From Salipiger pentaromativorans (GTDB lineage Bacteria; Pseudomonadota; Alphaproteobacteria; Rhodobacterales; Rhodobacteraceae), in assembly GCF_024721115.1 (NCBI RefSeq), contig NZ_JAMDHK010000011.1, forward strand, positions 1,055-65,054: DNA of 64,000 bases. Direction: 5' to 3'. How positions within the stretch are numbered: the stretch's first letter is position 1; the number at the start of each line of letters is the position of its first letter. A program made the translations under genes and the position numbers. Under the pieces are notes generated by a model. The model did not search any database. It was not told where the DNA came from and was given only the letters and a program-made list of their open reading frames with translations. This document shows, one piece after another, positions 1 to 64,000 of the stretch.

Positions 1-81
1 GGAACCATCCTCGACCGCTTTACGCCAGAAGAATGCTCAAACTACTTCAAAAGTGCAGGCTACGCTTCCATAAAACCATGA
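1..81 (+). mobile_element. IS630-type transposase, C-terminal end (cut by window edge)
   Basis: The first 26 codons end in TGA at 79-81 and read ILDRFTPEECSNYF...GYAS, which matches my memory of the C-terminus of IS630-family DDE transposases. The rest of the element lies before the window. The interrupted DUF2237 frame resumes immediately after. The TA at 89-90 fits the TA target preference of this family, so the element probably ends near base 88. The exact terminal repeat could not be defined from one end. Confidence 0.65.
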
Positions 82-82
82 A

Positions 83-385
83 CCGATCTATTTCCGGGAC
101 GGCTATTGCAACACCTGCGCGGAGGACAGCGGCAGCCATACGGTCTGCGCGGTGATGACGGCAGAGTTCCTCGCCTTCTCGGCCTATGTGGGCAACGATC
201 TTTCGACGCCGCGCCCAGAGCTGCATTTTCCTGGTCTCGAACCCGGCGACCGCTGGTGCCTGTGTGCGCTGCGCTTCCTTCAGGCGCATGACGAGGGCTG
301 CGCGCCCAGGGTCGCGCCGGAGGCGACGCATATCCGGGCGCTCGAGGTGGTGCCGCTGGAGGTCTTGCGCCGCCACGCGGGCTGA
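83..385 (+). pseudogene. DUF2237 family protein, 5' part removed by IS insertion
   Basis: The open frame has no start codon of its own. It begins YFRDGYCNTCAEDSGSHTVC, continues through GNDLSTPRPELHFPGLEPGDRWCLC, and ends ALEVVPLEVLRRHAG before TGA at 383-385. This is the DUF2237 family, small soluble proteins of unknown function with conserved cysteines. The expected N-terminal portion (about 20 to 30 residues) is missing. The frame is broken exactly where the transposase end lies, so the gene was probably inactivated by transposition. GTG 152 could in principle start a shorter product, but that would lose the cysteine-rich part. Confidence 0.75.
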
Positions 386-399
386 GCGCCGACGGGCTG

Positions 400-1089
400 T
401 CAGCCGTCGCCGGGTTCGGTCAGGCGGGTGATCATATCGTGAATACCCTTGGCGCCCCCGCCCAGCACAAGCGTCGTGACGACCACGTCGAGCAGCGTCA
501 GAAGCGCGTGCTGCATGCCGGGCAGGGTGTTCGGGTCGGGCAGTTGCAGGACCGGCGCCAGCAGCCGGTAACCGCCCATGGCGATGGCCCCGCCGAGAAC
601 GGTCAGGCAGATGGTGGAGAGGTATTGCTTCTGGATGGTCAGCGCGGCCGCCTGCTCGGTCCGTGTCTCGATGCTGCGGCTGTCGCCCATGGCGAGCGCC
701 GACAGGCGCTCGGCGCTGCCGCCGGCGGACAGGAAGGTCATCCGCTCGTCGGTCGTTTCCAGCATGTCGAACACCGCCTTCTCGCGGGCCATCGCGTCTT
801 CCTGAGATTGCCGCATGACCGCCTGACGCGCCCGGATCTCGGCTTCCTGCGGCCCGCAGATCACCTGAAGCAGCACCTCGACCGCGCGTTCCAGCAGCAG
901 CGCGATGGCCAGCGCCGACCCCAGCGCGACGACAAGCTGCTGCGCGAGGGTGCTGTAGTCGAGCTGGAGAACCTCGACCTCCTGAAAGCCGAGTGTGCCG
1001 GCCAGCAGGATGAGCAGCGCCACGACGCCAAGACGCCGGGAGGCGCGTTTCGGGACAAGGGCGTTCGGGGTCATTCCCTGGGACGGCAT
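400..1089 (-). CDS. four-helix membrane protein of unknown function
   Basis: The 229-residue protein is not recognised. Hydrophobic segments lie at about residues 20-38, 49-68, 157-178 and 197-216. Between the second and third is a charged, Glu/Gln/Arg-rich stretch of about 85 residues (VICGPQEAEIRARQAVMRQS and onward) that probably forms a cytoplasmic helical domain. There is no signal peptide cleavage site. It is the last gene of a minus-strand unit, 33 bp after the subtilase, so it is likely co-expressed with the protease and the haloperoxidase-like protein. A role as membrane anchor, sensor or channel for that unit is inference only. Confidence 0.7.
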   Translation of the reverse strand: MPSQGMTPNALVPKRASRRLGVVALLILLAGTLGFQEVEVLQLDYSTLAQQLVVALGSALAIALLLERAVEVLLQVICGPQEAEIRARQAVMRQSQEDAMAREKAVFDMLETTDERMTFLSAGGSAERLSALAMGDSRSIETRTEQAAALTIQKQYLSTICLTVLGGAIAMGGYRLLAPVLQLPDPNTLPGMQHALLTLLDVVVTTLVLGGGAKGIHDMITRLTEPGDG

Positions 1090-1122
1090 GGCAGAGCTCC
1101 TCTCGTGATCGGTCGGGACTGG

Positions 1123-2454
1123 TCAGGACTGGGGCGCTGCGGACCAGAGGTCGGCGATCGTGAGCAGCGCGGGGGGCGCGCCTGCCGCCTTTTTCGGCAC
1201 CGTCACCGTTTCCTGAAGCTGGAGCGCCAGCGCGATCAGCCCGCCAGCGATGGCGGTCGCGCCCGAGGTGCCGCTGAAGCGACAGAAGAGCGACCCCAGA
1301 TCGAGGTGAAGATCGGCCGCCCTCGGTTCCCATTCATGCGGCGAGGGGTTGTAGCCGAAGGGCCCCGGAACGTCGGTCGAGATCAGATCGAGGAACGAGA
1401 CCTCCTCGCCGCCGGAGGCGTTTGCCGGCAGGCCGAAGGGCTTGAAGCTGTAGGGGTCGAGGCGCACCGCCTCGCGATCGAGGCGGCCCGCGTCTCCGCT
1501 GGGGGCATAGACATCGGCCTCGGCGGTGGAATAGGGAGCCAGACCGCCTTCCGAGGTCAGCGCGCCGACCGACACGATCAGGTTGGTCGGGTCCGACAGC
1601 CGCGCGGGGTAGGTGGGGGCCGTTTCGCCGGTGTTGCCCGCCGCGCAGACGATATGGGTCTGCTGGCCGATCTCGCGGATCTTGTCGTCGAGCGCCTGCC
1701 AAGCGCTTTGAACGGCCGCATCGATCGCAAGATCGGCGTCGAGCGCCGGCGCGCTGTTGGCATCGGGCGCGGGGATGCCGCCAGCGGGGGGAAAGACCGG
1801 TTCGAGTGCGGTGGCGAAGACGATCACATCGGCGCCGATGGACTGGGCGTAGGTGAAGGCGTTTTTCAGAACCACGGGGTTCGGCTCGGACGTGGTGCTG
1901 ATCGGCACGATCCGGCAATAGGGGTTCACCCCGGCGAAGGGCAGATCCTCGATGGTGCTGCTGGCCGGCTGGCCGGCGTAGCGCGCGGGCCTGTGCAGGC
2001 GGATGCCCGAGGCGGGCGGGCGCCCGCCGATCAGCCCGGCCATCGCCGTCCCGTGACCGGAAAAGGCCCCGCGCACGGCGGCACGCTCGGGCGCCTGGGG
2101 CAGTTGCGCGGCTGCGGGCAGCGCCTGCCGCTGCGCCAGCTCTGGCGGGGTGAGCGCCGCGTCGGGCACCGGAAAGACGCCTTCGGGATCGACCGAGAAA
2201 TCCGCCAGGCGCGCGCGATCGACGGCATCGTAGAGACAGGGGTTTTCCCAGGCCACGGAGGTGTCGATCAGCGCGACGGTCACGGTTTTCTGCGCCGCTT
2301 CGGCGGCGTCCCAGGCCGGGCTGGCAAAGCTCTGGGCATCGCTGACCACGCCGATCTTGAGCAGCGGCCAGAGCGCCGGATATTCCGGATAGCTGTCGAC
2401 GCCCTCGGGCTCTCGTGTGGTCGGGTTGAGGATGGGGGTGTTCGAGGTAACCAT
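1123..2454 (-). CDS. subtilisin-like (S8) serine peptidase
   Basis: The 443-residue protein carries a complete subtilase triad: Asp64 in VALIDTS, His134 in GHGTAMAG and Ser397 in FSGTSGATA. An AAGNTG segment supplies the usual oxyanion Asn. No signal peptide or long pro-domain is evident, so it is probably cytoplasmic. The start at 2454 is chosen because GGGAG stands about 8 bases upstream and it leaves 13 bp after the preceding gene; the longer frame from 2496 would overlap that gene. It sits between the haloperoxidase-like gene and a membrane protein in one operon. Intracellular subtilases often process a partner protein; what this one cuts cannot be told from sequence. Confidence 0.88.
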   Translation of the reverse strand: MVTSNTPILNPTTREPEGVDSYPEYPALWPLLKIGVVSDAQSFASPAWDAAEAAQKTVTVALIDTSVAWENPCLYDAVDRARLADFSVDPEGVFPVPDAALTPPELAQRQALPAAAQLPQAPERAAVRGAFSGHGTAMAGLIGGRPPASGIRLHRPARYAGQPASSTIEDLPFAGVNPYCRIVPISTTSEPNPVVLKNAFTYAQSIGADVIVFATALEPVFPPAGGIPAPDANSAPALDADLAIDAAVQSAWQALDDKIREIGQQTHIVCAAGNTGETAPTYPARLSDPTNLIVSVGALTSEGGLAPYSTAEADVYAPSGDAGRLDREAVRLDPYSFKPFGLPANASGGEEVSFLDLISTDVPGPFGYNPSPHEWEPRAADLHLDLGSLFCRFSGTSGATAIAGGLIALALQLQETVTVPKKAAGAPPALLTIADLWSAAPQS

Positions 2455-2467
2455 GCGTCCGTCTCCC

Positions 2468-3670
2468 TCAGCCCAGCCATTCCAGGCGGGCGGCATTCAT
2501 CTGTCTTTCCAGCACGATCTCGAGCGCGGGCAGAACGCGGCGCGCAAGTTCCTGCCCGGCCAGCGTGTCGGCGGCGTAATGCAGCCCCGCCCATTCCCGG
2601 TTCTTGGCGATCTCGTCGCAGGAGCGGAACAGCGCCGGAATGCCCGGATGTTCGGGCAGGGTGCGTGACACGATCAGCGCGATGGCGCGCGACTGGAAGG
2701 CGTGGTTCGACGGGTAAGACGGGTGCCAGGGAACGGGCACGAAAGGCGTGAGCCCGGGCGACAGCTCGCTCGGCCGCAGCACATCGAAGCGCGCCTTGTA
2801 GTGCAGGCCGATTTCCTCGGTGATCGCCGCCGTGGAGGTGATCAGCCGCGCCAGCGCCTCGATCCCGCCGGCATTGGTCGCGCCCAGCGGCACGACATAG
2901 CCCTTCAGCTCGAGATCGACCTCGCGCAGAATCGCCGCCCGCCGCCATTCCAGCTCGGGCCGGGTGCGCAGCAGCTCCAGCCGTTCGCGCAGCACCGGGA
3001 TCTCGTGTTCCAGCAATTCGGTATAGGGCCTGGGCAGCGTCAGCGACAGGTCCTTCCAGAGCGCCTTGACCTCGGGCAGATGCAGCATCTCGCGCTCCTG
3101 CCAGGGCGGGGCGATGTCGGCTGCGGGATATTCGAACCCGTCGGTATCGAAGGTGCTCCCCCGGTTGCCTCGGTTCCCCCGGTTTCCGCGATTGCCCCTG
3201 TTGCCGCGATTGCCCCGGTTCCCCCGGTTGCCTCTGTTCCCGCGGTTGCCGCGATTGCCCCGGTTGAGGCGGCCGCCGATCACGGTTTCGCCCGACGGGG
3301 CGCTGAGCGCCAAGGCCGCCCGGGGCGCGGCGCCGAGCGCGCCACCCTCGATGGCAATCTCAAGATCGCCCATCCCGATCCCGGCCACCTCTTTCGCCAG
3401 TGCGGGCGCCCCGGCGACCCGGCGCGCGTCGATCTTGCCCAGTTCGGTCAGCTCGGAGAGCATCTCGGGCGCGAAGGCATCGGGCGTCGCGCGGTAGGTT
3501 TCAAGCGCCGCCGAGAACGGCTGGCCTTCCAGCGTCTCGTCCTCGGCGAGCACCTCGGCGAATTTCGACAGCGGCAGCCGCATGCTGCCGGTTCTCCGCT
3601 CGAGACGGATGTCGTCCTTCCGGACGATCAGCGCGCGGCCCGCGAGCCGCTGCGAAATGGTCGATGACAT
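2468..3670 (-). CDS. PAP2 / vanadium-haloperoxidase-like protein with (Asn-Arg-Gly)12 linker
   Basis: This is a 400-residue protein. Residues 1-135 form an N-terminal domain I do not recognise, residues 136-171 are twelve NRG tripeptides, and residues 172-400 form a helical catalytic domain. The three motifs of the PAP2/vanadium haloperoxidase superfamily are present: K292-x6-R299-P300, S321-N322-H323 (where PSGH is usual), and R358-x5-H364-x3-D368. All phosphate/vanadate ligands are therefore retained. No signal peptide or membrane helix is seen, unlike membrane PAP2 lipid phosphatases and closer to soluble haloperoxidase-like enzymes. Substrate, and whether it acts as phosphatase or haloperoxidase, are unknown. 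It lies 17 bp after the SARP regulator and 13 bp before the subtilase. Confidence 0.8.
   Translation of the reverse strand: MSSTISQRLAGRALIVRKDDIRLERRTGSMRLPLSKFAEVLAEDETLEGQPFSAALETYRATPDAFAPEMLSELTELGKIDARRVAGAPALAKEVAGIGMGDLEIAIEGGALGAAPRAALALSAPSGETVIGGRLNRGNRGNRGNRGNRGNRGNRGNRGNRGNRGNRGNRGSTFDTDGFEYPAADIAPPWQEREMLHLPEVKALWKDLSLTLPRPYTELLEHEIPVLRERLELLRTRPELEWRRAAILREVDLELKGYVVPLGATNAGGIEALARLITSTAAITEEIGLHYKARFDVLRPSELSPGLTPFVPVPWHPSYPSNHAFQSRAIALIVSRTLPEHPGIPALFRSCDEIAKNREWAGLHYAADTLAGQELARRVLPALEIVLERQMNAARLEWLG
3158..3265 (-). repeat. 12 x 9-bp tandem repeat coding (NRG)12
   Basis: Twelve consecutive 9-bp units each encode Asn-Arg-Gly. The units differ at wobble positions (Asn AAC or AAT, several Arg codons, three Gly codons), so the amino acid pattern is conserved better than the DNA. 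That argues for selection on the peptide, or an old expansion, rather than fresh slippage. The repeat joins the N-terminal and catalytic parts of the haloperoxidase-like protein and adds twelve positive charges. Confidence 0.95.
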
Positions 3671-3687
3671 GTCTTCTTCTCCCCTTG

Positions 3688-5526
3688 TCAGCGCAGTCCC
3701 GCGCGCTTCAGACCTGCGGTCAGTCGTTCCGGAAACTCCGCCACCCGGGGCAGATGCCCGGCGTCGAGAATTTCGGTCGTGCTGGTGCCCGGTTGCAGGA
3801 GCTGTAGCTGCCGCACCAGCCGGTGGCCGTCATTCGGATGCCCGAGATGCGCCATCGCCGCCGCCGTATAGCGGATGGCCGAGGTAAAGCGCGGCATGCG
3901 GAACAGCGCCCGGTTGCCGTATTTCGCCGCCGCGACATAGTCGCTGCGGGCGAAGGCGATGATCGCGGCGGTGGTGTCGTAGGTGTAGCGGATCGGGCTG
4001 TGCATCCCCAGGGCCTGGGCCCGCTGCGCGGCAATGGCGCCGGCATCCAGTTCGCCGAGGCTGAACAGGCACAGCGCAAGCTGATCCCAGCAAAAGGCCT
4101 GCGCCGGAGCGATTTCGACTGCCTTCTTCGCCAGATCGAGCCCCAGCTCGGCTTCGCCCGCGAGATAGGTCAGTGCATAGCCCGACATCGAGAGGCTGAA
4201 GGCGTGAAACCGGTCGGGCCGCAGCGCATCGCGCGCCAGATCCCGGACCGCATCGGGTGCGGCAAAGCCGCTTTTTCCCAGCTTCTCGCCTGTCCGGATC
4301 GTCGACAGATAGCACAGGAGCGCATGGTGGATCGGCGAGCGGCGATCCTCCACCGCCGTTTCCAGCATGGTCTGTAGCCGGTCGAGCCGGTCCTGCCGCA
4401 GATGAAACATCGAGACGATCGCCTGATAGGGCGACAGGACCTCGGTCTCGCCATAGCCGTCGTTTTCCGCAAGCATCGGGACAAGCTCTTCGACAAGTCG
4501 CAGAATATCGTGATCGCTGGTGGCGCCCGCCGCGGCGGCGGGCGAGGCGATGCCGCTCAGCTCGCCGGTCCAGAGGATCTCGCCGGATTGCGTGTCGAGG
4601 AGCTGGAAGGAGACCTGATTGCGGGCGCGATGGCAGCTCGCGCGGATCATCAGGCGCGGTCCGTTGCTTTGATCCAGCTCCGGTCCGCCGCGACCGTTGA
4701 GGCCGAAATTGTCGCGATAGTCGAACAGACGGAGCGCCAGAACGCCGGAGAGCGCGTCAAGAAACCGGTCGAGCGCCAGATTGGCCGACAGCTCGGACGA
4801 GGGGTCGCGCCCGTCCGATCGGCAGGGCAGCAAGCCGATGGCGACCGCCGCCGGCGGGGTGATCATCGGTTCGATCAGCGCCAGCAGGGCGCTGGGCTCG
4901 AGCGCCTGCTCGGCGGGCGGCGGTTCCTGGTTCAGCCGCTGATCGCGCAGCCAGGTTTCGAACCCCTCGGCGCCCCGCAGGCTGAGGTCGATGCCTTCGA
5001 GGAAAGCCGCATCGCGCCGGGCCGAGGGGGCGAGGCCGGCGGTGATGCGGTCGGGGTCAATCCGGATACTGTAGCGGTCGGCGATGATGCAATCGGGCCC
5101 GAGCGGCGCCAGATCCTTGCGCAGCTCGCTCAGCGCGGTGCGCAGGCTGGCGGCGGATTTGGCGGGGTCGGATTCCGCCCAGAACATCTCGATGAGAGAT
5201 TGTCGGGTGCAGATCTGATCGCGCGACATCAGCAGCACCGCCAGCATGGCACGGCGCAGCTGTCCTTTGGGCGTGACGTCCTGTCCGGTGGCGGTGACCA
5301 CACGGAACGGCCCGAACATGCGCGCCTTGGCGGTCACGAGACCGGTCTGTTCAAATATCGGGTCAGTTGTACTTGCCAATGGCCCGCACACGAATGAAGG
5401 ATCATCTATCGCGCAAAGGCTATTGTCTTGAAGCGGCGCTGTATAGGCCTTCTTTGACCTTGCGGAAGCTCTTCGGCCCAAGAAACCTGTGGTCTCTGGC
5501 AATCTGGCCGTCGATTCTTGCATCAT
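3688..5526 (-). CDS. SARP/BTAD-type transcriptional regulator with TPR region
   Basis: The 612-residue protein has an OmpR/PhoB-type winged helix at about 70-165 (MFGPFRVV...GQLRRAMLAVLL...SLIEMFWAE...LRTALSELRKDL), the arrangement of SARP/BTAD activators. A middle part (about 225-360) resembles TolB-N/adenylate-cyclase-associated regions (ILWTGELSG). The C-terminal part (about 380-600) has TPR-like helices (EIAPAQAFCWDQLALCLFSLGELD). It heads the minus-strand unit and most likely controls it. The start at 5526 has AGGA 5 bases upstream; ATG 5319 (MFGPF) is an alternative that would remove a poorly structured N-terminus. No receiver domain or phosphorylation site is seen, so its signal is unknown. 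Confidence 0.8.
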   Translation of the reverse strand: MMQESTARLPETTGFLGRRASARSKKAYTAPLQDNSLCAIDDPSFVCGPLASTTDPIFEQTGLVTAKARMFGPFRVVTATGQDVTPKGQLRRAMLAVLLMSRDQICTRQSLIEMFWAESDPAKSAASLRTALSELRKDLAPLGPDCIIADRYSIRIDPDRITAGLAPSARRDAAFLEGIDLSLRGAEGFETWLRDQRLNQEPPPAEQALEPSALLALIEPMITPPAAVAIGLLPCRSDGRDPSSELSANLALDRFLDALSGVLALRLFDYRDNFGLNGRGGPELDQSNGPRLMIRASCHRARNQVSFQLLDTQSGEILWTGELSGIASPAAAAGATSDHDILRLVEELVPMLAENDGYGETEVLSPYQAIVSMFHLRQDRLDRLQTMLETAVEDRRSPIHHALLCYLSTIRTGEKLGKSGFAAPDAVRDLARDALRPDRFHAFSLSMSGYALTYLAGEAELGLDLAKKAVEIAPAQAFCWDQLALCLFSLGELDAGAIAAQRAQALGMHSPIRYTYDTTAAIIAFARSDYVAAAKYGNRALFRMPRFTSAIRYTAAAMAHLGHPNDGHRLVRQLQLLQPGTSTTEILDAGHLPRVAEFPERLTAGLKRAGLR

Positions 5527-6129
5527 GATCCTGACCCCGGTTCCGTCGGTTTGCCCGCCCGCCCGTCAGCCCGCGCCGTGGCAGGCGGGGCCGAGGGTGA
5601 GATGGGGCTGCCCCTGTCGAGAGGGGAACGCGAGGGAGGTCCGGACACGCCCCGCCCGCCGGACGCGACAGGCGCCGTTTCCGCAGCGGTTTGGCGACAA
5701 GATGGGCATGAGTTCCTCCGCAGGGTCGTTTTGGAGAACTGTCGCTGCCTTGCCGTCAGCGAAACGTTAATAAACAGGAAATCATGAAGATTTTCGGGCG
5801 CGGTTCCCGGGGCGCCCCCGAATCTTTGTCCCCGGGAGGCCGGTCTCCCGGGGTGACGGCGGGCGGATCCCGGCTCTTCTTCGGGGGCTCTTGTTCCGCT
5901 GTCGCGAAAGATGCCGTCCGTTCCGGTCGGCGAAAACAGCCCCCGGTCTCGGCCAGGCTGTTCGCGCGGGCAGGCAGGGGCGCGCTCCACTCCGCCACGA
6001 AGAACCCGCCTTTGCCGTTCAAGCCCATACCGACGGGCGGACTGACCCCGTCCCAGAGCCATTGCGCGGCACGGGACCAGGCCAGAGGCAGAACAAGCGA
6101 CTGCGCCACGGCGGCGCGTCGGGTCAGGC
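5527..6129. other. 603-bp intergenic region without a convincing gene
   Basis: Open frames exist on both strands (for example 5756-6109 minus and 5784-6245 plus), but they look like low-complexity GC-driven frames with no family resemblance. A perfect 9-bp inverted repeat (CCCCGGGAG / CTCCCGGGG, 6-base loop) lies at 5830-5853 without a T-run on either side. The AT-rich stretch near 5760-5785 may hold a promoter, probably for the SARP gene reading leftward. Nothing else could be supported. Confidence 0.5.
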
Positions 6130-6543
6130 TCAGGCCCGCGCCTCCGCGCCGGCGTAGGCGGCATAGACCTCCTTGGCGGCGAACAGCCCGTTCAGGGCCG
6201 CCGGAAAGCCGGCATAGACAGCCATCTGCATCAGGATCTCGGTAATCTCGGCTTGCGACAGCCCGACGTTCAGCCCCGCCTCGATATGAACCTTGAGCTG
6301 CGGCTGCGCGGTGCCCATCGCCGCGAGCGCCGCAATGGTGGCGATCTCGCGGTCGCGCAGGCTCAGCCCCGGGCGGGAATAGATGTCGCCAAAGGGGAAC
6401 TCGAACAGATAGGTGGCGAAATCGGGGGCGATGTCGGCCAGCGCATCGACGACGTTCCGGCCAGCCTGCCCGTCGATGGCGTCAAGGGCGCGCCGCCCGC
6501 GCTCTGCTCTGGTCTCCTGCGGTGGAGTATCGTGTATCGTCAT
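6130..6543 (-). CDS. carboxymuconolactone decarboxylase family protein
   Basis: The 137-residue protein belongs to the CMD/AhpD-like family (LSLRDREIATIAALAAMG, then HIEAGLNVGLSQAEITEILMQ and AGFPAAL). Family members include gamma-carboxymuconolactone decarboxylase and AhpD-type peroxidase partners. The AhpD CxxC pair is absent here, so the decarboxylase-like or uncharacterised branch is more likely. The start at 6543 is preferred because AAGGA stands upstream and the family N-terminus follows; the longer frame to 6711 runs through the MerR gene in another frame. The gene overlaps the end of merR by 62 bp, so the two are probably translationally coupled and controlled by the MerR protein. Confidence 0.85.
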   Translation of the reverse strand: MTIHDTPPQETRAERGRRALDAIDGQAGRNVVDALADIAPDFATYLFEFPFGDIYSRPGLSLRDREIATIAALAAMGTAQPQLKVHIEAGLNVGLSQAEITEILMQMAVYAGFPAALNGLFAAKEVYAAYAGAEARA

Positions 6544-6907
6544 GGGGTTGCGTCCTTTTCTCCGCTTCGACATAGGTGTCGATCTTGGTGTCGAGGACGA
6601 GAAGGCAGGCTTGCAGCTCGGAGAGATGCGCGCGGACCCGGTCGCGATGCGCTTCCAGAAGGGCACGGCGCGCGGGACCGGTGTGATCGCCCTCCGCGCG
6701 CAGCGCCGCATAATGCAGCATCTCGCGGATCGGCATGCCGGTGGTCTTCAGGCGGTCGAGAAAGGCGATCCAGACAAGGATCGACTCGTCGTAATCCCGC
6801 CGCCCGCCGGCATCGCGATCGGCAAAGGGCAGCAGCCCGATCCGCTCGTAGTAGCGGATCGTGTGGGCCGACAACCCGCTGCGTTTCGCAAGCTCGCCGA
6901 TTTTCAT
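6482..6907 (-). CDS. MerR family transcriptional regulator
   Basis: The 141-residue protein begins MKIGELAKRSGLSAHTIRYYERIGLLP, a textbook MerR winged helix. A dimerisation helix follows (ALLEAHRDRVRAHLSELQ). No metal-binding cysteine cluster is present, so it probably senses an organic or redox signal rather than a metal. A promoter with the 19-bp spacer typical of MerR control lies directly upstream, which indicates autoregulation together with the downstream CMD-family gene. The last 62 bases overlap that gene. Confidence 0.92.
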   Translation of the reverse strand: MKIGELAKRSGLSAHTIRYYERIGLLPFADRDAGGRRDYDESILVWIAFLDRLKTTGMPIREMLHYAALRAEGDHTGPARRALLEAHRDRVRAHLSELQACLLVLDTKIDTYVEAEKRTQPHDDTRYSTAGDQSRARAARP

Positions 6908-6937
6908 GACACCCTGCTTCTCATCAAGACGCCCCCG

Positions 6938-6968
6938 ACCCTAGGGGTTTGAGCGCACTCTAAGTCAA
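6938..6968 (-). promoter_or_regulatory. MerR-type promoter with 19-bp spacer and central dyad
   Basis: Reading leftward, TTGACT (6968-6963) and TAGGGT (6943-6938) are separated by 19 bp instead of 17. The spacer contains the dyad TT-GAG-tgcg-CTC-AA form (GAGTGCGCTC core). Overlong spacers with a central dyad are the hallmark of promoters that MerR-family proteins activate by DNA distortion. The site is about 31 bp before the merR start. Confidence 0.75.
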
Positions 6969-7121
6969 GGGCCGATTTTCGGCGCTCAGCGCCGTCGCAG
7001 CGGGGTCCGCCGCGCTCTGCCTGCCTGTCCATGTTTTTGACCGCCATACCAGCTTGCCCAAACGCCGCTGCCCGGACATCTTGCTCAACGCGATGGTTCA
7101 GGGCGTGCTTGTCAGGGGCGT

Positions 7122-7272
7122 TGAACCGCACCGGGTTTGCCGGAGGCTCCAACTCGTGAGAAGGATGGAGCATCATGAGCAAGACGACGAACAGGTTTTC
7201 CCCCGAGGTGCGTGAACGCGCTGTGCGGATGGTTTTGGACAACGAGGGCCAGTATGTCTCTCGCTGGCAGGT
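7122..7272 (+). mobile_element. IS3-family remnant: terminal repeat plus start of orfA
   Basis: Bases from 7122 (TGAACCGCACCGGGTTTGCC) resemble the left end of IS3-family elements. They are followed by an ATG at 7175 that starts [20 protein letters not shown], the N-terminus of an IS3 OrfA (helix-turn-helix) protein. Similarity stops after SRWQ near 7272; the rest of orfA, all of orfB and the right end are missing. The scar ends about 20 bp from the end of the P-loop ATPase gene, marking a past insertion and deletion. Confidence 0.75.
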
Positions 7273-7290
7273 TCTCCGTCCATCTGGAGA

Positions 7291-7836
7291 CTACGGTCGG
7301 ATCGCCAATTGCGCACATACAAAGTCGGCGCGTGTTGCAACGTCGGCGCGCGTCAGCTCCGTGATTTGGTATCCGAGGGCGGCGTATGTCTCTCGCATGA
7401 CGGTGCATGTTGCTTCCGCCTCGGCAGGGCTCTGCTTGCGCTCGCTGTCCTGTGCAAAGATCTCGTCCCAATAGGGCGCCAGAAAGACGCGGCGGTTGTA
7501 GCGGGTCGTCCTGGCCGCTGCGGTGACGTGCGGCGGAACAGGCAGGCCGCAGAGCGTCAGGTAGCCAAGGATGTCGGGAATGCCTCGGTCGAAGATCACG
7601 GGGCCTGGTAACGCCTGTGCGGCGCTGTCGGCGCTCAGGTCCCGTTCCAGCATCCGTTCGGCATAGGCCATGCGATCCGCCCACGGAAGGGCGTCTCCGC
7701 AGCTGGCCATCTCCTCGCGAATGATCGCGCGGCCGGATTCGGGAATGTTCTGAAAGCCACGGCGGGCAAGCTCGGTGATCAGGCTGGTTTTGCCCGCACC
7801 GGGACCGCCCGTCACGACGAAGAAATGGTCGCTCAT
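7291..7836 (-). CDS. small AAA/P-loop ATPase (AAA_28-like)
   Basis: The 181-residue protein starts [20 protein letters not shown] with a Walker A motif at residues 9-16, followed by [15 protein letters not shown], a Walker-B-like Asp segment. Layout and length fit the AAA_28 group of single-domain P-loop proteins, which resemble small nucleotide or metabolite kinases. The substrate is unknown. It is a single gene whose end lies 18 bp from an IS3 scar, so the C-terminus (QLAIRP) could have been altered by that event, although total length is normal. No partner gene is apparent. Confidence 0.8.
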
Positions 7837-8005
7837 GGGCCATCCTCGGATTTGACAGGGGAAAGCGCTGCGAAGCTATCGACACGCTAGGAGCGGCGAT
7901 CAAGGCAGCATGGATTTTCGTAGGGAAAACAGCACCGGTCTGCGTGGCAGAGGCAAATCCTCTGACGAGAAAGGCAGAACTACCTGGTGCTTTTCAAGGA
8001 GGATT

Positions 8006-8081
<76 letters not shown>

Positions 8082-8180
8082 ATCCTTGCGCCGTCTCCAG
8101 CGCTGTGCGCGTCGATCTACGCAATGCCGCGGGCGGGTTCAAGTGAAAAAATCACCGCCCACGGCAGAAATCCGTCAGCC

Positions 8181-8501
8181 TTAGCTGTCGTCGTCCTCGC
8201 CGGCGACATCGGTGATGTCGTCAAGCGAAACGTTGTCGTCGTCCTCGTCCTCGAGAACGTCGTCGTCGTCGAGATCGACCTCGACGTCGTCTTCCAGCAG
8301 ATCGACGTCATCGACGTCTTCCTCGGTCGCGCGGCGCTTGGCGCCATCGGCGGAATCGGCCACGAGCATCGCCCGCTTGCCGGTATCGAGTTGCAGGACC
8401 TCACCCGTGTACGGGCTGACGATCGGGTCTTTGTTCAGGTCATAAAACCGCTTGCCAGTGGTCGGGCAGACGCGTTTCGTACCCCATTCTTCCTTGGGCA
8501 T
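8181..8501 (-). CDS. TIGR02300 family (FYDLN) acidic protein
   Basis: The 106-residue protein starts MPKEEWGTKRVCPTTGKRFY and contains the diagnostic FYDLNKDPIVSPYTG. A strongly acidic tail of Asp/Glu runs over roughly residues 60-106. This family is found in alphaproteobacteria and its function is not established. The N-terminal part resembles a small zinc-ribbon-like fold with only one Cys visible. It stands alone, upstream of (and in the same direction as) tRNA-Ala. The repetitive GTCGTC-type codons of the acidic tail are visible as low-complexity DNA at 8186-8330. Confidence 0.93.
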   Translation of the reverse strand: MPKEEWGTKRVCPTTGKRFYDLNKDPIVSPYTGEVLQLDTGKRAMLVADSADGAKRRATEEDVDDVDLLEDDVEVDLDDDDVLEDEDDDNVSLDDITDVAGEDDDS

Positions 8502-8608
8502 GGGTGATCCCCTTCAGCTTGTCCGGTCATGTCGACAATCCGCGCCCTCTGCCATATCACGGCAATGGTGTCAAAGGCTTTGGCCGCGTTGGTTCTTAGG
8601 CAGAGCAT

Positions 8609-9301
8609 ATGGGGCAGATCACACTTCCTGGCAACCCGCCGATCGCGGTGACATTGCGCCGGTCCGCGCAGGCGCGGCGGTTGTCGCTGCGGATGAGCCA
8701 AATCGACGGGCGCGTGACGCTCACCATGCCGCGCCGGCTGCCCGAGCGCGAGGCGCTGGGGTTCCTGCGCGACAAGGAAAGCTGGCTGCGCGGGCATCTC
8801 GATGCGCGCGGTGCGGATGTGCGAATCGTGCTCGGTGCGGTGCTGCCGGTCGAAGGCGTCGCGCATGAGCTGCGACCGGGGCAGGGGCGCAGCGTGCGGC
8901 TGGTGCAGGGTGCGGTCGAGGTGCCGGGCCCGGAGGACCGCATGGCGGCACGGCTGCAAGGCTGGCTGCGCACGCTGGCGCGCGAACGGCTCGCCGCGGC
9001 CTCCGACCGTTATGCGGCGGCGCTCGGGCGGCCCTATGCGCGGCTTACCCTGCGCGATACCCGGTCGCGCTGGGGATCCTGCACCGCAGACGGGGCGCTG
9101 ATGTACTCCTGGCGGCTGATCCTCGCGCCGCCCGAGATTCTCGACTACGTCGCCGCGCATGAAGTGGCGCATCTGGCCGAGATGAACCACTCCCGCGCCT
9201 TCTGGGACACGGTCGAACGGCTGTATGGCGACTGGCGCGATGCCCGTGGCTGGCTGCGTGCCGAAGGCGGCGGGCTGCATCGCTACCGTTTCGGAGATTG
9301 A
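8609..9301 (+). CDS. SprT/YgjP-like zinc metalloprotease (DUF45, M48-type)
   Basis: The 230-residue protein has the HExxH zinc site HEVAH at residues 184-188, followed by NHSRAFW, and an upstream LRDTRSRWGSC segment. These are the hallmarks of the YgjP/DUF45 family. Members are cytoplasmic putative metallopeptidases with poorly known targets. The start at 8609 (MGQITLPGNPPIAVTLRR) fits the family N-terminus. It is followed 33 bp later by a GntR regulator on the same strand. Confidence 0.9.
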   Translation: MGQITLPGNPPIAVTLRRSAQARRLSLRMSQIDGRVTLTMPRRLPEREALGFLRDKESWLRGHLDARGADVRIVLGAVLPVEGVAHELRPGQGRSVRLVQGAVEVPGPEDRMAARLQGWLRTLARERLAAASDRYAAALGRPYARLTLRDTRSRWGSCTADGALMYSWRLILAPPEILDYVAAHEVAHLAEMNHSRAFWDTVERLYGDWRDARGWLRAEGGGLHRYRFGD

Positions 9302-9314
9302 CGTGCTGTGTATT

Positions 9315-9324
9315 TGTGATCACA
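9315..9324. promoter_or_regulatory. palindrome TGTGATCACA before GntR gene
   Basis: A perfect 10-bp palindrome ends 10 bp before the ATG of the GntR gene. FCD-type GntR proteins bind GT-rich/AC-rich palindromes, so this is a plausible autoregulatory operator. No clear ribosome binding site precedes the ATG, so the mRNA may have a very short leader. Confidence 0.4.
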
Positions 9325-9334
9325 TAGCGCGATC

Positions 9335-9988
9335 ATGACCTCCACAGCTTCCCGCCCCGCCGACATCGCCTCTTCCGCTCATGACCGCGTCTATCGCGGG
9401 CTGCGCACGCGCATCATGCTGGGGCAGATGTCGCCCGGCGAATCGCTGACGCTGCGCGGCATCGGCAAGGAGTTCGAGGTGTCGATGACGCCCGCCCGCG
9501 AGGCGGTGCGCCGGCTGGTGGCGGAGGGCGCGCTGAGCATGTCTTCCTCGGGCCGGGTGGCGACGCCGGAGCTGTCGAACGAACGTATCGAGGAACTGGC
9601 GGCGCTGCGGGCGCTGATCGAGGTGGAGCTGGCGTCGCGGGCGCTGCCGCGGGCGCATATGGCGCTGATCGACCGGTTGCAGACAATCAACGGCACCATC
9701 GCGGATGTCGTGCGGAACCGCGATTCGGTGGGCTATATCCGGACCAACCTGGAATTCCATCGCACGCTGTACCTGCGCGCCCAGGCCCCGGCGATGCTGG
9801 CGATGGCAGAAACGGTCTGGCTCCAGCTCGGTCCGACCATGCGGGCGCTCTACGGGCGGCTGCGGCGCAGCGAGGCGCCGCAGTTCCACCGGCTGATCAT
9901 CGCAGCGCTCAAGGCCGGCGACGAGCCGGGCCTGCGCCTGGCGGTGCGCTCGGATGTGACGCAGGGGCTGAGGATGCTGACGAGCTGA
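9335..9988 (+). CDS. GntR family transcriptional regulator (FadR/FCD subfamily)
   Basis: The 217-residue protein has an N-terminal GntR winged helix (VYRGLRTRIMLGQMSPGESLTL...MTPAREAVRRL). A C-terminal all-helical FCD ligand domain with scattered Asp/His metal ligands follows (TNLEFHRTLYLRA). FCD regulators generally sense organic acids. No metabolic operon adjoins it: upstream is a protease gene and downstream, convergent by 9 bp, is accA, so its regulon cannot be read from context. A palindrome at 9315-9324 may be its own operator. Confidence 0.9.
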   Translation: MTSTASRPADIASSAHDRVYRGLRTRIMLGQMSPGESLTLRGIGKEFEVSMTPAREAVRRLVAEGALSMSSSGRVATPELSNERIEELAALRALIEVELASRALPRAHMALIDRLQTINGTIADVVRNRDSVGYIRTNLEFHRTLYLRAQAPAMLAMAETVWLQLGPTMRALYGRLRRSEAPQFHRLIIAALKAGDEPGLRLAVRSDVTQGLRMLTS

Positions 9989-9997
9989 GGGGCGGCG

Positions 9998-10960
9998 TCA
10001 GGCCGCCAGCCCCTTGGCGCCCATGTTGAGGAACTTCTCGCGCCGGGCCTTGATCAGCGCCTTGGGCTTCATGCCGTCCATTTCCCCCAGCATCGAGCCG
10101 ATGGTCTGGCCCACCGCCGCGATGGTGGCATCGCGGTCGCGATGCGCGCCGCCCAGCGGCTCGGGGATCACGCGGTCGGTCACGCCGAGCTTCAGCAGCT
10201 CCTGCGCGGTCAGACGCATCGCCTCGGCGGCTTCGCGCATCTTCTCCGCGTCTTTCCAGAGGATCGAGGCGCAGCCCTCGGGGGTGATCACCGAATAGAC
10301 CGAATGTTCCAGCATCGCGACGCGGTTTGCCGTGGCAAAGGCCACCGCCCCGCCCGATCCGCCCTCGCCGATGATCACCGAGACCAGCGGCACGCCGATC
10401 TGAAGGCATTTTTCGGTCGAGCGTGCGATGGCCTCGGACTGGCCGCGCTCTTCGGCGCCCTTGCCGGGATAGGCGCCGGGGGTGTCCACCAGCGTGATCA
10501 CCGGCAGGCCGAACCGGTCGGCCATGTCCATCAGCCGCACCGCCTTGCGGTAGCCCTCGGGACGCGCCATGCCGAAATTGCGTTCGATCCGGCTTTGCGT
10601 GTCGTTGCCCTTTTCATGACCGATCACCATGACGGGGCGGTCTTCGAAACGTGCCAGCCCGCCCATCACCGCGTGATCGTCGGCAAAGCCCCGGTCGCCG
10701 GCCAGCGGCGTGTATTCGGTGAACAGCGTCTCGATGTAATCGCGGCAATGCGGCCGGTCGGGATGCCGGGCGACCTGGCATTTCCGCCAGGGGGTCAGCT
10801 TCTTGTAGAGGTCCTTGAGAAGCTCCTGCGCCTTGCGATCGAGCGCGGCCGCCTCGTCCTCGACATGCATCTCTTCGTTCTTTTGCGCCATGGTGCGCAG
10901 TTCTGCGGCTTTGCCTTCGATCTCGGCGAGCGGTTTTTCGAAGTCGAGGTAATGCGTCAT
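9998..10960 (-). CDS. accA: acetyl-CoA carboxylase carboxyltransferase subunit alpha
   Basis: The 320-residue protein matches AccA throughout. It has the helical N-terminus [20 protein letters not shown], then [33 protein letters not shown] and the glycine-rich [10 protein letters not shown]. With AccD it transfers the carboxyl group from carboxybiotin to acetyl-CoA in the first step of fatty acid synthesis. Length equals the family norm. The gene stands alone, convergent with the GntR gene, as is usual for accA away from accBC. Confidence 0.97.
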
Positions 10961-11173
10961 GCCCGGATACCCTTATTACGCGGGGCCTATATGGCGTCTG
11001 GGGCGGTGGGATGCAACAAAGCAAGATTTCTCCCGTTGCGTCGGGGCAGACTGTCGTTGCGATAGCTGGAAGGACATGGAGGCTGAGCCCGCGTCAGGAA
11101 GACCGCATCCGCGGGCTGCCGCACAACGTCCGCGCGCCCCAAAGGGCGGATTGCCGCTCGATCCGCTGGCCCC

Positions 11174-11197
11174 GTAGGGTGGGCAATCCTGCCCACC
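11174..11197. repeat. 24-bp hairpin repeat, copy 1
   Basis: A hairpin with arms TGGGCA and TGCCCA (extended to 8 bp, GGTGGGCA/TGCCCACC, with an ATCC-type loop) preceded by GTAGG-type bases. The identical 24 bases occur in reverse orientation at 51337-51360. It lies 11 bp beyond the lysE stop and could act as its transcription terminator, although no T-run follows. Confidence 0.8.
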
Positions 11198-11208
11198 TTC
11201 CCCCGGAC

Positions 11209-11817
11209 CTAGGGCTGTCCCTGCGCCAGTACCGGGAGCAGCGATGCGATCAGCAGCGCCGCCATGGTCCAGTTGAAGGCCCGCAGCCGGCCGGGGTTGT
11301 TCAGCACCCGCCGCATTTCCCGCCCGAGCACGGTCCAGGTGCTTGTCGAGATCACCGACATTGCCACATAGGTTCCGGCGACCAGCATCACCGATCCCAG
11401 ATCGCGCCCGGTCGCATAAAGCGTGATCGCGCCCAGAGCCATGGACCAGGCCTTGGGGTTCACCCATTGGAACGCGGCGGCCTGCACAAAGCTCAGCGGG
11501 CGGCCCTGGGGCTCCGTTCCCGCCTCGGCGGGGGGCGCGGCATGAGCGATCTTCCAGGCCAGCCAGAGCATGTAGATCACCGAGGCCACCAGCAGCACGT
11601 CATGCGCCACGGGCCAGGCCTCGAAGACCTGCATCACCCCGAGCCCCACCAGCAGCACCATGGCCGGAAACCCCAGCCCGATCCCGAGCATATGCGGGAT
11701 CGACCGGCGAAAGCCGAAATTGGCCCCCGAGGCGAGCAGCATGAGGTTGTTGGGGCCCGGCGTGATCACCGTGACGAGCGCAAAGGCGGCAAGGGCGAGA
11801 AGAAGATCCTGTGTCAT
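11209..11817 (-). CDS. LysE family amino acid exporter
   Basis: The 202-residue membrane protein starts MTQDLLLALAAFALVTVITPG and has the family signature PGPNNLMLLASGANFGFR. About six hydrophobic helices are seen, plus AFQWVNPKAWSMALGA, which is typical of the RhtB/LysE superfamily. These proteins export amino acids or their derivatives. ATG 11817 is chosen because the long frame upstream overlaps the divergent Lrp gene. The divergent Lrp/AsnC regulator 72 bp away is the classic partner of such exporters and probably activates it when its amino acid accumulates. Confidence 0.92.
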   Translation of the reverse strand: MTQDLLLALAAFALVTVITPGPNNLMLLASGANFGFRRSIPHMLGIGLGFPAMVLLVGLGVMQVFEAWPVAHDVLLVASVIYMLWLAWKIAHAAPPAEAGTEPQGRPLSFVQAAAFQWVNPKAWSMALGAITLYATGRDLGSVMLVAGTYVAMSVISTSTWTVLGREMRRVLNNPGRLRAFNWTMAALLIASLLPVLAQGQP

Positions 11818-11819
11818 GA

Positions 11820-11832
11820 CGCAATAATTGCG
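11820..11832. promoter_or_regulatory. palindrome CGCAATAATTGCG between lysE and lrp
   Basis: A perfect 13-bp palindrome lies 3 bp from the lysE ATG in the 72-bp divergent region. Lrp/AsnC proteins bind AT-centred palindromes of this kind, so it is a likely binding site of the adjacent regulator. Confidence 0.5.
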
Positions 11833-11889
11833 CAGGATTCGCGGATATGGATTGCGAAGATGAGGTTCATGCCGGAAATAGTGCAACTT

Positions 11890-12342
11890 ATGACGGATCT
11901 TGACGGAATAGACGAAAAGATATTGCAGGAGCTGTCGCGCGACGGGCGGATCAGCAATCTCGCGCTTGCGGATCGGGTCGGGCTGTCGCCGTCGGCCTGT
12001 CTGCGCCGGGTGGCGGCGCTGGAAAAGGCCGGGGTCATCAAGGGCTATCGCGCGGTGCTGAGTCCGGAAAAGACCGGCGTCGGGTTCACCGCCTATGTGA
12101 TGGTGGGGCTGAACGCGCATACGAAACAGGCGCAGGAGGCCTTCGAGCGCGCGATGAGCCATGCACCGGAGGTGCGGGAGTGTCACAACATCACTGGCAA
12201 TGTGGAATATCTGCTGCGGATCGAGGCAGCGGACCTTGCCGCCTACAAGCATTTCCACACCGAGGTGTTGGGCACACTGCCGCAGGTCAATGCCATCACC
12301 TCCTATGTGGTGATGGGCTCGCCCAAGGACGAGCGCGCCTAG
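11890..12342 (+). CDS. Lrp/AsnC family transcriptional regulator
   Basis: The 150-residue protein starts MTDLDGIDEKILQELSRDGR and has the AsnC helix-turn-helix (NLALADRVGLSPSACLRRVAAL). A RAM ligand-binding domain follows (PEVRECHNITGNVEYLLRIEA). Upstream in-frame ATGs at 11860 and 11869 would add up to ten residues; 11890 fits the family start best, but no start has a strong ribosome site. Divergent transcription from lysE indicates local control of the exporter. It resembles regulators such as Lrp and BkdR that respond to amino acids. Confidence 0.93.
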   Translation: MTDLDGIDEKILQELSRDGRISNLALADRVGLSPSACLRRVAALEKAGVIKGYRAVLSPEKTGVGFTAYVMVGLNAHTKQAQEAFERAMSHAPEVRECHNITGNVEYLLRIEAADLAAYKHFHTEVLGTLPQVNAITSYVVMGSPKDERA

Positions 12343-12411
12343 CGACGGGGTCTTTGGCGGGCCGGGCGCTGTCGGGCGAACCTGCTGGTAATAGACCCTG
12401 TGGCCAATAGG

Positions 12412-12441
12412 AAAGGGCGGCGCCGGTGCGGCACCGCCCTT
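12412..12441 (-). terminator. rho-independent terminator of ilvD
   Basis: Leftward from 12441, AAGGGCGGTGCCG pairs with CGGCGCCGCCCTT (13 bp, one G-U, three-base loop), followed by TTTCC. It lies 38 bp past the ilvD stop. Confidence 0.75.
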
Positions 12442-12478
12442 GCAGGATTTCCCGGGACGCCGGTGGCGCCCTGACGGA

Positions 12479-14308
12479 TCAGATCTGCCGCACCGCGCCC
12501 TTGGCGGCGGAGGTGGTCAGCGCCGCGTAGGCCTTGAGCGCCTTCGACACCTTGCGCTTGCGCTTTTCGTCCGGCTGCCAGCCCTTGGCGTCGCGCGCCG
12601 CGCGGCGCTCGGCCAGCACCGCCGCGTCCACGGCGAGGTTGATCTTGCGCGCGGGGATGTCGATCTCGATCAGATCGCCCTCTTCCACCAGACCGATGGC
12701 GCCGCCCTCGGCCGCCTCGGGCGAGACGTGCCCGATGGAGAGCCCCGAGGAGCCGCCCGAGAAGCGCCCGTCGGTGACCAGCGCGCAATCCTTGCCGAGC
12801 CCTTTCGACTTCAGATAGCTCGTCGGATAGAGCATCTCCTGCATGCCGGGCCCGCCGCGCGGCCCCTCGTAGCGGATCAGCACCACGTCGCCGGGATGGA
12901 TCTTGCCCGTCAGGATCGCGCTCACCGCGCTGTCCTGCGATTCAAAGATCCGCGCGGGGCCCGAGAAGACAAGAATGCTCTCGTCCACTCCGGCGGTTTT
13001 CACGATGCAGCCGTCCTCGGCGAGATTGCCGTAAAGCACCGCCAGGCCGCCATCCTTGGAAAACGCATGTTCCGCATCGCGGATCACGCCGTTTTGCCGG
13101 TCGAGGTCCAGCGTGTCGTAACGCCGGTCCTGCGAGAAGGCGGTGGTCGAGCGCACGCCGCCGGGGGCGGCGCGGAAGAACTCGTGCACCGTCTCGGAAT
13201 TGGTGCGGGTCACATCCCAGCGGTCGAGCGCATGGGCCATGGTCTCGGCATGCACGGTGGGCACCGAGCTGTCGATCAGCCCGGCGCGGTCGAGCTGGCC
13301 GAGGATCGACATGATCCCGCCGGCGCGGTGCACGTCTTCCATATGCACATCCTGCTTCGCGGGCGCGACCTTGCAGAGCACCGGCACCTGACGCGACAGC
13401 TTGTCGATGTCCTCCATGTCGAAATCGACCTCGCCCTCATTCGCGGCGGCCAGCAGGTGCAGCACCGTGTTGGTCGAGCCGCCCATGGCGATATCCAGCG
13501 TCATGGCGTTCTTGAAGGCCTCGAACGTGGCGATGGAGCGCGGCAGCACGCTTGCATCGTCCTGCTCGTAATAGCGCTTGGCCAGATCCACGATCAGATG
13601 CCCTGCCTCGACGAACAGCCGCTGACGGTCGGCATGGGTGGCCAGGGTCGAGCCGTTGCCGGGCAGCGACAGGCCCAGCGCCTCGGTGAGACAGTTCATC
13701 GAGTTGGCGGTGAACATGCCCGAGCAGGAGCCACAGGTCGGACAGGCGGCCTCCTCGATGGCCTGAACCTGGGCGTCGGTGTATTTGTCGTCGGCGGCGG
13801 CAACCATGGCATCGACCAGATCCAGCGCTTTGGTCTCGTCGTCCCACTGCACCTTGCCGGCCTCCATCGGGCCGCCCGAGACGAACACCACCGGGATGTT
13901 CAGCCGCATGGCCGCCATCAGCATGCCGGGGGTGATCTTGTCGCAGTTCGAGATGCAGACCATGGCGTCGGCGCAATGGGCGTTGACCATGTATTCCACC
14001 GAGTCGGCGATGATCTCGCGCGAGGGCAGCGAATAGAGCATGCCGTCATGGCCCATGGCGATGCCGTCATCCACCGCGATGGTGTTGAACTCCTTGGCAA
14101 CGCCGCCCGCCTTTTCCACCTCGCGGGCCACCATCTGGCCCAGATCCTTGAGATGCACGTGGCCCGGCACGAACTGGGTAAAGCTGTTCACGATCGCAAT
14201 GATCGGCTTGTTCCAGTCGTTCTCGGTCATGCCGGTGGCACGCCATAGGCCACGGGCGCCGGCCATGTTGCGGCCATGGGTGGTGGTGCGGGAGCGGTAG
14301 GCGGGCAT
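12479..14308 (-). CDS. ilvD: dihydroxy-acid dehydratase
   Basis: The 609-residue protein has the cluster-ligand cysteines in [15 protein letters not shown] and [18 protein letters not shown]. It also has the family start [20 protein letters not shown] and [16 protein letters not shown] near the end. It dehydrates 2,3-dihydroxy-isovalerate and 2,3-dihydroxy-methylvalerate to the keto acids that precede valine and isoleucine, and needs an iron-sulfur cluster and Mg. Length is normal. It is preceded by rimBK with a 210-bp gap holding an inverted repeat, so it probably has its own promoter. Confidence 0.97.
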
Positions 14309-14417
14309 GGGTTTCCCCCTCGTTTGCGGTATCGGAGTTGTTTAACGCTGCGCGGCCCCTGCGGCAAGGGTAGCGCGCATGCCCAAATCCGCGCCAGCTT
14401 TGCCGCCGAAAAGGCGC

Positions 14418-14480
14418 GTATTTGGAAAGAGAAGAAGATCAGGATGCGCGCCCTTGCCCTTCTTCTCTTGAAAAATACGC
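14418..14480. repeat. GTATTT...AAAGA repeat family, inverted pair (copies 1 and 2)
   Basis: Copy 1 (14418-14437, plus) reads GTATTTGGAAAGAGAAGAAG. Copy 2 (14459-14480, minus) reads GTATTTTTCAAGAGAAGAAG on the other strand. Together they form an imperfect stem of about 20 bp with a loop of about 22 bases between rimBK and ilvD, and so may stop rimBK transcription. Further copies are at 19441, 52512 and 56672. Confidence 0.75.
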
Positions 14481-14518
14481 CCGCCGGAGGCGTCCGGCAT
14501 CGCGGCCGGGCGCGGGGG

Positions 14519-15910
14519 TTAGGCGCCGCTGCGCTTCGTTCGGCTGCGCGGCGGTTTCGGTGCCACCTTGGCCTCGATATAGTCGATCACCAGCCCGGCG
14601 ATGTCCTTTCCCGAGGTTCTCTCGATCCCCTCCAGACCGGGCGAGGAATTCACCTCCAGCACCTTGGGCCCGTCCTCGCCGCGCAGCAGGTCCACCCCGG
14701 CCACATCGAGCTTCATCGCGCGGGCGGCCTTGACCGCCGCCTCGCGTTCGGTCCGGGTGATCTTCACCGGCTCCGCCGTGCCGCCCTGATGCAGATTCGA
14801 GCGGAAATCGTCGGGCTTGCCCACCCGGCGCATGGCGGCGACCACCTTGCCACCCACCACGAAGCAGCGGATGTCCTCGCCCGCCGCCTCCTTGACGAAG
14901 CTCTGCACCAGGAAATCCGCCTTCAGCCCCTGAAAGGCCGAGATCACCGACTCGGCGGCCTTCTTGGTCTCCGCCAGCACCACACCCTTGCCCTGGGTGC
15001 TCTCCAGCAGTTTCAGCACCAGCGGCGCGCCGCCCACCAGGCTGATCACATTGCCCGAATCCTTTGGGCTGCGGGCAAAGGCGGTGGTGGGCATGCCGAT
15101 CCGGTGCCGCGCCAGCACCTGATGCGCGTGCAGCTTGTCGCGCGACACCGTGATGCCGTCGGACCCCGCCAGGCAATAGGTGCCGAGGCTCTCGAACTGC
15201 CGCACCACCGCCGTGCCGTAGGAGGTGATCGAGGCGCCGATGCGTGGGATCACCGCGTCGTAATGCGGCAGGCGGCGGCCGTCGTAATGCACCTCGCCGC
15301 CCACGGCGCGGATGTTCATGTAGCAGCGCGAGGTGTCGATCACCTCCATCGTATGGCCGCGCGCCTCCGCCGCCGCAATCAGCCGGCGGGTGGAATAATT
15401 CTCGGGCTCGCGGGTCAGCACCGCCAGCCGCAGCGCCCGGCGGTGGCGTTCGCTGCGCGGAATGTCGCGATAGGCCTCGTAGGAGAGCGCGGGCTGACAG
15501 AAGCTGTGGCTGGGCGCCACCATCATGTCGTCGGCCAGCGCGGTACGGCCGAGCAGCATCCGGTAGGCCATGTTGCCCCGGTCGGTCAGCGTGACCTCGA
15601 TGGGCCAGCGGTGATCGCCCATCTCGAGCGTCGTCTCGATGACAAAGCGCAGCTCGGTCTCGCCGTTCGACGAGGTCACCTCGCGCCGGTCCTTGAGCGG
15701 GGCGGAGCAGATGATCTCCAGATCGGGATCGGCGGGATCGGGGTGGATCGCAAAGCGCACCATGGGTTTTTTCGCCGAGCCGAAGGGCTCGATGGCGAAG
15801 GCGTGCAGGGCCGAGGTCTTGGCGCCGGTATCCACCTTGGCGCGGATCGCGGGCAGGCCGAGATCGGGCAGGGAAAGCCATTCCTCCCATCCGAGCGTGA
15901 ACAGGGTCAT
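14519..15910 (-). CDS. RimB-RimK fusion: retropepsin-like domain plus ATP-grasp glutamate ligase
   Basis: The 463-residue protein joins two domains. Residues 1-150 are a RimB/'ATP-dependent zinc protease' domain with the aspartic-protease-like K25-V-D27-T-G-A and LLGRTAL. Residues 165-450 are a RimK-type ATP-grasp ligase ([18 protein letters not shown]..., [33 protein letters not shown]). RimK adds glutamate residues to ribosomal protein S6, and RimB trims them in the organisms where this was studied. Here both activities would sit in one chain. The start [11 protein letters not shown] at 15910 fits the RimB domain. No small rimA-like gene is adjacent. The substrate in this organism is inferred from family. 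Confidence 0.88.
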
Positions 15911-16013
15911 TGCGAATCCTCTCGATGCGCCCGCGCGCCGGGCCGGAGCGCCGCTCTAGCGGGCGGATGTGACAGGCGCAATACGCTTGGATCCCGCGGC
16001 CGGTTTGGCCCCT

Positions 16014-16427
16014 CTACCAGACCTTCAGAACACGGCGCGACAGCAGGAAACCGTGACCGTCCGCGTTGCGGCAGGTGAGCCCGGTGCGCTCGGAGATGCA
16101 GGAAATCCCGCCCCAGTCCGCCGAGACGCCATAGGGCGCCACATCGACGCCAGTTGCGGATTTCCCCCGCACCGGCGCACCGCATTCCATCGTTGCGGGA
16201 CCGCGCGCGAGCAGCACGTATTTATGCCCCCAGGGGCCCGCGCAGGAGGCCGGGCGCGCGACATTCGGCGTGCCGGTGAACGCGACGATCTCACAGGAAA
16301 GATCCGGCGGCCCCTCTCCGGTGCCGACCCAGCAGCGGATATTGTCCGACGGGGTGCGGAATGGCGACACATCCGCCATCGCGGGGCCGGCAAGACACAG
16401 GCCGGCCAAAAGCAGCGATCTGAACAT
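16014..16427 (-). CDS. small secreted cysteine-containing protein (DUF6636-like)
   Basis: This is a 137-residue precursor with a clear signal peptide (MFRSLLLAGLCLAGPAMA, cut after residue 18). The mature part SPFRTPSDNIRCWVGTG... has six cysteines, which probably form disulfides in the periplasm. FxTPSxNIxC resembles the DUF6636 family, whose function is unknown. AGGA stands 9 bases before ATG 16427; the longer frame to 16532 lacks support. It is a single gene between rimBK and a divergent LysM gene. Confidence 0.75.
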   Translation of the reverse strand: MFRSLLLAGLCLAGPAMADVSPFRTPSDNIRCWVGTGEGPPDLSCEIVAFTGTPNVARPASCAGPWGHKYVLLARGPATMECGAPVRGKSATGVDVAPYGVSADWGGISCISERTGLTCRNADGHGFLLSRRVLKVW

Positions 16428-16593
16428 TATGAAGGTCCTGAAAATACGGTCGGGATAAAGTCTGCCCGCAGCGTCTGACGCGGGCCTCGGGCCTGTCAAG
16501 TCCGCCATTCCGGAAACGACCGTCCCCGGCATGGCGTGCTAGAAATGTTGTCACGGACCGCTGCCGGTCCGGGCAGCAGAGAAGGTTTCGATC

Positions 16594-17082
16594 ATGACCG
16601 TGACGCTCGACATCCAGCAGCCGCAGCCCTTCGACCTTGTGGGGCCGACCATCCTCATCGCGGGCAATGCCGCCGCCTTCGAAGGTACGCTCTCCATCAC
16701 CGTGTCGGAGGGCCATGACGAGGTTACCGGCTTCACCCAGGTGGGGTCTCTCGGGCTGCGGCAGTTTCAGGCGCAGATCGCGATCCCGCCCGGCACCGCC
16801 TTCACGCTCAACCGGCTGTTCCTGACGCTGGCGGACGATACCGGCAACGAGAACGGGCCGAGCGTGACCGTTCCCGTGCTCTACGGCCCGCTGATCCTGC
16901 CGGGCTATGCGGGCTGGCAGCCCTATACGGTGCAGCCGGGCGACACGCTGACCTCCATCGCGCAGGCGCAATACGGCAACGGGGATTTCCAGCCGATCTT
17001 TCAGGCCAACCAGCACATCCTCGCCAATCCGAACCTGATCTTTCCCGGTCAGGTGCTGCGCATCCCGCGCAACGATCTCTGA
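16594..17082 (+). CDS. Gmad2 immunoglobulin-like and LysM domain protein
   Basis: The 162-residue protein has a Gmad2-like Ig fold at about 8-95 (PFDLVGPTILIAGNAAAFEG...FTQVGSLGLRQFQ) and a C-terminal LysM at about 112-160 (YTVQPGDTLTSIAQAQYGNG...HILANPNLIFPGQVLRIP). LysM binds peptidoglycan-type glycans. No signal peptide is present, which is common for such proteins in this group, so localisation is uncertain. Its single-gene context gives no further hint. Confidence 0.8.
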   Translation: MTVTLDIQQPQPFDLVGPTILIAGNAAAFEGTLSITVSEGHDEVTGFTQVGSLGLRQFQAQIAIPPGTAFTLNRLFLTLADDTGNENGPSVTVPVLYGPLILPGYAGWQPYTVQPGDTLTSIAQAQYGNGDFQPIFQANQHILANPNLIFPGQVLRIPRNDL

Positions 17083-17095
17083 ACCCTTGAGACAT

Positions 17096-17128
17096 GAAAA
17101 AGGCGCGGGCCGCTCGGGCACCGCGCCT
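17096..17128 (-). terminator. rho-independent terminator of mcl1
   Basis: Leftward, AGGCGCGG pairs with CCGCGCCT with further inner pairs, followed by TTTTT. It lies about 30 bp past the lyase stop. It may also serve the convergent LysM gene, although the T-run is on the lyase side. Confidence 0.8.
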
Positions 17129-17157
17129 GAAACCGTCGGGCGGACGGGATGGGTCTC

Positions 17158-18117
17158 TTAATGCCCGGCGATCATCTCGGATTGCTTCACGATGACTTCG
17201 GCCTGCTTGATCGAGGCGATGTCCACCAGACGGCCCTTGTAGACCGTGGCGCCCTCGCCCTTGGCCTTGGCCTCTTCCATGGCGGCGAGGATCTCGCGCG
17301 CCTCGGTCACCGCCGCCTCGGAGGGGGTGAAGACCTCGTTCGCGAGCGCGACCTGCTTGGGGTGGATGGCCCATTTGCCGACCATGCCCAGCGTCGCCGA
17401 GCGCAGCGCCTGGGCGCGGAAGCCCTCGTCGTCGGAGAAATCGCCGAACGGGCCGTCGACCGGCAGGATACCATGGGTGCGGCAGGCGGCGACGATGGCG
17501 GCCTGCGCCCAGTGCCACGGGTCGGACCAGTATTTGGCCCCCTCGCGCAGCATGTAATAATTCTCCTGGGTGCCGCCGATGCCGGTGGTGGCCATGCCCA
17601 TGGAGGCGGCGAAATCAGCCGCGCCGAGGCTCATGGCCTCAAGGCGCGGCGAGCCGGCTGCAATCTCCTCCACATGCGAGATGCCGGCTGCTGACTCGAT
17701 GATCACTTCGAACTTGATCGGTTTGGTGCGGCCCTTGGCGCGCTCGACAGCGGTCACCACCGCGTCCACCGCGTAAAGATCGGCGGCGCAGCCGACCTTG
17801 GGGATCATGATCTGGTCGAGCCGGTCGCCCGATTTCTCCAGCAGATCCACCACATCCTTGTACCAATAGGGCGTGTCGAGCCCATTGATGCGCACCGACA
17901 GGGTCTTGTTGCCCCAGTCGATATCGCCGATGGCCTGGATGATGTTCTCGCGCGCGCTGTCCTTGTCGGAGGGCGCGACGGAATCCTCGAGATCGAGATT
18001 GATCACATCCGCAGCGGACCCGGCCATCTTTTCGAAGATCGCGGGGCGCGAGCCCGGGCCGAACAACTGGCAGCGGTTGGGACGTGCCGGAGCGGCGGGC
18101 TGAATGCGGAAGCTCAT
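17158..18117 (-). CDS. mcl1: L-malyl-CoA/beta-methylmalyl-CoA lyase
   Basis: The 319-residue CoA-ester lyase (CitE-like TIM barrel) has INLDLEDSVAPSDKD, FEVIIESAAGI and KWAIHPKQVALANE. Length and motifs match Mcl1 of Rhodobacter, which cleaves malyl-CoA to glyoxylate and acetyl-CoA and beta-methylmalyl-CoA to glyoxylate and propionyl-CoA in the ethylmalonyl-CoA pathway. LDLEDSV and IESAAGI hold the Mg-binding acids. It stands alone and reads divergently from dgcN across 260 bp. The specificity is a family inference; a related (3S)-malyl-CoA thioesterase is less likely at this similarity. Confidence 0.9.
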   Translation of the reverse strand: MSFRIQPAAPARPNRCQLFGPGSRPAIFEKMAGSAADVINLDLEDSVAPSDKDSARENIIQAIGDIDWGNKTLSVRINGLDTPYWYKDVVDLLEKSGDRLDQIMIPKVGCAADLYAVDAVVTAVERAKGRTKPIKFEVIIESAAGISHVEEIAAGSPRLEAMSLGAADFAASMGMATTGIGGTQENYYMLREGAKYWSDPWHWAQAAIVAACRTHGILPVDGPFGDFSDDEGFRAQALRSATLGMVGKWAIHPKQVALANEVFTPSEAAVTEAREILAAMEEAKAKGEGATVYKGRLVDIASIKQAEVIVKQSEMIAGH

Positions 18118-18315
18118 GATTCACCTCGTCGAGTAACGATATTACGTGCGGCTTGCCGCGAGAGTTATTAAATTGCGGGATGCTGCGCAAGCAGAAACCT
18201 TGCCCAAGGTCATGCGGCAACGCGGCGAAACTCAGCGGAGTTTTTGCACGATTCTTCGGCGTCGCGCGGGAAACGCACGAAAATTCGGCGCGGGCCCTGG
18301 CGAAACGGTGGTTTT

Positions 18316-18330
18316 CGCAAAGGATTTGCG
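18316..18330. promoter_or_regulatory. palindrome CGCAAA-GGA-TTTGCG in the mcl1/dgcN divergent region
   Basis: A perfect 6+3+6 palindrome ends 47 bp before the dgcN ATG and lies about 200 bp from mcl1. It is placed to regulate dgcN. TTTGC-containing palindromes are known from short-chain acyl-CoA regulators in this group, so an mcl1 link is also possible. Confidence 0.4.
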
Positions 18331-18377
18331 TGTCATGCGGGGCAGAATGCCGCGAATCCAAACGACAGGGACCCAAA

Positions 18378-19379
18378 ATGATCGAGACCCCGTATCTGCT
18401 CTTCCTCGGAGACGCTCCGGACCCGCTGGCCGCCAAGGTTGCCCAAGGGATCAAGGACTGGCGCCCGGAGAACTGCGTGGGCCAGTTCCGCCTCGAGGGC
18501 TGCAAGGCCGACCTCAAGCTGCCGGACATGACGCTGGCCGAGGCCAAGGAAGCCGGCGCCAAGACGCTGGTCATCGGCGTGGCGAACCGGGGCGGGGTGA
18601 TTTCCCAGACCTGGAAAAAGGTGCTGGTCGAGGCGCTGGAAGAGGGGTTCGACCTGGCCTCGGGCCTGCACAACCTGCTGCGCGACGAAGAGGATCTCGC
18701 GGCGGTCGCCAAGGCGACCGGCCAGACCCTGCACGATGTGCGCATCCCTTCGGTGAAATACCCGATCGCCAATGGCGAGCCGCGCAAGGGCAAGCGTCTG
18801 TTGGCGGTGGGCACCGACTGTTCGGTCGGCAAGATGTACACGGCGCTGGCGCTGGATGCGGCGATGCGCGAGAAGGGCATGAAATCGACCTTCCGCGCCA
18901 CCGGCCAGACCGGCATCCTGATCACCGGCGACGGCGTGCCGCTGGACGCGGTGATCGCCGATTTCATGGCGGGTTCCATCGAATATCTGACGCCGGATAA
19001 CGATGACGACCATTGGGACATCATCGAGGGCCAGGGCTCGCTGTTCCATGTCAGCTATTCCGGCGTGACCATGGCGCTGGTGCATGGCGGTCAGCCCGAC
19101 GCGCTGATCCTCTGCCACGAACCGACCCGCAGCCATATGCGCGGTCTTCCCGGCTATCAGCTTCCCTCGCTCGAGGATGTGCGCGACGTGGCGCTGAAGC
19201 TGGCGCAGGTGGCGAACCCGGCCTGCAAGGTCATCGGCGTCTCGATCAACACCCAGCATATGGGCGAGGAGGAGGCCGCGGCCTATTGCGCCGAGGTCGA
19301 GGCGCGTCTGGGGCTGCCCTGCGTCGATCCGTTCCGTCATGGCGCGGCGCGTCTGGCCGAGGCGGTTGCCGCCTACTGA
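18378..19379 (+). CDS. dgcN: D-glutamate N-acetyltransferase (DUF1611)
   Basis: The 333-residue DUF1611 protein has an N-terminal Rossmann-like part (TLVIGVANRGGVISQTW) and a P-loop GTDCSVGKMYT in which Met replaces the usual Ser/Thr after Lys. It matches DgcN, which acetylates D-amino acids, chiefly D-glutamate, as the first step of converting D-Glu to L-Glu. The next gene is dgcA, the second step. ATG 18378 is used because upstream in-frame starts lack a ribosome site and the family begins MIETPYLLFLGDA. The DgcR LysR regulator is not present nearby. Confidence 0.88.
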   Translation: MIETPYLLFLGDAPDPLAAKVAQGIKDWRPENCVGQFRLEGCKADLKLPDMTLAEAKEAGAKTLVIGVANRGGVISQTWKKVLVEALEEGFDLASGLHNLLRDEEDLAAVAKATGQTLHDVRIPSVKYPIANGEPRKGKRLLAVGTDCSVGKMYTALALDAAMREKGMKSTFRATGQTGILITGDGVPLDAVIADFMAGSIEYLTPDNDDDHWDIIEGQGSLFHVSYSGVTMALVHGGQPDALILCHEPTRSHMRGLPGYQLPSLEDVRDVALKLAQVANPACKVIGVSINTQHMGEEEAAAYCAEVEARLGLPCVDPFRHGAARLAEAVAAY

Positions 19380-19440
19380 TCCTGCTGGCAGGGTTGCGAC
19401 GATCACGGGCGGCGGCACCTCAGGGGCCGCCGGGCCGTGC

Positions 19441-19460
19441 GTATTTGGAAAGAGAAGAAG
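19441..19460 (+). repeat. GTATTT...AAAGA repeat family, copy 3
   Basis: GTATTTGGAAAGAGAAGAAG is identical to copy 1 at 14418. It lies between dgcN and dgcA, and its purine-rich end stands just before the dgcA start, where it may contribute to the ribosome binding site. Confidence 0.75.
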
Positions 19461-19470
19461 GGCAGGGGTC

Positions 19471-20436
19471 TTGAGCATAGAGGTGACGCGCGACACGTTC
19501 CGGCTGGCGCAGGTCTTTACCATTTCGCGCGGCAGCCGGACCGAGGCGAAGGTGCTGACGGTCAAGGTCACCCGGGACGGGGTGACCGGCTGGGGCGAAT
19601 GCGTGCCTTATGCGCGCTATGACGAGACGCTGGAGAGCGTCGAGGCCGAGATCGCCTCGCTGCCCGCGGATGTGACCCGCGAGGCGCTTCAGGGGCTGCT
19701 GCCGCCCGGCGCCGCGCGTAACGCGGTGGATTGCGCGCTTTGGGACTGGGAAGCCAAGCGGGCCGGCAAGCCCGTCTGGGCGCTGGCGGGGCTGCCGGAG
19801 CCCGGGCCGGAGATCACCGCCTATACCCTGTCTCTGGGCACGCCCGAGTCGATGCGGGAGCAGGCCGAGAAGAATGCTTTTCGCCCGTTGCTGAAGGTCA
19901 AGCTGGGCACGCCCGACGACATGCCGCGGCTCGAGGCGGTGCGCGCCGGGGCGCCCTTGTCGAAGATCATCGTGGATGCCAACGAAGGCTGGACGGCGGA
20001 GGTCTATGCCGAGCTTGCGCCGCATCTCGTGCGGCTGGGCGTGGCGATGGTCGAGCAGCCGCTGCCGGCGGGCGAGGACGCGGCGCTTATCGGGATGGAC
20101 CGGCCGGTGCCGGTCTGCGCCGACGAGAGTTGTCACGACCGCGCCAGCCTGCCCGGGCTCAAGGGCAAATACGACATCGTCAACATCAAGCTCGACAAGA
20201 CCGGCGGGCTGACCGAAGCGCTGCTGCTGCTGGAGGCCGCGAAGGCCGAGGGCTATGGCATCTTCGTCGGCTGCATGGTGGGCTCGTCGCTGGCGATGGC
20301 GCCGGCGGTGCTGCTGGCACAGGGCGCGGCCTTTACCGATCTCGACGGGCCGCTGCTGCTGGCCGAAGACCGCCCCACGCCGCTGCGCTACGACGCGGCC
20401 GGGGTGCACCCCGCCGCGCCGGCGCTTTGGGGGTGA
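19471..20436 (+). CDS. dgcA: N-acetyl-D-glutamate racemase (dipeptide-epimerase family)
   Basis: The 321-residue enolase-superfamily enzyme has the muconate-cycloisomerase-type active site: KxK in LLKVKLGTP, metal ligands in IVDANEGW, MVEQPLP and CADESCH, and the second catalytic Lys in NIKLDKTGG. Such proteins were named L-Ala-D/L-Glu epimerases. Next to dgcN they act as DgcA, racemising N-acetyl-D-Glu to N-acetyl-L-Glu. The start is taken as TTG 19471 (read as Met, then SIEVTRDTF) because the family start follows; the upstream frame is part of the intergenic repeat. Co-transcription with dgcN across 91 bp is likely. Confidence 0.87.
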   Translation: MSIEVTRDTFRLAQVFTISRGSRTEAKVLTVKVTRDGVTGWGECVPYARYDETLESVEAEIASLPADVTREALQGLLPPGAARNAVDCALWDWEAKRAGKPVWALAGLPEPGPEITAYTLSLGTPESMREQAEKNAFRPLLKVKLGTPDDMPRLEAVRAGAPLSKIIVDANEGWTAEVYAELAPHLVRLGVAMVEQPLPAGEDAALIGMDRPVPVCADESCHDRASLPGLKGKYDIVNIKLDKTGGLTEALLLLEAAKAEGYGIFVGCMVGSSLAMAPAVLLAQGAAFTDLDGPLLLAEDRPTPLRYDAAGVHPAAPALWG

Positions 20437-20442
20437 GCGTGG

Positions 20443-21450
20443 TCAGTCCGTGTCGACCACGATGCAGGCGTTCTTGTCTCTCAGCGTGATGTCGTATCGC
20501 GAGATTGCCGTGGGGAACTCCACCTCGGTGCACAGCTCGAAGCGGGTGGGGTCGATCCGCCGGTATGTGATCTCTGCCGCGAAGGCGGTGAGATTCTGCG
20601 GGTTTCTGGCGCAACTCAGCGGATCGAGCGTTTCGGGAAGCGCGTCATGATCGACCTCGGCGCAATAGCGCACGTCCTGGGTCAGCGTGCGCAGATCGGA
20701 GAGGCGCCAGCGGTCGCGCTGCTCCATCTGCCCTTGCAGGGGGCCGCCGACGATCCAGAAGGACAGGCCGAGCGCCAGCGCCGCAAGCCCGAGCAGGGCT
20801 GCGGCGGGCAGCCCCGGTATCAGGCGGGCGGCAATGCTGCGATCCTGCCGGAAATAGGCCAGCACGACCGTGGCGATGACCGCGACAGTCAGGGATTTCG
20901 CGAGAAAGCGCGCGGTCATCTGGCCGTCGAGGAAAGTGTAGATCAGGACCAGCGCATCGCCCATCAGGGTGATGACCGCGATGAGCATCGCCAGCGACGA
21001 GAGCCAGCGGCGAATCGTGCCGTGCCGGCGCGACGGGTCGCCGCGCAGCGCGCGGGCATCGGCGCGGTCGAGAAGCCAGAAGGCCGGGGCGAAGACGATG
21101 AGCGCCGCCATCGACCAGCGCAGGCCGCTTGCGGCATAGGTCGGGGTGCGGCCGGTTTCCGGCAGCCAGACCTGGATCTGCCCGAAGAACAGCGTGAGGA
21201 CGTTGCCCGCGACCATGCCGAAAGCCACGAAGAGCAGCGCGTAGAAAAACGCATCCCGCGCCGCGGTAGAGCGGATCGGGCGGGGCACGGGGCCCGTGGA
21301 CGTGGCGGTCTCGGACCAGCCGGCGAGCGCGGCGTCGGCCTCGGTTTCGGTCCATTCCGCGGCGAGGAGATGCGCGCGGATGGCGTCGCGCGACTGGCCG
21401 CTCTTGAGCGCGTCATGCACGAAGTCTGTGAGATCCTTGGGCAGAGACAT
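20443..21450 (-). CDS. DUF5671 domain membrane protein
   Basis: The 335-residue protein has an N-terminal soluble helical part (DFVHDALKSGQSRDAIRAHLLAAEW, a SHOCT-like or UBA-like bundle) and then about five or six membrane helices between residues 65 and 240, starting FFYALLFVAFGMVAGNVLTL, as in DUF5671. A periplasmic-type C-terminal domain with two Cys pairs (RYCAEVD...LSCARN; ELCTEVE...NACIVV) follows. Function is unknown. A strong promoter with two operator palindromes precedes it, so it is tightly controlled. It reads against dgcA, whose stop is 6 bp away. Confidence 0.8.
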   Translation of the reverse strand: MSLPKDLTDFVHDALKSGQSRDAIRAHLLAAEWTETEADAALAGWSETATSTGPVPRPIRSTAARDAFFYALLFVAFGMVAGNVLTLFFGQIQVWLPETGRTPTYAASGLRWSMAALIVFAPAFWLLDRADARALRGDPSRRHGTIRRWLSSLAMLIAVITLMGDALVLIYTFLDGQMTARFLAKSLTVAVIATVVLAYFRQDRSIAARLIPGLPAAALLGLAALALGLSFWIVGGPLQGQMEQRDRWRLSDLRTLTQDVRYCAEVDHDALPETLDPLSCARNPQNLTAFAAEITYRRIDPTRFELCTEVEFPTAISRYDITLRDKNACIVVDTD

Positions 21451-21465
21451 GGGCGATTTCCTCCA

Positions 21466-21508
21466 TGAACTTTGTTCACGAAATATTTTGAACGACGTTC
21501 ATTGTCAA
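21466..21508 (-). promoter_or_regulatory. promoter with two TGAAC-N3-GTTCA operators
   Basis: Leftward, TTGACA (21508-21503), a 17-bp spacer and TATTTC (21485-21480) form a promoter. One perfect palindrome TGAACGACGTTCA (21489-21501) sits inside the spacer. A second, TGAACTTTGTTCA (21466-21478), covers the likely start point. Their centres are 23 bp apart, about two helical turns. This is the layout of a repressor of the TetR type. GGAGG follows before the ATG at 21450. Confidence 0.7.
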
Positions 21509-21647
21509 TGCGAAACGTCGTCTTTTTCCGTCTACCGCGGGCGGAGCCCCCGAAATGGCTTGAACATGGGGGACCGGCCCCGCAAACCAAGAACATCCCC
21601 GGTTCCGGGACCACCTACACCATCCTATGTCGCACAAGGAGTATGAC

Positions 21648-22511
21648 ATGAGCCGCACCGTTTACCTCAACGGAGAGTATCTGCCCGAGGCCGAAGCCAA
21701 GGTTTCGATCTTCGATCGCGCCTTTCTGATGGCGGACGGGGTCTATGAGGTGACCTCGGTGCTGGGCGGCAAGCTGATCGACTTCGACGGCCACCTGGCG
21801 CGTCTGGAACGCTCGTTGACCGAGCTCGACATGCCGAAGCCGGCCGCGTTCGACGAGCTGCTCGAGATCCACCGCAAGCTGGTGGAGCTGAACGGCATCG
21901 ACGAGGGGCTGATCTATCTGCAGGTTACCCGGGGCGCACCTGGTGACCGCGATTTCGCCTTTCCCGACCCCGAGAGCTGTGAGCCGACCCTGGTGCTGTT
22001 CACCCAGTCGAAGCCCGGTCTGGCGGACAGCCCGACCGCCAAGACCGGCATCAAGGTGATCTCGATCGAGGACATCCGCTGGGGGCGCCGCGACATCAAG
22101 ACGGTGCAGCTTCTCTACCCCTCGATGGGCAAGATGATGGCCAAGAAGGCGGGCGCCGACGATGCCTGGATGGTCGAGGACGGCGCGGTGACCGAGGGGA
22201 CCTCGAACAACGCCTATATCGTCAAGGACGGCAAGATCATCACCCGCAACCTCAGCACCGACATTCTGCATGGCATCACCCGCGCGGCGGTGCTGAAATT
22301 CGCCCGCGAGGCGCAGATGATCGTCGAGGAACGGCCCTTCACCATCGAAGAGGCGCAACAGGCGGACGAGGCGTTCTATACCTCGGCCTCGGCCTTCGTC
22401 ATGCCGGTGGTCGAGATCGACGGCGCCAAGATCGGCGACGGCACGCCCGGCGGCGTCGCGTTGCGGCTGCGGGAGATCTATCTGGATGAAAGCCGCAAGG
22501 CCGGGATCTGA
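21648..22511 (+). CDS. dat: D-amino-acid transaminase
   Basis: The 287-residue fold-type IV PLP enzyme has the PLP lysine K151 in RRDIKTVQLL and the typical GAVTEGTSNNAYIV and ADEAFYTSASAFVMPV. It interconverts D-amino acids and 2-oxo acids, in particular D-Ala plus 2-oxoglutarate to pyruvate plus D-Glu. The start at 21648 has AAGGAG 7 bases upstream; the track-like longer start at 21627 would include that ribosome site. The neighbouring dgcN/dgcA could consume the D-Glu it makes. A branched-chain or 4-amino-4-deoxychorismate relative is less likely given the DIK and SASAFV motifs. Confidence 0.88.
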   Translation: MSRTVYLNGEYLPEAEAKVSIFDRAFLMADGVYEVTSVLGGKLIDFDGHLARLERSLTELDMPKPAAFDELLEIHRKLVELNGIDEGLIYLQVTRGAPGDRDFAFPDPESCEPTLVLFTQSKPGLADSPTAKTGIKVISIEDIRWGRRDIKTVQLLYPSMGKMMAKKAGADDAWMVEDGAVTEGTSNNAYIVKDGKIITRNLSTDILHGITRAAVLKFAREAQMIVEERPFTIEEAQQADEAFYTSASAFVMPVVEIDGAKIGDGTPGGVALRLREIYLDESRKAGI

Positions 22512-22565
22512 CCGCTTGCACCGCGTCGCCTGAACGGGGACAACCTCGGACAAGGAGGCGCGGAG

Positions 22566-24659
22566 ATGCGGGATTTCTTTGCCATCGTGGCGATCATTCT
22601 GGCGGTGGTGTCGCTGGGCGTCTTTCAGGTGCCCGGCGACAATGCGCTTTTGGATGCCGGGATCCGCGCCGAGGCACAGGGCGCGGTCTATCAGCAGAAA
22701 CATCCGATCGGCATCGCGGTGACGCGCGGCGTGGTCACCGCCACGGGCCGGGTCGAGAGCGATGAGGAGCGCGCGGCGCTGATCGCCACGCTGGCGGCGC
22801 TGGAGGGTGTCGAGGGGGTGACGGACGACCTGACGGTGCTGCCGCAGGTGGCGCCCTTCACGCTGGAGATCCGCAAGGGACCCGAGGGCGTCGCGTTGGC
22901 GGGGCATGTCGTCTCGGAGGCGCAGGGCGTCGCGTTGCAGGAGATGCTGGGCCCCTCAGAGGCGCTGGTGGTCGCGGCGGGTGCGCCGGACGAGCTTTGG
23001 TCCGGGGTGGTGGCGCGGGCGGCCTCGGTCCTCGCGCGGATGCTGGATGCACGGTTGGAGGTCGAGGACCGGGCGCTGCGCCTGTCGGGCCGGGTGCATC
23101 TGCCGGCGACTCTGGACGAGATTCGCGATGCGCTGGCCGATCTGCCCGAGGGTTACGATCTGACGCTGGATCTTGCGGCGGTCGATGACGGGTTGCCCTA
23201 TCGCCTGACGGTCTCGCGCGATCCGCATATGGGGCTGCGTCTTGACGGAAAGCTGCCGCCGGAATTCGACCGTGCGCCGCTGGCCGCGCTGGGTGCAGCG
23301 CAGGAGGAGGCGCTGGTCACGGCGCCGCTGCCGCTCCCCCAGCCGCGTTTCGAGCCGGCGTTGGCGGTGGCGCTGCCGGTCTTCGCCGGGCTGAAGGCGG
23401 GGCAGATGACCGTCACCGACACGCTTGTCTCGCTTTCGGGCGGGCCGGTCCCGGAGGCGGAGATGGCGGCGGCCGAGGCGCTGCGCGGGGATCTGCCGGC
23501 AGGCGTGGCGCTGTCTCTGGCGCTGGTGCCCGAGGACGACGGCGCGCCGCTGGTGCTGCGTGCCGAATGGCGTGGGGATGCGCTGCTGCTGTCGGGCAAG
23601 GTGCCGGCGGATTTCCCGGAAGATGCAGGCGGGGCCTTTGACGTACCGGTGCAGATGCAGGATCTGGCGCGCTCCCCCTGGCCGGACCTGACCGGCTGGA
23701 ACGCCACCGCGCTGGCGGCGCTTTCGGCGCTGGCGATGCTCGAACGGGGGGCGTTGCTGCTGTCCTCCGACGGGCTGGAGCTGTCGGGGGTGGCCGCCAA
23801 CCCGGAGGAGCGGGATCGGGCGCTGGCCTCGGTCGCGCCCGACACGGCCCGTATCGCGCTTCAGGACGATGGCACGCCTCCGGCCTTCTCGCTGCGCTAC
23901 GATGTGGCCCGGGGGGCGGAGCTGACGGGCAAGCTGCCCGCCGGTCTGGAGCCCGAGGCGATGGCGGGGGCGCTTGGTCTGACGGCGGTTGACGGCGCGC
24001 CCAAGGTGTCGCCGGAGACCAGCCCGGCGCCGGTTCAAGAGGTGCTGGAGGCGCTGGGCCGCTGGCTGCCCGAGATGGATTCGGCGGTGCTGACCCTTGC
24101 GGCGGGCGGGCTGAGCGTCGCCGTCACGGTGCGCCCGGCGAGCGATGCGCGCGCGCTCGAGGCGGAGCTGCGCGCGTCGCTGCCGGAAGCGGTGGCGCTC
24201 AGCGTCGCGGCGCCGGAGGCGCTGCCCGGCACCGGAGATCGCCGGGACAATGTGCTGAGCGGCGGGACCGAGGTCTTTGCCGCCGGGGTCTGGCTGCCGG
24301 AGCTGTTTTTCACGCCCACGGAAGAGAGCTGCAACGCCCGCTTCCGGTCGGTGCCGCAGGTGCCCTTTGCGCGGGGCGGCTTCTCGCCCCTGCTGGGCTC
24401 GGCGCGGCCGCTGGCGGAGCTCACCGCGCTGGCCCGGGCCTGCACGCGCTTTGCCGGGTTGGAGCTGACCGTCACTGGCCACGCGGGCAGCGCCGAGATC
24501 CCGGTGCTGAACCGCCAGCTCAGCCGCCGCCGGGCGGAGGCGGTCCGGGCGATCCTGGCGGCGCGGGGGGTGCCGGCGGGGCTGATCGTGGCGCAGGGGC
24601 TGGGTGACGATGGATCGGGCGACCGGCTGGGCTATGCGGTTGCGGCGCCGTCCAGATAA
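22566..24659 (+). CDS. OmpA family protein with BON domain
   Basis: The 697-residue protein has an N-terminal membrane helix (FFAIVAIILAVVSLGVFQV, residues 3-21). A BON-type domain lies at about 48-95 (GIAVTRGVVTATGRVESDEE...GVEGVTDDLTV). A long Ala/Leu/Gly-rich central region probably holds degenerate BON-like repeats, and a C-terminal OmpA-like peptidoglycan-binding domain lies at about 585-690 (VPFARGGFSPLLGSARPLAEL...NRQLSRRRAEAVRAIL). It would span the periplasm from an inner-membrane anchor to the cell wall. Its last 28 bases overlap the end of the convergent flavoprotein gene. Confidence 0.82.
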   Translation: MRDFFAIVAIILAVVSLGVFQVPGDNALLDAGIRAEAQGAVYQQKHPIGIAVTRGVVTATGRVESDEERAALIATLAALEGVEGVTDDLTVLPQVAPFTLEIRKGPEGVALAGHVVSEAQGVALQEMLGPSEALVVAAGAPDELWSGVVARAASVLARMLDARLEVEDRALRLSGRVHLPATLDEIRDALADLPEGYDLTLDLAAVDDGLPYRLTVSRDPHMGLRLDGKLPPEFDRAPLAALGAAQEEALVTAPLPLPQPRFEPALAVALPVFAGLKAGQMTVTDTLVSLSGGPVPEAEMAAAEALRGDLPAGVALSLALVPEDDGAPLVLRAEWRGDALLLSGKVPADFPEDAGGAFDVPVQMQDLARSPWPDLTGWNATALAALSALAMLERGALLLSSDGLELSGVAANPEERDRALASVAPDTARIALQDDGTPPAFSLRYDVARGAELTGKLPAGLEPEAMAGALGLTAVDGAPKVSPETSPAPVQEVLEALGRWLPEMDSAVLTLAAGGLSVAVTVRPASDARALEAELRASLPEAVALSVAAPEALPGTGDRRDNVLSGGTEVFAAGVWLPELFFTPTEESCNARFRSVPQVPFARGGFSPLLGSARPLAELTALARACTRFAGLELTVTGHAGSAEIPVLNRQLSRRRAEAVRAILAARGVPAGLIVAQGLGDDGSGDRLGYAVAAPSR

Positions 24660-25822
24660 CGCGCCGCGTGCCGTCCGGCCCAGAGCCCGGTGGCGAGGCA
24701 GGCGGTGAGCAGATAGCCGCCCGTGGGCGCCTCCCAGTCGATCATCTCGCCCGCGCAGAAGGTGCCGGGACGGGCGCGCAGCATAAGCCCCTCGTCCAGC
24801 GCCGCGAAGGGCACGCCGCCGGCGGTCGAGATCGCCTCGTCCAGCGGGCGCAGGCCGGTATGGGGCACCCGCAGGGCCTTGATCCGCCGTGCCAGCGCCG
24901 CCGGGTCGCCGGGCAGAGGGCGGCCGCATTCCATCAGCAGCGCCCGCGCGGCGGATGACAGTCCGAGCTGCTTGCGCAGATGGTTGGAAAGGCTCTGCTT
25001 GCTGCGTGGCCGGGCGAGGCGGGCCTGCACCTCCTCAAGCGGCAGATCCGGTGCCAGATCGACCTCGAGCGCCGCCCCCTCGCGCAGCGCCGGCGAAAGC
25101 GGGTAGAGCCCGCCGCCCTCGAGCCCGCGCGCCGTGATCACCGCTTCGCCGCGCGAGTGCAACGGGCCGGCCCGGAAGGCCACGGTTTTCAGCGGGGCGC
25201 CGAAATGCGGGGCCATATGCGCGGACCACCCGACGGTGAGCCCGGCATTGGCGGGCAGGAACGGCGCAAGGGCGATCCCCGCCGCCGCAAGGGGTTCTGC
25301 CCAGGCCCCGTCCGAGCCGAGCCGCGCCCAGCTCGCGCCGCCCAGGGCCAGCACCGTGGCGCGTGGGGTGAGGCGGCGCGGGCCCTCGGGGGTGTCGAAG
25401 AGACAGGCGGCCCCCTCCCAGCCGGTCCAGCGCCAGCGCAGCCGCCGGTCGAGGCCCATCGCCTCGAGCCGCGCGAGCCAGGCGCGCAGCAGCGGCGAGG
25501 CCTTCATCGCGGTGGGGAAGACCCGTCCGGTGGAGCCGGCGAATGTCGTCTGCCCCAAGCCCTCGGCCCAGTCGCGCACCGCCTCGGGTGTGAAACCCGA
25601 CAGCATCGGGCGCAGCGCCGCTTCGGCGCCGCCATAGGCCGCGAGGAACGGGCCGAAGGGTTGGGCGCGGGTCAGGTTCAGCCCCGATTTCCCGGCCATC
25701 AGGAACTTGCGCCCGACCGAGGGCTTGGCCTCGGCCAGACAGACCGAATGGCCGGCAGATAGCAGCGCATCCGCCGCCATCAGCCCCGCCGGGCCGCCGC
25801 CGATGACCAGCGCATCGCTCAT
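24632..25822 (-). CDS. TIGR03862 family flavoprotein (HI0933/BaiN-like oxidoreductase)
   Basis: The 396-residue protein has the FAD-binding GxGxxG-type start DALVIGGGPAGLMAADALL, GRKFLMAGKSGLNLT, and the C-terminal FAD site MIDWEAPTGGYLLTACLATG. It belongs to the HI0933 flavoprotein group; physiological substrates are unknown. Its ATG overlaps the mscS stop by 4 bp (ATGA), so the pair is translationally coupled. Its 3' end overlaps the convergent OmpA-family gene by 28 bp. Confidence 0.88.
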   Translation of the reverse strand: MSDALVIGGGPAGLMAADALLSAGHSVCLAEAKPSVGRKFLMAGKSGLNLTRAQPFGPFLAAYGGAEAALRPMLSGFTPEAVRDWAEGLGQTTFAGSTGRVFPTAMKASPLLRAWLARLEAMGLDRRLRWRWTGWEGAACLFDTPEGPRRLTPRATVLALGGASWARLGSDGAWAEPLAAAGIALAPFLPANAGLTVGWSAHMAPHFGAPLKTVAFRAGPLHSRGEAVITARGLEGGGLYPLSPALREGAALEVDLAPDLPLEEVQARLARPRSKQSLSNHLRKQLGLSSAARALLMECGRPLPGDPAALARRIKALRVPHTGLRPLDEAISTAGGVPFAALDEGLMLRARPGTFCAGEMIDWEAPTGGYLLTACLATGLWAGRHAARYLDGAATA

Positions 25823-27144
25823 GCCGCGGGGGGCGGCGCCATATGGATGACGCGCTGGGGGAAGGGAATCTCGATCCCGTGTTCCCTGAGCGTGTTCCAG
25901 ATGATGAAACGCACCTCTGAGCGGATCTTGTTCCGGCCGTCGTCGATGCCGTTGATCCAGAATTCGACTTCGAAGTCGATGCCGCTGTCGCCGAACCCCG
26001 CCAGTTCGACATCCGGGTCCTCGGGCTCGCTCAGCACGGCGGGATGCTTGGCGATGGCGGCGCTGATGAGATCGGGAATGAGATTGATGTCGGTATCGTA
26101 GCTTACGTTGAATTCGACCGAATAGCGGTTGGCCGAGCCCTGATCGGAATAGTTGATCACCCGGGTGGTGATGAAATCCTCGTTCGGCACCACGATCCAG
26201 CGCCCGTCGAAGGTTTCCAGAAACATCGCCCGGGCGGTCGTCTTGACGATGGTGCCGGCCTCGCCGCTGTCCAGCTCGACATAGTCGCCGATGGTCGCCT
26301 GGCCTTCGAGCAGCAGAATCACCCCCGATATATAATTCGACGCGATCTTCTGCAGGCCAAAGCCCAGCCCGACGCCGATGGCGCCGCCCAGCACCGCCAG
26401 CGAGCCGAGCGGAATGCCCATGATGTTCATCAGCAGCAGGAACGCGAGGCCGAAGATGGTGATCTCGGCGGCCTTGGCGGCAAGCTGCCGCGCGGCGGGG
26501 CGCATCTCTTCCTGCTTTTCGATATAGGCGCCGGTCTGGTCGTTCGACCAGCGGCCGAGCCAGAACAGGATCGCCCCGGCGATGACGCCCCGGATCAGCG
26601 ACATCACCGAGAACTCGATATTGCCGAGGCTCACGGTGGTGTCGTTGAGTTGCACGATGATGTCGTCCAGCAGCCCGACGATATAGAGCGCCAGAATGGG
26701 CAGCAGAATGAATCGTCCCAGCACCTTCAGCAGCGGATCGGTGACGATCTCGCGCACCAGCGCGCGGGCGGCGAGGAAAAGGAACACGCGCTTGCCGAAG
26801 GCGATCACCGCGCCCGAGCCGAAGAGCGACCGGATCACCTGCTCTCCGGCGGCGGTGACGGCCCAGGCGAGCAGCGGCAGCATCAGCGGCACGAAGATCA
26901 GGAAGAAGCGGCGGATCGTCGCGAGGATCGAACGCGCCTCCTGCGGCGGGGTCAGCAGCCGGGCGATGCGCGGGCGCAGCGCCTTCGTGACCAGCCAGGA
27001 GAGGAGGAAGGCCACCAGCAGCAGGCCGAACTGCGACCAGGCGGCGGGCGAGAGCATCCAGGCCTGTGCGATCTCCCAGCCCCGGAGCGCATATCCTGCG
27101 GCGTCCTGCACAATTTGCGGCTGGGCCGAAAGGTCCCATTCCAT
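25819..27144 (-). CDS. mechanosensitive ion channel family protein (MscS-like)
   Basis: The 441-residue protein has five or six predicted membrane helices in the first 270 residues. The MscS pore helix follows (LGSLAVLGGAIGVGLGFGLQKIASNYISG), then the beta domain (LLEGQATIGDYVELDSGEAGTIVKT...VVPNEDFITTRVINYS). It releases solutes on hypo-osmotic shock. ATG 27144 has AAGGGGA upstream and is preferred over a longer frame that would run into the divergent HNH gene. It is followed, with a 4-bp overlap, by the flavoprotein gene. Confidence 0.93.
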   Translation of the reverse strand: MEWDLSAQPQIVQDAAGYALRGWEIAQAWMLSPAAWSQFGLLLVAFLLSWLVTKALRPRIARLLTPPQEARSILATIRRFFLIFVPLMLPLLAWAVTAAGEQVIRSLFGSGAVIAFGKRVFLFLAARALVREIVTDPLLKVLGRFILLPILALYIVGLLDDIIVQLNDTTVSLGNIEFSVMSLIRGVIAGAILFWLGRWSNDQTGAYIEKQEEMRPAARQLAAKAAEITIFGLAFLLLMNIMGIPLGSLAVLGGAIGVGLGFGLQKIASNYISGVILLLEGQATIGDYVELDSGEAGTIVKTTARAMFLETFDGRWIVVPNEDFITTRVINYSDQGSANRYSVEFNVSYDTDINLIPDLISAAIAKHPAVLSEPEDPDVELAGFGDSGIDFEVEFWINGIDDGRNKIRSEVRFIIWNTLREHGIEIPFPQRVIHMAPPPAA

Positions 27145-27218
27145 GCCTGTCCCCTTGATCCTGCCGAGATTGGCGCCAGTCTCTTGCCTTGCCGAGACCG
27201 TCCGCACAAGAGGTGCCG

Positions 27219-27512
27219 TTGCCCGATCCCGTCTGCCCGCTCTGCCGGCGGCCCATTCCGCCGGATGCAAAGCAAAGCCTGCACCATCTTGTTCCGAAGC
27301 TGAAAGGGGGAAAAGGCGGGCCGGTGGCGCTGTTGCATCAGATCTGCCACAACGAGATCCACGCCACGTTCACCGAATCCGAATTGGCCCGAGAATACAA
27401 CAGCATCGAGGCGTTGCGGGCGCATCCGCGGTTGCGGCGTTTCCTGGATTGGGTGAGCAAACGTCCGCCGGGGTTCCATGCGCGCAGTGCCGGGGGCCGG
27501 CGCAAGCGGTAG
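27219..27512 (+). CDS. small HNH endonuclease family protein
   Basis: The 97-residue protein has CPLCRRPI, then HHLVPKLKGGKGG and LLHQICHNEIHATF, a compact HNH/zinc fold (Cys pair plus HH...N...H). TTG 27219 is chosen because AAGAGG lies 5 bases upstream and the family start LPDPVCPLC follows; the frame is open to 27189. Small HNH proteins of this type are widespread and stand alone; a defence role cannot be claimed. It reads divergently from mscS, 74 bp apart. Confidence 0.75.
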   Translation: MPDPVCPLCRRPIPPDAKQSLHHLVPKLKGGKGGPVALLHQICHNEIHATFTESELAREYNSIEALRAHPRLRRFLDWVSKRPPGFHARSAGGRRKR

Positions 27513-27644
27513 CGGCGCCCTGACCTGTGCGCCGAAGGGGGTCGGGCGGCACGGCCTGCAAGCCGTCCCGCCCGGGGGCGCTGCCGTTCTGCTGTGCCCT
27601 ACCCGGGAGCAGGGGCTGGCCTGGCAGACGACGGCGCCGCTGTG

Positions 27645-27666
27645 GCGGGGCCGCTCCGGGCCCCGC
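27645..27666. terminator. GC-rich hairpin between HNH gene and formate/nitrite transporter
   Basis: The perfect 8-bp stem GCGGGGCC / GGCCCCGC has a 6-base loop and lies 10 bp past the end of the minus-strand transporter gene. There is no T-run. It sits in the 163-bp convergent gap and may terminate either gene. Confidence 0.4.
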
Positions 27667-27675
27667 GCCGTTGGG

Positions 27676-28521
27676 TTATTCGGCGGGAACGCCGGTCAGA
27701 TCGTCATTGCGCTGGGCGTTGCGCTTGGGGCTTTCGCGGAAATGCGTGGCGTAGATCATGCCGCCCACGAAGGTCAGGCCGCCGACGAGATTGCCCAGAA
27801 CCACCGGGATCTCGTTGTAGATGAAATAATCCGCCCAGGTGAACTGGCCGCCGAGGATGATGCCCGAGGGGAACAGGAACATGTTCACGATCGAGTGCTC
27901 GAAGCCGAGATAGAAGAAGACGAGGATCGGCATCCACATCGCCATGATCTTGCCCGAGACCGAGTTCGACATCATCGCGGCCACAACGCCGGTCGAGACC
28001 ATCCAGTTGCACATCACCGCGCGCACGAAGACGGTCAGCAGGCCCGCGCCGCCGGCGGCGGCATAGCCCAGCGTCCGTGCCTCGCCGATATGGCCGATCT
28101 TCTCGCCGACGGCGTTCGGCTCGGTCGAAAAGCCCATGGTGAAGATGATTGCCATAAAGATCGCGACGGTCATCGCCCCGGCGAAATTGCCGCAGAACAC
28201 CAGACCCCAGTTGCGCAGCACGCCGCCCCAGGTGCAGCCCGGGCGCTTGGCGATCACCGCCAGCGGAGCCAGGGTGAACACGCCGGTCAGCAGGTCGAAG
28301 CCCAGCAGGTAGAGGATGCAGAAGCCGACCGGAAACAGCAGCGAGGCGACGAGGAAATTGCCGGTGTTGACCGCGATGGTCACGGCAAAGGCCGCGGCGA
28401 GCGCCAGGATGGCGCCGGCCATATAGGCGCGGATCAGCGTGTCCTTGGTGGCCATGAAGATCTTGGATTCGCCGGCGTCGACCATCTTGGCCGCGAATTC
28501 CTTGGGCATGACATACGACAT
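27676..28521 (-). CDS. formate/nitrite transporter family protein (NirC/FocA-like)
   Basis: The 281-residue protein has six membrane helices and FNT signatures (GNFAGAMTVAIFMA; VRAVMCNWMVSTGVV; SIVNMFLFPSGI). These pentameric channels conduct formate, nitrite or hydrosulfide. The NsrR-like regulator about 630 bp upstream on the same strand suggests nitrite and nitrosative stress, hence NirC-like function, but no nitrite reductase gene adjoins it. The 5' end MSYVMPKEFAAKM has a GGA-rich ribosome site (CGAAAGGAC) upstream. Confidence 0.88.
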   Translation of the reverse strand: MSYVMPKEFAAKMVDAGESKIFMATKDTLIRAYMAGAILALAAAFAVTIAVNTGNFLVASLLFPVGFCILYLLGFDLLTGVFTLAPLAVIAKRPGCTWGGVLRNWGLVFCGNFAGAMTVAIFMAIIFTMGFSTEPNAVGEKIGHIGEARTLGYAAAGGAGLLTVFVRAVMCNWMVSTGVVAAMMSNSVSGKIMAMWMPILVFFYLGFEHSIVNMFLFPSGIILGGQFTWADYFIYNEIPVVLGNLVGGLTFVGGMIYATHFRESPKRNAQRNDDLTGVPAE

Positions 28522-29147
28522 GTCTAGGTCCTTTCGAGGAGGGGTTGGGCCTGAAGATCAGGCGTCGGAGGGGAGGATCGTGAGGGGGTGCCGTCAATCG
28601 GGACGGGCGGTGAATGCGGCGGAGGGGCTTTGCCGATGCGTCGCAATTCGGTTGGAGACGGGCGCTGTCCGTCCGGATGCCGGCGCGCTGACGGCTGTGA
28701 GGAAACGGGGCATGGCTTCTCCGGGTCGGTCTGCGGAACCGGAAGCCCGGGCCGCGGCGGTTTCGGTCAGGGAGAGCAGGCCAATGGCGCATGGTGCTCC
28801 CGCGGTCTGAAAGTCTCAGAACGTCGAACAGCGCCGTTGCTGCGTGCCCGTTCGGGCGGATGTGACTGAAATCGCCGCGCCGTTGCGGCTGAAAGAGGCG
28901 GCCACGCCTCTATTAATCATTCGGATAATGGGAATGTTTTAATCCGGCAAGCTCAAACATGCCATTTCGTGCCGGGCGAGGCTTTGATGCGCAGGATCGC
29001 TGCGAGGTTGTGCAGCCTGTAGGCAGTTTTCGGGCGCGCTTCCTACCTTTTGGGCGGTTTGCATTCCGGTTTCGCCTTCGTCCCGGTGGGCAATCCGATG
29101 CGCGCCATCCCCTGTCGGCGCGGGCGGGGGCGCCGATTCGGAAGGGG
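28522..29147. other. 626-bp gap between nsrR-like gene and nirC-like gene
   Basis: I see no convincing gene here. The part near 28912-28940 is AT-rich and holds the inverted repeat CATTC-N9-GAATG (28918-28936), a possible operator or promoter region for the transporter. A 7-bp hairpin AGAGGCG/CGCCTCT (28894-28911), followed on the minus strand by TTTC, could stop transcripts leaving nsrR. The remainder (28560-28880) is GC-rich with only short frames. Confidence 0.45.
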
Positions 29148-29600
29148 TTACGAACCCGGCGACAGCGCGGCGGCGTCGGAGGCCGCGCTTTGCAGGATGT
29201 TGAGCGTGCGCGGATGCGCAAGGACGGAATCCGCCAGGCTGAACCTGTCAAGATTCTGATAAAAAGCGTCTTTTGCCTCTTTCAGCCCGCCAACAAGGCC
29301 ACAGGCGCCACGCAGGATGCAGGTCGAGCAATCGACCATCTGGGCATCGCCTTCCATATAGCGCGTGACTTCGCCCACCCGAATCTCTGCTGCCGGGCGG
29401 GCAAGCGCGATCCCGCCAGAGCGTCCGCGGGTGCTTTTCAGAAACCCGCCATCGACCAGTTGATGGACCACTTTCATAAGATTGCTCTGCGACAGCCGGT
29501 GCGCCCGGGCAATCTCGGAGATGGGCACGAGCCGGTCCTGATGCGCGCCCAGATAGAGGCACACGCGCAGCGCGTAGTCGGTGAATTTTGACAAGTGCAT
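29148..29600 (-). CDS. nsrR: Rrf2 family regulator, NsrR-like
   Basis: The 150-residue protein has an N-terminal winged helix (MHLSKFTDYALRVCLYLG...LSQSNLMKVVHQLVDGG). Cysteines C91, C94 and C100 in CSTCILRGAC match the cluster-binding pattern of NsrR, the nitric-oxide-sensing repressor. IscR has a different spacing and partner genes. A palindromic site 22 bp before the ATG suggests autoregulation. The downstream FNT channel on the same strand is the likely local target. Confidence 0.88.
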   Translation of the reverse strand: MHLSKFTDYALRVCLYLGAHQDRLVPISEIARAHRLSQSNLMKVVHQLVDGGFLKSTRGRSGGIALARPAAEIRVGEVTRYMEGDAQMVDCSTCILRGACGLVGGLKEAKDAFYQNLDRFSLADSVLAHPRTLNILQSAASDAAALSPGS

Positions 29601-29621
29601 CGGGAAAACTCGGCTGTGAAT

Positions 29622-29644
29622 GATGCAAGTATTGTGAATGTATC
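29622..29644. promoter_or_regulatory. NsrR-like operator upstream of nsrR
   Basis: The 23-bp imperfect palindrome GATGCA-N11-TGTATC has five of its six outer base pairs matched. GATGCA-type half-sites are typical of NsrR boxes. It ends 22 bp before the regulator start codon. Confidence 0.5.
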
Positions 29645-29701
29645 ACTCCGGGTCAACCCGGCCCGAGCATGGAGCGGGCGCCCGCCCGGTCTTGCCGTGG
29701 C

Positions 29702-30961
29702 TCAGTCCAGCGGCGGGCGCGGCGCGAGTGTCGCCAGCCGGTCGACCCAGCTTACATGACGCGGCAGGCAGCGTGTCTGGAGGTCGTAGGTCTCGCGTAC
29801 ATAGGCACGCGCGTTGCGCCCCAGCCTTGCCCGCGTCTCGGGGTCGTCGAGCAAGGCGCAGAGCCGGTCCACCAGCGCCGCTCCGTCGAAGAAATCCACC
29901 ATCCAGCCGGTTTCGCCCTCGGTCATCACCTCGCGCACCGGTTCCGTGCCGCTGGCGATGATCGCGCATTCCGCGCTCATAGCTTCCAGCAGCGACCAGC
30001 TCAGAACGAACGGATAGGTGAGATACACATGCGCCCGGCTCACCTGCATCATCGCGAGGAAGCGCTCATAGGGCACGCGGCCGAGGAAATGCACGCGCTG
30101 CCAGTCGGCCTCGGAAATCTGGTCTTTCACCTCGTCGATGAAGATCTGCTTCCAGGTCTGGCCCTTGGGCGGTTTCGAGCCATAGCTCACCTCGTCGCCG
30201 CCGATCACCGTGATCTGGGCGTTCGGGCGGCGGCGCAGGATCTCGGGCAGGGCGCGCATGAAGATGTGATAGCCGCGATAGGGTTCGAGATTGCGGTTGA
30301 TGAAGGTGATGACCTCGTTATCGCGGGTCAGCGCCCGCCCGTCATCCAGCTCCAGCCGCGCGGCCGGGTCGGGCCGGACCAGATCCGTGTCGATGCCGTC
30401 ATGCGCGACGGTGATGCGGTCGCGCCACTGCGCTGGAAAGGTCGCTGCCTGGAACCGCGTGGGCGACAGGCCCGCGTCCATGATCTCTTCGTGCAGCCGG
30501 TTGTTCAGGTTCTTCATCCGGATGCGCAGCGCGTCGGAGCTGGGGGCGGATTTCTGGAACTCCGGATCGAACGCGACGAAGGTGTCCGTCGTCAGATGAT
30601 AGAGCTCGCAATAAAGCCCCATACGCGCGCGCGGCCAGACATCCTTGAGAAACAGGCTTTCGCCCCAGCCGTGATGGGCGAGAATCACGTCGGGCTCAAA
30701 GCCCTTCTCCTTCAGAGTCAGCGCCGCGCGATAGCAGCTCGTGGCGCGGATGAGCTTGGTTTCGAAATCCGCGAGCAGGGGCTGAATCCCTTGGGTGCTC
30801 GATCCCTGGATCCGATAGGGCAGCACGGTGATGCCGCTCCAGCGCGTGGCCTTCTTGACCTTGGGCGTCAGTGCCACGACCTGATGCCCGTTCTGGACCA
30901 GCGCAGGGGCCAGATGCTTGTATTGGCCGGGGAAATTCTGGTGGATACAGAGGATCTTCAT
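29702..30961 (-). CDS. glycosyltransferase family 4 protein
   Basis: The 419-residue GT-B enzyme has an N-terminal domain starting MKILCIHQNFPGQYKHLAPAL. The C-terminal domain has FINRNLEPYRGYHIFMRALP, ITVIGGDEVSYG, VHFLGRVPYERFLAMM and the E-x7-E-like SLLEAMSAECAIIASGTEPVREV. It probably transfers a sugar to a surface polysaccharide or lipid. Donor and acceptor are unknown and no polysaccharide cluster adjoins it. ATG 30961 fits the family; upstream codons lack similarity. Confidence 0.88.
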   Translation of the reverse strand: MKILCIHQNFPGQYKHLAPALVQNGHQVVALTPKVKKATRWSGITVLPYRIQGSSTQGIQPLLADFETKLIRATSCYRAALTLKEKGFEPDVILAHHGWGESLFLKDVWPRARMGLYCELYHLTTDTFVAFDPEFQKSAPSSDALRIRMKNLNNRLHEEIMDAGLSPTRFQAATFPAQWRDRITVAHDGIDTDLVRPDPAARLELDDGRALTRDNEVITFINRNLEPYRGYHIFMRALPEILRRRPNAQITVIGGDEVSYGSKPPKGQTWKQIFIDEVKDQISEADWQRVHFLGRVPYERFLAMMQVSRAHVYLTYPFVLSWSLLEAMSAECAIIASGTEPVREVMTEGETGWMVDFFDGAALVDRLCALLDDPETRARLGRNARAYVRETYDLQTRCLPRHVSWVDRLATLAPRPPLD

Positions 30962-31093
30962 GACAAACGGGATTTTGTGGAACGACAGGCCGCCTTTCTC
31001 GCATGCCGCGTCCGGCAGGCCAATGCCCGTGGCGGTGGCGGCGGGCAAAGACGTTGCGCGGGTTGCAGAAATGCCCGCCGGTCTTGGCCCGCG

Positions 31094-31510
31094 CTACCCG
31101 TCTCGTCCAGGTTCGTGCGGATCGCTGGAGAAAACGGCGATCTTGTTGCCCTGAGGATCGCGCATGTAGCCGACATAGAAGCTGGCTCCGTATGAGGCCC
31201 GAAAGCCCGGCTGGCCCTCGTCCGACCCGCCTGCGGAAAGGGCGGCGGTATGAAGATCGCGGACCTGCTTTTGGTTGCGCGCCTCGAAGGCGACCATCGA
31301 CCCGTTGCCCGCCGAAGCCGGACGCCCGTCGAAGGGTGGCTTGACGTAAAAGTCAGGCAGTGTGGGAGACTGGCCCGGTTCGACGGGCAGTGCGTAGCTT
31401 AGCCCCTCGGGGCCCTCTTCCAGTTCATAGCCAAGGGCTGGCAGGAAAGCGGAGTAAAACCGTTTCGCGCGGGCGAGGTCATCCGCACCGACTGTGACAT
31501 AGGCAATCAT
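31094..31510 (-). CDS. VOC family (glyoxalase-like) protein
   Basis: The 138-residue protein starts MIAYVTVGADDLARAKRFYS and ends YVGYMRDPQGNKIAVFSSD, a single vicinal-oxygen-chelate fold of two beta-alpha-beta-beta-beta modules. Members include glyoxalase I, resistance dioxygenase-like and metal-binding proteins; the activity here cannot be assigned. A perfect 19-bp palindrome 48 bp upstream suggests specific repression. It lies 132 bp upstream of the glycosyltransferase on the same strand. Confidence 0.85.
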   Translation of the reverse strand: MIAYVTVGADDLARAKRFYSAFLPALGYELEEGPEGLSYALPVEPGQSPTLPDFYVKPPFDGRPASAGNGSMVAFEARNQKQVRDLHTAALSAGGSDEGQPGFRASYGASFYVGYMRDPQGNKIAVFSSDPHEPGRDG

Positions 31511-31557
31511 GCGTCTAGGGCTTTCCGGGCGAGCTGTAAGAGATGGTCTTGATTGCG

Positions 31558-31576
31558 GTCACAATGTCATTGTGAC
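31558..31576. promoter_or_regulatory. palindrome GTCACAAT-GTC-ATTGTGAC
   Basis: A perfect 8+3+8 palindrome lies 48 bp before the VOC gene start, which reads leftward. This is the position of an operator overlapping the promoter. The binding protein is unknown. Confidence 0.6.
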
Positions 31577-31682
31577 AGGGGCAGCGCCAGAGATGGGGAG
31601 CCGGTGTTTTCCGAGAGGTCTCTAGGTCTGGTTTGCCGAGGATGCTCCGCTTTGAGGTCCTTCAGACATGAACGGGGTCAAT

Positions 31683-31722
31683 CAAGGATGTCCACGGTCG
31701 GGGCGGCATCCCACGGGCCGCC
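31683..31722 (+). repeat. CAAGGAT / TCCCACGGG hairpin element, copy 1 (before leuS)
   Basis: CAAGGAT (31683) is followed by the stem GGCGGC/GCCGCC with loop ATCCCACGG. The 11 bases TCCCACGGGCC are identical in the element before fhs (48186-48214), whereas the stem sequence differs but still pairs. Confidence 0.55.
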
Positions 31723-31882
31723 GTTGGGTCTGGCTTTCGTTGCACCTTGTTGAAGGCCAACACCACAGTTTTCCGCGCCTCGACCGCCCCGCGCCAAGCC
31801 ACGGGGCACACTGGCACTGGACGCCCGTGCCCCTTGGCCCTATCACCCCGCCCCGAGACCCGTCCGTTCCGAGGGAAACAAG

Positions 31883-34438
31883 ATGTCGCGTTACGACCCC
31901 GCCGCAATCGAGCCGAAATGGCAGAAGATCTGGGATGAGGCCCTGACCTTCAAGGCCACCCGCACCGCGGGCAAGCCGAAATACTACGTGCTGGAAATGT
32001 TCCCCTATCCCTCGGGGCGCATCCATATCGGCCATGTGCGCAACTACACCATGGGCGACGTGATCGCGCGGTATAAAAAGCAGAACGGCTTCAACGTGCT
32101 GCACCCGATGGGCTTCGACGCCTTCGGCATGCCCGCCGAGAACGCCGCCATGGCGAGCGGCGGCCACCCCAAGGACTGGACCTATTCCAACATCGACACG
32201 ATGGTCGCGCAGATGAAGCCGCTGGGCTTCGGGCTCGACTGGTCGCGGATGTTCGCCACCTGCGACCCGGACTATTACGGCCAGCAGCAGGCGCTTTTCC
32301 TCGACATGCTCCACGAGGGGCTGGTCTACCGCAAGAACGCCGTGGTGAATTGGGATCCGGTCGACATGACCGTGCTGGCCAACGAGCAGGTCGAGAACGG
32401 CCGCGGCTGGCGCTCGGGCGCGCTGGTCGAGCGCAAGGAACTCACCCAGTGGTTCTTCAAGATCTCGGATTTCTCGGGCGAGCTGCTCGATGCGCTCGAC
32501 GGGCTCGATGACTGGCCCGCCAAGGTCAAGCTCATGCAGGCCAACTGGATCGGCCGGTCGCGCGGGCTGCAATTCGCCTTCTCGACCGTCGAGGCGCCCG
32601 AGGGGTTCGACCGGATCGAGGTCTATACCACCCGCCCCGACACGCTGATGGGCGCGAGCTTTGTCGGCATCTCGCCCGACCATCCGCTGGCCAGACATCT
32701 GGAGCGCGAGAACCCCGAGGTCGCGGCCTTCGTCGCCGAATGCCGCAAGGGCGGCACCACGGAAGAGGCGATCGAGACCGCCGAGAAGCTGGGCTTCGAC
32801 ACCGGCATCACCGTGCGCCACCCGTTCGACACCTCGTGGGAGCTGCCGGTCTATATCGCCAATTTCATCCTGATGGATTACGGCACCGGCGCGATCTTCG
32901 GCTGCCCCGGCCACGATCAGCGCGACCATGATTTCTGCGTGAAATACGGGCTGCCCATCGTCGAGACCTTCCTGCCGCTGGATGGCGAGATCGACATTCA
33001 GGCCGCACCCTTCGTGCCCGCGAAATCCGAAAAGGTCCGCTATACGCGGCTCATCGCGGGCGAAGAGGTGCAGACCGGCGACGAGGCCGTCAACGCGGCG
33101 GTGGATGTCTGCGAGGCCAACGGCGTCGGCCAGGGCGTGACCAAATACCGCCTGCGCGACTGGGGCCTGTCGCGGCAGCGCTACTGGGGCTGCCCGATCC
33201 CGGTGGTGCATTGCGATAGCTGCGGCGTGGTGCCGGAGAAGAAAGAGAACCTGCCGATCCAGCTTCCCGACGACGTGAGCTTCGACGTGCCCGGCAACCC
33301 GCTCGACCGGCACCCGACCTGGCGCGACTGCGCCTGCCCGCAATGCGGCGCGCCCGCCAAGCGCGAGACCGACACGATGGACACTTTCGTGGACTCGAGC
33401 TGGTATTTCGCCCGCTTCACCGCGCCCGATGCCGACACGCCCACCGATCTGGCCGAGGCCGAGTACTGGATGAATGTCGACCAGTATATCGGCGGCATCG
33501 AACACGCGATCCTGCACCTGCTTTATTCGCGCTTCTTCGCGCGGGCGATGCACCTCACCGGCCACCTGCCGGAGAAATGCAAGGAGCCGTTCAATGCGCT
33601 CTTTACCCAGGGCATGGTGACCCACGCGATCTACCAGACCCGCAACGCCGAGGGCCGTCCGGTCTATCACTACCCCGAGGCGGTCACCCTGAAGGATGGC
33701 AAGGGCTATCTTGAGGACGGCACCGAGGTCGAGATCATCCCCTCGGCCAAGATGTCGAAATCCAAGAACAACGTGGTCGATCCGGTGGCGATCATCGGGC
33801 AATATGGTGCCGACACCGCGCGCTGGTTCGTGCTTTCCGACAGCCCGCCCGAGCGCGATGTGGAGTGGACCGCCGCCGGCGCCGAGGCCGCGCACAAGCA
33901 CCTCGCGCGGGTCTATCGCGCCTGCGCCGAGGTCGCCGGGGCCGATGTGCCTGCGACGCAAGAGGACGAGGCGCTGCTGCGCGAGATGCACAAGGCCATC
34001 CACGATGTGACCATGGGCGTGGAAAGCTTCGGCTTCAACGCCGCCATCGCCCGGCTTTACGCCTTCACCAACGCGCTGACCAAGTCGCGCGCGGGCTCTG
34101 CGGTCAAGCGGCAGGCGGCGCTCACGCTGGCGCAGCTCATGTCGCCGATGACCCCGCATCTGTCGGAAGAGATCTGGCAGCTTCTGGGCGGCGAGGGGCT
34201 GATTGCCGATGCGCCCTGGCCCAAGGCCGACGAGGCGATGCTGGTCGAGGATACGGTCACGCTGCCCATTCAGGTCAACGGCAAGCGGCGCGGCGAACTG
34301 ACCGTGCCCAAGGATATGCCGAAGGAAGAGGTTGAAAAGCTGGTGCTGACGCATGAAGCTGTGGAGCGGACCCTGAACGGGGCCGCGCCGAAAAAGCTGA
34401 TCGTCGTACCGGGCCGGATCGTCAATGTGGTTGTCTGA
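31883..34438 (+). CDS. leuS: leucyl-tRNA synthetase
   Basis: The 851-residue class I synthetase has HIGH (residues 48-51, in [13 protein letters not shown]), a CP1 editing domain ([18 protein letters not shown]), the zinc-type segment around CDSCG...CPQCG, and KMSKS near residue 623. It charges tRNA-Leu in the cytoplasm. The end overlaps lptE by 14 bp, and holA follows, the same order as in many proteobacteria. Length is normal. Confidence 0.98.
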
Positions 34439-34910
34439 TCGCAGAAATTTCCTTCTTGCCGCCGCAGCGCTCGCGGGCTGCGGCTTTACCCCGGCCTACG
34501 GGCCGCAGGGGGGCGGGTCTGCGCTGCTGGGCAGTATCGCGCTGGAAGAGCCCGCCAATCGCTACGGCTATGATTTCAACAGCCGGTTCGAGGAACGGCT
34601 GGGGCGCGCCTCGGGTCCCTATGCGCTGAAGATCCGGCTCGAGACGCAGTCGCAGGGGCTGGGCTCTCTCGCCGACGGGCAGACCACGCGCTACCGGCTT
34701 GTGGGGCGGGTGTTCTATACGTTGACCCCGGTGGGCAGCGAAGAGGCGCTGATCGCGGGCCGCACCAACGCCTTCACCAGTTATTCCGCCACCGGCTCCA
34801 CCGCCGCGACCCAGGCCGCCGAGCGCGACGCCAAGCGGCGGCTCATGGTGATTCTCGCCGATCAGGTCATCGACCGGCTGCTGCTCGACGCGGACACGCT
34901 GCCGAAATGA
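34425..34910 (+). CDS. lptE: LPS-assembly lipoprotein LptE
   Basis: The 161-residue precursor has a short signal and lipobox LAGCGFTP (lipidated Cys near residue 19). LYS-type FTPAYGP and a predicted alpha/beta fold fit LptE, the plug of the LptD outer-membrane channel that delivers LPS. Sequence conservation of LptE is low, so the assignment rests on the lipobox, the length and the leuS-lptE-holA gene order. It overlaps leuS by 14 bp and holA by 4 bp. Confidence 0.85.
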
Positions 34911-35935
34911 AGCTGACGGGCCGCGACGCACAGGCCTTTTTCCGCAAGCCGGATCCGACGCGTGCGGGCGTGCTGCTTTACGGCGAGGACGCGATGCGCG
35001 TGGCGCACCGGCGGCAGGAGGTCATCTCCGCGCTGGTCGGCCCCGAGGGCGAGGCCGAGATGCGGCTGACGCGCATCTCCGGCGCCGAGCTGCGCCGCGA
35101 TCCGGCGATGCTGCTCGACGCGATCAAGGCGCAAGGGTTCTTTCCCGGGCCCCGCGTGGCATTCGTCGAGGACGCGAGCGACGGGCTGACCGACATCGTA
35201 TCGACGGCGCTGGGCGATTGGCGCGAGGGCGATGCCCAGGTGATCGTGACCGCCGGTCAACTGGCGGCGAAATCGAAGCTGCGCAAGCTGTTCGAGGGGC
35301 ATCCCAATGCGCTGGCCATCGGCATCTATTCCGATCCGCCGGGCCGCGACGAGATCGAGGCGGCGTTGAGGAAAGCGGGGCTCGAACAGGTCGACCGGGC
35401 TGCCTGGGACGCGCTCGAAGCGCTGGCCCGGGCGCTGGAGCCCGGCGATTTCCGGCAGGTTCTGGAGAAGGTGGCGCTCTACAAGCTCGACGATCCGGCG
35501 CCGCTGACGCCCGAAGAGGTGGCCGCCTGCGCGCCGGCCTCCATCGAGGCGGAGCTGGACGATATTCTGAACGTGGTGGCCGAGGGCCGCAGCGCCGAGA
35601 TTGGGCCGCTGGTGCAGCGGCTGGAAGGGCAGGGGGTGGCGCCGGTCACGCTGCTGATCATGGCGATGCGCCATTTCCGGGTGCTTTATGCGCTGGCTTC
35701 GGCGCCGGGCGGGCCGCAGGCGGGGCTGCAACGGTTGCGCCCGCCGCTTTTCGGTCCGCGCCGCGACCGCATGCTGCGGCAGGCGCAGGGCTGGTCCGCC
35801 GACCGGCTGGAGGCGGCGCTGGGCATGTTGATGGACACCGATCTCTCGATCCGCTCGGCGGGGCAGCGGGCACCGGCCATGGCACTGGTCGAACGCGGCT
35901 TCGTCCGGCTCGCCTGGCTCTGTGGACGGCGCTAG
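34907..35935 (+). CDS. holA: DNA polymerase III subunit delta
   Basis: The 342-residue protein has the delta-subunit layout: an AAA-like N-terminus without a true Walker A (GVLLYGEDAMRVAHRRQEVI), a middle part with GFFPGPRVAFVEDA, and a helical collar domain (LLIMAMRHFRVLYALAS). It opens the beta clamp within the clamp loader. Its start overlaps lptE by ATGA. It is the last gene of the leuS operon. Confidence 0.92.
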   Translation: MKLTGRDAQAFFRKPDPTRAGVLLYGEDAMRVAHRRQEVISALVGPEGEAEMRLTRISGAELRRDPAMLLDAIKAQGFFPGPRVAFVEDASDGLTDIVSTALGDWREGDAQVIVTAGQLAAKSKLRKLFEGHPNALAIGIYSDPPGRDEIEAALRKAGLEQVDRAAWDALEALARALEPGDFRQVLEKVALYKLDDPAPLTPEEVAACAPASIEAELDDILNVVAEGRSAEIGPLVQRLEGQGVAPVTLLIMAMRHFRVLYALASAPGGPQAGLQRLRPPLFGPRRDRMLRQAQGWSADRLEAALGMLMDTDLSIRSAGQRAPAMALVERGFVRLAWLCGRR

Positions 35936-36012
35936 CGGGTCTTTGGGGGGCGAAGAGTGCGGCAGAGCCTGACGAGGGGCCTTGCCATCGCTTGAAACGC
36001 TGACGCCCTCGG

Positions 36013-37203
36013 TCATTCCACCGGCGTGCCGAAAACCGCGATCGCCATCCCCAGCGCCGCCAGCGCGGCGAATCCTGCCGCCAGGGCCCGGCGCTCCTCT
36101 GCCCAGGCGCCCCGGCAGGCGATGGACGATTGCACGGCGTAATAGGCGGCAAAGGCGCGCGAGGCGTGGCTGATGATCTCGAACACGTTGAATCCCCAGG
36201 TCAGCGCCAGCCCGACCCCCACCAGCAGCGCATAGGACAGCCGCACCGGGATCCTGCCGCTGGTCAGCTCTTCGATGAGCCCGCCGGAACCGCCGGTATC
36301 GGCCACCGCCGCGCTGAACTGCGCCGCGAGCGCCGCGGCGGTCAGCATCAGCGGCAGCACCGGCGCGACCAGCGCCATCAGCCCGATGATCGAGGTTTCG
36401 CTCAACGCCTCGGTGCCGGGCACGAAGACATAGGCGATGAGCAGCACATAGACCATGTAGATCGCCGTCGAGAGCCCCTGCGCCAGCCGCATCGACCGGA
36501 TGCGGGTGCGGGCGTCGTATTCCTCGCCCAGATAGCGCGAGGTTTCGAACCCCTGCACCGTGACGATGAGACCGAAGGCCAGCGCCAGCCCGTCCCAGCC
36601 GGTCTGTGTCGCCGGGTTGTTCAGCAGCGCGCCGGCCGCGGCCTTTTCGGCAAAGAACCACGCCAGCCCGGCCAGAAGCCCCGCGATGATCGCCAGCTTC
36701 ACCCCCACCGTGACCTGTTCCAGCCGCTCCAGCGCGGTAAAGCCCCGCGACCAGCCGATGACGAGGATGACCAGCAGCATGGCGCTGGTGAGCAGCCGCG
36801 CATGAAAGCTGTCGTTCCAGGGCGTCAGCCGCATCCCGAAGGCGCCGAAAAGGTTGAGGTAATAGGCCACAGAGATGAAATAGGCGAAGGCCAGCGTCCA
36901 GGAGGCGAGGGTTTCCAGCCATGCCTCGCCCGCGCTGCGGGGGGCCGTGCCCGCGCGTCTTGCGATGTTGAACCGGATGGCCGCGCCGAAGGCATAGGCC
37001 ACCAGACAGAGCGCCGCCATGACCAGCGGTGCGAGGGCGCCATAGGAGGCATCGAGGATCGGCCCCAGAACCAGGAACCCACTGCCGATGATCGAGGCGA
37101 GCGGGGTCAGCGACGCACGCCAGAGCCGCGCCCGTGCGAGGCGTGGCCAGAGCAGCAGCGCCCCGGCAGCGAGAGACGTGGCAAGGATCAGGGCGGCCAG
37201 CAT
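36013..37203 (-). CDS. APC-superfamily permease-like membrane protein
   Basis: The 396-residue protein has about eleven hydrophobic helices; IIGSGFLVLGPIL near residue 40 resembles the unwound helix 1 of APC/LeuT-fold transporters. GFETSRYLGEEYDARTRIRS resembles helix 6 of the same fold. The substrate is unknown. It stands alone between holA and ybgC on the opposite strand. The start MLAALILATSLAAGALLLWP is directly hydrophobic, so an upstream start cannot be excluded. Confidence 0.75.
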   Translation of the reverse strand: MLAALILATSLAAGALLLWPRLARARLWRASLTPLASIIGSGFLVLGPILDASYGALAPLVMAALCLVAYAFGAAIRFNIARRAGTAPRSAGEAWLETLASWTLAFAYFISVAYYLNLFGAFGMRLTPWNDSFHARLLTSAMLLVILVIGWSRGFTALERLEQVTVGVKLAIIAGLLAGLAWFFAEKAAAGALLNNPATQTGWDGLALAFGLIVTVQGFETSRYLGEEYDARTRIRSMRLAQGLSTAIYMVYVLLIAYVFVPGTEALSETSIIGLMALVAPVLPLMLTAAALAAQFSAAVADTGGSGGLIEELTSGRIPVRLSYALLVGVGLALTWGFNVFEIISHASRAFAAYYAVQSSIACRGAWAEERRALAAGFAALAALGMAIAVFGTPVE

Positions 37204-37313
37204 GGCGCGGACGCTAAGCGCTTTTCCGGGTTGGGGAAAGGGGGCTGGCGCTCTGCTTGCACCCGCCGCCCGTGCCGCCTAGGGTCGCGGCGCGGAGAGA
37301 CGGAGCGCGCAAG

Positions 37314-37703
37314 ATGCTGCATGAGTTTCAGGTCCGGGTCTATTACGAAGACACCGACATGGCGGGGATCGTCTATCACGCCAATTACCTCAAATATATC
37401 GAACGGGCCCGCTCGGATTGGGTGCGCGGGCTTGGCATCGACCAGAACGCGCTGCGCGAGGACGACGGGGTGGTCTTTGTCCTGCGTCGGGTCGAGGCGG
37501 ATTTCCGCGCCTCGGCGCATTTCGACGACGAACTGACGGTACAGACCCGGGTGCAGTCGGTCAGCGGCGTGCGCCTGATGCTGCACCAGGAGGTGCTGCG
37601 AGACGGAGAGACGCTCTTTTCCGCCGAGGTCACGCTGGTCGCGATGCATCTCGACGGCCATCCGACCCGCCTGCCCGAGCAGCTTCGCCGTCGCGTGCAC
37701 TAA
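37314..37703 (+). CDS. ybgC: tol-pal system-associated acyl-CoA thioesterase
   Basis: The 129-residue hotdog-fold protein has the 4-hydroxybenzoyl-CoA thioesterase-type motif YYEDTDMAGIVYHANYLKYIE with the catalytic Asp. It is the first gene of the Tol-Pal run, as in many Gram-negative bacteria. ATG 37314 (MLHEFQVRVYYEDT) fits the family; the upstream frame is not conserved. A hairpin between it and tolQ may reduce read-through. Confidence 0.93.
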   Translation: MLHEFQVRVYYEDTDMAGIVYHANYLKYIERARSDWVRGLGIDQNALREDDGVVFVLRRVEADFRASAHFDDELTVQTRVQSVSGVRLMLHQEVLRDGETLFSAEVTLVAMHLDGHPTRLPEQLRRRVH

Positions 37704-37793
37704 GCGCCCGCCCCCGCCGGGCGGGGTGCGCGGCGCGGAAAGCGGCATTGCGCCGGCGGAAGCCCGCCCATGCCGTTCCGGTGGGGCGCTATG

Positions 37794-37814
37794 ACGCCAA
37801 TGTGTTGGCGTTTC
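37794..37814 (+). terminator. hairpin ACGCCAA/TTGGCGT with TTTCCC, between ybgC and tolQ
   Basis: The perfect 7-bp stem with TGTG loop is followed by TTT. It lies 90 bp past ybgC and 74 bp before tolQ and may act as a weak terminator or attenuator within the operon. Confidence 0.45.
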
Positions 37815-37884
37815 CCCTGCAAATCAGGTACACAGAGCCGTAATGAGAGCTCCGACAACAGGGGCCCAGAGGAAGAGCAGGCTT

Positions 37885-38580
37885 ATGGATCCACAAACCC
37901 TCGCGCTCGCGCAGGAGATAGATTTCTCCATGTGGGGGCTGTTCGCACGCGCCACGCTCACCGTGAAGGTGGTGATGGTGCTGCTCATCTTGGCCTCGGT
38001 CTGGGGCTGGGCGATCATTCTCGAAAAACTGGTCAGCTACCGCAAGGCGCGCCGCGAGGCGGCCAAGTTCGACCGGGCCTTCTGGTCGGGCGATCCGCTG
38101 GACGAGCTGTTCGACCAGATCGGCACCGAGCCGAAGGGGCGGGCCGAGCGCGTCTTTGCCGCCGGCATGACCGAATGGCGCCGCTCGCACCGCGACGACG
38201 GCGGGCTGATCGCCGGCGCCCATGCCCGGATCGACCGGTCGATGGACGTGTCGATCCAGAAGGAAAGCGAAGAGCTCCAGCGCGGGCTGCCGGTGCTGGC
38301 CACCGTCGGCTCGACCGCGCCTTTCGTCGGGCTCTTCGGCACGGTCTGGGGCATCATGCACGCCTTCATCGAGATCGCCCAGCAGCAGGATACCTCGCTG
38401 GTCGTGGTGGCGCCGGGCATCGCCGAGGCGCTGTTCGCCACGGCGCTGGGACTGATGGCGGCCATTCCGGCGGTGATCTTCTACAACAAGCTGTCGGCGG
38501 ATGCCGATCGGGTCATCGCGGGCTACGAGGCCTTTGCCGACGAATTCTCGACCATTCTCTCGCGCCAGTTGGATTCCTGA
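37885..38580 (+). CDS. tolQ: Tol-Pal system proton channel protein TolQ
   Basis: The 231-residue protein has three membrane helices (about 21-43, 140-162 and 174-196) and the MotA/ExbB signature VGLFGTVWGIMHAF. With TolR it forms the proton channel that energises TolA for outer-membrane constriction at division. ATG 37885 (MDPQTLALAQEIDFSMWGL) is preferred; an in-frame ATG at 37843 would add 14 residues. TolR follows 3 bp later. Confidence 0.95.
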   Translation: MDPQTLALAQEIDFSMWGLFARATLTVKVVMVLLILASVWGWAIILEKLVSYRKARREAAKFDRAFWSGDPLDELFDQIGTEPKGRAERVFAAGMTEWRRSHRDDGGLIAGAHARIDRSMDVSIQKESEELQRGLPVLATVGSTAPFVGLFGTVWGIMHAFIEIAQQQDTSLVVVAPGIAEALFATALGLMAAIPAVIFYNKLSADADRVIAGYEAFADEFSTILSRQLDS

Positions 38581-38583
38581 GCC

Positions 38584-39066
38584 ATGGGCGCTGGGGTCGT
38601 GAAATCGGGCGGAGGCGGCGGTGGCCGCAGACGCCGCCGGGGCGGGGCGCGCAGCCAGCCCATGGCCGAGATCAACGTCACGCCGATGGTGGATGTGATG
38701 CTGGTGCTGCTCATCATCTTCATGGTGGCGGCGCCGCTTCTGACCGTGGGGGTGCCCGTGGAACTGCCCAAGACGGCGGCCAGCGCGCTGCCCTCCGAGG
38801 CCGAGGAGCCGCTGACGGTGACGATCACCGCCGAGGGGGTGGTGATGATCCAGACCACCGAGGTGCCGATGGGCGATCTGGTCAACCGGCTGCGTGCCAT
38901 CGCGGTGGAACGCGCCGACGACCGGATCTTTCTGCGGGCCGATGGCGCGGTGCCCTATCAGACGGTGGCTCAGGTGATGGGGGCGCTCAACCGTGGCGGC
39001 TTCTCGTCGATTGGGCTTGTGACGGACACCGGTGGCCCGGCGCTGGAAGGCGCGGACGGCGGCTGA
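38584..39066 (+). CDS. tolR: Tol-Pal system protein TolR (ExbD family)
   Basis: The 160-residue protein has a short Gly/Arg-rich cytoplasmic start and then EINVTPMVDVMLVLLIIFMV, the ExbD/TolR membrane helix with the conserved Asp that carries protons. A periplasmic domain (residues 60-150) follows. It pairs with TolQ; tolA follows after 10 bp. Confidence 0.95.
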   Translation: MGAGVVKSGGGGGGRRRRRGGARSQPMAEINVTPMVDVMLVLLIIFMVAAPLLTVGVPVELPKTAASALPSEAEEPLTVTITAEGVVMIQTTEVPMGDLVNRLRAIAVERADDRIFLRADGAVPYQTVAQVMGALNRGGFSSIGLVTDTGGPALEGADGG

Positions 39067-39076
39067 GGGGGCCTTT

Positions 39077-40228
39077 GTGCGGAAAAGCCTCTACATATCC
39101 GCCGGGGCGCATGCCCTGGTCATTCTGTGGTTGCTGGTCGGAAACGTGTTCCGTCCGGATCCGCCGGAATTCGAGGTGGCCGAGGTCTCGGTGATCTCCG
39201 AGGCGGAATTCGCGGCGCTGACCCGCGAAAGCCAGGCACCCGAACTGCCTCAGGAGGTGGAGGCCCCGTCGGCGCCCGAACCCGAACCTGCGCCCGAGCC
39301 GGTCCCGCAACCCGCGCCCGAGCCCGCGCCAGAACCGCAGCCCGAGCCCGAACCCGTGCCGGTCCCCGAGCCGCCTGCGCCGGAACCCGAGCCCGCGCCG
39401 CAGCCGGTGCCGCCGGCGCCCGAGCCGGCCCCCGAACCCGAGCCGGTTCCGGAACCGTTGCCACCGGCCGCCGAGCCGGTGCCACAGGTGCTTGCGCCTG
39501 AAACCGCCCTGCGTCCGGTGCCGCGCCCGGCCCCGCGCGTCACCCCCGAGCCGGTGGCGCCGCCGGAGCCCGAAGCGACCGAGGCGGACGAGGTCCAGCA
39601 GGCCGCGACGCCCGATGCCGAAAGCCCCGAGCTGGCGGAGCAGGAGCAGGAGGCCACGGCGCCCGAAGAGACCGCGACGGAAATCGTGACCGAAGCAGAG
39701 ACGCCGGCAGGGGCACCTGCGGCTTCGGTGCGTCCGCGCCCGCGTCCGCGCGATCTGGTGACCGCTGCCGCCCCGGCGACACCGGCGGCGGAGCCCGCGC
39801 CCGCGGCCCCAGCGCCCGCCGAACAACCCGCCGATGCCGTTGCCGACGCGATTGCCGAGGCGCTGGCGGGCGGTGGCGCGGCGGCGTCCGAGACCGCCCC
39901 GACCGGCCGTCCGCTGACCCGTGGCGAACAGGAGGCGCTGCGGCTCGCGGTGCAGCGCTGTTGGCTGGTCGATGTCGGCAGCGAGGCCGCCAATGTGACC
40001 GTAACCATTGCCATGGACATGGAGCCCACGGGCCGCGTGGTGTCGTCGAGCCTCAGGCTGGTCGGCTCCGAAGGCGGCAGTGGCGCCGCGGCGGAAACCG
40101 CCTTTCAGGCGGCGCGCCGGGCGATCCTGCGCTGTCAGGGCGACGGGTATGAGTTGCCGGAAGAGAAATACCAGCAATGGAAGCGCATCGAGATGACCTT
40201 CAACCCCGAACAGATGAGGCTGCGATGA
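39077..40228 (+). CDS. tolA: cell-envelope integrity protein TolA-like
   Basis: The 383-residue protein has an N-terminal membrane helix ([22 protein letters not shown]) and a long Pro/Glu/Ala-rich region (about 50-270) that spans the periplasm. A C-terminal TonB/TolA-type domain follows ([13 protein letters not shown]...[15 protein letters not shown]). GTG 39077 is chosen because GAGGGG lies 7 bases upstream and the membrane helix follows at once. The PEP-type repeats make the DNA low complexity and produce long mirror frames on the other strand. Confidence 0.9.
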
Positions 40229-40353
40229 GCCGGACAATGGCAAGGAACCGCGCATTTTCCCCCCTGCGGCCCTTTGTCGGCCGAGGCAGCGGGCGCTATC
40301 CTTCCCTCCAGATCGGGGCGCGCGCAGGCCGGCCCCGCAAGGAGAGCTTTGGG

Positions 40354-41676
40354 ATGAAACATGTCTTGGTCCTCTGTCTGGGGCTGCTCGCGCTGCTTGC
40401 GCTGCCCGTCCCGGCGCAGGCACAGAACGGTCCGTTGCGGATCGAGATCACCGAGGGCACGGTCGAGCCGATGGCCTATGCGGTGCCCGATTTCGTGTCC
40501 GAGACGCCCGGGGCCGCGCAATACGCCCAGGACATCGCACGGGTCGTGGCCGACGATCTGACCGGCACGGGTCTGTTCCGCGAGATCCCGCGCGAGGCGC
40601 ATATCAGCCGGATCACCTCGTTCCAGAGCCCGGTGCAATTTGCCGACTGGAAAGCGATCAACGCATTGGTGCTGCTGACCGGCGCGGTTTCGGAAGAGGG
40701 CGGGCGGGTGACCGTCAAGTTCCGCATCTGGGACGTGTTCGCGGGCACCGAGCTGGGGCAGGGGATGCAGTTCGCCGCCACCGCCGACGGCTGGCGCCGG
40801 CTTGCCCACAAGGTGGCCGACCAGGTCTATTCCCGGATCACCGGCGAGACCGGCTATTTCGACAGCCGGGTGGTCTTTGTCTCGGAAAGCGGTCCCAAGG
40901 ATCAGCGCGCCAAGCGGCTGGCGATCATGGATTACGATGGCGCGAATGTGCAATATCTGACGGATTCCCGCTCGATCGTGCTGGCGCCGCGGTTCTCGCC
41001 GAATGGCGACCGGGTGCTCTATACCAGCTACGAGACCGGAGAGCCGCGCGTTCATGTGCTGAACGTGGGATCGGTCCAGAGCCATATCCTGCAATCGGGC
41101 AGCGGTGTCATGAGCTTTGCACCGCGGTTCTCGCCGGATGGCAGCCGGGTGGTCTATTCGGTGACCTCGGGATCCAACACCGATATTTTCGCGATGGACA
41201 TCGCTTCGGGCGCGACGATGCAGCTCACCTCGGCCCCGTCGATCGAAACCGCCCCCAGCTTTTCGCCCGATGGCAGCCGGATCGTGTTCGAAAGCGACCG
41301 CTCTGGCACGCAGCAGCTTTATGTGATGCCGGCGAATGGCGGCGAGGCGACGCGCATCAGCTTCGGTCAGGGGCGCTACGGGACGCCGGTCTGGTCGCCG
41401 CGCGGCGATCTGATCGCCTTTACCAAGCAGAATCAGGGCCGGTTCCATATCGGCGTGATGCGCATCGATGGCAGCGAAGAGCGCCTGCTGACCGCCTCGC
41501 GCCTGGACGAAGGCCCGAGCTGGGCCCCCAATGGCCGGGTGATCATGTTCGCGCGGGAAACTCAGGGCGCGCAGGGCACGTCCTCGCTTTACACGGTCGA
41601 TGTCGCGGGGCGCAAACTGACCCGGGTCCGGACGCCCGACGGGGCCTCGGATCCGAGCTGGGGTCCGCTGCAATGA
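40354..41676 (+). CDS. tolB: Tol-Pal system beta-propeller protein TolB
   Basis: The 440-residue precursor has a signal peptide ([23 protein letters not shown]), an N-terminal TolB domain, and a six-bladed propeller with repeated FSPDGSR-type motifs ([50 protein letters not shown]). It is periplasmic and binds Pal. AAGGAGAG precedes ATG 40354. It is separated from tolA by 125 bp and from pal by a pair of strong hairpins. Confidence 0.96.
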
Positions 41677-41685
41677 CAGCGCCTT

Positions 41686-41719
41686 CCGCGCAAAATCTTC
41701 CTGCGAAGATTTTGCGCGG
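41686..41719 (+). terminator. 15-bp perfect stem after tolB
   Basis: CCGCGCAAAATCTTC pairs perfectly with GAAGATTTTGCGCGG around the loop CTGC, 10 bp after the tolB stop. The A-run and T-run lie inside the stem and no T-run follows, so the hairpin could protect the mRNA 3' end or attenuate transcription before pal. Confidence 0.6.
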
Positions 41720-41735
41720 CACGACCCGCGTGTGG

Positions 41736-41761
41736 CGAGATTTTTCGGACGAAAAATCTCG
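41736..41761 (+). terminator. second hairpin before pal (CGAGATTTTT/AAAAATCTCG)
   Basis: A 10-bp perfect stem with loop CGGACG (two further C-G pairs are possible) lies 17 bp after the previous hairpin and 72 bp before the pal start. Tandem strong stems suggest differential expression of pal versus tolB. Confidence 0.6.
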
Positions 41762-41833
41762 GTCATGCCGGCCTCATTTCCAACACCCGCAGCCTGTGTT
41801 AGCCTGCGGGCAATACTCGAGCAGGATATCTCC

Positions 41834-42355
41834 ATGACACATCTTTCCAAGGCTCTGATGATGGCCGCGGTCCTGGGCCTTGCGGCCTGCACCAACGGCA
41901 ACCGTTTCGACAACGAGGCCGGCGCGGGCTATGGCGCCGATGCCGGTGCCGGCAGCGGTATCGTGCCCGGCAGCGCCAGCGATCCCGCATCGCCCGCCTA
42001 TTTCAGCCAGACCATCGGCGACCGGGTGTTCTTTGCGGTCGACCAATCGACGCTGAGCCCCGAGGCGCGCGCCACGCTGGACGGCCAGGCAGGCTGGCTG
42101 CTCTCCAACAGCGATTATCTCGCCGTGATCGAAGGGCACGCGGACGAGCAGGGCACGCGCGAATACAACATCGCGCTGGGCGCCCGCCGCGCCAACGCGA
42201 CGATGGAATATCTGATCTCGAAGGGCGTGCCCGCCAGCCGGCTGAAATTCATCAGCTACGGCAAGGAGCGTCCGGTCGAGATCTGCTCTGAAGAGGCGTG
42301 CTATTCCAAGAACCGCCGCGCCGTCACCGTGATCTCGATGGGTCTCGGGAGCTGA
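41834..42355 (+). CDS. pal: peptidoglycan-associated lipoprotein Pal
   Basis: The 173-residue precursor has the lipobox LAAC (Cys near residue 19) and a flexible Gly/Ala-rich linker. The OmpA-like peptidoglycan-binding domain follows (FFAVDQSTLSPEARATLDGQ, VIEGHADEQGTREYNIALGARRA). It anchors the outer membrane to the wall and is recycled by TolB/TolA. ATG 41834 with GCAGGA upstream gives the proper signal; the frame is open further left. Confidence 0.96.
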   Translation: MTHLSKALMMAAVLGLAACTNGNRFDNEAGAGYGADAGAGSGIVPGSASDPASPAYFSQTIGDRVFFAVDQSTLSPEARATLDGQAGWLLSNSDYLAVIEGHADEQGTREYNIALGARRANATMEYLISKGVPASRLKFISYGKERPVEICSEEACYSKNRRAVTVISMGLGS

Positions 42356-42360
42356 GCGGG

Positions 42361-43182
42361 ATGCGCCGTACCGCCCTTGCGCTGTGCCTGAGCCTGGCCG
42401 CCACGGGTGTGGCGGCGCAGCAGACGGAAACGCTGGCCGACATCCGTCAGGACCTGACGGTCCTGACGGGCGAGCTGCAACGGCTCAAACAGGAGCTGAA
42501 CACCACCGGGATCAGCGATCTTCAGGTGAGCGGCGGCACACTCGACCGGGTGAATGCCATCGAGGCAGAGCTGCAACGCCTCACCGCCCGGACCGAAGAG
42601 CTGGGGCACCGGATCGACCGGGTGGTCCAGGACGGCAGCAACCGGGTGGGCGACCTGACATTCCGCCTGTGCGAGCTGGAGCCGGGCTGCGACATCGGCG
42701 CGCTGGGCGATACCCCCCTTCTGGGGGGCGAGGCGCCCGCCACGGTCACCGCGCCGGCGCCGGCGCCGCAGGCGCTGCCCTCGGGCGGCGCGGAACTCGC
42801 CATCGGCGAACAGACAGACTACCGGCGGGCGCAGGAGGCGCTCGCCTCCGGTGACTTTCAGGGCGCCGCGAACCAGTTTGCGGCCTTTCGCGAGACCTTT
42901 CCCGGCAGCCCGCTAGAAGCCGGCGCGCTGGTTGGCGAGGGCCGCGCGCTGACCGCTGTCGGCGACACCCGCGAAGCCGCGCGGCGTTTTCTGAACGCCT
43001 ATGCCAACTATCCCGACAGCGAGGCGGCGCCCGAGGCGCTTTGGCGGCTGGGCGCATCGCTGGGCACACTGGGCAGCCTGACCGAAGCCTGCGTGACGCT
43101 GGGCGAGGTCGCCGCGCGCTACCCCGACAGCGCTGCCGTCACCGAGGCGCAGGCCGAGATGGGCCGTCTGAACTGCCCGTGA
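42361..43182 (+). CDS. cpoB: cell division coordinator CpoB (YbgF)
   Basis: The 273-residue precursor has a signal peptide (MRRTALALCLSLAATGVAAQ), a coiled-coil trimerisation part (about 25-90, DIRQDLTVLTGELQRLKQEL) and C-terminal TPR repeats (YRRAQEALASGDFQGAANQF...). It coordinates peptidoglycan synthesis with outer-membrane constriction. It starts 5 bp after pal and its stop overlaps the tilS GTG (GTGA). Confidence 0.93.
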   Translation: MRRTALALCLSLAATGVAAQQTETLADIRQDLTVLTGELQRLKQELNTTGISDLQVSGGTLDRVNAIEAELQRLTARTEELGHRIDRVVQDGSNRVGDLTFRLCELEPGCDIGALGDTPLLGGEAPATVTAPAPAPQALPSGGAELAIGEQTDYRRAQEALASGDFQGAANQFAAFRETFPGSPLEAGALVGEGRALTAVGDTREAARRFLNAYANYPDSEAAPEALWRLGASLGTLGSLTEACVTLGEVAARYPDSAAVTEAQAEMGRLNCP

Positions 43183-44555
43183 GCGACAGTCTCGACCGGC
43201 GCTTTGCCGGGGCCATGGGCGCCTTGCTGGGCCCGGATTTCCCCTCTGCCATCGCGCTGGCCGTCTCGGGTGGCGGCGACAGCATGGCGATGCTCACGCT
43301 GGCGCATAACTGGGCGCATGTCTGGGGCGTACGGCTCTGGGTGGTGACCGTCGATCATGGTCTGCGCCCGGAGGCCGCCGGAGAGGTCGCGCTGGTCGCC
43401 GAGACCTGCGCCGAGCTCGGGCATCCGCATGCGCTGCTGCGCTGGCGCTGGGACGGGCAGGGCAATCTGATGGATGCGGCGCGGCGCGGCCGGCTCGAGA
43501 TGATCGGGCGCTGGCGCGGCGGGCTTGCCCATGTGCTGCTGGCTCATACGCGCGACGATGTGGCCGAGACCTTTCTGATGCGGCTGGCGCGCGGCTCCGG
43601 GGTGGACGGGCTGTCGGCCATGGCACCGATGCGCGAGATCCGGCAGCCATGGCCGCGCGCGCCGCTGAGCGAAGCCGAATGCGCGGGCGCCTGCCCCTCC
43701 GCCACGCCGGTCGTCGACCTGGCGACACAGCATCCCGACCGGTTCCACATCTTGCGGCCCTGTCTGGATATGGGGCGCGAGGAGCTGCGCCATTATCTGC
43801 GGGTGCTCAAGGGCCGCTGGGCGGATGACCCGTCGAACCAGGACGACCGCTACGAACGGGCGCGGATCCGCAAGCTGCTTGCAGAGCTGCGGTCGCACGG
43901 GCTCGGGGCCGAGACGCTGGCCGCGACTGCGGGCCGGATGTCACGCGCACGGGACGTGCTGCGGCAACGGGCGGTGGAGGTCTGGGCGCTGTGCGGCCGG
44001 GCGGGCGAGGTGCGGGGCGCGGCGACCGGGGAGATGATCTTCGACCGCGCCGTCTTTGAAACCGTCGAACGCGACACGCAACTGCGGCTGCTCGCCGCGG
44101 CGCTGCAATTTATCGCCTCAGCGGAATACCGCCCGCGCGCGGCCCCGCTCGAGGCGCTGCTCGACCGGCTTCTGGCCGGCGGTGCCGGAACCCTGCATGG
44201 CTGCGAGGCGCGGACCACCCGCGACGAGATCCGCCTTTTCCGCGAATACGCCGCCGTGGCGGATTTGCGCGGATCACTGTCAGAGACCGCGCTTTGGGAT
44301 GGCAAGTGGCGGGTTTTCCACAAGGATCTGACCGGGCTGGAGATCCGCGCGCTGGGCGACGAGGGCTGGCTACAGGCCGGCGCGGCGCGCGAGGGCGGGC
44401 CGTCCCATCCCGTCGCACGCGGTTTGCCGGCGGTCTGGGAGGGCGGCCGGCTCGTCGCCTGCGACGCGCTGGGCATCGGTCCGGGCGAAACCACGCAGCT
44501 CTGGCCGATGGGAACGCGGCACATCGGTTTCCCGAGCTTCCTTCTTTCGCATTGA
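43179..44555 (+). CDS. tilS: tRNA(Ile)-lysidine synthase
   Basis: The 458-residue protein has the PP-loop SGGGDSMAML near residue 33 and the N-type ATPase layout, with VDHGLRPEA and HTRDDVAETFLMRLARGSG. It places lysidine on C34 of tRNA-Ile(CAU) so that AUA is read as Ile. GTG 43179 overlaps the cpoB stop, giving translational coupling; an earlier frame opening at 43041 lies inside cpoB. The order cpoB-tilS-ftsH is conserved in this bacterial group. Confidence 0.93.
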   Translation: MSDSLDRRFAGAMGALLGPDFPSAIALAVSGGGDSMAMLTLAHNWAHVWGVRLWVVTVDHGLRPEAAGEVALVAETCAELGHPHALLRWRWDGQGNLMDAARRGRLEMIGRWRGGLAHVLLAHTRDDVAETFLMRLARGSGVDGLSAMAPMREIRQPWPRAPLSEAECAGACPSATPVVDLATQHPDRFHILRPCLDMGREELRHYLRVLKGRWADDPSNQDDRYERARIRKLLAELRSHGLGAETLAATAGRMSRARDVLRQRAVEVWALCGRAGEVRGAATGEMIFDRAVFETVERDTQLRLLAAALQFIASAEYRPRAAPLEALLDRLLAGGAGTLHGCEARTTRDEIRLFREYAAVADLRGSLSETALWDGKWRVFHKDLTGLEIRALGDEGWLQAGAAREGGPSHPVARGLPAVWEGGRLVACDALGIGPGETTQLWPMGTRHIGFPSFLLSH

Positions 44556-44630
44556 ACCAGCGCGCCCGATCCTTATGTTAGGACCATCGCGCCCGGGCCC
44601 GGGCGTGCGACGCATGTTTGGAGGCTTTCC

Positions 44631-46547
44631 TTGGGCAACGCACGTAATATCGCCTTCTGGGTGGTGCTGTTTCTTCTCATCCTGGCGCTTTTCAATCTGT
44701 TCTCCGGTGGCGGCAACACGCTGCAAAGCCGTGAGATCAGCTATTCGGATTTCGTGCAGGCGGTGGACAGCAACAATGTCAGCTCGGTCACCATCGACGG
44801 CGAGCAGATCCGCTACCGCAGCAGCGACGGCACCGATTACGTCACGGTCAAACCCGAAGACGCCCAGGTCACCGACATGCTGATCCAGAAAGGCGTCGTC
44901 GTGCGTGCCGAACAGCAGGAGCAGTCGGGCTTCCAGGCCTTCCTGCTGTCGCTTCTGCCCTTCCTGCTGCTGATCGGCGTGTGGATCTATTTCATGAACC
45001 GCATGCAGGGCGGCGGCAAAGGCGGCGCCATGGGCTTTGGCAAGTCCAAGGCCAAGCTGCTGACCGAAAAGCACGGGCGGGTGACCTTTGACGATGTCGC
45101 GGGCATCGACGAGGCCAAGGAAGAGCTGGAGGAGATCGTCGAATTCCTCCGCAACCCGCAGAAATTCTCGCGTCTCGGCGGCAAGATCCCGAAAGGCGCG
45201 CTGCTGGTGGGCCCTCCGGGCACCGGTAAGACGCTGCTGGCGCGCGCGATTGCGGGCGAGGCGGGCGTCCCGTTCTTCACCATCTCGGGCTCCGACTTCG
45301 TGGAAATGTTCGTGGGCGTCGGCGCCAGCCGTGTGCGCGACATGTTCGAACAGGCCAAGAAGAATGCCCCCTGTATCGTCTTCATCGACGAGATCGACGC
45401 CGTGGGCCGCAACCGGGGCTCCGGTTATGGCGGCGGCAATGACGAGCGCGAACAGACCCTCAACCAGCTTCTGGTCGAGATGGACGGGTTCGAGGCCAAC
45501 GAAGGCGTGATCATCATCGCCGCGACCAACCGCCGCGATGTGCTCGACCCGGCGCTGCTGCGTCCGGGCCGGTTCGACCGTCAGGTCACCGTGCCCAACC
45601 CCGACATCAAGGGCCGCGAAAAGATCCTCGGCGTGCACGCCCGCAAGACCCCGCTGGGCCCGGATGTGGATCTGCGCATCATCGCGCGCGGCACGCCCGG
45701 TTTCTCGGGCGCGGATCTGGCGAACCTGGTGAACGAGGCGGCGCTGATGGCCGCGCGTGTGGGCCGCCGCTTTGTCACGATGGAAGATTTCGAGAACGCC
45801 AAGGACAAGGTCATGATGGGCGCGGAACGCCGCTCCATGGTGCTGACGCCCGAGCAGAAGGAAAAGACCGCCTATCACGAGGCCGGCCACGCGGTGGTGG
45901 GTCTGTCGCTGCCGCAATGCGATCCGGTCTACAAGGCGACGATCATCCCGCGCGGTGGTGCGCTGGGTATGGTTGTGTCTCTGCCCGAGATCGACCGTCT
46001 GAACTGGCACAAATCCGAGTGCGAGGAAAAGCTGGCGATGACCATGGCGGGCAAGGCCGCCGAGATCATCAAATACGGCGAAGAGAACGTCTCGAACGGC
46101 CCGGCGGGCGACATCCAGCAGGCGTCTGCGCTGGCGCGGGCGATGGTGCTGCGCTGGGGCATGTCGGACAAGGTCGGCAATATCGACTATTCCGAAGCGC
46201 ATGAGGGCTATCAGGGCAACACCGCCGGTCTCTCGGTCTCGGCCCATACCAAGGAGCTGATCGAGGAAGAGGTGCGCACCTTCATCCAGGAAGGCTATGA
46301 CCGCGCGTTCCAGATCCTGACCGAGCGCAAGGAAGACTGGGAGCGTCTGGCGCAGGGGCTGCTGGAATACGAGACCCTGACCGGCGACGAGATCAAGCGC
46401 GTGATGAAGGGCGAGCCGCCGCATGCGGGCGACGATGCCGGCGCGGATTCCGGTGGCGACACGCCCAGCGTGACGGCGATCCCGAAAACCAAGCCCAAGG
46501 CGAAACCTGCCGGCGACAGCGGGCTGGAGCCCGAACCCTCCGCATGA
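44631..46547 (+). CDS. ftsH: ATP-dependent zinc metalloprotease FtsH
   Basis: The 638-residue protein has two membrane helices (about 7-23 and 102-121), Walker A GPPGTGKT (194-201), Walker B IVFIDEID (249-256), the SRH arginine region RPGRFDR (311-317) and the zinc site HEAGH (416-420). It degrades membrane and regulatory proteins from the cytoplasmic face. The start is TTG 44631 with GGAGG 6 bases upstream. The C-terminal tail is Pro/Gly-rich. Its last bases overlap the methyltransferase by ATGA. Confidence 0.97.
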
Positions 46548-47320
46548 GCGGGACAGCGCAAACAGATTGGGACCCCGGACTCTATCACAGATTCCGGGGT
46601 CTTCGTTTGCGCCCCGCCATCGACCTGCTGCGCAGCATTGGCCCATTGCCGGAGGGAGGTATCGTGGATCTCGGCTGTGGCAGCGGGGCCGCCGGGCCGG
46701 CGCTGCAACAGTTGGGCCGCGCGCTGACCGGTGTCGATCTGAGCCCGGCGATGCTGGAAAAGGCGCGGGCGACGGGCTGCTACGACCGTCTCGATTGCGC
46801 CGATCTGAGCGACTGGTCGCCCGAGCAGCCACCGGCGTTGATCTTTTCCAACGCGGCGCTGCACTGGGTGGGCGATCATGCGGGGCTGATCCCGCGCCTG
46901 GCCGAGACGCTGGTCCCCGGCGGGGTGCTGGCGGTGCAGGTGCCGCATCAGAACAACGCCCCGTCGCACCGGCTCTGGCTGACGCTGGCCGACGAGCTGT
47001 TCCCGGGCCGGGTCGATCATGCGGCGATCCCCTCGGTGCTGCTGCCGGCGGAATATCACCGTCTGCTGCGCCCGCTGGGGCAGGTTTCGCTCTGGGAAAC
47101 GGAGTATTATCAGGAGCTGGCGCCCGACGGCTCGGGCCATCCGGTCCGCCGCTTCACCGAGGCCACGTTCGGGCGCCCGGTGCTCGAGCCGCTGTCCGAG
47201 GCCGAACAGGCCCGGCTGATCGCGGCCTATGAAGAGGTGATCGGCAGCGCCTATCCGACGCTTGCCTCGGGCCATGTGCTGTTTCCCTTCCGCCGGCTCT
47301 TCTTCACCCTCACGCGGTGA
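46544..47320 (+). CDS. tam: class I SAM methyltransferase (trans-aconitate 2-methyltransferase-like)
   Basis: The 258-residue protein has the SAM motif [28 protein letters not shown], and [17 protein letters not shown] followed by a C-terminal helical part, as in Tam. Tam methylates trans-aconitate to relieve aconitase inhibition; the assignment is by layout, and other small-molecule methyltransferases share it. ATGA overlap with ftsH indicates co-translation. A strong palindrome follows the stop. Confidence 0.75.
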
Positions 47321-47326
47321 CGGGCC

Positions 47327-47353
47327 TGCGCGAATTTTTCATTAATTCGCGCA
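47327..47353 (+). terminator. 10-bp perfect stem TGCGCGAATT/AATTCGCGCA after tam
   Basis: The stem has a 7-base loop, begins 6 bp after the tam stop and is followed by ATTTATT, so it is a likely terminator of the long tol-ftsH-tam transcript. A partial third arm (AAATGCGCA) follows at 47364-47372, which would also suit an operator for the MOSC gene. Confidence 0.6.
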
Positions 47354-47437
47354 ATTTATTCGTAAATGCGCAGGATCCGGCTTGGCGATGCGGGGCGCTT
47401 TGCGCAGAGTCGCGGCAGAGACGAGGAGTTGCCGCCC

Positions 47438-48031
47438 ATGCCTGCCCTGAAGCCCACCGATTTTCACGCGACGATCCGCTGGCTGGGGCGGGTTCCGGAA
47501 GAGGGAAAGGGGCTGCAATCGGTCGCGGTGGATTGGCTGGAACTGGGGTTCGAGGGGCCGGTGGGCGAGCGCCACTCGGGGCTGACGCGCCCCTCTTGCA
47601 GCCGCGTACTGTCGCAGCATCCGCGCGGGACGGTGATCCGCAACAGCCGGCAGGTCTCGATGATCTCCGCCGAAGAGATCGCGGGGATTGCCGAGCGCAT
47701 GGCGCTTGATGCGGTGGAGCCGGAATGGCTCGGGGTTTCGGTGGTGGTCGCAGGGCTGCCGGATTTCTCGCATATCCCGCCCTCGTCGCGGCTTCAGGGG
47801 CCGGACGGGGTGACGCTGGTGGTGGATATGGAGAACCGCCCCTGCGTGCTGCCCGGGCGCGAGATCGAGGTTGCGCATGAGGGGGTCGGCGCGCGGTTCA
47901 AGCCGGCGGCCAAGGGCCGGCGCGGGGTGGTGGCCTGGGTCGAACGCCCGGGCGTTCTGCGCCCGGGGGATGTGCTGCGCCTGCATGTGCCGGACCAGCC
48001 GCTCTGGGCGCATTATGAGGCGGTGCGGTAG
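47438..48031 (+). CDS. MOSC domain-containing protein
   Basis: The 197-residue protein has the MOSC beta-barrel layout with SGLTRPSCSRV, NSRQVSMISAEE and the conserved Cys in MENRPCVLPG. MOSC domains bind sulfur or molybdenum cofactor in transfer reactions. A stand-alone protein such as this may handle hydroxylamine-type substrates (YiiM-like) or cofactor sulfur; no sequence feature decides. GAGGAG lies 8 bases before ATG 47438. Confidence 0.8.
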   Translation: MPALKPTDFHATIRWLGRVPEEGKGLQSVAVDWLELGFEGPVGERHSGLTRPSCSRVLSQHPRGTVIRNSRQVSMISAEEIAGIAERMALDAVEPEWLGVSVVVAGLPDFSHIPPSSRLQGPDGVTLVVDMENRPCVLPGREIEVAHEGVGARFKPAAKGRRGVVAWVERPGVLRPGDVLRLHVPDQPLWAHYEAVR

Positions 48032-48185
48032 GAAAAGCCCCCGCTCATTCCTCCGCCCCGGCGCGGAACAAGGCGAAGCCGCCGCGTCATCGCCGGCCCG
48101 TCCTCCGGGCTGGCGATTTGGTGAAATCAGCGCTCCGTTGAGGGGTCTTTCGGATTTGACCACGATAAATCGAAGGGCTCATACC

Positions 48186-48214
48186 CAAGGATCGCCCTCC
48201 CACGGGCCGGCGAT
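48186..48214 (+). repeat. CAAGGAT / TCCCACGGG hairpin element, copy 2 (before fhs)
   Basis: CAAGGAT at 48186 leads into the stem ATCGCC/GGCGAT with the loop CTCCCACGGGCC. The loop matches copy 1 before leuS while the stem differs and still pairs. It ends 100 bp before the fhs start in an otherwise empty 283-bp gap. Confidence 0.55.
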
Positions 48215-48314
48215 GGCGCGGCTCCCCAAGCAGACCCCCCTATTTCCGTCTGTCCTCTGCCCGCTGCATGGGCCATGGTCGCCCTGACCGCCCAGCAAGA
48301 CAAAGGACGAGACC

Positions 48315-49991
48315 GTGGCCGTAAAAACCGACATCCAGATCGCCCGCGAGGCCCGCAAACGCCCGATCCAGGACATCGGCGCCAAGCTGGGCATCGGGCC
48401 CGAGCATCTGCTGCCTTACGGCCATGACAAGGCGAAGGTGGATCAACGCTTTATCGCGGGCCTCGGCGATCGGCCCGACGGCAGGCTCATCCTCGTGACG
48501 GCGATCAACCCCACCCCGGCGGGCGAAGGCAAGACGACGACCACGGTGGGCCTTGGCGACGGGCTGCAACGCATCGGCAAGAAGGCCGCGATCTGTATCC
48601 GCGAGGCCTCGCTCGGGCCGAATTTCGGCATGAAGGGCGGGGCCGCGGGCGGCGGCTATGCGCAGATCGTGCCGATGGAGGAGATGAACCTCCATTTCAC
48701 CGGCGATTTCCACGCCATCACCAGCGCCCACAACCTGCTGGCGTCGATGATCGACAACCATATCTACTGGGGCAACGCGCAGGACATCGACCTGCGCCGC
48801 GTGGTCTGGCGCAGGGTGCTCGACATGAACGACCGGGCGCTGCGCCAGACGGTGACCTCGCTGGGGGGCGTCGCCAACGGCTTTCCGCGCGAAACCGGCT
48901 TCGACATCACCGTCGCCTCCGAGGTCATGGCGATCCTCTGTCTGGCCGAGGATCTCGCCGATCTGGAACGCCGCCTTGGCGATATGATCGTGGCCTACAG
49001 GCGCGATCACTCGCCGGTCTTTGCCCGTGACATCGGTGCCGACGGGGCGATGACGGTGCTGCTCAAGGAGGCGATGATGCCGAACCTCGTGCAGACGCTG
49101 GAACATACCCCGGCCTTTGTGCATGGCGGCCCCTTCGCCAATATCGCCCATGGCTGCAATTCGGTGATCGCCACCCGTACCGCGCTGAAACTGGCCGACT
49201 ATGTGGTGACCGAAGCGGGCTTCGGCGCGGATCTGGGGGCCGAGAAGTTCTTTGACATCAAGTGCCGCAAGGCCGGGCTGCATCCCGATTGCGTGGTGCT
49301 GGTGGCGACGGTGCGGGCGCTCAAGATGAACGGTGGTGTCGGCAAGGACGATCTTGGCGCCGAGAATGTGCCGGCGGTCACCAAGGGCTGCGCCAATCTC
49401 GGGCGCCATATCCAGAACCTCAAGGGCTTCGGCGTGCCGGTGGTGGTGGCGATCAACCATTTCACCGGCGATACCGAGGCCGAAATCGCGGCGGTGCGGG
49501 ACTATGTGGCGGAGCAGGGGGCGGAATCCTACCTATGCAAACACTGGGCCGAAGGCTCGGCGGGCACCGAGGCGCTGGCCACCCGCGTGGCCGAGATCGC
49601 CGATGCCGGGCAATCGCAGTTCGCGCCGCTCTATCCCGACGAGATGCCGCTCTGGCAAAAGATCGAATGCGTGGCCGAGCGGATCTATCACGCCCATGAG
49701 GTCACCGGAGACACGCGCATCCGCGAGCAGCTGCACCAGTGGGAGGCGCAGGGCTATGGCCACCTGCCGGTCTGCATGGCCAAGACGCAATATTCCTTCT
49801 CGACCGACCCCAACCTGCGCGGCGCGCCCGAAGGCCATGTGGTGCCGGTGCGCGAGGTGCGGCTCTCGGCGGGGGCCGGGTTCATCGTGGCGATCTGCGG
49901 GGAGATCATGACCATGCCCGGCCTGCCCAGCCACCCTGCGGCCGAGAAAATCCGGCTCAACGCAGACGGCGAGATCGAGGGGCTGTTCTGA
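48315..49991 (+). CDS. fhs: formate--tetrahydrofolate ligase
   Basis: The 558-residue protein has the P-loop-like [39 protein letters not shown] and [14 protein letters not shown]. It makes 10-formyl-THF from formate, THF and ATP. The GTG start at 48315 has AGGA upstream. folD downstream continues the same C1 pathway, with a chorismate mutase gene between them. Length is normal. Confidence 0.97.
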
Positions 49992-50120
49992 TCGGCGGCG
50001 CCGAAACGTGCATCGGAACGCATTTCCACGCTGCAACGTCGCAAACGGCGCTCTCGGGGCGTTGAACATTGATACACCGGCGGGCATCAGAGCCTGGGCG
50101 GTCAGGTAAGGAGACACCAC

Positions 50121-50417
50121 ATGCGCAACCCTGCGGATCTGGCGGACATGGCGGCGCTGCGCGCCGAGATCGACACGACCGACAAGGCTCTGAGTGCGCT
50201 TCTGGGGCACCGCGCGCGGCTGATTTCCCGCGCGGCGGAACTCAAGGCGGAGAACGGCTGGCCGGCGCGCATCGCCGACCGGGTGGACGAGGTGATCGCC
50301 AATGCGATGGCCAATGCCGAGGCCGAAGGCTACGACCCGGTGCTGGCCGAGACGCTCTGGCGGGAGCTGGTGGAATGGGCGATCCGGCGCGAAGAGGCTG
50401 CGCTCGGGCGGGAATGA
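50121..50417 (+). CDS. chorismate mutase (AroQ type)
   Basis: The 98-residue all-helical protein has the AroQ motifs [20 protein letters not shown] (conserved Arg and Asp), [14 protein letters not shown] and a third helix ending [16 protein letters not shown]. It converts chorismate to prephenate for Phe/Tyr synthesis; related pchB-like isochorismate-pyruvate lyases share the fold. It sits between fhs and folD, 129 bp after fhs, overlapping a possible upstream ATG of folD by 4 bp. The reason for this placement is not obvious. Confidence 0.88.
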
Positions 50418-50428
50418 AGGAGAGGGCC

Positions 50429-51331
50429 ATGGCGGCCAGGATCATCGACGGCAAGGCCTTCGCGGCCGATGTGCGGGAAAAGGTGGCGGCGCATGTGGCG
50501 CGGCTGAAGCAAGAGAACGGCATCACGCCGGGCCTTGCGGTGGTGCTGGTGGGCGAGGATCCCGCGAGCCAGGTCTATGTCCGCAACAAGGGCAGGCAGA
50601 CGGCCGAGGCGGGCATGAACTCCTACGAGCACAAGCTGCCGGCGGAAACCTCGGAAGAGGTGCTGCTGGAGCTGGTGGCGCAGCTCAATGCCGATCCCAG
50701 GGTGCATGGCATCCTCGTGCAGCTGCCGCTGCCGGATCACATGAACGCGGATGCGGTGATCAACGCCATCGACCCCGCCAAGGATGTGGACGGGTTCCAC
50801 ATCTCCAACGTGGGCCTGCTTGGCACCGGGCAGAAAAGCATGGTGCCCTGCACGCCGCTCGGCTGCCTGATGATGCTGCGCGATGTGCATGGCACGCTTT
50901 CCGGCATGAACGCGGTGGTGATCGGGCGCAGCAACATCGTCGGCAAACCGATGGCGCAGCTCCTGCTGGGCGAAAGCTGCACGGTGACCATCGCGCATTC
51001 GCGCACGAAGGATCTGCCCGAGGTGGTACGCCGCGCCGACATCGTGGTGGCGGCGGTGGGTCGCCCGCAGATGGTGCCGGGCGACTGGATCAAGCCGGGC
51101 GCCACGGTGATCGACGTGGGCATCAACCGCATTGACGCGCCCGAGAAGGGCGAGGGCAAGACCCGGCTGGTGGGCGATTGCGATTACGACAGCTGCGCCG
51201 AGGTGGCCGGGGCGATCACCCCGGTGCCGGGCGGGGTGGGGCCGATGACCATTGCCTGCCTGCTGGCCAACACGGTCACCGCCTGCTGCCGCGCCAACGG
51301 TCTGGCCGAGCCCGAGGGGCTGACTGCCTGA
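50429..51331 (+). CDS. folD: bifunctional methylenetetrahydrofolate dehydrogenase/cyclohydrolase
   Basis: The 300-residue protein has [47 protein letters not shown] and [11 protein letters not shown]. It interconverts methylene-, methenyl- and formyl-THF with NADP. ATG 50429 ([12 protein letters not shown]) has AAGGAGAGG upstream; ATG 50414 (MKERAMAAR) overlaps the mutase stop and cannot be excluded. A hairpin repeat follows the stop. Confidence 0.97.
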
Positions 51332-51336
51332 TAGGA

Positions 51337-51360
51337 GGTGGGCAGGATTGCCCACCCTAC
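51337..51360. repeat. 24-bp hairpin repeat, copy 2
   Basis: This is the exact reverse complement of the copy at 11174-11197: an 8-bp stem (GGTGGGCA/TGCCCACC) with a 4-base loop, then CTAC. It lies 5 bp after folD in a convergent gap of 51 bp and may end transcription of folD or of the facing thioesterase gene. Confidence 0.8.
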
Positions 51361-51382
51361 CGCCTGTGGCGGTGCAGAGCGG

Positions 51383-51790
51383 TCAGACGGGCACGGTGGT
51401 GCCGGTGAGCAGGGCGGCATGGGTCTCCCTGCCGTCCTTCACCGCGTAGACATCGGCGCTGACGATCACCAGCCGCCGCCCTGGCCTGATCACCCGTCCC
51501 CGTGCGATCAGCCTGTCCCCCACGGCAGGGGCCAGAAGATGGATCTTCATTTCCGACGTCACGATCTCCTTGTCCTCCGGTGTCACGGTGAGCGCCGAGT
51601 AGCCCGCCGCGCTGTCGCCGATGGCAAAGGCCAGAGCTGCGTGGGCATACCCAAGCTGTTGGTGCAGATCGGGGCGGATCGCCGCCTCGATGGTCACCGC
51701 GCCGGGCGCGACCGAGATCAGCCGCGCGCCCAGCGTTTGCATCATGCTCTGTCGGCCGAAGCTGGCCCTGATACGAGTCTCGAGATCCAT
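51383..51790 (-). CDS. PaaI family hotdog thioesterase
   Basis: The 135-residue protein has a hotdog-fold core with HQQLGYAHAALAFAIGDSAAGYSAL (the PaaI-type HxxxG...D region). Such enzymes hydrolyse acyl- or aryl-CoA; the substrate is unknown. ATG 51790 lacks a good ribosome site; TTG 51826, 3 bp after the pdeM stop, is an alternative that would add 12 residues. It follows pdeM closely on the same strand. Confidence 0.8.
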   Translation of the reverse strand: MDLETRIRASFGRQSMMQTLGARLISVAPGAVTIEAAIRPDLHQQLGYAHAALAFAIGDSAAGYSALTVTPEDKEIVTSEMKIHLLAPAVGDRLIARGRVIRPGRRLVIVSADVYAVKDGRETHAALLTGTTVPV

Positions 51791-51829
51791 GGCGCGCACT
51801 CGATCACGGGCGCGGAGGAAGGACAAGCC

Positions 51830-52495
51830 TCAGCCGCGCGGCATCGGGATCGCAACCGGCTGCGGCCCGGTCAGGATCGCCCGTGCCTCCGGCGCCATCA
51901 GCGCGGTCAGCGCCGCGTGATCGCTGCGCAGCCCGCCGGCATAGGCGCCATAGGCGGGCAGGATCAGCCGCGCATGATCGACCAGGAAACATGGCCGCGA
52001 CAGGCTGCGCCCGCGCAGCCGCAGCCGCGCCTTGGGATGGTAATGCCCCGAGACCTCGCCCTCTGCCCCCGGCACCGCGATATGGCGGAACACCAGCGCC
52101 CCGAGCACCATCTCGGCACGATGGGTGCCGCCCAGATCCACCGGGCCGGGATCGTGATTGCCCTCGATCCAGACCCAGTCGCGCCCCGCCATCAGTCGGG
52201 CGATCCACAGCCGCTCCTCCTCGGGCAGCTCAAGTGCGATGCCCTCCGCGTCGAAACTGTCGCCGAGGCAGATCACCCGTCGCGCGCCTGTCACCACCAG
52301 ATCCGCCTCCAGCCGCAGCAGCGTCTCGCGCGTCTCATAGGGCGGCAGCGCCGCGCCGCCTACCGCCGAGAGCCGCGCCGATTTTCCGAAATGCAGGTCC
52401 GACACCACCAGCAGCGCCTCATCCGGCCAGAAAAGCCCGCCCGAGCCCAGGGCCACCAGCTCTGCCCGCCGAAATCCGAATGCCAGCCCCGTCAT
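51830..52495 (-). CDS. pdeM: ligase-associated DNA damage response phosphoesterase PdeM
   Basis: The 221-residue calcineurin-like metallophosphoesterase has VSDLHFGKSA, LGDSFD, IEGNHDPG and SGHYHPKARLRLRGRSL. In many bacteria pdeM forms a cluster with an Lhr-like helicase, an ATP-dependent DNA ligase and an MBL-type exonuclease. Here only the helicase adjoins, 90 bp upstream with a dispersed repeat in between. The precise substrate is not known. Confidence 0.88.
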   Translation of the reverse strand: MTGLAFGFRRAELVALGSGGLFWPDEALLVVSDLHFGKSARLSAVGGAALPPYETRETLLRLEADLVVTGARRVICLGDSFDAEGIALELPEEERLWIARLMAGRDWVWIEGNHDPGPVDLGGTHRAEMVLGALVFRHIAVPGAEGEVSGHYHPKARLRLRGRSLSRPCFLVDHARLILPAYGAYAGGLRSDHAALTALMAPEARAILTGPQPVAIPMPRG

Positions 52496-52511
52496 CCGCT
52501 CCGCCCCGGCC

Positions 52512-52533
52512 CTTTCATCTTTCCGATAAATAC
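52512..52533 (-). repeat. GTATTT...AAAGA repeat family, copy 4
   Basis: On the minus strand GTATTTATCGGAAAGATGAAAG matches the family core with two substitutions and small length changes. It lies between the Lhr-like helicase and pdeM. Confidence 0.6.
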
Positions 52534-52585
52534 TCACGTCACCCCGCCCGCCAAAGGGCACCGCGCCGGACAAATGTCACACAAC

Positions 52586-55009
52586 TCAGCCATGCCCCGC
52601 CCCGATCCGCGCCAGCCCCGATTCGTCCAGAAGCGCCGTGATCTCCTCCTGTATCAGCCGCTCATCCGCCGAGCCCGCGATAGGCACCCGCCCGGGCTCG
52701 AGGAACAGCGGCGCCGAGAGCGGCGAGACGCGCTCCAGCCGGACGAGGTCGATCCGCTCGCCCACCCGCTGGCACATCTCGCGGATGCGGGCGAAATCCA
52801 CCAGCCCGCGCATCGCCTCTTCGCGGGTGATCCGCAAGAGCAGATGGCCTGGGTCGTATTTCACCAGCGTGTCGTAGAGAATATCCGACGACATGGTGGC
52901 CTGCCGCCCGCTCTTGCGCTGCCCGGCGGTGTTGCGCTCGATCAGCCCGGCGATGGTGGCCGAGGCGCGGAAGGTGCGCTTCATCACCGCGTTGCCCGCG
53001 AGCCAGGTCTCCAGCCCCGCCTCCAGCCGCTCCAGATCGAAGAGCGGCGCGGGATCGGTCACCGCGTCGAGCCCCCAGATCAGCACCGCGTAATCCGAGG
53101 AGACAAAGCCCATCGGTGCCAGCCCCTCCTCCTCCATGCGCTTGGTCAGCAATAGCCCCAGCGTCTGCATCGCGTTGCGCCCGGCAAAGCCGTAGACCAC
53201 GAGCTGCTCGCGCCCGTCATGCGGAAAGCTCTCGATCAGCAGCCGGCCGGGTTCGGCCAGGCGCGAGACCTCGCGCTGAAGCCGCAGCCAGTCGGCGGTG
53301 TGTCGCGGCAGCTCCGGCCAGCTTTGCTGCTGGAACATCTCGACGATGCGGGCGGAAAGCTGGGTGGAGGTGGAGAATTTGGTGCCCATGAAGGTGGCGA
53401 TCTTTGGCTTGCGGGCGGCGTCGCGGGTGACCTCGACCACCAGCTCGCGCAGCCCCTCATAGCGCACGATCTGCCCGCCGATCAGGAAGGTGTCGCCTCT
53501 GGTGAGCGAGGCGGCAAAGCCCTCCTCGATCTCGCCCAGCGGTGCGCCGCCACGGCCGCGCCATTTCACCTTGAGCGTATCGGTGTCCTGGATCGTGCCG
53601 AGATTCTGCCGGATGCGCGTCGCCGAGCGCGGGTCGCGAAGCTGCCAGAGCCCGTCCGGGCGTCTGAGCAGGCGTTGCCAGCGGTCATAGGCGCGCAGCG
53701 CGTACCCCCCGGTGGCGCAGAAATCGAGACAGGCGTCGAATTCCTCCCGCGTCAGATCCGCATAGGCGCCCGCCGTGATCATCTCGGCATAAAGCGCGCC
53801 CGCCTCGAACGGCCCGGCGCAGGCGGCGATCAGGATATGCTGACAGAGCACATCGCGCGGCCCGCGCCCGCGCGTCTCGCCATCCAGATCGCGATCGCGC
53901 ACCGCCTCCAAGGCGGCGCGGCATTCCACCACCTCGAAACGGTTGGCGGGCACCAGCAGCGCCTTTGACGGCGCGTTGTAGCGGTGATTGGCCCGCCCGA
54001 TCCGCTGCACCAGCCGCTTGACGTTTTTCGGCGCGCCGATCTGGATCACCAGATCCACATCGCCCCAGTCGATGCCCAGATCCAGCGAGCCGGTGCAGAC
54101 GATGGCGCGCAGGTCGCCACGGACCATCGCGGCCTCAACCTTTTCGCGCTGGCCGCGATCCAGCGAGCCGTGATGGATGCCGATGGGCAGCGCGTCCTCG
54201 TTGGCGAGCCAGAGCTTGTGGAAAAAGATTTCCGCCTGGGCGCGGGTGTTGTGAAAGATGAGCGTGGTCCTGTGGCGCTTGACCTCTTCCAGCACGGCGG
54301 GGATGGCATAGGCCGCGCCGCCGCCGGACCAGGGCGGCGCCTCCTCGGTGACCAGCATGGATATATCGGGCTCCGGCCCCGGATCGGCCTGAAGGATCTC
54401 GCAGGGGTCGGGGTGGCGCGCCAGCAGCGTGGCGATGGCCTGCGGGTCCTCGACCGTGGCCGAGAGCCCCACCCGCCGCAGACCGGGGCACATGGACTGA
54501 AGCCGCGCCAGCGCCAGCATGAGCTGGTCGCCGCGCTTGCTTTCGGCCAGCGCGTGGATCTCGTCGACCACCACCCGTTGCAGCCCGGCGAACATGCGCG
54601 GCGCGTCCTCGTAGGAGGTGAGCAGCGCCAGCGATTCCGGCGTGGTGAGCAGGATCTGCGGCGGGTCGGCGCGCTGGCGCTTCTTGCGGCTTGCGGGCGT
54701 GTCGCCGGTGCGGTCCTCGACCCGGATCGGCAGCCCGGCCTCCTCGATGGGGATCAGAAGATTGCGCCGGATGTCGGCGGCCAGTGCCTTCAGCGGCGAG
54801 ATATAGAGCGTGTGCAGCCCGTCGCGCGGCGCCTCGGCCAGCTCGGTCAGCGTCGGCAGGAAGCCCGCCAGGGTCTTGCCGCCGCCGGTGGGCGCGATGA
54901 GCAGCAGACAGGGCGCACCGGCGCGGTCCAGCATGTCGCGCTGATGCGGGTGGATCTGCCAGCCGCGCCGGTCGAACCAGCCCTGAAGGGAGGCGGGAAG
55001 CTCTGTCAT
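52586..55009 (-). CDS. ligase-associated DEXH box helicase (Lhr-like)
   Basis: The 807-residue superfamily 2 helicase has the Walker A region LLIAPTGGGKTLAGFLPT, the DEIH box in VVVDEIHALAESKRGD, SATVEDPQ, IVCTGSLDLGIDWGDVD and RIGRANHRYN, then a winged helix and C-terminal Lhr core domain. Lhr-type helicases unwind DNA/RNA 3' to 5'; this branch is linked to DNA damage responses. ATG 55009 (MTELPASLQGWFDRRGWQIH) fits; a far longer open frame beyond it is unsupported. pdeM follows. Confidence 0.93.
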   Translation of the reverse strand: MTELPASLQGWFDRRGWQIHPHQRDMLDRAGAPCLLLIAPTGGGKTLAGFLPTLTELAEAPRDGLHTLYISPLKALAADIRRNLLIPIEEAGLPIRVEDRTGDTPASRKKRQRADPPQILLTTPESLALLTSYEDAPRMFAGLQRVVVDEIHALAESKRGDQLMLALARLQSMCPGLRRVGLSATVEDPQAIATLLARHPDPCEILQADPGPEPDISMLVTEEAPPWSGGGAAYAIPAVLEEVKRHRTTLIFHNTRAQAEIFFHKLWLANEDALPIGIHHGSLDRGQREKVEAAMVRGDLRAIVCTGSLDLGIDWGDVDLVIQIGAPKNVKRLVQRIGRANHRYNAPSKALLVPANRFEVVECRAALEAVRDRDLDGETRGRGPRDVLCQHILIAACAGPFEAGALYAEMITAGAYADLTREEFDACLDFCATGGYALRAYDRWQRLLRRPDGLWQLRDPRSATRIRQNLGTIQDTDTLKVKWRGRGGAPLGEIEEGFAASLTRGDTFLIGGQIVRYEGLRELVVEVTRDAARKPKIATFMGTKFSTSTQLSARIVEMFQQQSWPELPRHTADWLRLQREVSRLAEPGRLLIESFPHDGREQLVVYGFAGRNAMQTLGLLLTKRMEEEGLAPMGFVSSDYAVLIWGLDAVTDPAPLFDLERLEAGLETWLAGNAVMKRTFRASATIAGLIERNTAGQRKSGRQATMSSDILYDTLVKYDPGHLLLRITREEAMRGLVDFARIREMCQRVGERIDLVRLERVSPLSAPLFLEPGRVPIAGSADERLIQEEITALLDESGLARIGAGHG

Positions 55010-55180
55010 GCCTCGATAGATAGGACGGCGGGAACAAAAGCGAAACACGCTTGTGGCGGCGGGACGCCGATTTCCCGACGCCCGGCGCTGCGGGGTCGGG
55101 TATCCCGGACTGCCCTCCGGCGCAGGTGGGGCTATACTGTGGACCTGACTTTTCATGACGGATTTATGACGGAGAAGATT

Positions 55181-55612
55181 ATGATCATCACATCCATCGA
55201 CCAGCTTCTGAGCGGGCGGCCGCTGATTTCCGTGGCGCCCGAGACCAGCGTCGAAGAGGCGTGCAGTCTCATGGCCCGGCGGAATGTCGGGGCGGTCGCG
55301 GTTCTGCGGGACGGGCGCCTTGCCGGCATCGTCTGCGAGCGCGACGTGCTGCGCCGCTGCATCTCGGCGGGGCGTCCGGTGGCGGAAACCCCGGTGGCCG
55401 AGATCATGACCACCGAGCCGGTCACCGTGCGCCGCCGCGAGAGCCTTGCCGATGCGCAGACCAAGATGAGCGAGGGCGGTTTCCGTCATCTGCCCGTTGT
55501 GACCGGCGACGGCCGGCCGGTGGGCATCGTCTCGATGCGCGACATTCCCACCGAATACCGGCTGATGGTCGAGCGGTTCCGCGACAGCCGCCGCAGCGTT
55601 CTCGCGGGGTGA
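55181..55612 (+). CDS. CBS domain-containing protein
   Basis: The 143-residue protein consists of two CBS motifs (about 10-60 and 72-125; MARRNVGAVAVLRDGRLAGIVCERDVL and GGFRHLPVVTGDGRPVGIVSMRDI). CBS pairs bind adenine nucleotides or SAM and act as energy sensors. No catalytic domain is attached. ATG 55181 is preferred (GGAGA 6 bases upstream) over 55166. It is a single gene divergent from the helicase. Confidence 0.88.
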   Translation: MIITSIDQLLSGRPLISVAPETSVEEACSLMARRNVGAVAVLRDGRLAGIVCERDVLRRCISAGRPVAETPVAEIMTTEPVTVRRRESLADAQTKMSEGGFRHLPVVTGDGRPVGIVSMRDIPTEYRLMVERFRDSRRSVLAG

Positions 55613-55741
55613 TGCGGGGCGGGGGCGCCCGGCCTTCAGCCTGTGCAGGCCCCGCTCCGGCGCGCTCTGCGCGCCTGGCCGCAAAGCCTTTGTGCATTCC
55701 GGCACAGTGCAGCGGCTGGCATTCTCGGCGCGCGGGCTTAG

Positions 55742-55756
55742 GTTCGGAAAGCGAAC
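55742..55756. promoter_or_regulatory. palindrome GTTCG-GAAAG-CGAAC before yghU
   Basis: The 5+5+5 inverted repeat ends 18 bp before the yghU ATG, in the position of an operator. The arms are short, so chance is possible. Confidence 0.3.
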
Positions 55757-55774
55757 AGCACAGGAAGCGCATCC

Positions 55775-56632
55775 ATGAGCGAAGACTACACCCCTCCCCG
55801 CGTCTGGACCTGGGAGCAGGATAACGGCGGGGCCTTTGCCTCGATCAACCGCCCCATCGCGGGCGCCACCCATGACAAGGAGCTGCCGGTCGGCAAGCAT
55901 CCGTTCCAGCTTTACAGCCTGGCCACGCCCAACGGGCAGAAGGTGACCATTCTTCTCGAAGAGCTGCTGGCGGCGGGGTTCAGCGGCGCCGAATATGACG
56001 CCTGGCTCATCCGCATCAACGAGGGCGACCAGTTCGGTTCGGGCTTTGTCGAGGTGAACCCGAACTCCAAGATCCCGGCGCTGCTCGACCTGTCGGGCGA
56101 AAAACCCGTGCGGGTGTTCGAATCCGGCGCCATCCTGCTGCACCTGGCCGAGAAATTCGGCGCCTTCCTCGGCGCGCCCGAAAACCGCGCCGAAATGCTG
56201 TCCTGGCTGTTCTGGCAGATGGGCAGCGCGCCCTATCTGGGCGGTGGCTTCGGGCATTTCTACGCCTATGCGCCCTACAAGATGCAGTACCCCATCGACC
56301 GCTTCACCATGGAGGTGAAACGCCAGCTCGACGTGCTCGACCGGCATCTGGCGGACAAGCCCTTTATGGTGGGCGACAGCCTGACCATTGCCGACATCGC
56401 GATCTGGCCCTGGTACGGGCGCACGGTGCAGGGCGGCTCTTACGACGCGGGCGAATTCCTCGACGTGCAGAGCTACAAGAATGTGGTGCGCTGGGCCGAC
56501 GAGATCGGCGCGCGTCCGGCGGTGCAGCGCGGGCGCATGGTCAACAAGGCCTTTGGCGAGCCGCATGAGCAGCTGCACGAGCGTCATGACGCGTCGGATT
56601 TCGAGACGCGGACGCAGGACAAGATCGGCTGA
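55775..56632 (+). CDS. yghU: glutathione-dependent disulfide-bond oxidoreductase YghU
   Basis: The 285-residue GST-fold protein matches YghU along its length: PPRVWTWEQDNGGAFASINR, LPVGKHPFQLYSLATPNGQK, FVEVNPNSKIPAL, GGGFGHFYAYAPYKM and LHERHDASDFET. YghU binds two glutathiones and reduces organic disulfides or peroxides. A possible operator lies just upstream. It is a single gene on the plus strand. Confidence 0.93.
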   Translation: MSEDYTPPRVWTWEQDNGGAFASINRPIAGATHDKELPVGKHPFQLYSLATPNGQKVTILLEELLAAGFSGAEYDAWLIRINEGDQFGSGFVEVNPNSKIPALLDLSGEKPVRVFESGAILLHLAEKFGAFLGAPENRAEMLSWLFWQMGSAPYLGGGFGHFYAYAPYKMQYPIDRFTMEVKRQLDVLDRHLADKPFMVGDSLTIADIAIWPWYGRTVQGGSYDAGEFLDVQSYKNVVRWADEIGARPAVQRGRMVNKAFGEPHEQLHERHDASDFETRTQDKIG

Positions 56633-56671
56633 TCCCGCGCCCGGTTCGGCGGCCGGAGGCCTCCGGCGGGC

Positions 56672-56693
56672 GTATTTGGAGAAAGATGAAAGG
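56672..56693 (+). repeat. GTATTT...AAAGA repeat family, copy 5
   Basis: GTATTTGGAGAAAGATGAAA is preceded by GGCCTCCGGCGGGC, the same GC-rich lead seen at copy 2. It lies 40 bp after the yghU stop. Confidence 0.7.
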
Positions 56694-56803
56694 GCGTGCG
56701 CGGCGGCGCGCGTCCGTTTGCGGATTGGTCCGGGGCCCGCGTTGCATGGACAAGCGCGGGGGCGCCGGTATAGTGCGGGCTTCGGGTATCGCGAGGGCGC
56801 ATT

Positions 56804-57298
56804 ATGGCGGAAGAGACGGTCAAGGTCGGCATCATCATGGGCAGCCAGTCGGACTGGCCCACCATGGAAGAGGCCGCGCGGATTCTGGACGAGCTGGGGG
56901 TGGCCTATGAGGTCAGGATCGTCTCGGCCCACCGCACGCCGGACCGGCTCTGGACCTATGGCAAGGAAGCCGCCGGGCGCGGGCTTCAGGTGATCATCGC
57001 GGGCGCCGGTGGCGCGGCGCATCTGCCGGGCATGATGGCGTCCAAGACCCGTGTGCCGGTGATCGGCGTGCCGGTGCAGACCCGCGCGCTCTCGGGTGTC
57101 GACAGCCTTTATTCCATCGTGCAGATGCCGCGCGGCTTTCCGGTCGCCACCATGGCCATCGGCGGGGCGGGGGCGGCCAATGCCGGGCTCATGGCGGCGG
57201 GCATTCTGGCGTTGCAGGACGCGGCGCTTGCCGAGCGGCTCGACGCCTGGCGCGAGGCGCTGTCGGCCTTGATCCCCGAAGAACCGGAGCGCGGCTGA
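56804..57298 (+). CDS. purE: 5-(carboxyamino)imidazole ribonucleotide mutase
   Basis: The 164-residue class I PurE has [17 protein letters not shown], the catalytic His in VSAHRTPDR and [17 protein letters not shown]. It converts N5-CAIR to CAIR in purine synthesis. purK, which makes the N5-CAIR, follows 74 bp downstream, the usual pairing. The start is ATG 56804. Confidence 0.96.
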
Positions 57299-57372
57299 GC
57301 CGCGATTGCCCGCTTGCGGGCGGGCGCGTTTCGCGGGACAAGCGCCGCAGCACATCAGAGCGGAGGCAGATC

Positions 57373-58443
57373 ATGTCCGACCCACTTCCCCAGGGCGCGA
57401 CCATCGGCATTCTCGGCGGCGGCCAGCTAGGCCGCATGCTGTCCGTCGCGGCCAGCCGTCTCGGCCTGCGCTGCCATATCTTCGAGCCGGGCGAGGCGCC
57501 GCCCGCGGGCCAGGTCGCCGATGCCGTGACCACCGCCGCCTATGACGACCGCGCGGCGCTGGAGGCGTTTGCCGCCTCGGTCGATGTCATCACCTATGAG
57601 TTCGAGAACATTCCGACCGAGGCGCTGGATCTTCTCCAGGCGCTGAAACCGATCCGTCCGGGGCGCGAGGCGCTGCGGGTCAGCCAGGACCGGCTTACCG
57701 AAAAGACCTTCCTCACCGATCTGGGGCTCCGGACCGCGCCCTTTGCCGACATCACCGATGCCGACAGTCTGATGCAGGCGCTGGAGATCATCGGCGCGCC
57801 GGCGATCCTCAAGACCCGCCGCTTCGGCTATGACGGCAAGGGGCAGGCGCGCATCCTCAAGCTGGAGGACGCGGGCCCCGCGCTGGAGGAGATGCGCGGC
57901 GCGCCTGCCATCCTCGAAGGATTCGTCGAGTTCTCGCACGAGGTGTCGGTGATCGCCGCGCGCAGCGCCGACGGCGCGGTCGCCTGTTTCGATCCGGGCG
58001 AGAACGTTCATCGCGAAGGCATCCTGCGCACCACCACCGTGCCCGCGCGGCTGACCACGGCGCAGCGCACCGACGCCGTGCTGCTGGCGGCCAAGATCCT
58101 CAACGCGCTGAACTATGTGGGCGTGATGGGGGTCGAGCTTTTCGTGACCCCGCAGGGGCTCTTGGTGAACGAGATTGCGCCGCGGGTGCATAATTCCGGC
58201 CACTGGACGCAGAACGGCTGCACCATCGACCAGTTCGAGCAGCATATCCGCGCGGTCGCCAACTGGCCTTTGGGCGACGGCAGCCGCTATGCGGATGTGC
58301 AGATGGAAAACCTCATCGGCGACGATCTCGACAAGTTGCCGGATCTGTCGCACGAGGCGGATACGGCGATCCATCTCTATGGCAAGGCCGAGGTCAAGGC
58401 GGGCCGCAAGATGGGTCATGTCAACCGGATCGTGCGCGGGTAG
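57373..58443 (+). CDS. purK: 5-(carboxyamino)imidazole ribonucleotide synthase
   Basis: The 356-residue ATP-grasp enzyme has an N-terminal Rossmann-type GILGGGQLGRMLSVAASRLG, KTRRFGYDGKGQ and NEIAPRVHNSGHWTQNGC. It carboxylates AIR with bicarbonate and ATP. It follows purE on the same strand and is probably co-transcribed. ATG 57373 has CGGAGG about 8 bases upstream. Confidence 0.96.
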   Translation: MSDPLPQGATIGILGGGQLGRMLSVAASRLGLRCHIFEPGEAPPAGQVADAVTTAAYDDRAALEAFAASVDVITYEFENIPTEALDLLQALKPIRPGREALRVSQDRLTEKTFLTDLGLRTAPFADITDADSLMQALEIIGAPAILKTRRFGYDGKGQARILKLEDAGPALEEMRGAPAILEGFVEFSHEVSVIAARSADGAVACFDPGENVHREGILRTTTVPARLTTAQRTDAVLLAAKILNALNYVGVMGVELFVTPQGLLVNEIAPRVHNSGHWTQNGCTIDQFEQHIRAVANWPLGDGSRYADVQMENLIGDDLDKLPDLSHEADTAIHLYGKAEVKAGRKMGHVNRIVRG

Positions 58444-58512
58444 CCATCGTCTCGGGTCGGGGGGCTTGGCCGGTGCCGGGCCTTCTGGCGCAGGGGAGCG
58501 GCCCGCCCGGGG

Positions 58513-59652
58513 TCAGATCAGGCGCTCGGCAATCTCGCCGGAGAGCCATGCGATCTGACCGCCGGCCACGGTCATGACGATGCGCCGCGTGTCGCGGGTC
58601 ATCACCACCAGATCGGCGCGCAGCCCGGGCGCGAGCCGCCCGCGGTCGTCCAGCCCCAGCAGCCGCGCGGGCCCGTCCGAGACCAGCCGCCAGGCGGCGG
58701 CCTCGTCGAGCAGGCCCAGTTCCACGCAGCGCCAGGCGGCGCGGGCGGGGGCGGGGTAGTGATAATCCGAAGCGAGCGCGTCGCAGAGCCCGGCGCCGAT
58801 CAGCTCGGCGGCGGCGATGTTGCCCGCATGGCTGGCGCCGCGCACCACATTGGGCGCGCCCAGCACCACGGAGTCCCTACCGTCGCGGGCGGCCTGCGCC
58901 GCCTCGCGGGTTTCGGGGAATTCGGAAATCCGCACGCCGCGCGCGCGCCAGAGGGTGCGACCGGCGGTGGTGCGGTCGTCATGGCTGCCCATGCGGATGC
59001 CTTGGGCGGCCAGCCGCGCGCAGAGCGCGTCCAGGGCCGCGGGCACCTCGTCCTGGCGCGTGTGCAGGGCTTGCATCAGTGCCAGATGCGTCTCGGGCGA
59101 GCGGCCGGATTTCAGCGCCTGCCCGGTCAGGCGGGGCGGTTTGCGCCCCTCGGCCAGCCGGGCATGGGGAAGATGGTCGTTGAACACCACATAGCCGATC
59201 TTCCAGCGGGCCAGCGCCGCTTCGGCGCGGTCGAAGGCATCGAGGTAATGGGTTTCGAGCCGGAGTTGCAGGCGCAGGTCCACGGGCACGGTCGGCGCCA
59301 CCTCGGCGACCGAGGCAAAGACCTCCTCGGCGAAATCTGGGCCGCGCATGCCGCCTTCCCAGGACCAGAACTGCGCCAGCATGGCGGTGGTGATGCCGTT
59401 GGCCGCAAGCTCGGCGGCACAGGCCAGCACCCCGGCGGAACGCTCGCGCAGGGCGCCCCGGCGCGGCGCCATGTGGCGTTCGAAGCCGTCGCCATGGGCA
59501 TCGACGATTCCGGGCAGAATATCGTAGCCGCGCAGGTCGATCCGTCGCCCTTCGGGGGCGGCGGCGATGCGCCCGCCGGCGATGGCCAGCGGCGCCGTGT
59601 CCCAGCCCTCGGGCCGCATCACCCGGGCGCCCTCGAAGCTCAGCGACAGCAT
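58513..59652 (-). CDS. phnM: PhnM-like alpha-D-ribose 1-methylphosphonate 5-triphosphate diphosphatase
   Basis: The 379-residue amidohydrolase has GIVDAHGDGFERHMAPR (metal-binding His), MGSHDDRT, SDYHYPAPARAAW and a C-terminal composite domain. PhnM removes pyrophosphate in C-P lyase phosphonate degradation. No other phn gene is nearby, so this may be a detached copy or serve another substrate. ATG 59652 begins MLSLSFEGARVMRP. It faces purK and diverges from the Nudix gene. Confidence 0.82.
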   Translation of the reverse strand: MLSLSFEGARVMRPEGWDTAPLAIAGGRIAAAPEGRRIDLRGYDILPGIVDAHGDGFERHMAPRRGALRERSAGVLACAAELAANGITTAMLAQFWSWEGGMRGPDFAEEVFASVAEVAPTVPVDLRLQLRLETHYLDAFDRAEAALARWKIGYVVFNDHLPHARLAEGRKPPRLTGQALKSGRSPETHLALMQALHTRQDEVPAALDALCARLAAQGIRMGSHDDRTTAGRTLWRARGVRISEFPETREAAQAARDGRDSVVLGAPNVVRGASHAGNIAAAELIGAGLCDALASDYHYPAPARAAWRCVELGLLDEAAAWRLVSDGPARLLGLDDRGRLAPGLRADLVVMTRDTRRIVMTVAGGQIAWLSGEIAERLI

Positions 59653-59838
59653 GTGCGGTCTCCCCTCCGATATGCTTGCCGCGCCCGAGCGCGACCAAGA
59701 TCTGTGCCGCGACAGCTCTGCCCGCAGGATGCGGCGGACCGGGCCGGTTGGGCGGGCGGCGAAAGAGGGGGCGGCAGTGGGCACATGAGGCGGGGATACG
59801 GCCTTCCGCCTCCCGGCGAAAGGTGCAAAGCTCCGGCC

Positions 59839-60282
59839 ATGTCCAGATCGCCCCGCCTTGCCTGCCGCGCCGTGCTTCTGCACGAGAACCGATTGCTCCT
59901 GGTCAATGCCTGGCCCGGGGCGCAAAGCGATCTCTGGTGCGCGCCGGGCGGCGGCGCGAATCCGGGGGCCTCGCTGCCCGACAATCTCGCGCGTGAGGTG
60001 CATGAGGAAACTGGCCTGCAAGTCACTGTCGGCGCGCCCTGTCTGGTCAACGAATATCACGATCCGCAAAGCGGGTTTCATCAGGTCGAGATCTTCTTTC
60101 GCTGCACGCTTGTGGCGGGGGCGCTTTCGGAGGCGTGGCGCGATCCCGAGGGCATTGTGCACACGCGCCGCTTCGTCACCCGGGACGAGATGGCGGCGCT
60201 GCGCTTCAAGCCCGACAGCCTGCCGGATGTCGCCTGGGGGGAGGGGCCGGGCTATGATCCTCTGGAACTGCTCGCGCGGTAG
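59839..60282 (+). CDS. Nudix hydrolase
   Basis: The 147-residue protein has the Nudix box GGGANPGASLPDNLAREVHE followed by ETGL. REVHEETGL supplies the main metal-binding glutamates, while the first Glu of Gx5E is Ala here. It would hydrolyse a nucleoside diphosphate linked to another group; the substrate is unknown. ATG 59839 follows a short divergent gap (186 bp) from phnM. The next gene starts an ABC operon 51 bp on, which it may lead. Confidence 0.88.
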   Translation: MSRSPRLACRAVLLHENRLLLVNAWPGAQSDLWCAPGGGANPGASLPDNLAREVHEETGLQVTVGAPCLVNEYHDPQSGFHQVEIFFRCTLVAGALSEAWRDPEGIVHTRRFVTRDEMAALRFKPDSLPDVAWGEGPGYDPLELLAR

Positions 60283-60333
60283 GCGCGGCGATCGCCGCTG
60301 GACCGGCGCCGCGCCGCGGCATAGGCTCTGACC

Positions 60334-61278
60334 ATGCTTGCCTACGCTTTGAAACGACTGGCCTTTCTCGCGATCAGCCTGGTGGTTGCCTCGCTGGTCA
60401 TCTTTCTGGTGGTCGAGGTCGCGCCGGGCGATCCGGCAAGCTATATGCTGGGGATCAACGCGCGGCCCGACACCGTGGCGGCGCTGCGGGCCGAGCTGGG
60501 GCTCGATCTGCCGAAACACGAACGCTATCTGAGCTGGCTTGCGGGAATGCTGCGCGGCGATTTCGGCACCTCCTACACCTACCGCGCGCCGGTCGCGCAG
60601 ATGGTGGCCGAGCGGCTCTGGGTCTCGCTGCCTCTGGCGCTTTATGCGCTGACGCTGTCGACGCTCATCGCCTTTCCGGCGGGGATCTATGCCGCCGCGC
60701 GCCGGGGCCGGGCGGGCGACATGGGGGTGATGGCGGCGACGCAGCTCGGCATCGCCGTGCCGAATTTCTGGTTCGCCATGCTGCTGGTGCTGCTCTTCGC
60801 GCTGAAGCTGCGCTGGTTCAGCGCCGGAGGCTTTCCCGGCTGGGAGACGCCGCTGCTGGGTCTGAAGGCGCTGACCCTGCCCGCGCTGGCGCTGGCGCTG
60901 CCGCAGGCGGCGATCCTCGCCCGGGTCATGCGGTCGTCGCTGATCGACATTCTGCACGAGGATTTCATCCGTACCGCGCGCGCCAAGGGGCTGTCGCGCC
61001 GGCAAGCGCTCTGGCGCCACGGGGTGCGCAATGCGCTGATCCCAGTGCTGACCATCATCGGGCTGCAATTCTCGTTCCTGCTGGCCGGGGCGATCATCAT
61101 CGAACAGGTGTTCTTCCTGCCGGGTCTGGGGCGGCTGATCTTTCAGGCGATCACCCAGCGCGATCTGATCGTGGTGGAATCGGTGGTCATGCTGCTGGTC
61201 TTCGCGGTGATCGCGGTGAATTTCCTCACCGATCTCGCCTATGCCGCGGCGGATCCGCGGCTGAGGAGCCGGACATGA
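60334..61278 (+). CDS. peptide/nickel-type ABC transporter permease (DppB-like)
   Basis: The 314-residue inner-membrane protein has six helices and the DppB/OppB layout: an N-terminal helix (LAFLAISLVVASLVIFLVVE), then PGDPA, and the EAA-loop MRSSLIDILHEDFIRTARAKGLS. It forms half of the translocation pore. Its stop overlaps the next permease start by ATGA. No substrate-binding protein gene is present in the window. Confidence 0.92.
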   Translation: MLAYALKRLAFLAISLVVASLVIFLVVEVAPGDPASYMLGINARPDTVAALRAELGLDLPKHERYLSWLAGMLRGDFGTSYTYRAPVAQMVAERLWVSLPLALYALTLSTLIAFPAGIYAAARRGRAGDMGVMAATQLGIAVPNFWFAMLLVLLFALKLRWFSAGGFPGWETPLLGLKALTLPALALALPQAAILARVMRSSLIDILHEDFIRTARAKGLSRRQALWRHGVRNALIPVLTIIGLQFSFLLAGAIIIEQVFFLPGLGRLIFQAITQRDLIVVESVVMLLVFAVIAVNFLTDLAYAAADPRLRSRT

Positions 61279-62090
61279 CCCGCAACCTGCTGCTCGGCGC
61301 GGCGCTCACCTCGGTGTTTCTTGTCGCCGCGCTGCTGTCCTTCGTCTGGACCCCTTACGACACCGGCGCCATGGCCATCGCCGAGCGGCTGCGGCCGCCC
61401 TCGGCCGCGCATCTTCTGGGCACCGACCATTTCGGCCGCGACATCCTCAGCATGATCATGGTGGGGGCGCGGACCTCGATCGCCGTGGCGCTGGTGGCGG
61501 TGGGCATCGGCATGGGCGCGGGGGTGCCGCTGGGACTGGCGGCGGCGGCGCGCCGGGGCGGCTGGCTGGACGAGCTGATCATGCGGATGAACGATCTGAT
61601 CTTCGCCTTCCCCAGCCTGGTGATCGCGATCCTGATCACCGCGATCTTCGGGCCCGGCGCGACCAATGCCATCATTGCCATCGGCATCTTCAACATCCCC
61701 GTCTTCGCCCGCCTCGCGCGCGGGGCGGCGCTGCCGCTCTGGAAGCGCGAATTCGTCATGGCGGCGCGGGTGGCGGGCAAATCCGCGCCCCGCATCAGCG
61801 CCGAACACATCCTGCCCAACATCGCCAACCTGCTGATCGTGCAGGGCACCATCCAGTTCTCGCTGGGCATTCTCGCCGAGGCGGGGCTTTCCTATGTGGG
61901 CCTTGGCACGCAGCCGCCGGTGCCGTCCTGGGGGCGGATGCTGGCCGATGCGCAGACCATGGTGGCGCTCGCGCCGCATGTGGCGATCCTGCCGGGCCTT
62001 GCGATTGTCTTCATGGTGCTGGGGCTCAATCTTCTGGGCGACGGGCTGCGCGACCGGTTCGATCCGAAGCTGCGGAGCCTGCGCGCATGA
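61275..62090 (+). CDS. peptide/nickel-type ABC transporter permease (DppC-like)
   Basis: The 271-residue protein has six helices, LLGTDHFGRDILSMIMVGAR (the DppC/OppC signature) and the EAA loop KREFVMAARVAGKSAPRI. It pairs with the upstream permease. It overlaps its neighbours by 4 bp on both sides, so the operon is tightly coupled. Confidence 0.92.
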   Translation: MTRNLLLGAALTSVFLVAALLSFVWTPYDTGAMAIAERLRPPSAAHLLGTDHFGRDILSMIMVGARTSIAVALVAVGIGMGAGVPLGLAAAARRGGWLDELIMRMNDLIFAFPSLVIAILITAIFGPGATNAIIAIGIFNIPVFARLARGAALPLWKREFVMAARVAGKSAPRISAEHILPNIANLLIVQGTIQFSLGILAEAGLSYVGLGTQPPVPSWGRMLADAQTMVALAPHVAILPGLAIVFMVLGLNLLGDGLRDRFDPKLRSLRA

Positions 62091-63748
62091 GCGGGTCTGT
62101 CGAGACGCAATCCTCCGGGGCGGCAAAGGCATTGCTGGAGATCGACCGGCTGTCTCTGAGCATTCATGGCAAACCCATCATGACGGATCTTTCGCTGAGC
62201 ATCGCCCCCGGCGAGATCGTTGCGCTGACCGGCGAATCCGGATCGGGGAAATCCATGACGGCGCTGGCGGCGATGGGGCTTTTGCCCCATGCCGCGCGCT
62301 GCACGGGGGCGCTGCGTCTCGATGGCACCGATCTTCTGGGGCTCTCCGAGGACAGGCTCTGCGGGATTCGCGGCCGCGAGATCGGGATGATCTTTCAGGA
62401 GCCGATGACCGCGCTCAACCCGGTGATGCGGATCGGTGATCAGGTCGCGGAGACGATCCTCGTGCACCGCGCGATGGGCCGTGCCGCCGCCCGCGCCCGG
62501 GCGGCGGAGGTGCTGGCGCGGGTCGGCTTGCCGCCAGAGCGGGTGCCGCCCGCGCGTTTTCCGCACGAGCTGTCGGGCGGGCAGCGGCAGCGTGTGGTCA
62601 TCGCCATGGCCATCGCCCTGCGCCCGCGCCTGCTGATCGCCGACGAGCCGACGACGGCGCTGGATGTGACGACGCAGGCGCAGATCCTCGATCTGCTGCG
62701 CGACCTGGTGCGCGCGGAGGGGATGGGGCTGATGATGATCACCCACGATCTGGCCGTGGTTTCGGAGATGGCCGACCGGATCGCGGTGATGCGGGGCGGG
62801 GAGATCGTCGAGCAGGGCTCGACACGGGCGCTTTTCGCGCAGATGCGGCATCCCTATACGCGCCAGCTTTTCGACGCCTCGGGGCATCGCGCCGATCTGC
62901 CTCAGGCGCGGGCCGGGGCGCCGCTGCTGCGCGTCGCCGAGGTCACCCGCAGCTATCCGGGGCCGCGGCGCGCGCTCTTCGCCCCGAGACCGGGGCTCAT
63001 CGCGGTGAACGGGGTGAGCTTCGACATCCGGCGCGGCGAGCGGGTCGGGCTGGTCGGGGAATCGGGCTGCGGCAAGTCCACGCTGGCGCGCGCCATCCTT
63101 GGGCTGGAGCCGGTGCAGGCCGGCGAGATCACGCTGGACGGGCAGCCGGTGCTCTCGCATGGCCGGCCGGATCCGGAGGTGCGCCGCCGTGTGCAGGTGG
63201 TGTTTCAGGATCCTTACGGGTCGTTCAACCCACGCCACAAGGTGGGCCGGCTTGTCTCCGAGCCCTTCCACCTGCTGCCGGACCCGCCCAGGGGCGCGGC
63301 GCGGGACAGGGCCATCGCCGAGGCGCTGACCGCCGTCGGGCTCGAGCCCGGCCATGCGGAGAGCTATATCCATGCCTTCTCGGGCGGGCAGCGGCAGCGC
63401 ATCGCCATCGCCCGGGCGCTGATCATCCGGCCCGAGCTGGTGATCTTCGACGAGGCGGTCTCGGCGCTGGACGTGCGGGTGCGGGCGCAGATCCTCGATC
63501 TAATCGCCGATCTGTCGCGGCAATACGGGCTCACCTATCTCTTCATTTCCCACGATCTGAGCGTGGTGCGCGGCATCACCGACCGGGTGCTTGTCATGCG
63601 CGCGGGCGAGATCGTCGAGCAGGGGCCGACCGAGGCCGTGTTTGACAAGCCCGGGCATTGGTATACCAAATCCTTGCTGGCTGCGGCGCCCATCCTGCCG
63701 CGGCTGTCGGGAGGAGGAGACAAGGATGCGGAACAGCCTGTGGCGTGA
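62087..63748 (+). CDS. dipeptide/oligopeptide-type ABC transporter ATP-binding protein, two fused ABC domains
   Basis: The 553-residue protein fuses two ATPase domains: the first with GESGSGKSMTAL, ELSGGQRQRV and ADEPTTALD, the second with GESGCGKSTLARA, FSGGQRQRIAIA and FDEAVSALD. It corresponds to DppD plus DppF in one chain and energises the adjacent permeases. In the second Walker B, Glu-Ala replaces the usual Glu-Pro, a common variation. Its end overlaps the aldehyde dehydrogenase start by 23 bp. Confidence 0.94.
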   Translation: MSGSVETQSSGAAKALLEIDRLSLSIHGKPIMTDLSLSIAPGEIVALTGESGSGKSMTALAAMGLLPHAARCTGALRLDGTDLLGLSEDRLCGIRGREIGMIFQEPMTALNPVMRIGDQVAETILVHRAMGRAAARARAAEVLARVGLPPERVPPARFPHELSGGQRQRVVIAMAIALRPRLLIADEPTTALDVTTQAQILDLLRDLVRAEGMGLMMITHDLAVVSEMADRIAVMRGGEIVEQGSTRALFAQMRHPYTRQLFDASGHRADLPQARAGAPLLRVAEVTRSYPGPRRALFAPRPGLIAVNGVSFDIRRGERVGLVGESGCGKSTLARAILGLEPVQAGEITLDGQPVLSHGRPDPEVRRRVQVVFQDPYGSFNPRHKVGRLVSEPFHLLPDPPRGAARDRAIAEALTAVGLEPGHAESYIHAFSGGQRQRIAIARALIIRPELVIFDEAVSALDVRVRAQILDLIADLSRQYGLTYLFISHDLSVVRGITDRVLVMRAGEIVEQGPTEAVFDKPGHWYTKSLLAAAPILPRLSGGGDKDAEQPVA

Positions 63749-64000
63749 CAGCGCCCGGATGCTGATCGGCGGCACATGGCGCGAGAGCGCCGCGACGCTG
63801 CCATTGGTCAATCCATCGACGGGAGAGGAGATCGGGCGCATCGCGCGCGGCACGGCGGCGGATATCGACGCCGCCGTGGGCGCCGCGCAGGCGGCGCTTG
63901 CGGGCGAGTGGGGCCGGAAGACGGCGCTGGAGCGCGGGCGGCTGCTGACGCGGCTTTCGGCGCTGGTGCTGGAGCAGGTCGATTTGCTGGCCGAGCTCGA
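63726..64000 (+). CDS. aldehyde dehydrogenase family protein, N-terminal part (runs off window)
   Basis: The 91 codons visible start MRNSLWRDSARMLIGGTWRE and continue VNPSTGEEIGRIARGTAADI and LLTRLSALVLEQVDLLAEL, the N-terminal NAD-binding side of the aldehyde dehydrogenase superfamily. GGAGGAGA precedes the ATG by about 8 bases; a later ATG (MLIGG, 63759) is possible. Overlap with the ABC ATPase gene indicates one operon, so it may oxidise the imported compound or a derivative. The catalytic Cys/Glu lie beyond the window. Confidence 0.88.
   Translation, partial: MRNSLWRDSARMLIGGTWRESAATLPLVNPSTGEEIGRIARGTAADIDAAVGAAQAALAGEWGRKTALERGRLLTRLSALVLEQVDLLAEL

Follow-up and report, generated by a model that had tools for sequence, protein, structure and literature searches.

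Several described systems resemble, in part, the locus analysed here. Class A non-specific acid phosphatases (7f17, PhoC and PhoN) share a fold and the catalytic residues K, R, H, R and H with its PAP2 enzyme, and vanadium-dependent haloperoxidases share the superfamily and the ligand residues, the latter known here from sequence. Yeast alpha-factor and the fungal dikaritins, which are cut by the subtilase Kex2, are multi-copy precursors of identical short tandem peptides with lineage-specific sequence, and in borosins the precursor is fused to its own methyltransferase, with a protease nearby. SARP regulators sit in antibiotic clusters. RRNPP(A) peptide quorum sensing couples a TPR-containing DNA-binding regulator to a neighbouring short peptide and includes a proteolytic step (in part described in PMC9765709). 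The locus compared with these systems lies in the window, the whole stretch of 64,000 nucleotides of Salipiger pentaromativorans DNA that was analysed. Four ORFs on its minus strand run from position 5526 to position 400 with intergenic gaps of 17, 13 and 33 bp, at the positions and spacing given in the initial annotation.

The first gene (3688..5526, minus strand) encodes a 612 aa protein assigned as a SARP/AfsR-like winged-helix regulator with a C-terminal TPR region, on the basis of structure matches and of its co-occurrence with the other cassette genes. The structure matches are to AfsR (8hvr_I, E 2.3e-5), EmbR (2fez, E 0.0029) and consensus TPR proteins. The N-terminal winged helix scores 24.1 bits against Pfam Trans_reg_C, below the gathering score of 26.2, an AfsR-family model covers residues 69-166 only at a score far below its cut-off, and BTAD gave no Pfam match at E up to 1. 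The third gene (1123..2454, minus strand) encodes a 443 aa subtilase (S8; Pfam 67.2 bits against a cut-off of 21.8). Its triad D64, H134 and S397 is, together with N274, invariant in 13 of 13 aligned sequences; in a wider alignment Asp, His and Asn are found in 149/149 loci and Ser in 148/149, with one gap. No signal peptide was seen by eye in the S8 or in the PAP2 protein, and the subtilase is thus as first described, with an intact triad and no signal peptide. The fourth gene (400..1089, minus strand) encodes a 229 aa membrane protein with four hydrophobic segments (residues 20-38, 48-66, 160-178 and 195-213). Two supposed transposon scars beside the unit are a by-eye reading only, since neither short stretch matched Pfam. 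All four proteins gave 0 PADLOC-DB families at E up to 1 and the PAP2 protein had no match in phage records, on which an anti-phage system was rejected.

The second gene (2468..3670, minus strand) encodes a 400 aa protein in which a perfect (NRG)12 tract (residues 136-171; 3158..3265) precedes a PAP2 domain (residues 190-400; 2468..3103) that AlphaFold predicts as folded, with pLDDT mostly above 90. The Pfam PAP2 score of the protein, 14.1 bits, is below the gathering score of 27.2, and the assignment comes from catalytic residues and fold. K292, R299, S321, H323, R358 and H364 are invariant in 10/10 aligned sequences, window included, and the set K-x6-RP, PS(G/N)H and R-x5-H-x3-D is kept in 149/149 aligned loci; the third position of PS(G/N)H is Asn in 84/84 loci of clade A, and Gly in 60 and Ala in 5 of the 65 loci of clade D. 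The full complement of PAP2/vanadium-haloperoxidase ligands reported earlier is thus there in the alignment, but the label "haloperoxidase-like" gives way to class A acid phosphatase-like. Foldseek recovered the helical PAP2 fold, with 7f17_B as best match (TM 0.76 by target length), and the nearest solved structures by both sequence and fold are class A acid phosphatases, with haloperoxidases ranking lower; haloperoxidase was rejected as the main label for this weaker match. The window enzyme differs from the acid phosphatases in reading PSNH and NR where their signature carries PSGH and SR, and also in its surroundings: tract, regulator and protease partner were found in 0/8 ordinary-looking class A acid phosphatase/PAP2 members, in a comparison in which 9 of 22 cassette loci repeat earlier genomes or the window.

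The SARP/TPR regulator, the PAP2 enzyme and a protease form a conserved and widespread cassette. A profile search with the single window protein as query gave no relative; with alignment A3 as query it gave 167, and 80 of these were retained. The same three-gene order is present in 77 of these 80, and the other three are cut by contig ends. Counts were made over 162 unique loci that bear a tract and have 2.5 kb of flank on both sides. In 156 of them a SARP lies within 1.5 kb of the tract-bearing PAP2, and 156 have a protease (146 S8 and 10 papain-like C1, a non-homologous protease that takes the place of S8 in one clade). No S8 or C1 is present in the fetched stretches of L197, L200, L205, L206 and L226, nor in that of L208, which has a short flank and stands outside the 162. 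The initial annotation had proposed a four-gene unit, to be abandoned if its genes rarely occur together elsewhere. The regulator, PAP2 and protease genes do recur together; the membrane gene is found in 6 of the 80 loci of relatives only, following S8 in L059, L062, L063, L077, L079 and L092, and is therefore optional. Likewise, the same strand and short gaps fit one operon in the window, but a single operon is not a general rule since PAP2, S8 and SARP lie on mixed strands in many divergent-clade loci; in L045-L048 it is S8 that is on the opposite strand. The trio is apparently undescribed so far, and searches of titles and abstract openings did not find it.

The relatives found with A3 were supplemented by two samples that overlap with them and with each other in loci on the same contigs. 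The family sample (394 genomes; A3 without tract columns as query) yielded 100 stretches, ranking down to about E 9e-20, with places already sampled skipped and weaker matches left out. From the phylum sample, in which 60 of 398 genomes had a match, the best 30 places were used, with a query, A7, that includes tract columns. Uniqueness, judged by identical PAP2 ends or domains, was applied to the 162-locus count, to the unit correlations and to the comparison of close pairs given below, while the counts over 80 relatives, the strand survey, the codon test and the count of units include all loci.

The (NRG)12 linker, singled out early as unusual, is indeed the odd part of the locus, and it exemplifies a rule by which the cassette's PAP2 protein bears a perfect tandem tract of 5 to 20 identical units, each of 2-5 residues, and 79 different units were found so far. 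Imperfect tracts occur in L099, L116, L179, L180 and L202, and in several NK loci the exact part of the tract is short. The unit is identical in 193/193 pairs of PAP2 domains that are at least 70% identical, and it changes 51 times among the 65 loci of the divergent clade. Between close relatives whole units are gained or lost (5, 6 or 7 on six Phaeobacter plasmids; 7 or 8 in four Rhizobium loci), and only synonymous changes are found inside these units. In the window's own genome three NRG units in a row occur at the tract alone, and in 7/7 genomes searched for three exact units of NRG, GHE or ENW no matching array was found elsewhere. A matching repeat in the partner proteins was likewise rejected, as a doubled unit occurs 4 times, in 3 of 365 proteins, with dipeptide units only; a tract of 14 aa was found in no SARP, S8 or C1 and in one of 16 haem peroxidases. 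The window tract scores as Pfam Collagen (residues 138-171; 28.8 bits against a cut-off of 27.2) and has the Gly at every third position of bacterial collagen-like proteins. Among its relatives, however, are tracts with periods of 2, 4 and 5 as well as units without Gly. A collagen helix is therefore not what the family has in common, and a collagen-like protein was rejected because only some unit types fit.

Repeats in proteins usually either drift or are of recent origin, with a DNA sequence that is itself repetitive. The tracts described here seem to be kept perfect by selection at the protein level. The 12 units in the window are written in 8 different DNA units. The wider count was restricted to tracts with at least five exact units, 183 in all, and in none of these are all DNA units identical. 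Although the protein repeat is perfect, 67 of 79 units show fewer matches between adjacent codons than expected, and 68 of 79 avoid repeats also in the order in which their codons are arranged. A perfect peptide over codons scrambled beyond expectation implies that selection acts on the peptide, and a fresh microsatellite was rejected on these codon tests. They also weigh on the wider proposal that slippage makes the repeat in a free linker of a protein that tolerates anything. The whole-unit variation in copy number and an adjacent-codon identity above expectation in 32/183 tracts would agree with such a neutral origin. The constancy of the unit in close pairs and the restriction of tracts to PAP2 among the cassette genes (0/195 SARP, 0/174 S8) do not, and together with the codon data they make it very improbable.

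In the composition of the 79 units G, N, A, S, Q, H and T are prominent, Cys is absent and Pro occurs once. Such units might suit tails of many copies of the same protein that stack without a set register, in the manner of silk, polar zippers or polyglycine, and pack PAP2 and protease into a body, the lineage-specific unit barring foreign mixing. Perfect periodicity and free copy number would suit such register-free stacking, and since the array occurs once per genome in the seven searched, only self-pairing is possible there. We nevertheless regard homotypic assembly as rather unlikely, though worth serious thought, since the (NR)n, (NK)n, (TK)n and (SR)n tracts are half charged, the window tract is without AlphaFold structure (block pLDDT 36-51) and stacking leaves unexplained that the units follow S8.

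This last relation was examined by correlating unit similarity, with shared residues as the single measure, with similarity of the partner proteins, and relatedness was corrected for only by taking PAP2 as the covariate. For the 65 loci of the divergent clade (clade D) the partial correlation is 0.196 for S8, 0.056 for SARP and 0.009 for the SARP TPR half, and the difference between S8 and SARP is above zero in 300/300 resamplings of taxa. In clade A, given PAP2, the SARP TPR half (0.375) and S8 (0.367) perform alike, the highest correlation being that of PAP2 (0.774). For the loci whose S8 is convergent the plain correlations are 0.133 for S8 and 0.143 for SARP, with a partial value of 0.110. 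A scan of 524 S8 columns, from which the column was chosen afterwards, ranked the residue three after the catalytic His first (r 0.237, next 0.148): with His at this position 38 of 45 units carry Gly, with Ala 0 of 9 and with other residues 6 of 11. On the tree, the contrast of His with Ala gives 2 independent pairs on supported branches, nearly always both for the association, a number too small for significance, and that of His with any other residue gives 9 pairs, of which on average 3.4 speak for it, 1.0 speaks against it and 4.6 show no difference.

The covariation suggests that the protease recognises the tract. Indirect indications that it acts there, as the initial annotation had proposed, are the protease slot, nearly always filled and in one clade by C1, the single chain of tract, PAP2 and S8 found in 4/4 long related ORFs, and the unit composition, which in the divergent clade follows S8 beyond PAP2. 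We therefore favour, tentatively and at somewhat under even confidence, the view that the tract is a multi-copy, protease-recognised tail and the cassette a matched enzyme and protease with their own regulator. Each unit would be an equivalent recognition site for the partner protease, which would cut the tract into a short lineage-specific peptide, released in many identical copies, and would thereby also free or alter the PAP2 enzyme. With all units in use all would be kept identical, and non-repetitive DNA would keep the array from collapsing. The SARP/TPR protein would act as the on-switch of the cassette, and it may also be a sensor of what the cassette produces. Kept catalytic residues, perfect units over scrambled codons, whole-unit gain and loss and the lack of a second array were counted for the protease-recognised tail. 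Counted against it were units such as EAV, NR and GGGAG, with no obvious common cleavage residue, the constant fusion to PAP2, unexplained by a peptide product alone, the loci without S8 or C1, the imperfect tracts, the TPR and PAP2 correlations of clade A, the lack of an advantage of S8 over SARP in plain correlation where S8 is convergent, the choice of the His/Ala column after a scan with few independent pairs on the tree, and the narrow correction for relatedness.

The same co-occurrence, fusion and covariation would also fit a tract that plugs the cleft of the partner protease in a substrate-like manner until a signal removes it, with repeats raising the local concentration. A plug needs one good site, and the identity of all 5 to 20 units is left unexplained, which makes such a tethered inhibitor improbable. 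If the tail is instead cut by the protease, the cassette would resemble alpha-factor and dikaritin precursors in its processing by a subtilase, with the differences that spacers are lacking between its units, that each unit has 2-5 residues and that a PAP2 enzyme carries them in the same chain. Borosins, too, have a substrate peptide fused to an enzyme, a role that is putative here; their enzyme is unrelated, and the modification known for them is for the cassette only a candidate idea. One may speculate that the tract serves as a multi-copy core peptide on its own modifying PAP2 enzyme, released by the protease as a natural product, as in RiPP pathways. The SARP regulator recalls antibiotic clusters, an aKG-HExxH peptide beta-hydroxylase (58.8 bits, cut-off 40) follows S8 in R. 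leguminosarum 248, and a haem peroxidase homologue lies within 4.5 kb in 16/162 loci, Pfam-confirmed in two. However, the window's own genome has no HExxH hydroxylase and the units have no modifiable residue in common, on which grounds a general RiPP cluster was rejected, and no recurrent transporter was noticed among the flank clusters inspected. We hold the self-modifying precursor to be quite unlikely, a little more so than the signalling circuit considered below.

The lineage-specific perfect unit suggests a species-specific peptide code. In its fullest form, a Gram-negative circuit in which a precursor is cut by the protease into peptides of 2-5 residues or a few units, read by SARP/TPR or by neighbours, with the unit as species password and PAP2 as carrier and output, the idea is unlikely. 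It would differ from RRNPP(A) systems in its host group, Proteobacteria, in a peptide drawn from repeats within an enzyme, and in a TPR half that shows no covariation with the unit in the divergent clade; the SARP TPR region as receptor of the unit thus has no support in clade D, but is still a candidate in clade A, given the partial correlation there.

Since the cassette is carried by named strains, among them Phaeobacter gallaeciensis DSM 26640, P. inhibens, Rhizobium leguminosarum and Paraburkholderia phymatum STM815, these proposals are readily testable. Tiny units, up to 20 of them, are perfect in protein and anti-repetitive in DNA. Their position and the cassette around them are constant, yet from genus to genus the unit can be almost any; it is this whole pattern that needs explaining. 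A peptide product, a protease code or self-assembly would, if true, each put a PAP2 enzyme to a use that is, to our knowledge, new.

The SARP/TPR regulator (window 5526-3688), the PAP2 protein (3670-2468), the S8 subtilase (2454-1123) and a membrane protein with four hydrophobic segments (1089-400) are all encoded on the minus strand, and the four same-strand genes with gaps of 17, 13 and 33 bp described in the initial annotation were borne out. Pfam recognised the subtilase clearly, with an intact triad, and saw the SARP helix and the PAP2 domain only below cut-off. The repeat tract precedes the PAP2 domain and comprises 12 exact NRG units (residues 136-171, window 3158-3265, minus strand), to which Pfam Collagen matched just above cut-off. 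In the AlphaFold model of this protein the PAP2 domain (190-400) is confident and the tract is without structure; among solved structures, class A acid phosphatases have the closest fold, followed by haloperoxidases. The S8 model is that of a general subtilisin; its matches include RiPP leader proteases, which are not prominent among them. PADLOC-DB held no match for the cassette proteins of the window.

Upstream of the cassette, a carboxymuconolactone decarboxylase, a MerR regulator and an AAA_28 ATPase are encoded on the minus strand (6133-7836), and a tRNA lies at 8081-8009. An ORF at 7175-7474 has by eye an IS3-type transposase-like start, and its Pfam search gave no match. At 1-385 the end of a short ORF, by eye a possible transposase remnant and likewise without Pfam match, adjoins a DUF2237 gene, whose match (148.4 bits) begins at profile position 19 of 115, the searched stretch having started at base 89.

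A PAP2 match at E <= 1e-8 was present in 127 of 394 genomes in a family-wide sample of about one genome per genus. Regulator, PAP2 and S8 occur in identical order in four plasmid relatives (Palleronia, Rhizobium leguminosarum 248, Aliiroseovarius and Phyllobacterium), the Palleronia regulator being annotated hypothetical and recognised through its profile match. A contig scan with the PAP2 alignment, in which 80 of 167 matches were kept, recovered the one-strand order SARP-PAP2-S8 in 77 of the 80 loci, and the remaining three are broken by a contig end. The four genes had been proposed to form one unit; the three-gene order is conserved elsewhere, but a membrane gene follows S8 in only 6 of the 80 loci. 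Among 194 unique PAP2 loci, 169 have 2.5 kb on either side; an exact tract spanning 8 residues or more is present in 162 of them. SARP lies within 1.5 kb of the tract-bearing PAP2 in 156 of the 162 and further away within the stretch in the other six. The protease slot holds S8 in 146 and in 10 a papain-like protease instead, identified as such by four residues (Gln, Cys, His, Asn) that are invariant across all eight aligned sequences and by PDB profile matches. Six loci are without a protease under the proximity rule; in five none occurs anywhere in the stretch, and in L229 (L-numbers denote stretches around PAP2 relatives) an S8 is more distant. No literature on a SARP-PAP2-protease cassette was found among open-licence PMC papers.

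Tract, PAP2 and S8 form a single chain in four long ORFs, each adjoined by a SARP gene, and because of this fusion the two enzymes are held to work together. Two of these ORFs begin by eye with a twin-arginine-like signal, and PAP2 and S8 probably act outside the cytoplasm, at least in the fusion cases.

Nine NR-type loci (L055, L058, L060, L065, L069, L071-L074) share two small-protein families upstream of SARP (e.g. L072:2279-2701 and 2607-3035) and also a further S8-like protein distinct from that of the cassette, judged by eye from the one member read. In L065, L071 and L072, whose sequences were read, one of the families combines an acidic leader with a cationic, Cys-containing C-terminal part, and it looks like a processed antimicrobial-type peptide. 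In seven LHKG-type loci (L098-L101, L104, L106, L108) a same-strand pair upstream of SARP, a lipoprotein and a TPR-plus-barrel protein, reads by eye like a surface lipoprotein with its assembly factor. Animal-type haem peroxidase homologues lie near the cassette in 16 of the 162 loci (L031, L040, L041, L050, L059, L062, L122, L168, L188, L190, L203, L217, L231, L251, L253, L258), Pfam-confirmed only in L031 and L050. In R. leguminosarum 248 (L032:8436-10825) S8 is directly followed by genes for an aKG-HExxH-type peptide beta-hydroxylase and for a protein annotated as thiamine phosphate synthase.

Among the PAP2 proteins, 180 of 202 have a tract of 14 residues or longer; such tracts were seen in 1 of 16 haem peroxidases and in none of 195 SARP, 174 S8, 8 C1 and 4 membrane proteins. 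Among the best 30 places of a phylum sample, a tract was present in all 22 that lie next to SARP or S8, 13 of them in newly sampled genomes, and in none of the other 8, which resemble ordinary acid phosphatases. Five further named plasmid loci carry tracts, including those of the betaproteobacteria Paraburkholderia (GGA) and Caballeronia (GGV). Repeats are imperfect in L099, L116, L179, L180 and L202, and L248 (3453-5328), where a tract-free PAP2 relative lies beside SARP and a short S8-like ORF by eye, is possibly a decaying cassette. Three exact consecutive units had no second occurrence in the 7 genomes searched.

Across loci the period is 2-5 residues and the repeat perfect, and the unit sequence is variable (NR, NK, NRG, NRD, LHKG, GR, SR, SK, AK, TK, AQ, GHE, GNQ, GTQ, GSQ, GWE, GYD, ENW, NSF, NSS, NHT, EAV, DAR, HGNS, NGGM, DGAV, GGGAG and others), with 79 different units among 183 tracts of at least 5 units. 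The DNA units were all identical in none of the 183 tracts, and the 12 units of the window are written in 8 DNA versions. When each unit is represented by one tract, 67 of 79 units show less agreement between adjacent codons than neighbour-gene codon usage predicts (mean 0.30 observed versus 0.43 expected). The order of the codons alone, their set being kept constant, likewise disfavours matching neighbours in 68 of 79 units (mean z -1.15). In Phaeobacter (6 plasmids) and Rhizobium (4 plasmids), three species each, whole units are gained or lost and internal changes are all synonymous. These comparisons indicate that the tract peptide is kept perfect by selection.

The unit is stable among close relatives and turns over between lineages: when PAP2 domains are compared in pairs, the unit is the same in 193 of 193 pairs with 70% identity or more, in 513 of 543 at 60-70% and in 48 of 5391 below 50%. 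A tree of PAP2 and SARP implies at least 51 unit changes among the 65 loci of the divergent clade D, and 10 were found among the 84 loci of clade A, that of the window. Sister units may differ by a single residue replaced in all copies (GAQ/GGQ, SAY/NAY, GGV/GGI). Units that are perfect, arbitrary, lineage-specific and under selection imply that all copies have one function and that the unit sequence has to match some factor that varies from lineage to lineage.

In clade D, unit similarity correlates better with S8 identity (Spearman 0.259) than with PAP2 (0.177) or SARP (0.147). Given PAP2, the partial correlations are 0.196 for S8, 0.056 for SARP and 0.009 for the SARP TPR half, values reached by 0, 34 and 137 of 300 permutations, respectively. 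The S8 effect is robust to omission of any single locus (0.176-0.215) and amounts to 0.110 in one gene-orientation group and 0.242 in the other; in the former the plain correlation of S8 is no better than that of SARP (0.133 vs 0.143). The standout S8 column lies three residues after the catalytic His: units contain Gly in 38 of 45 loci with His there, 0 of 9 with Ala and 6 of 11 with others. Ala has three tree origins by eye, with Gly-free units each time. This column is a lead and not proof, because only two independent His/Ala pairs lie on supported branches and His versus any other residue gives 3.4 pairs for, 1.0 against and 4.6 neither. In clade A the SARP TPR half tracks the unit as well as S8 does, and PAP2 itself does so best, a pattern that points to an additional role of the regulator or to shared history.

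In these data the partner protease is the best candidate for the lineage-variable factor that the unit must fit. The main rival reading, in which the tracts assemble homotypically with one another, is considered rather improbable. It is because the protease is the best candidate that we hold, tentatively and at somewhat less than even confidence, that the tract may be a multi-copy tail recognised by the protease and most likely cleaved into short peptides of identical sequence.
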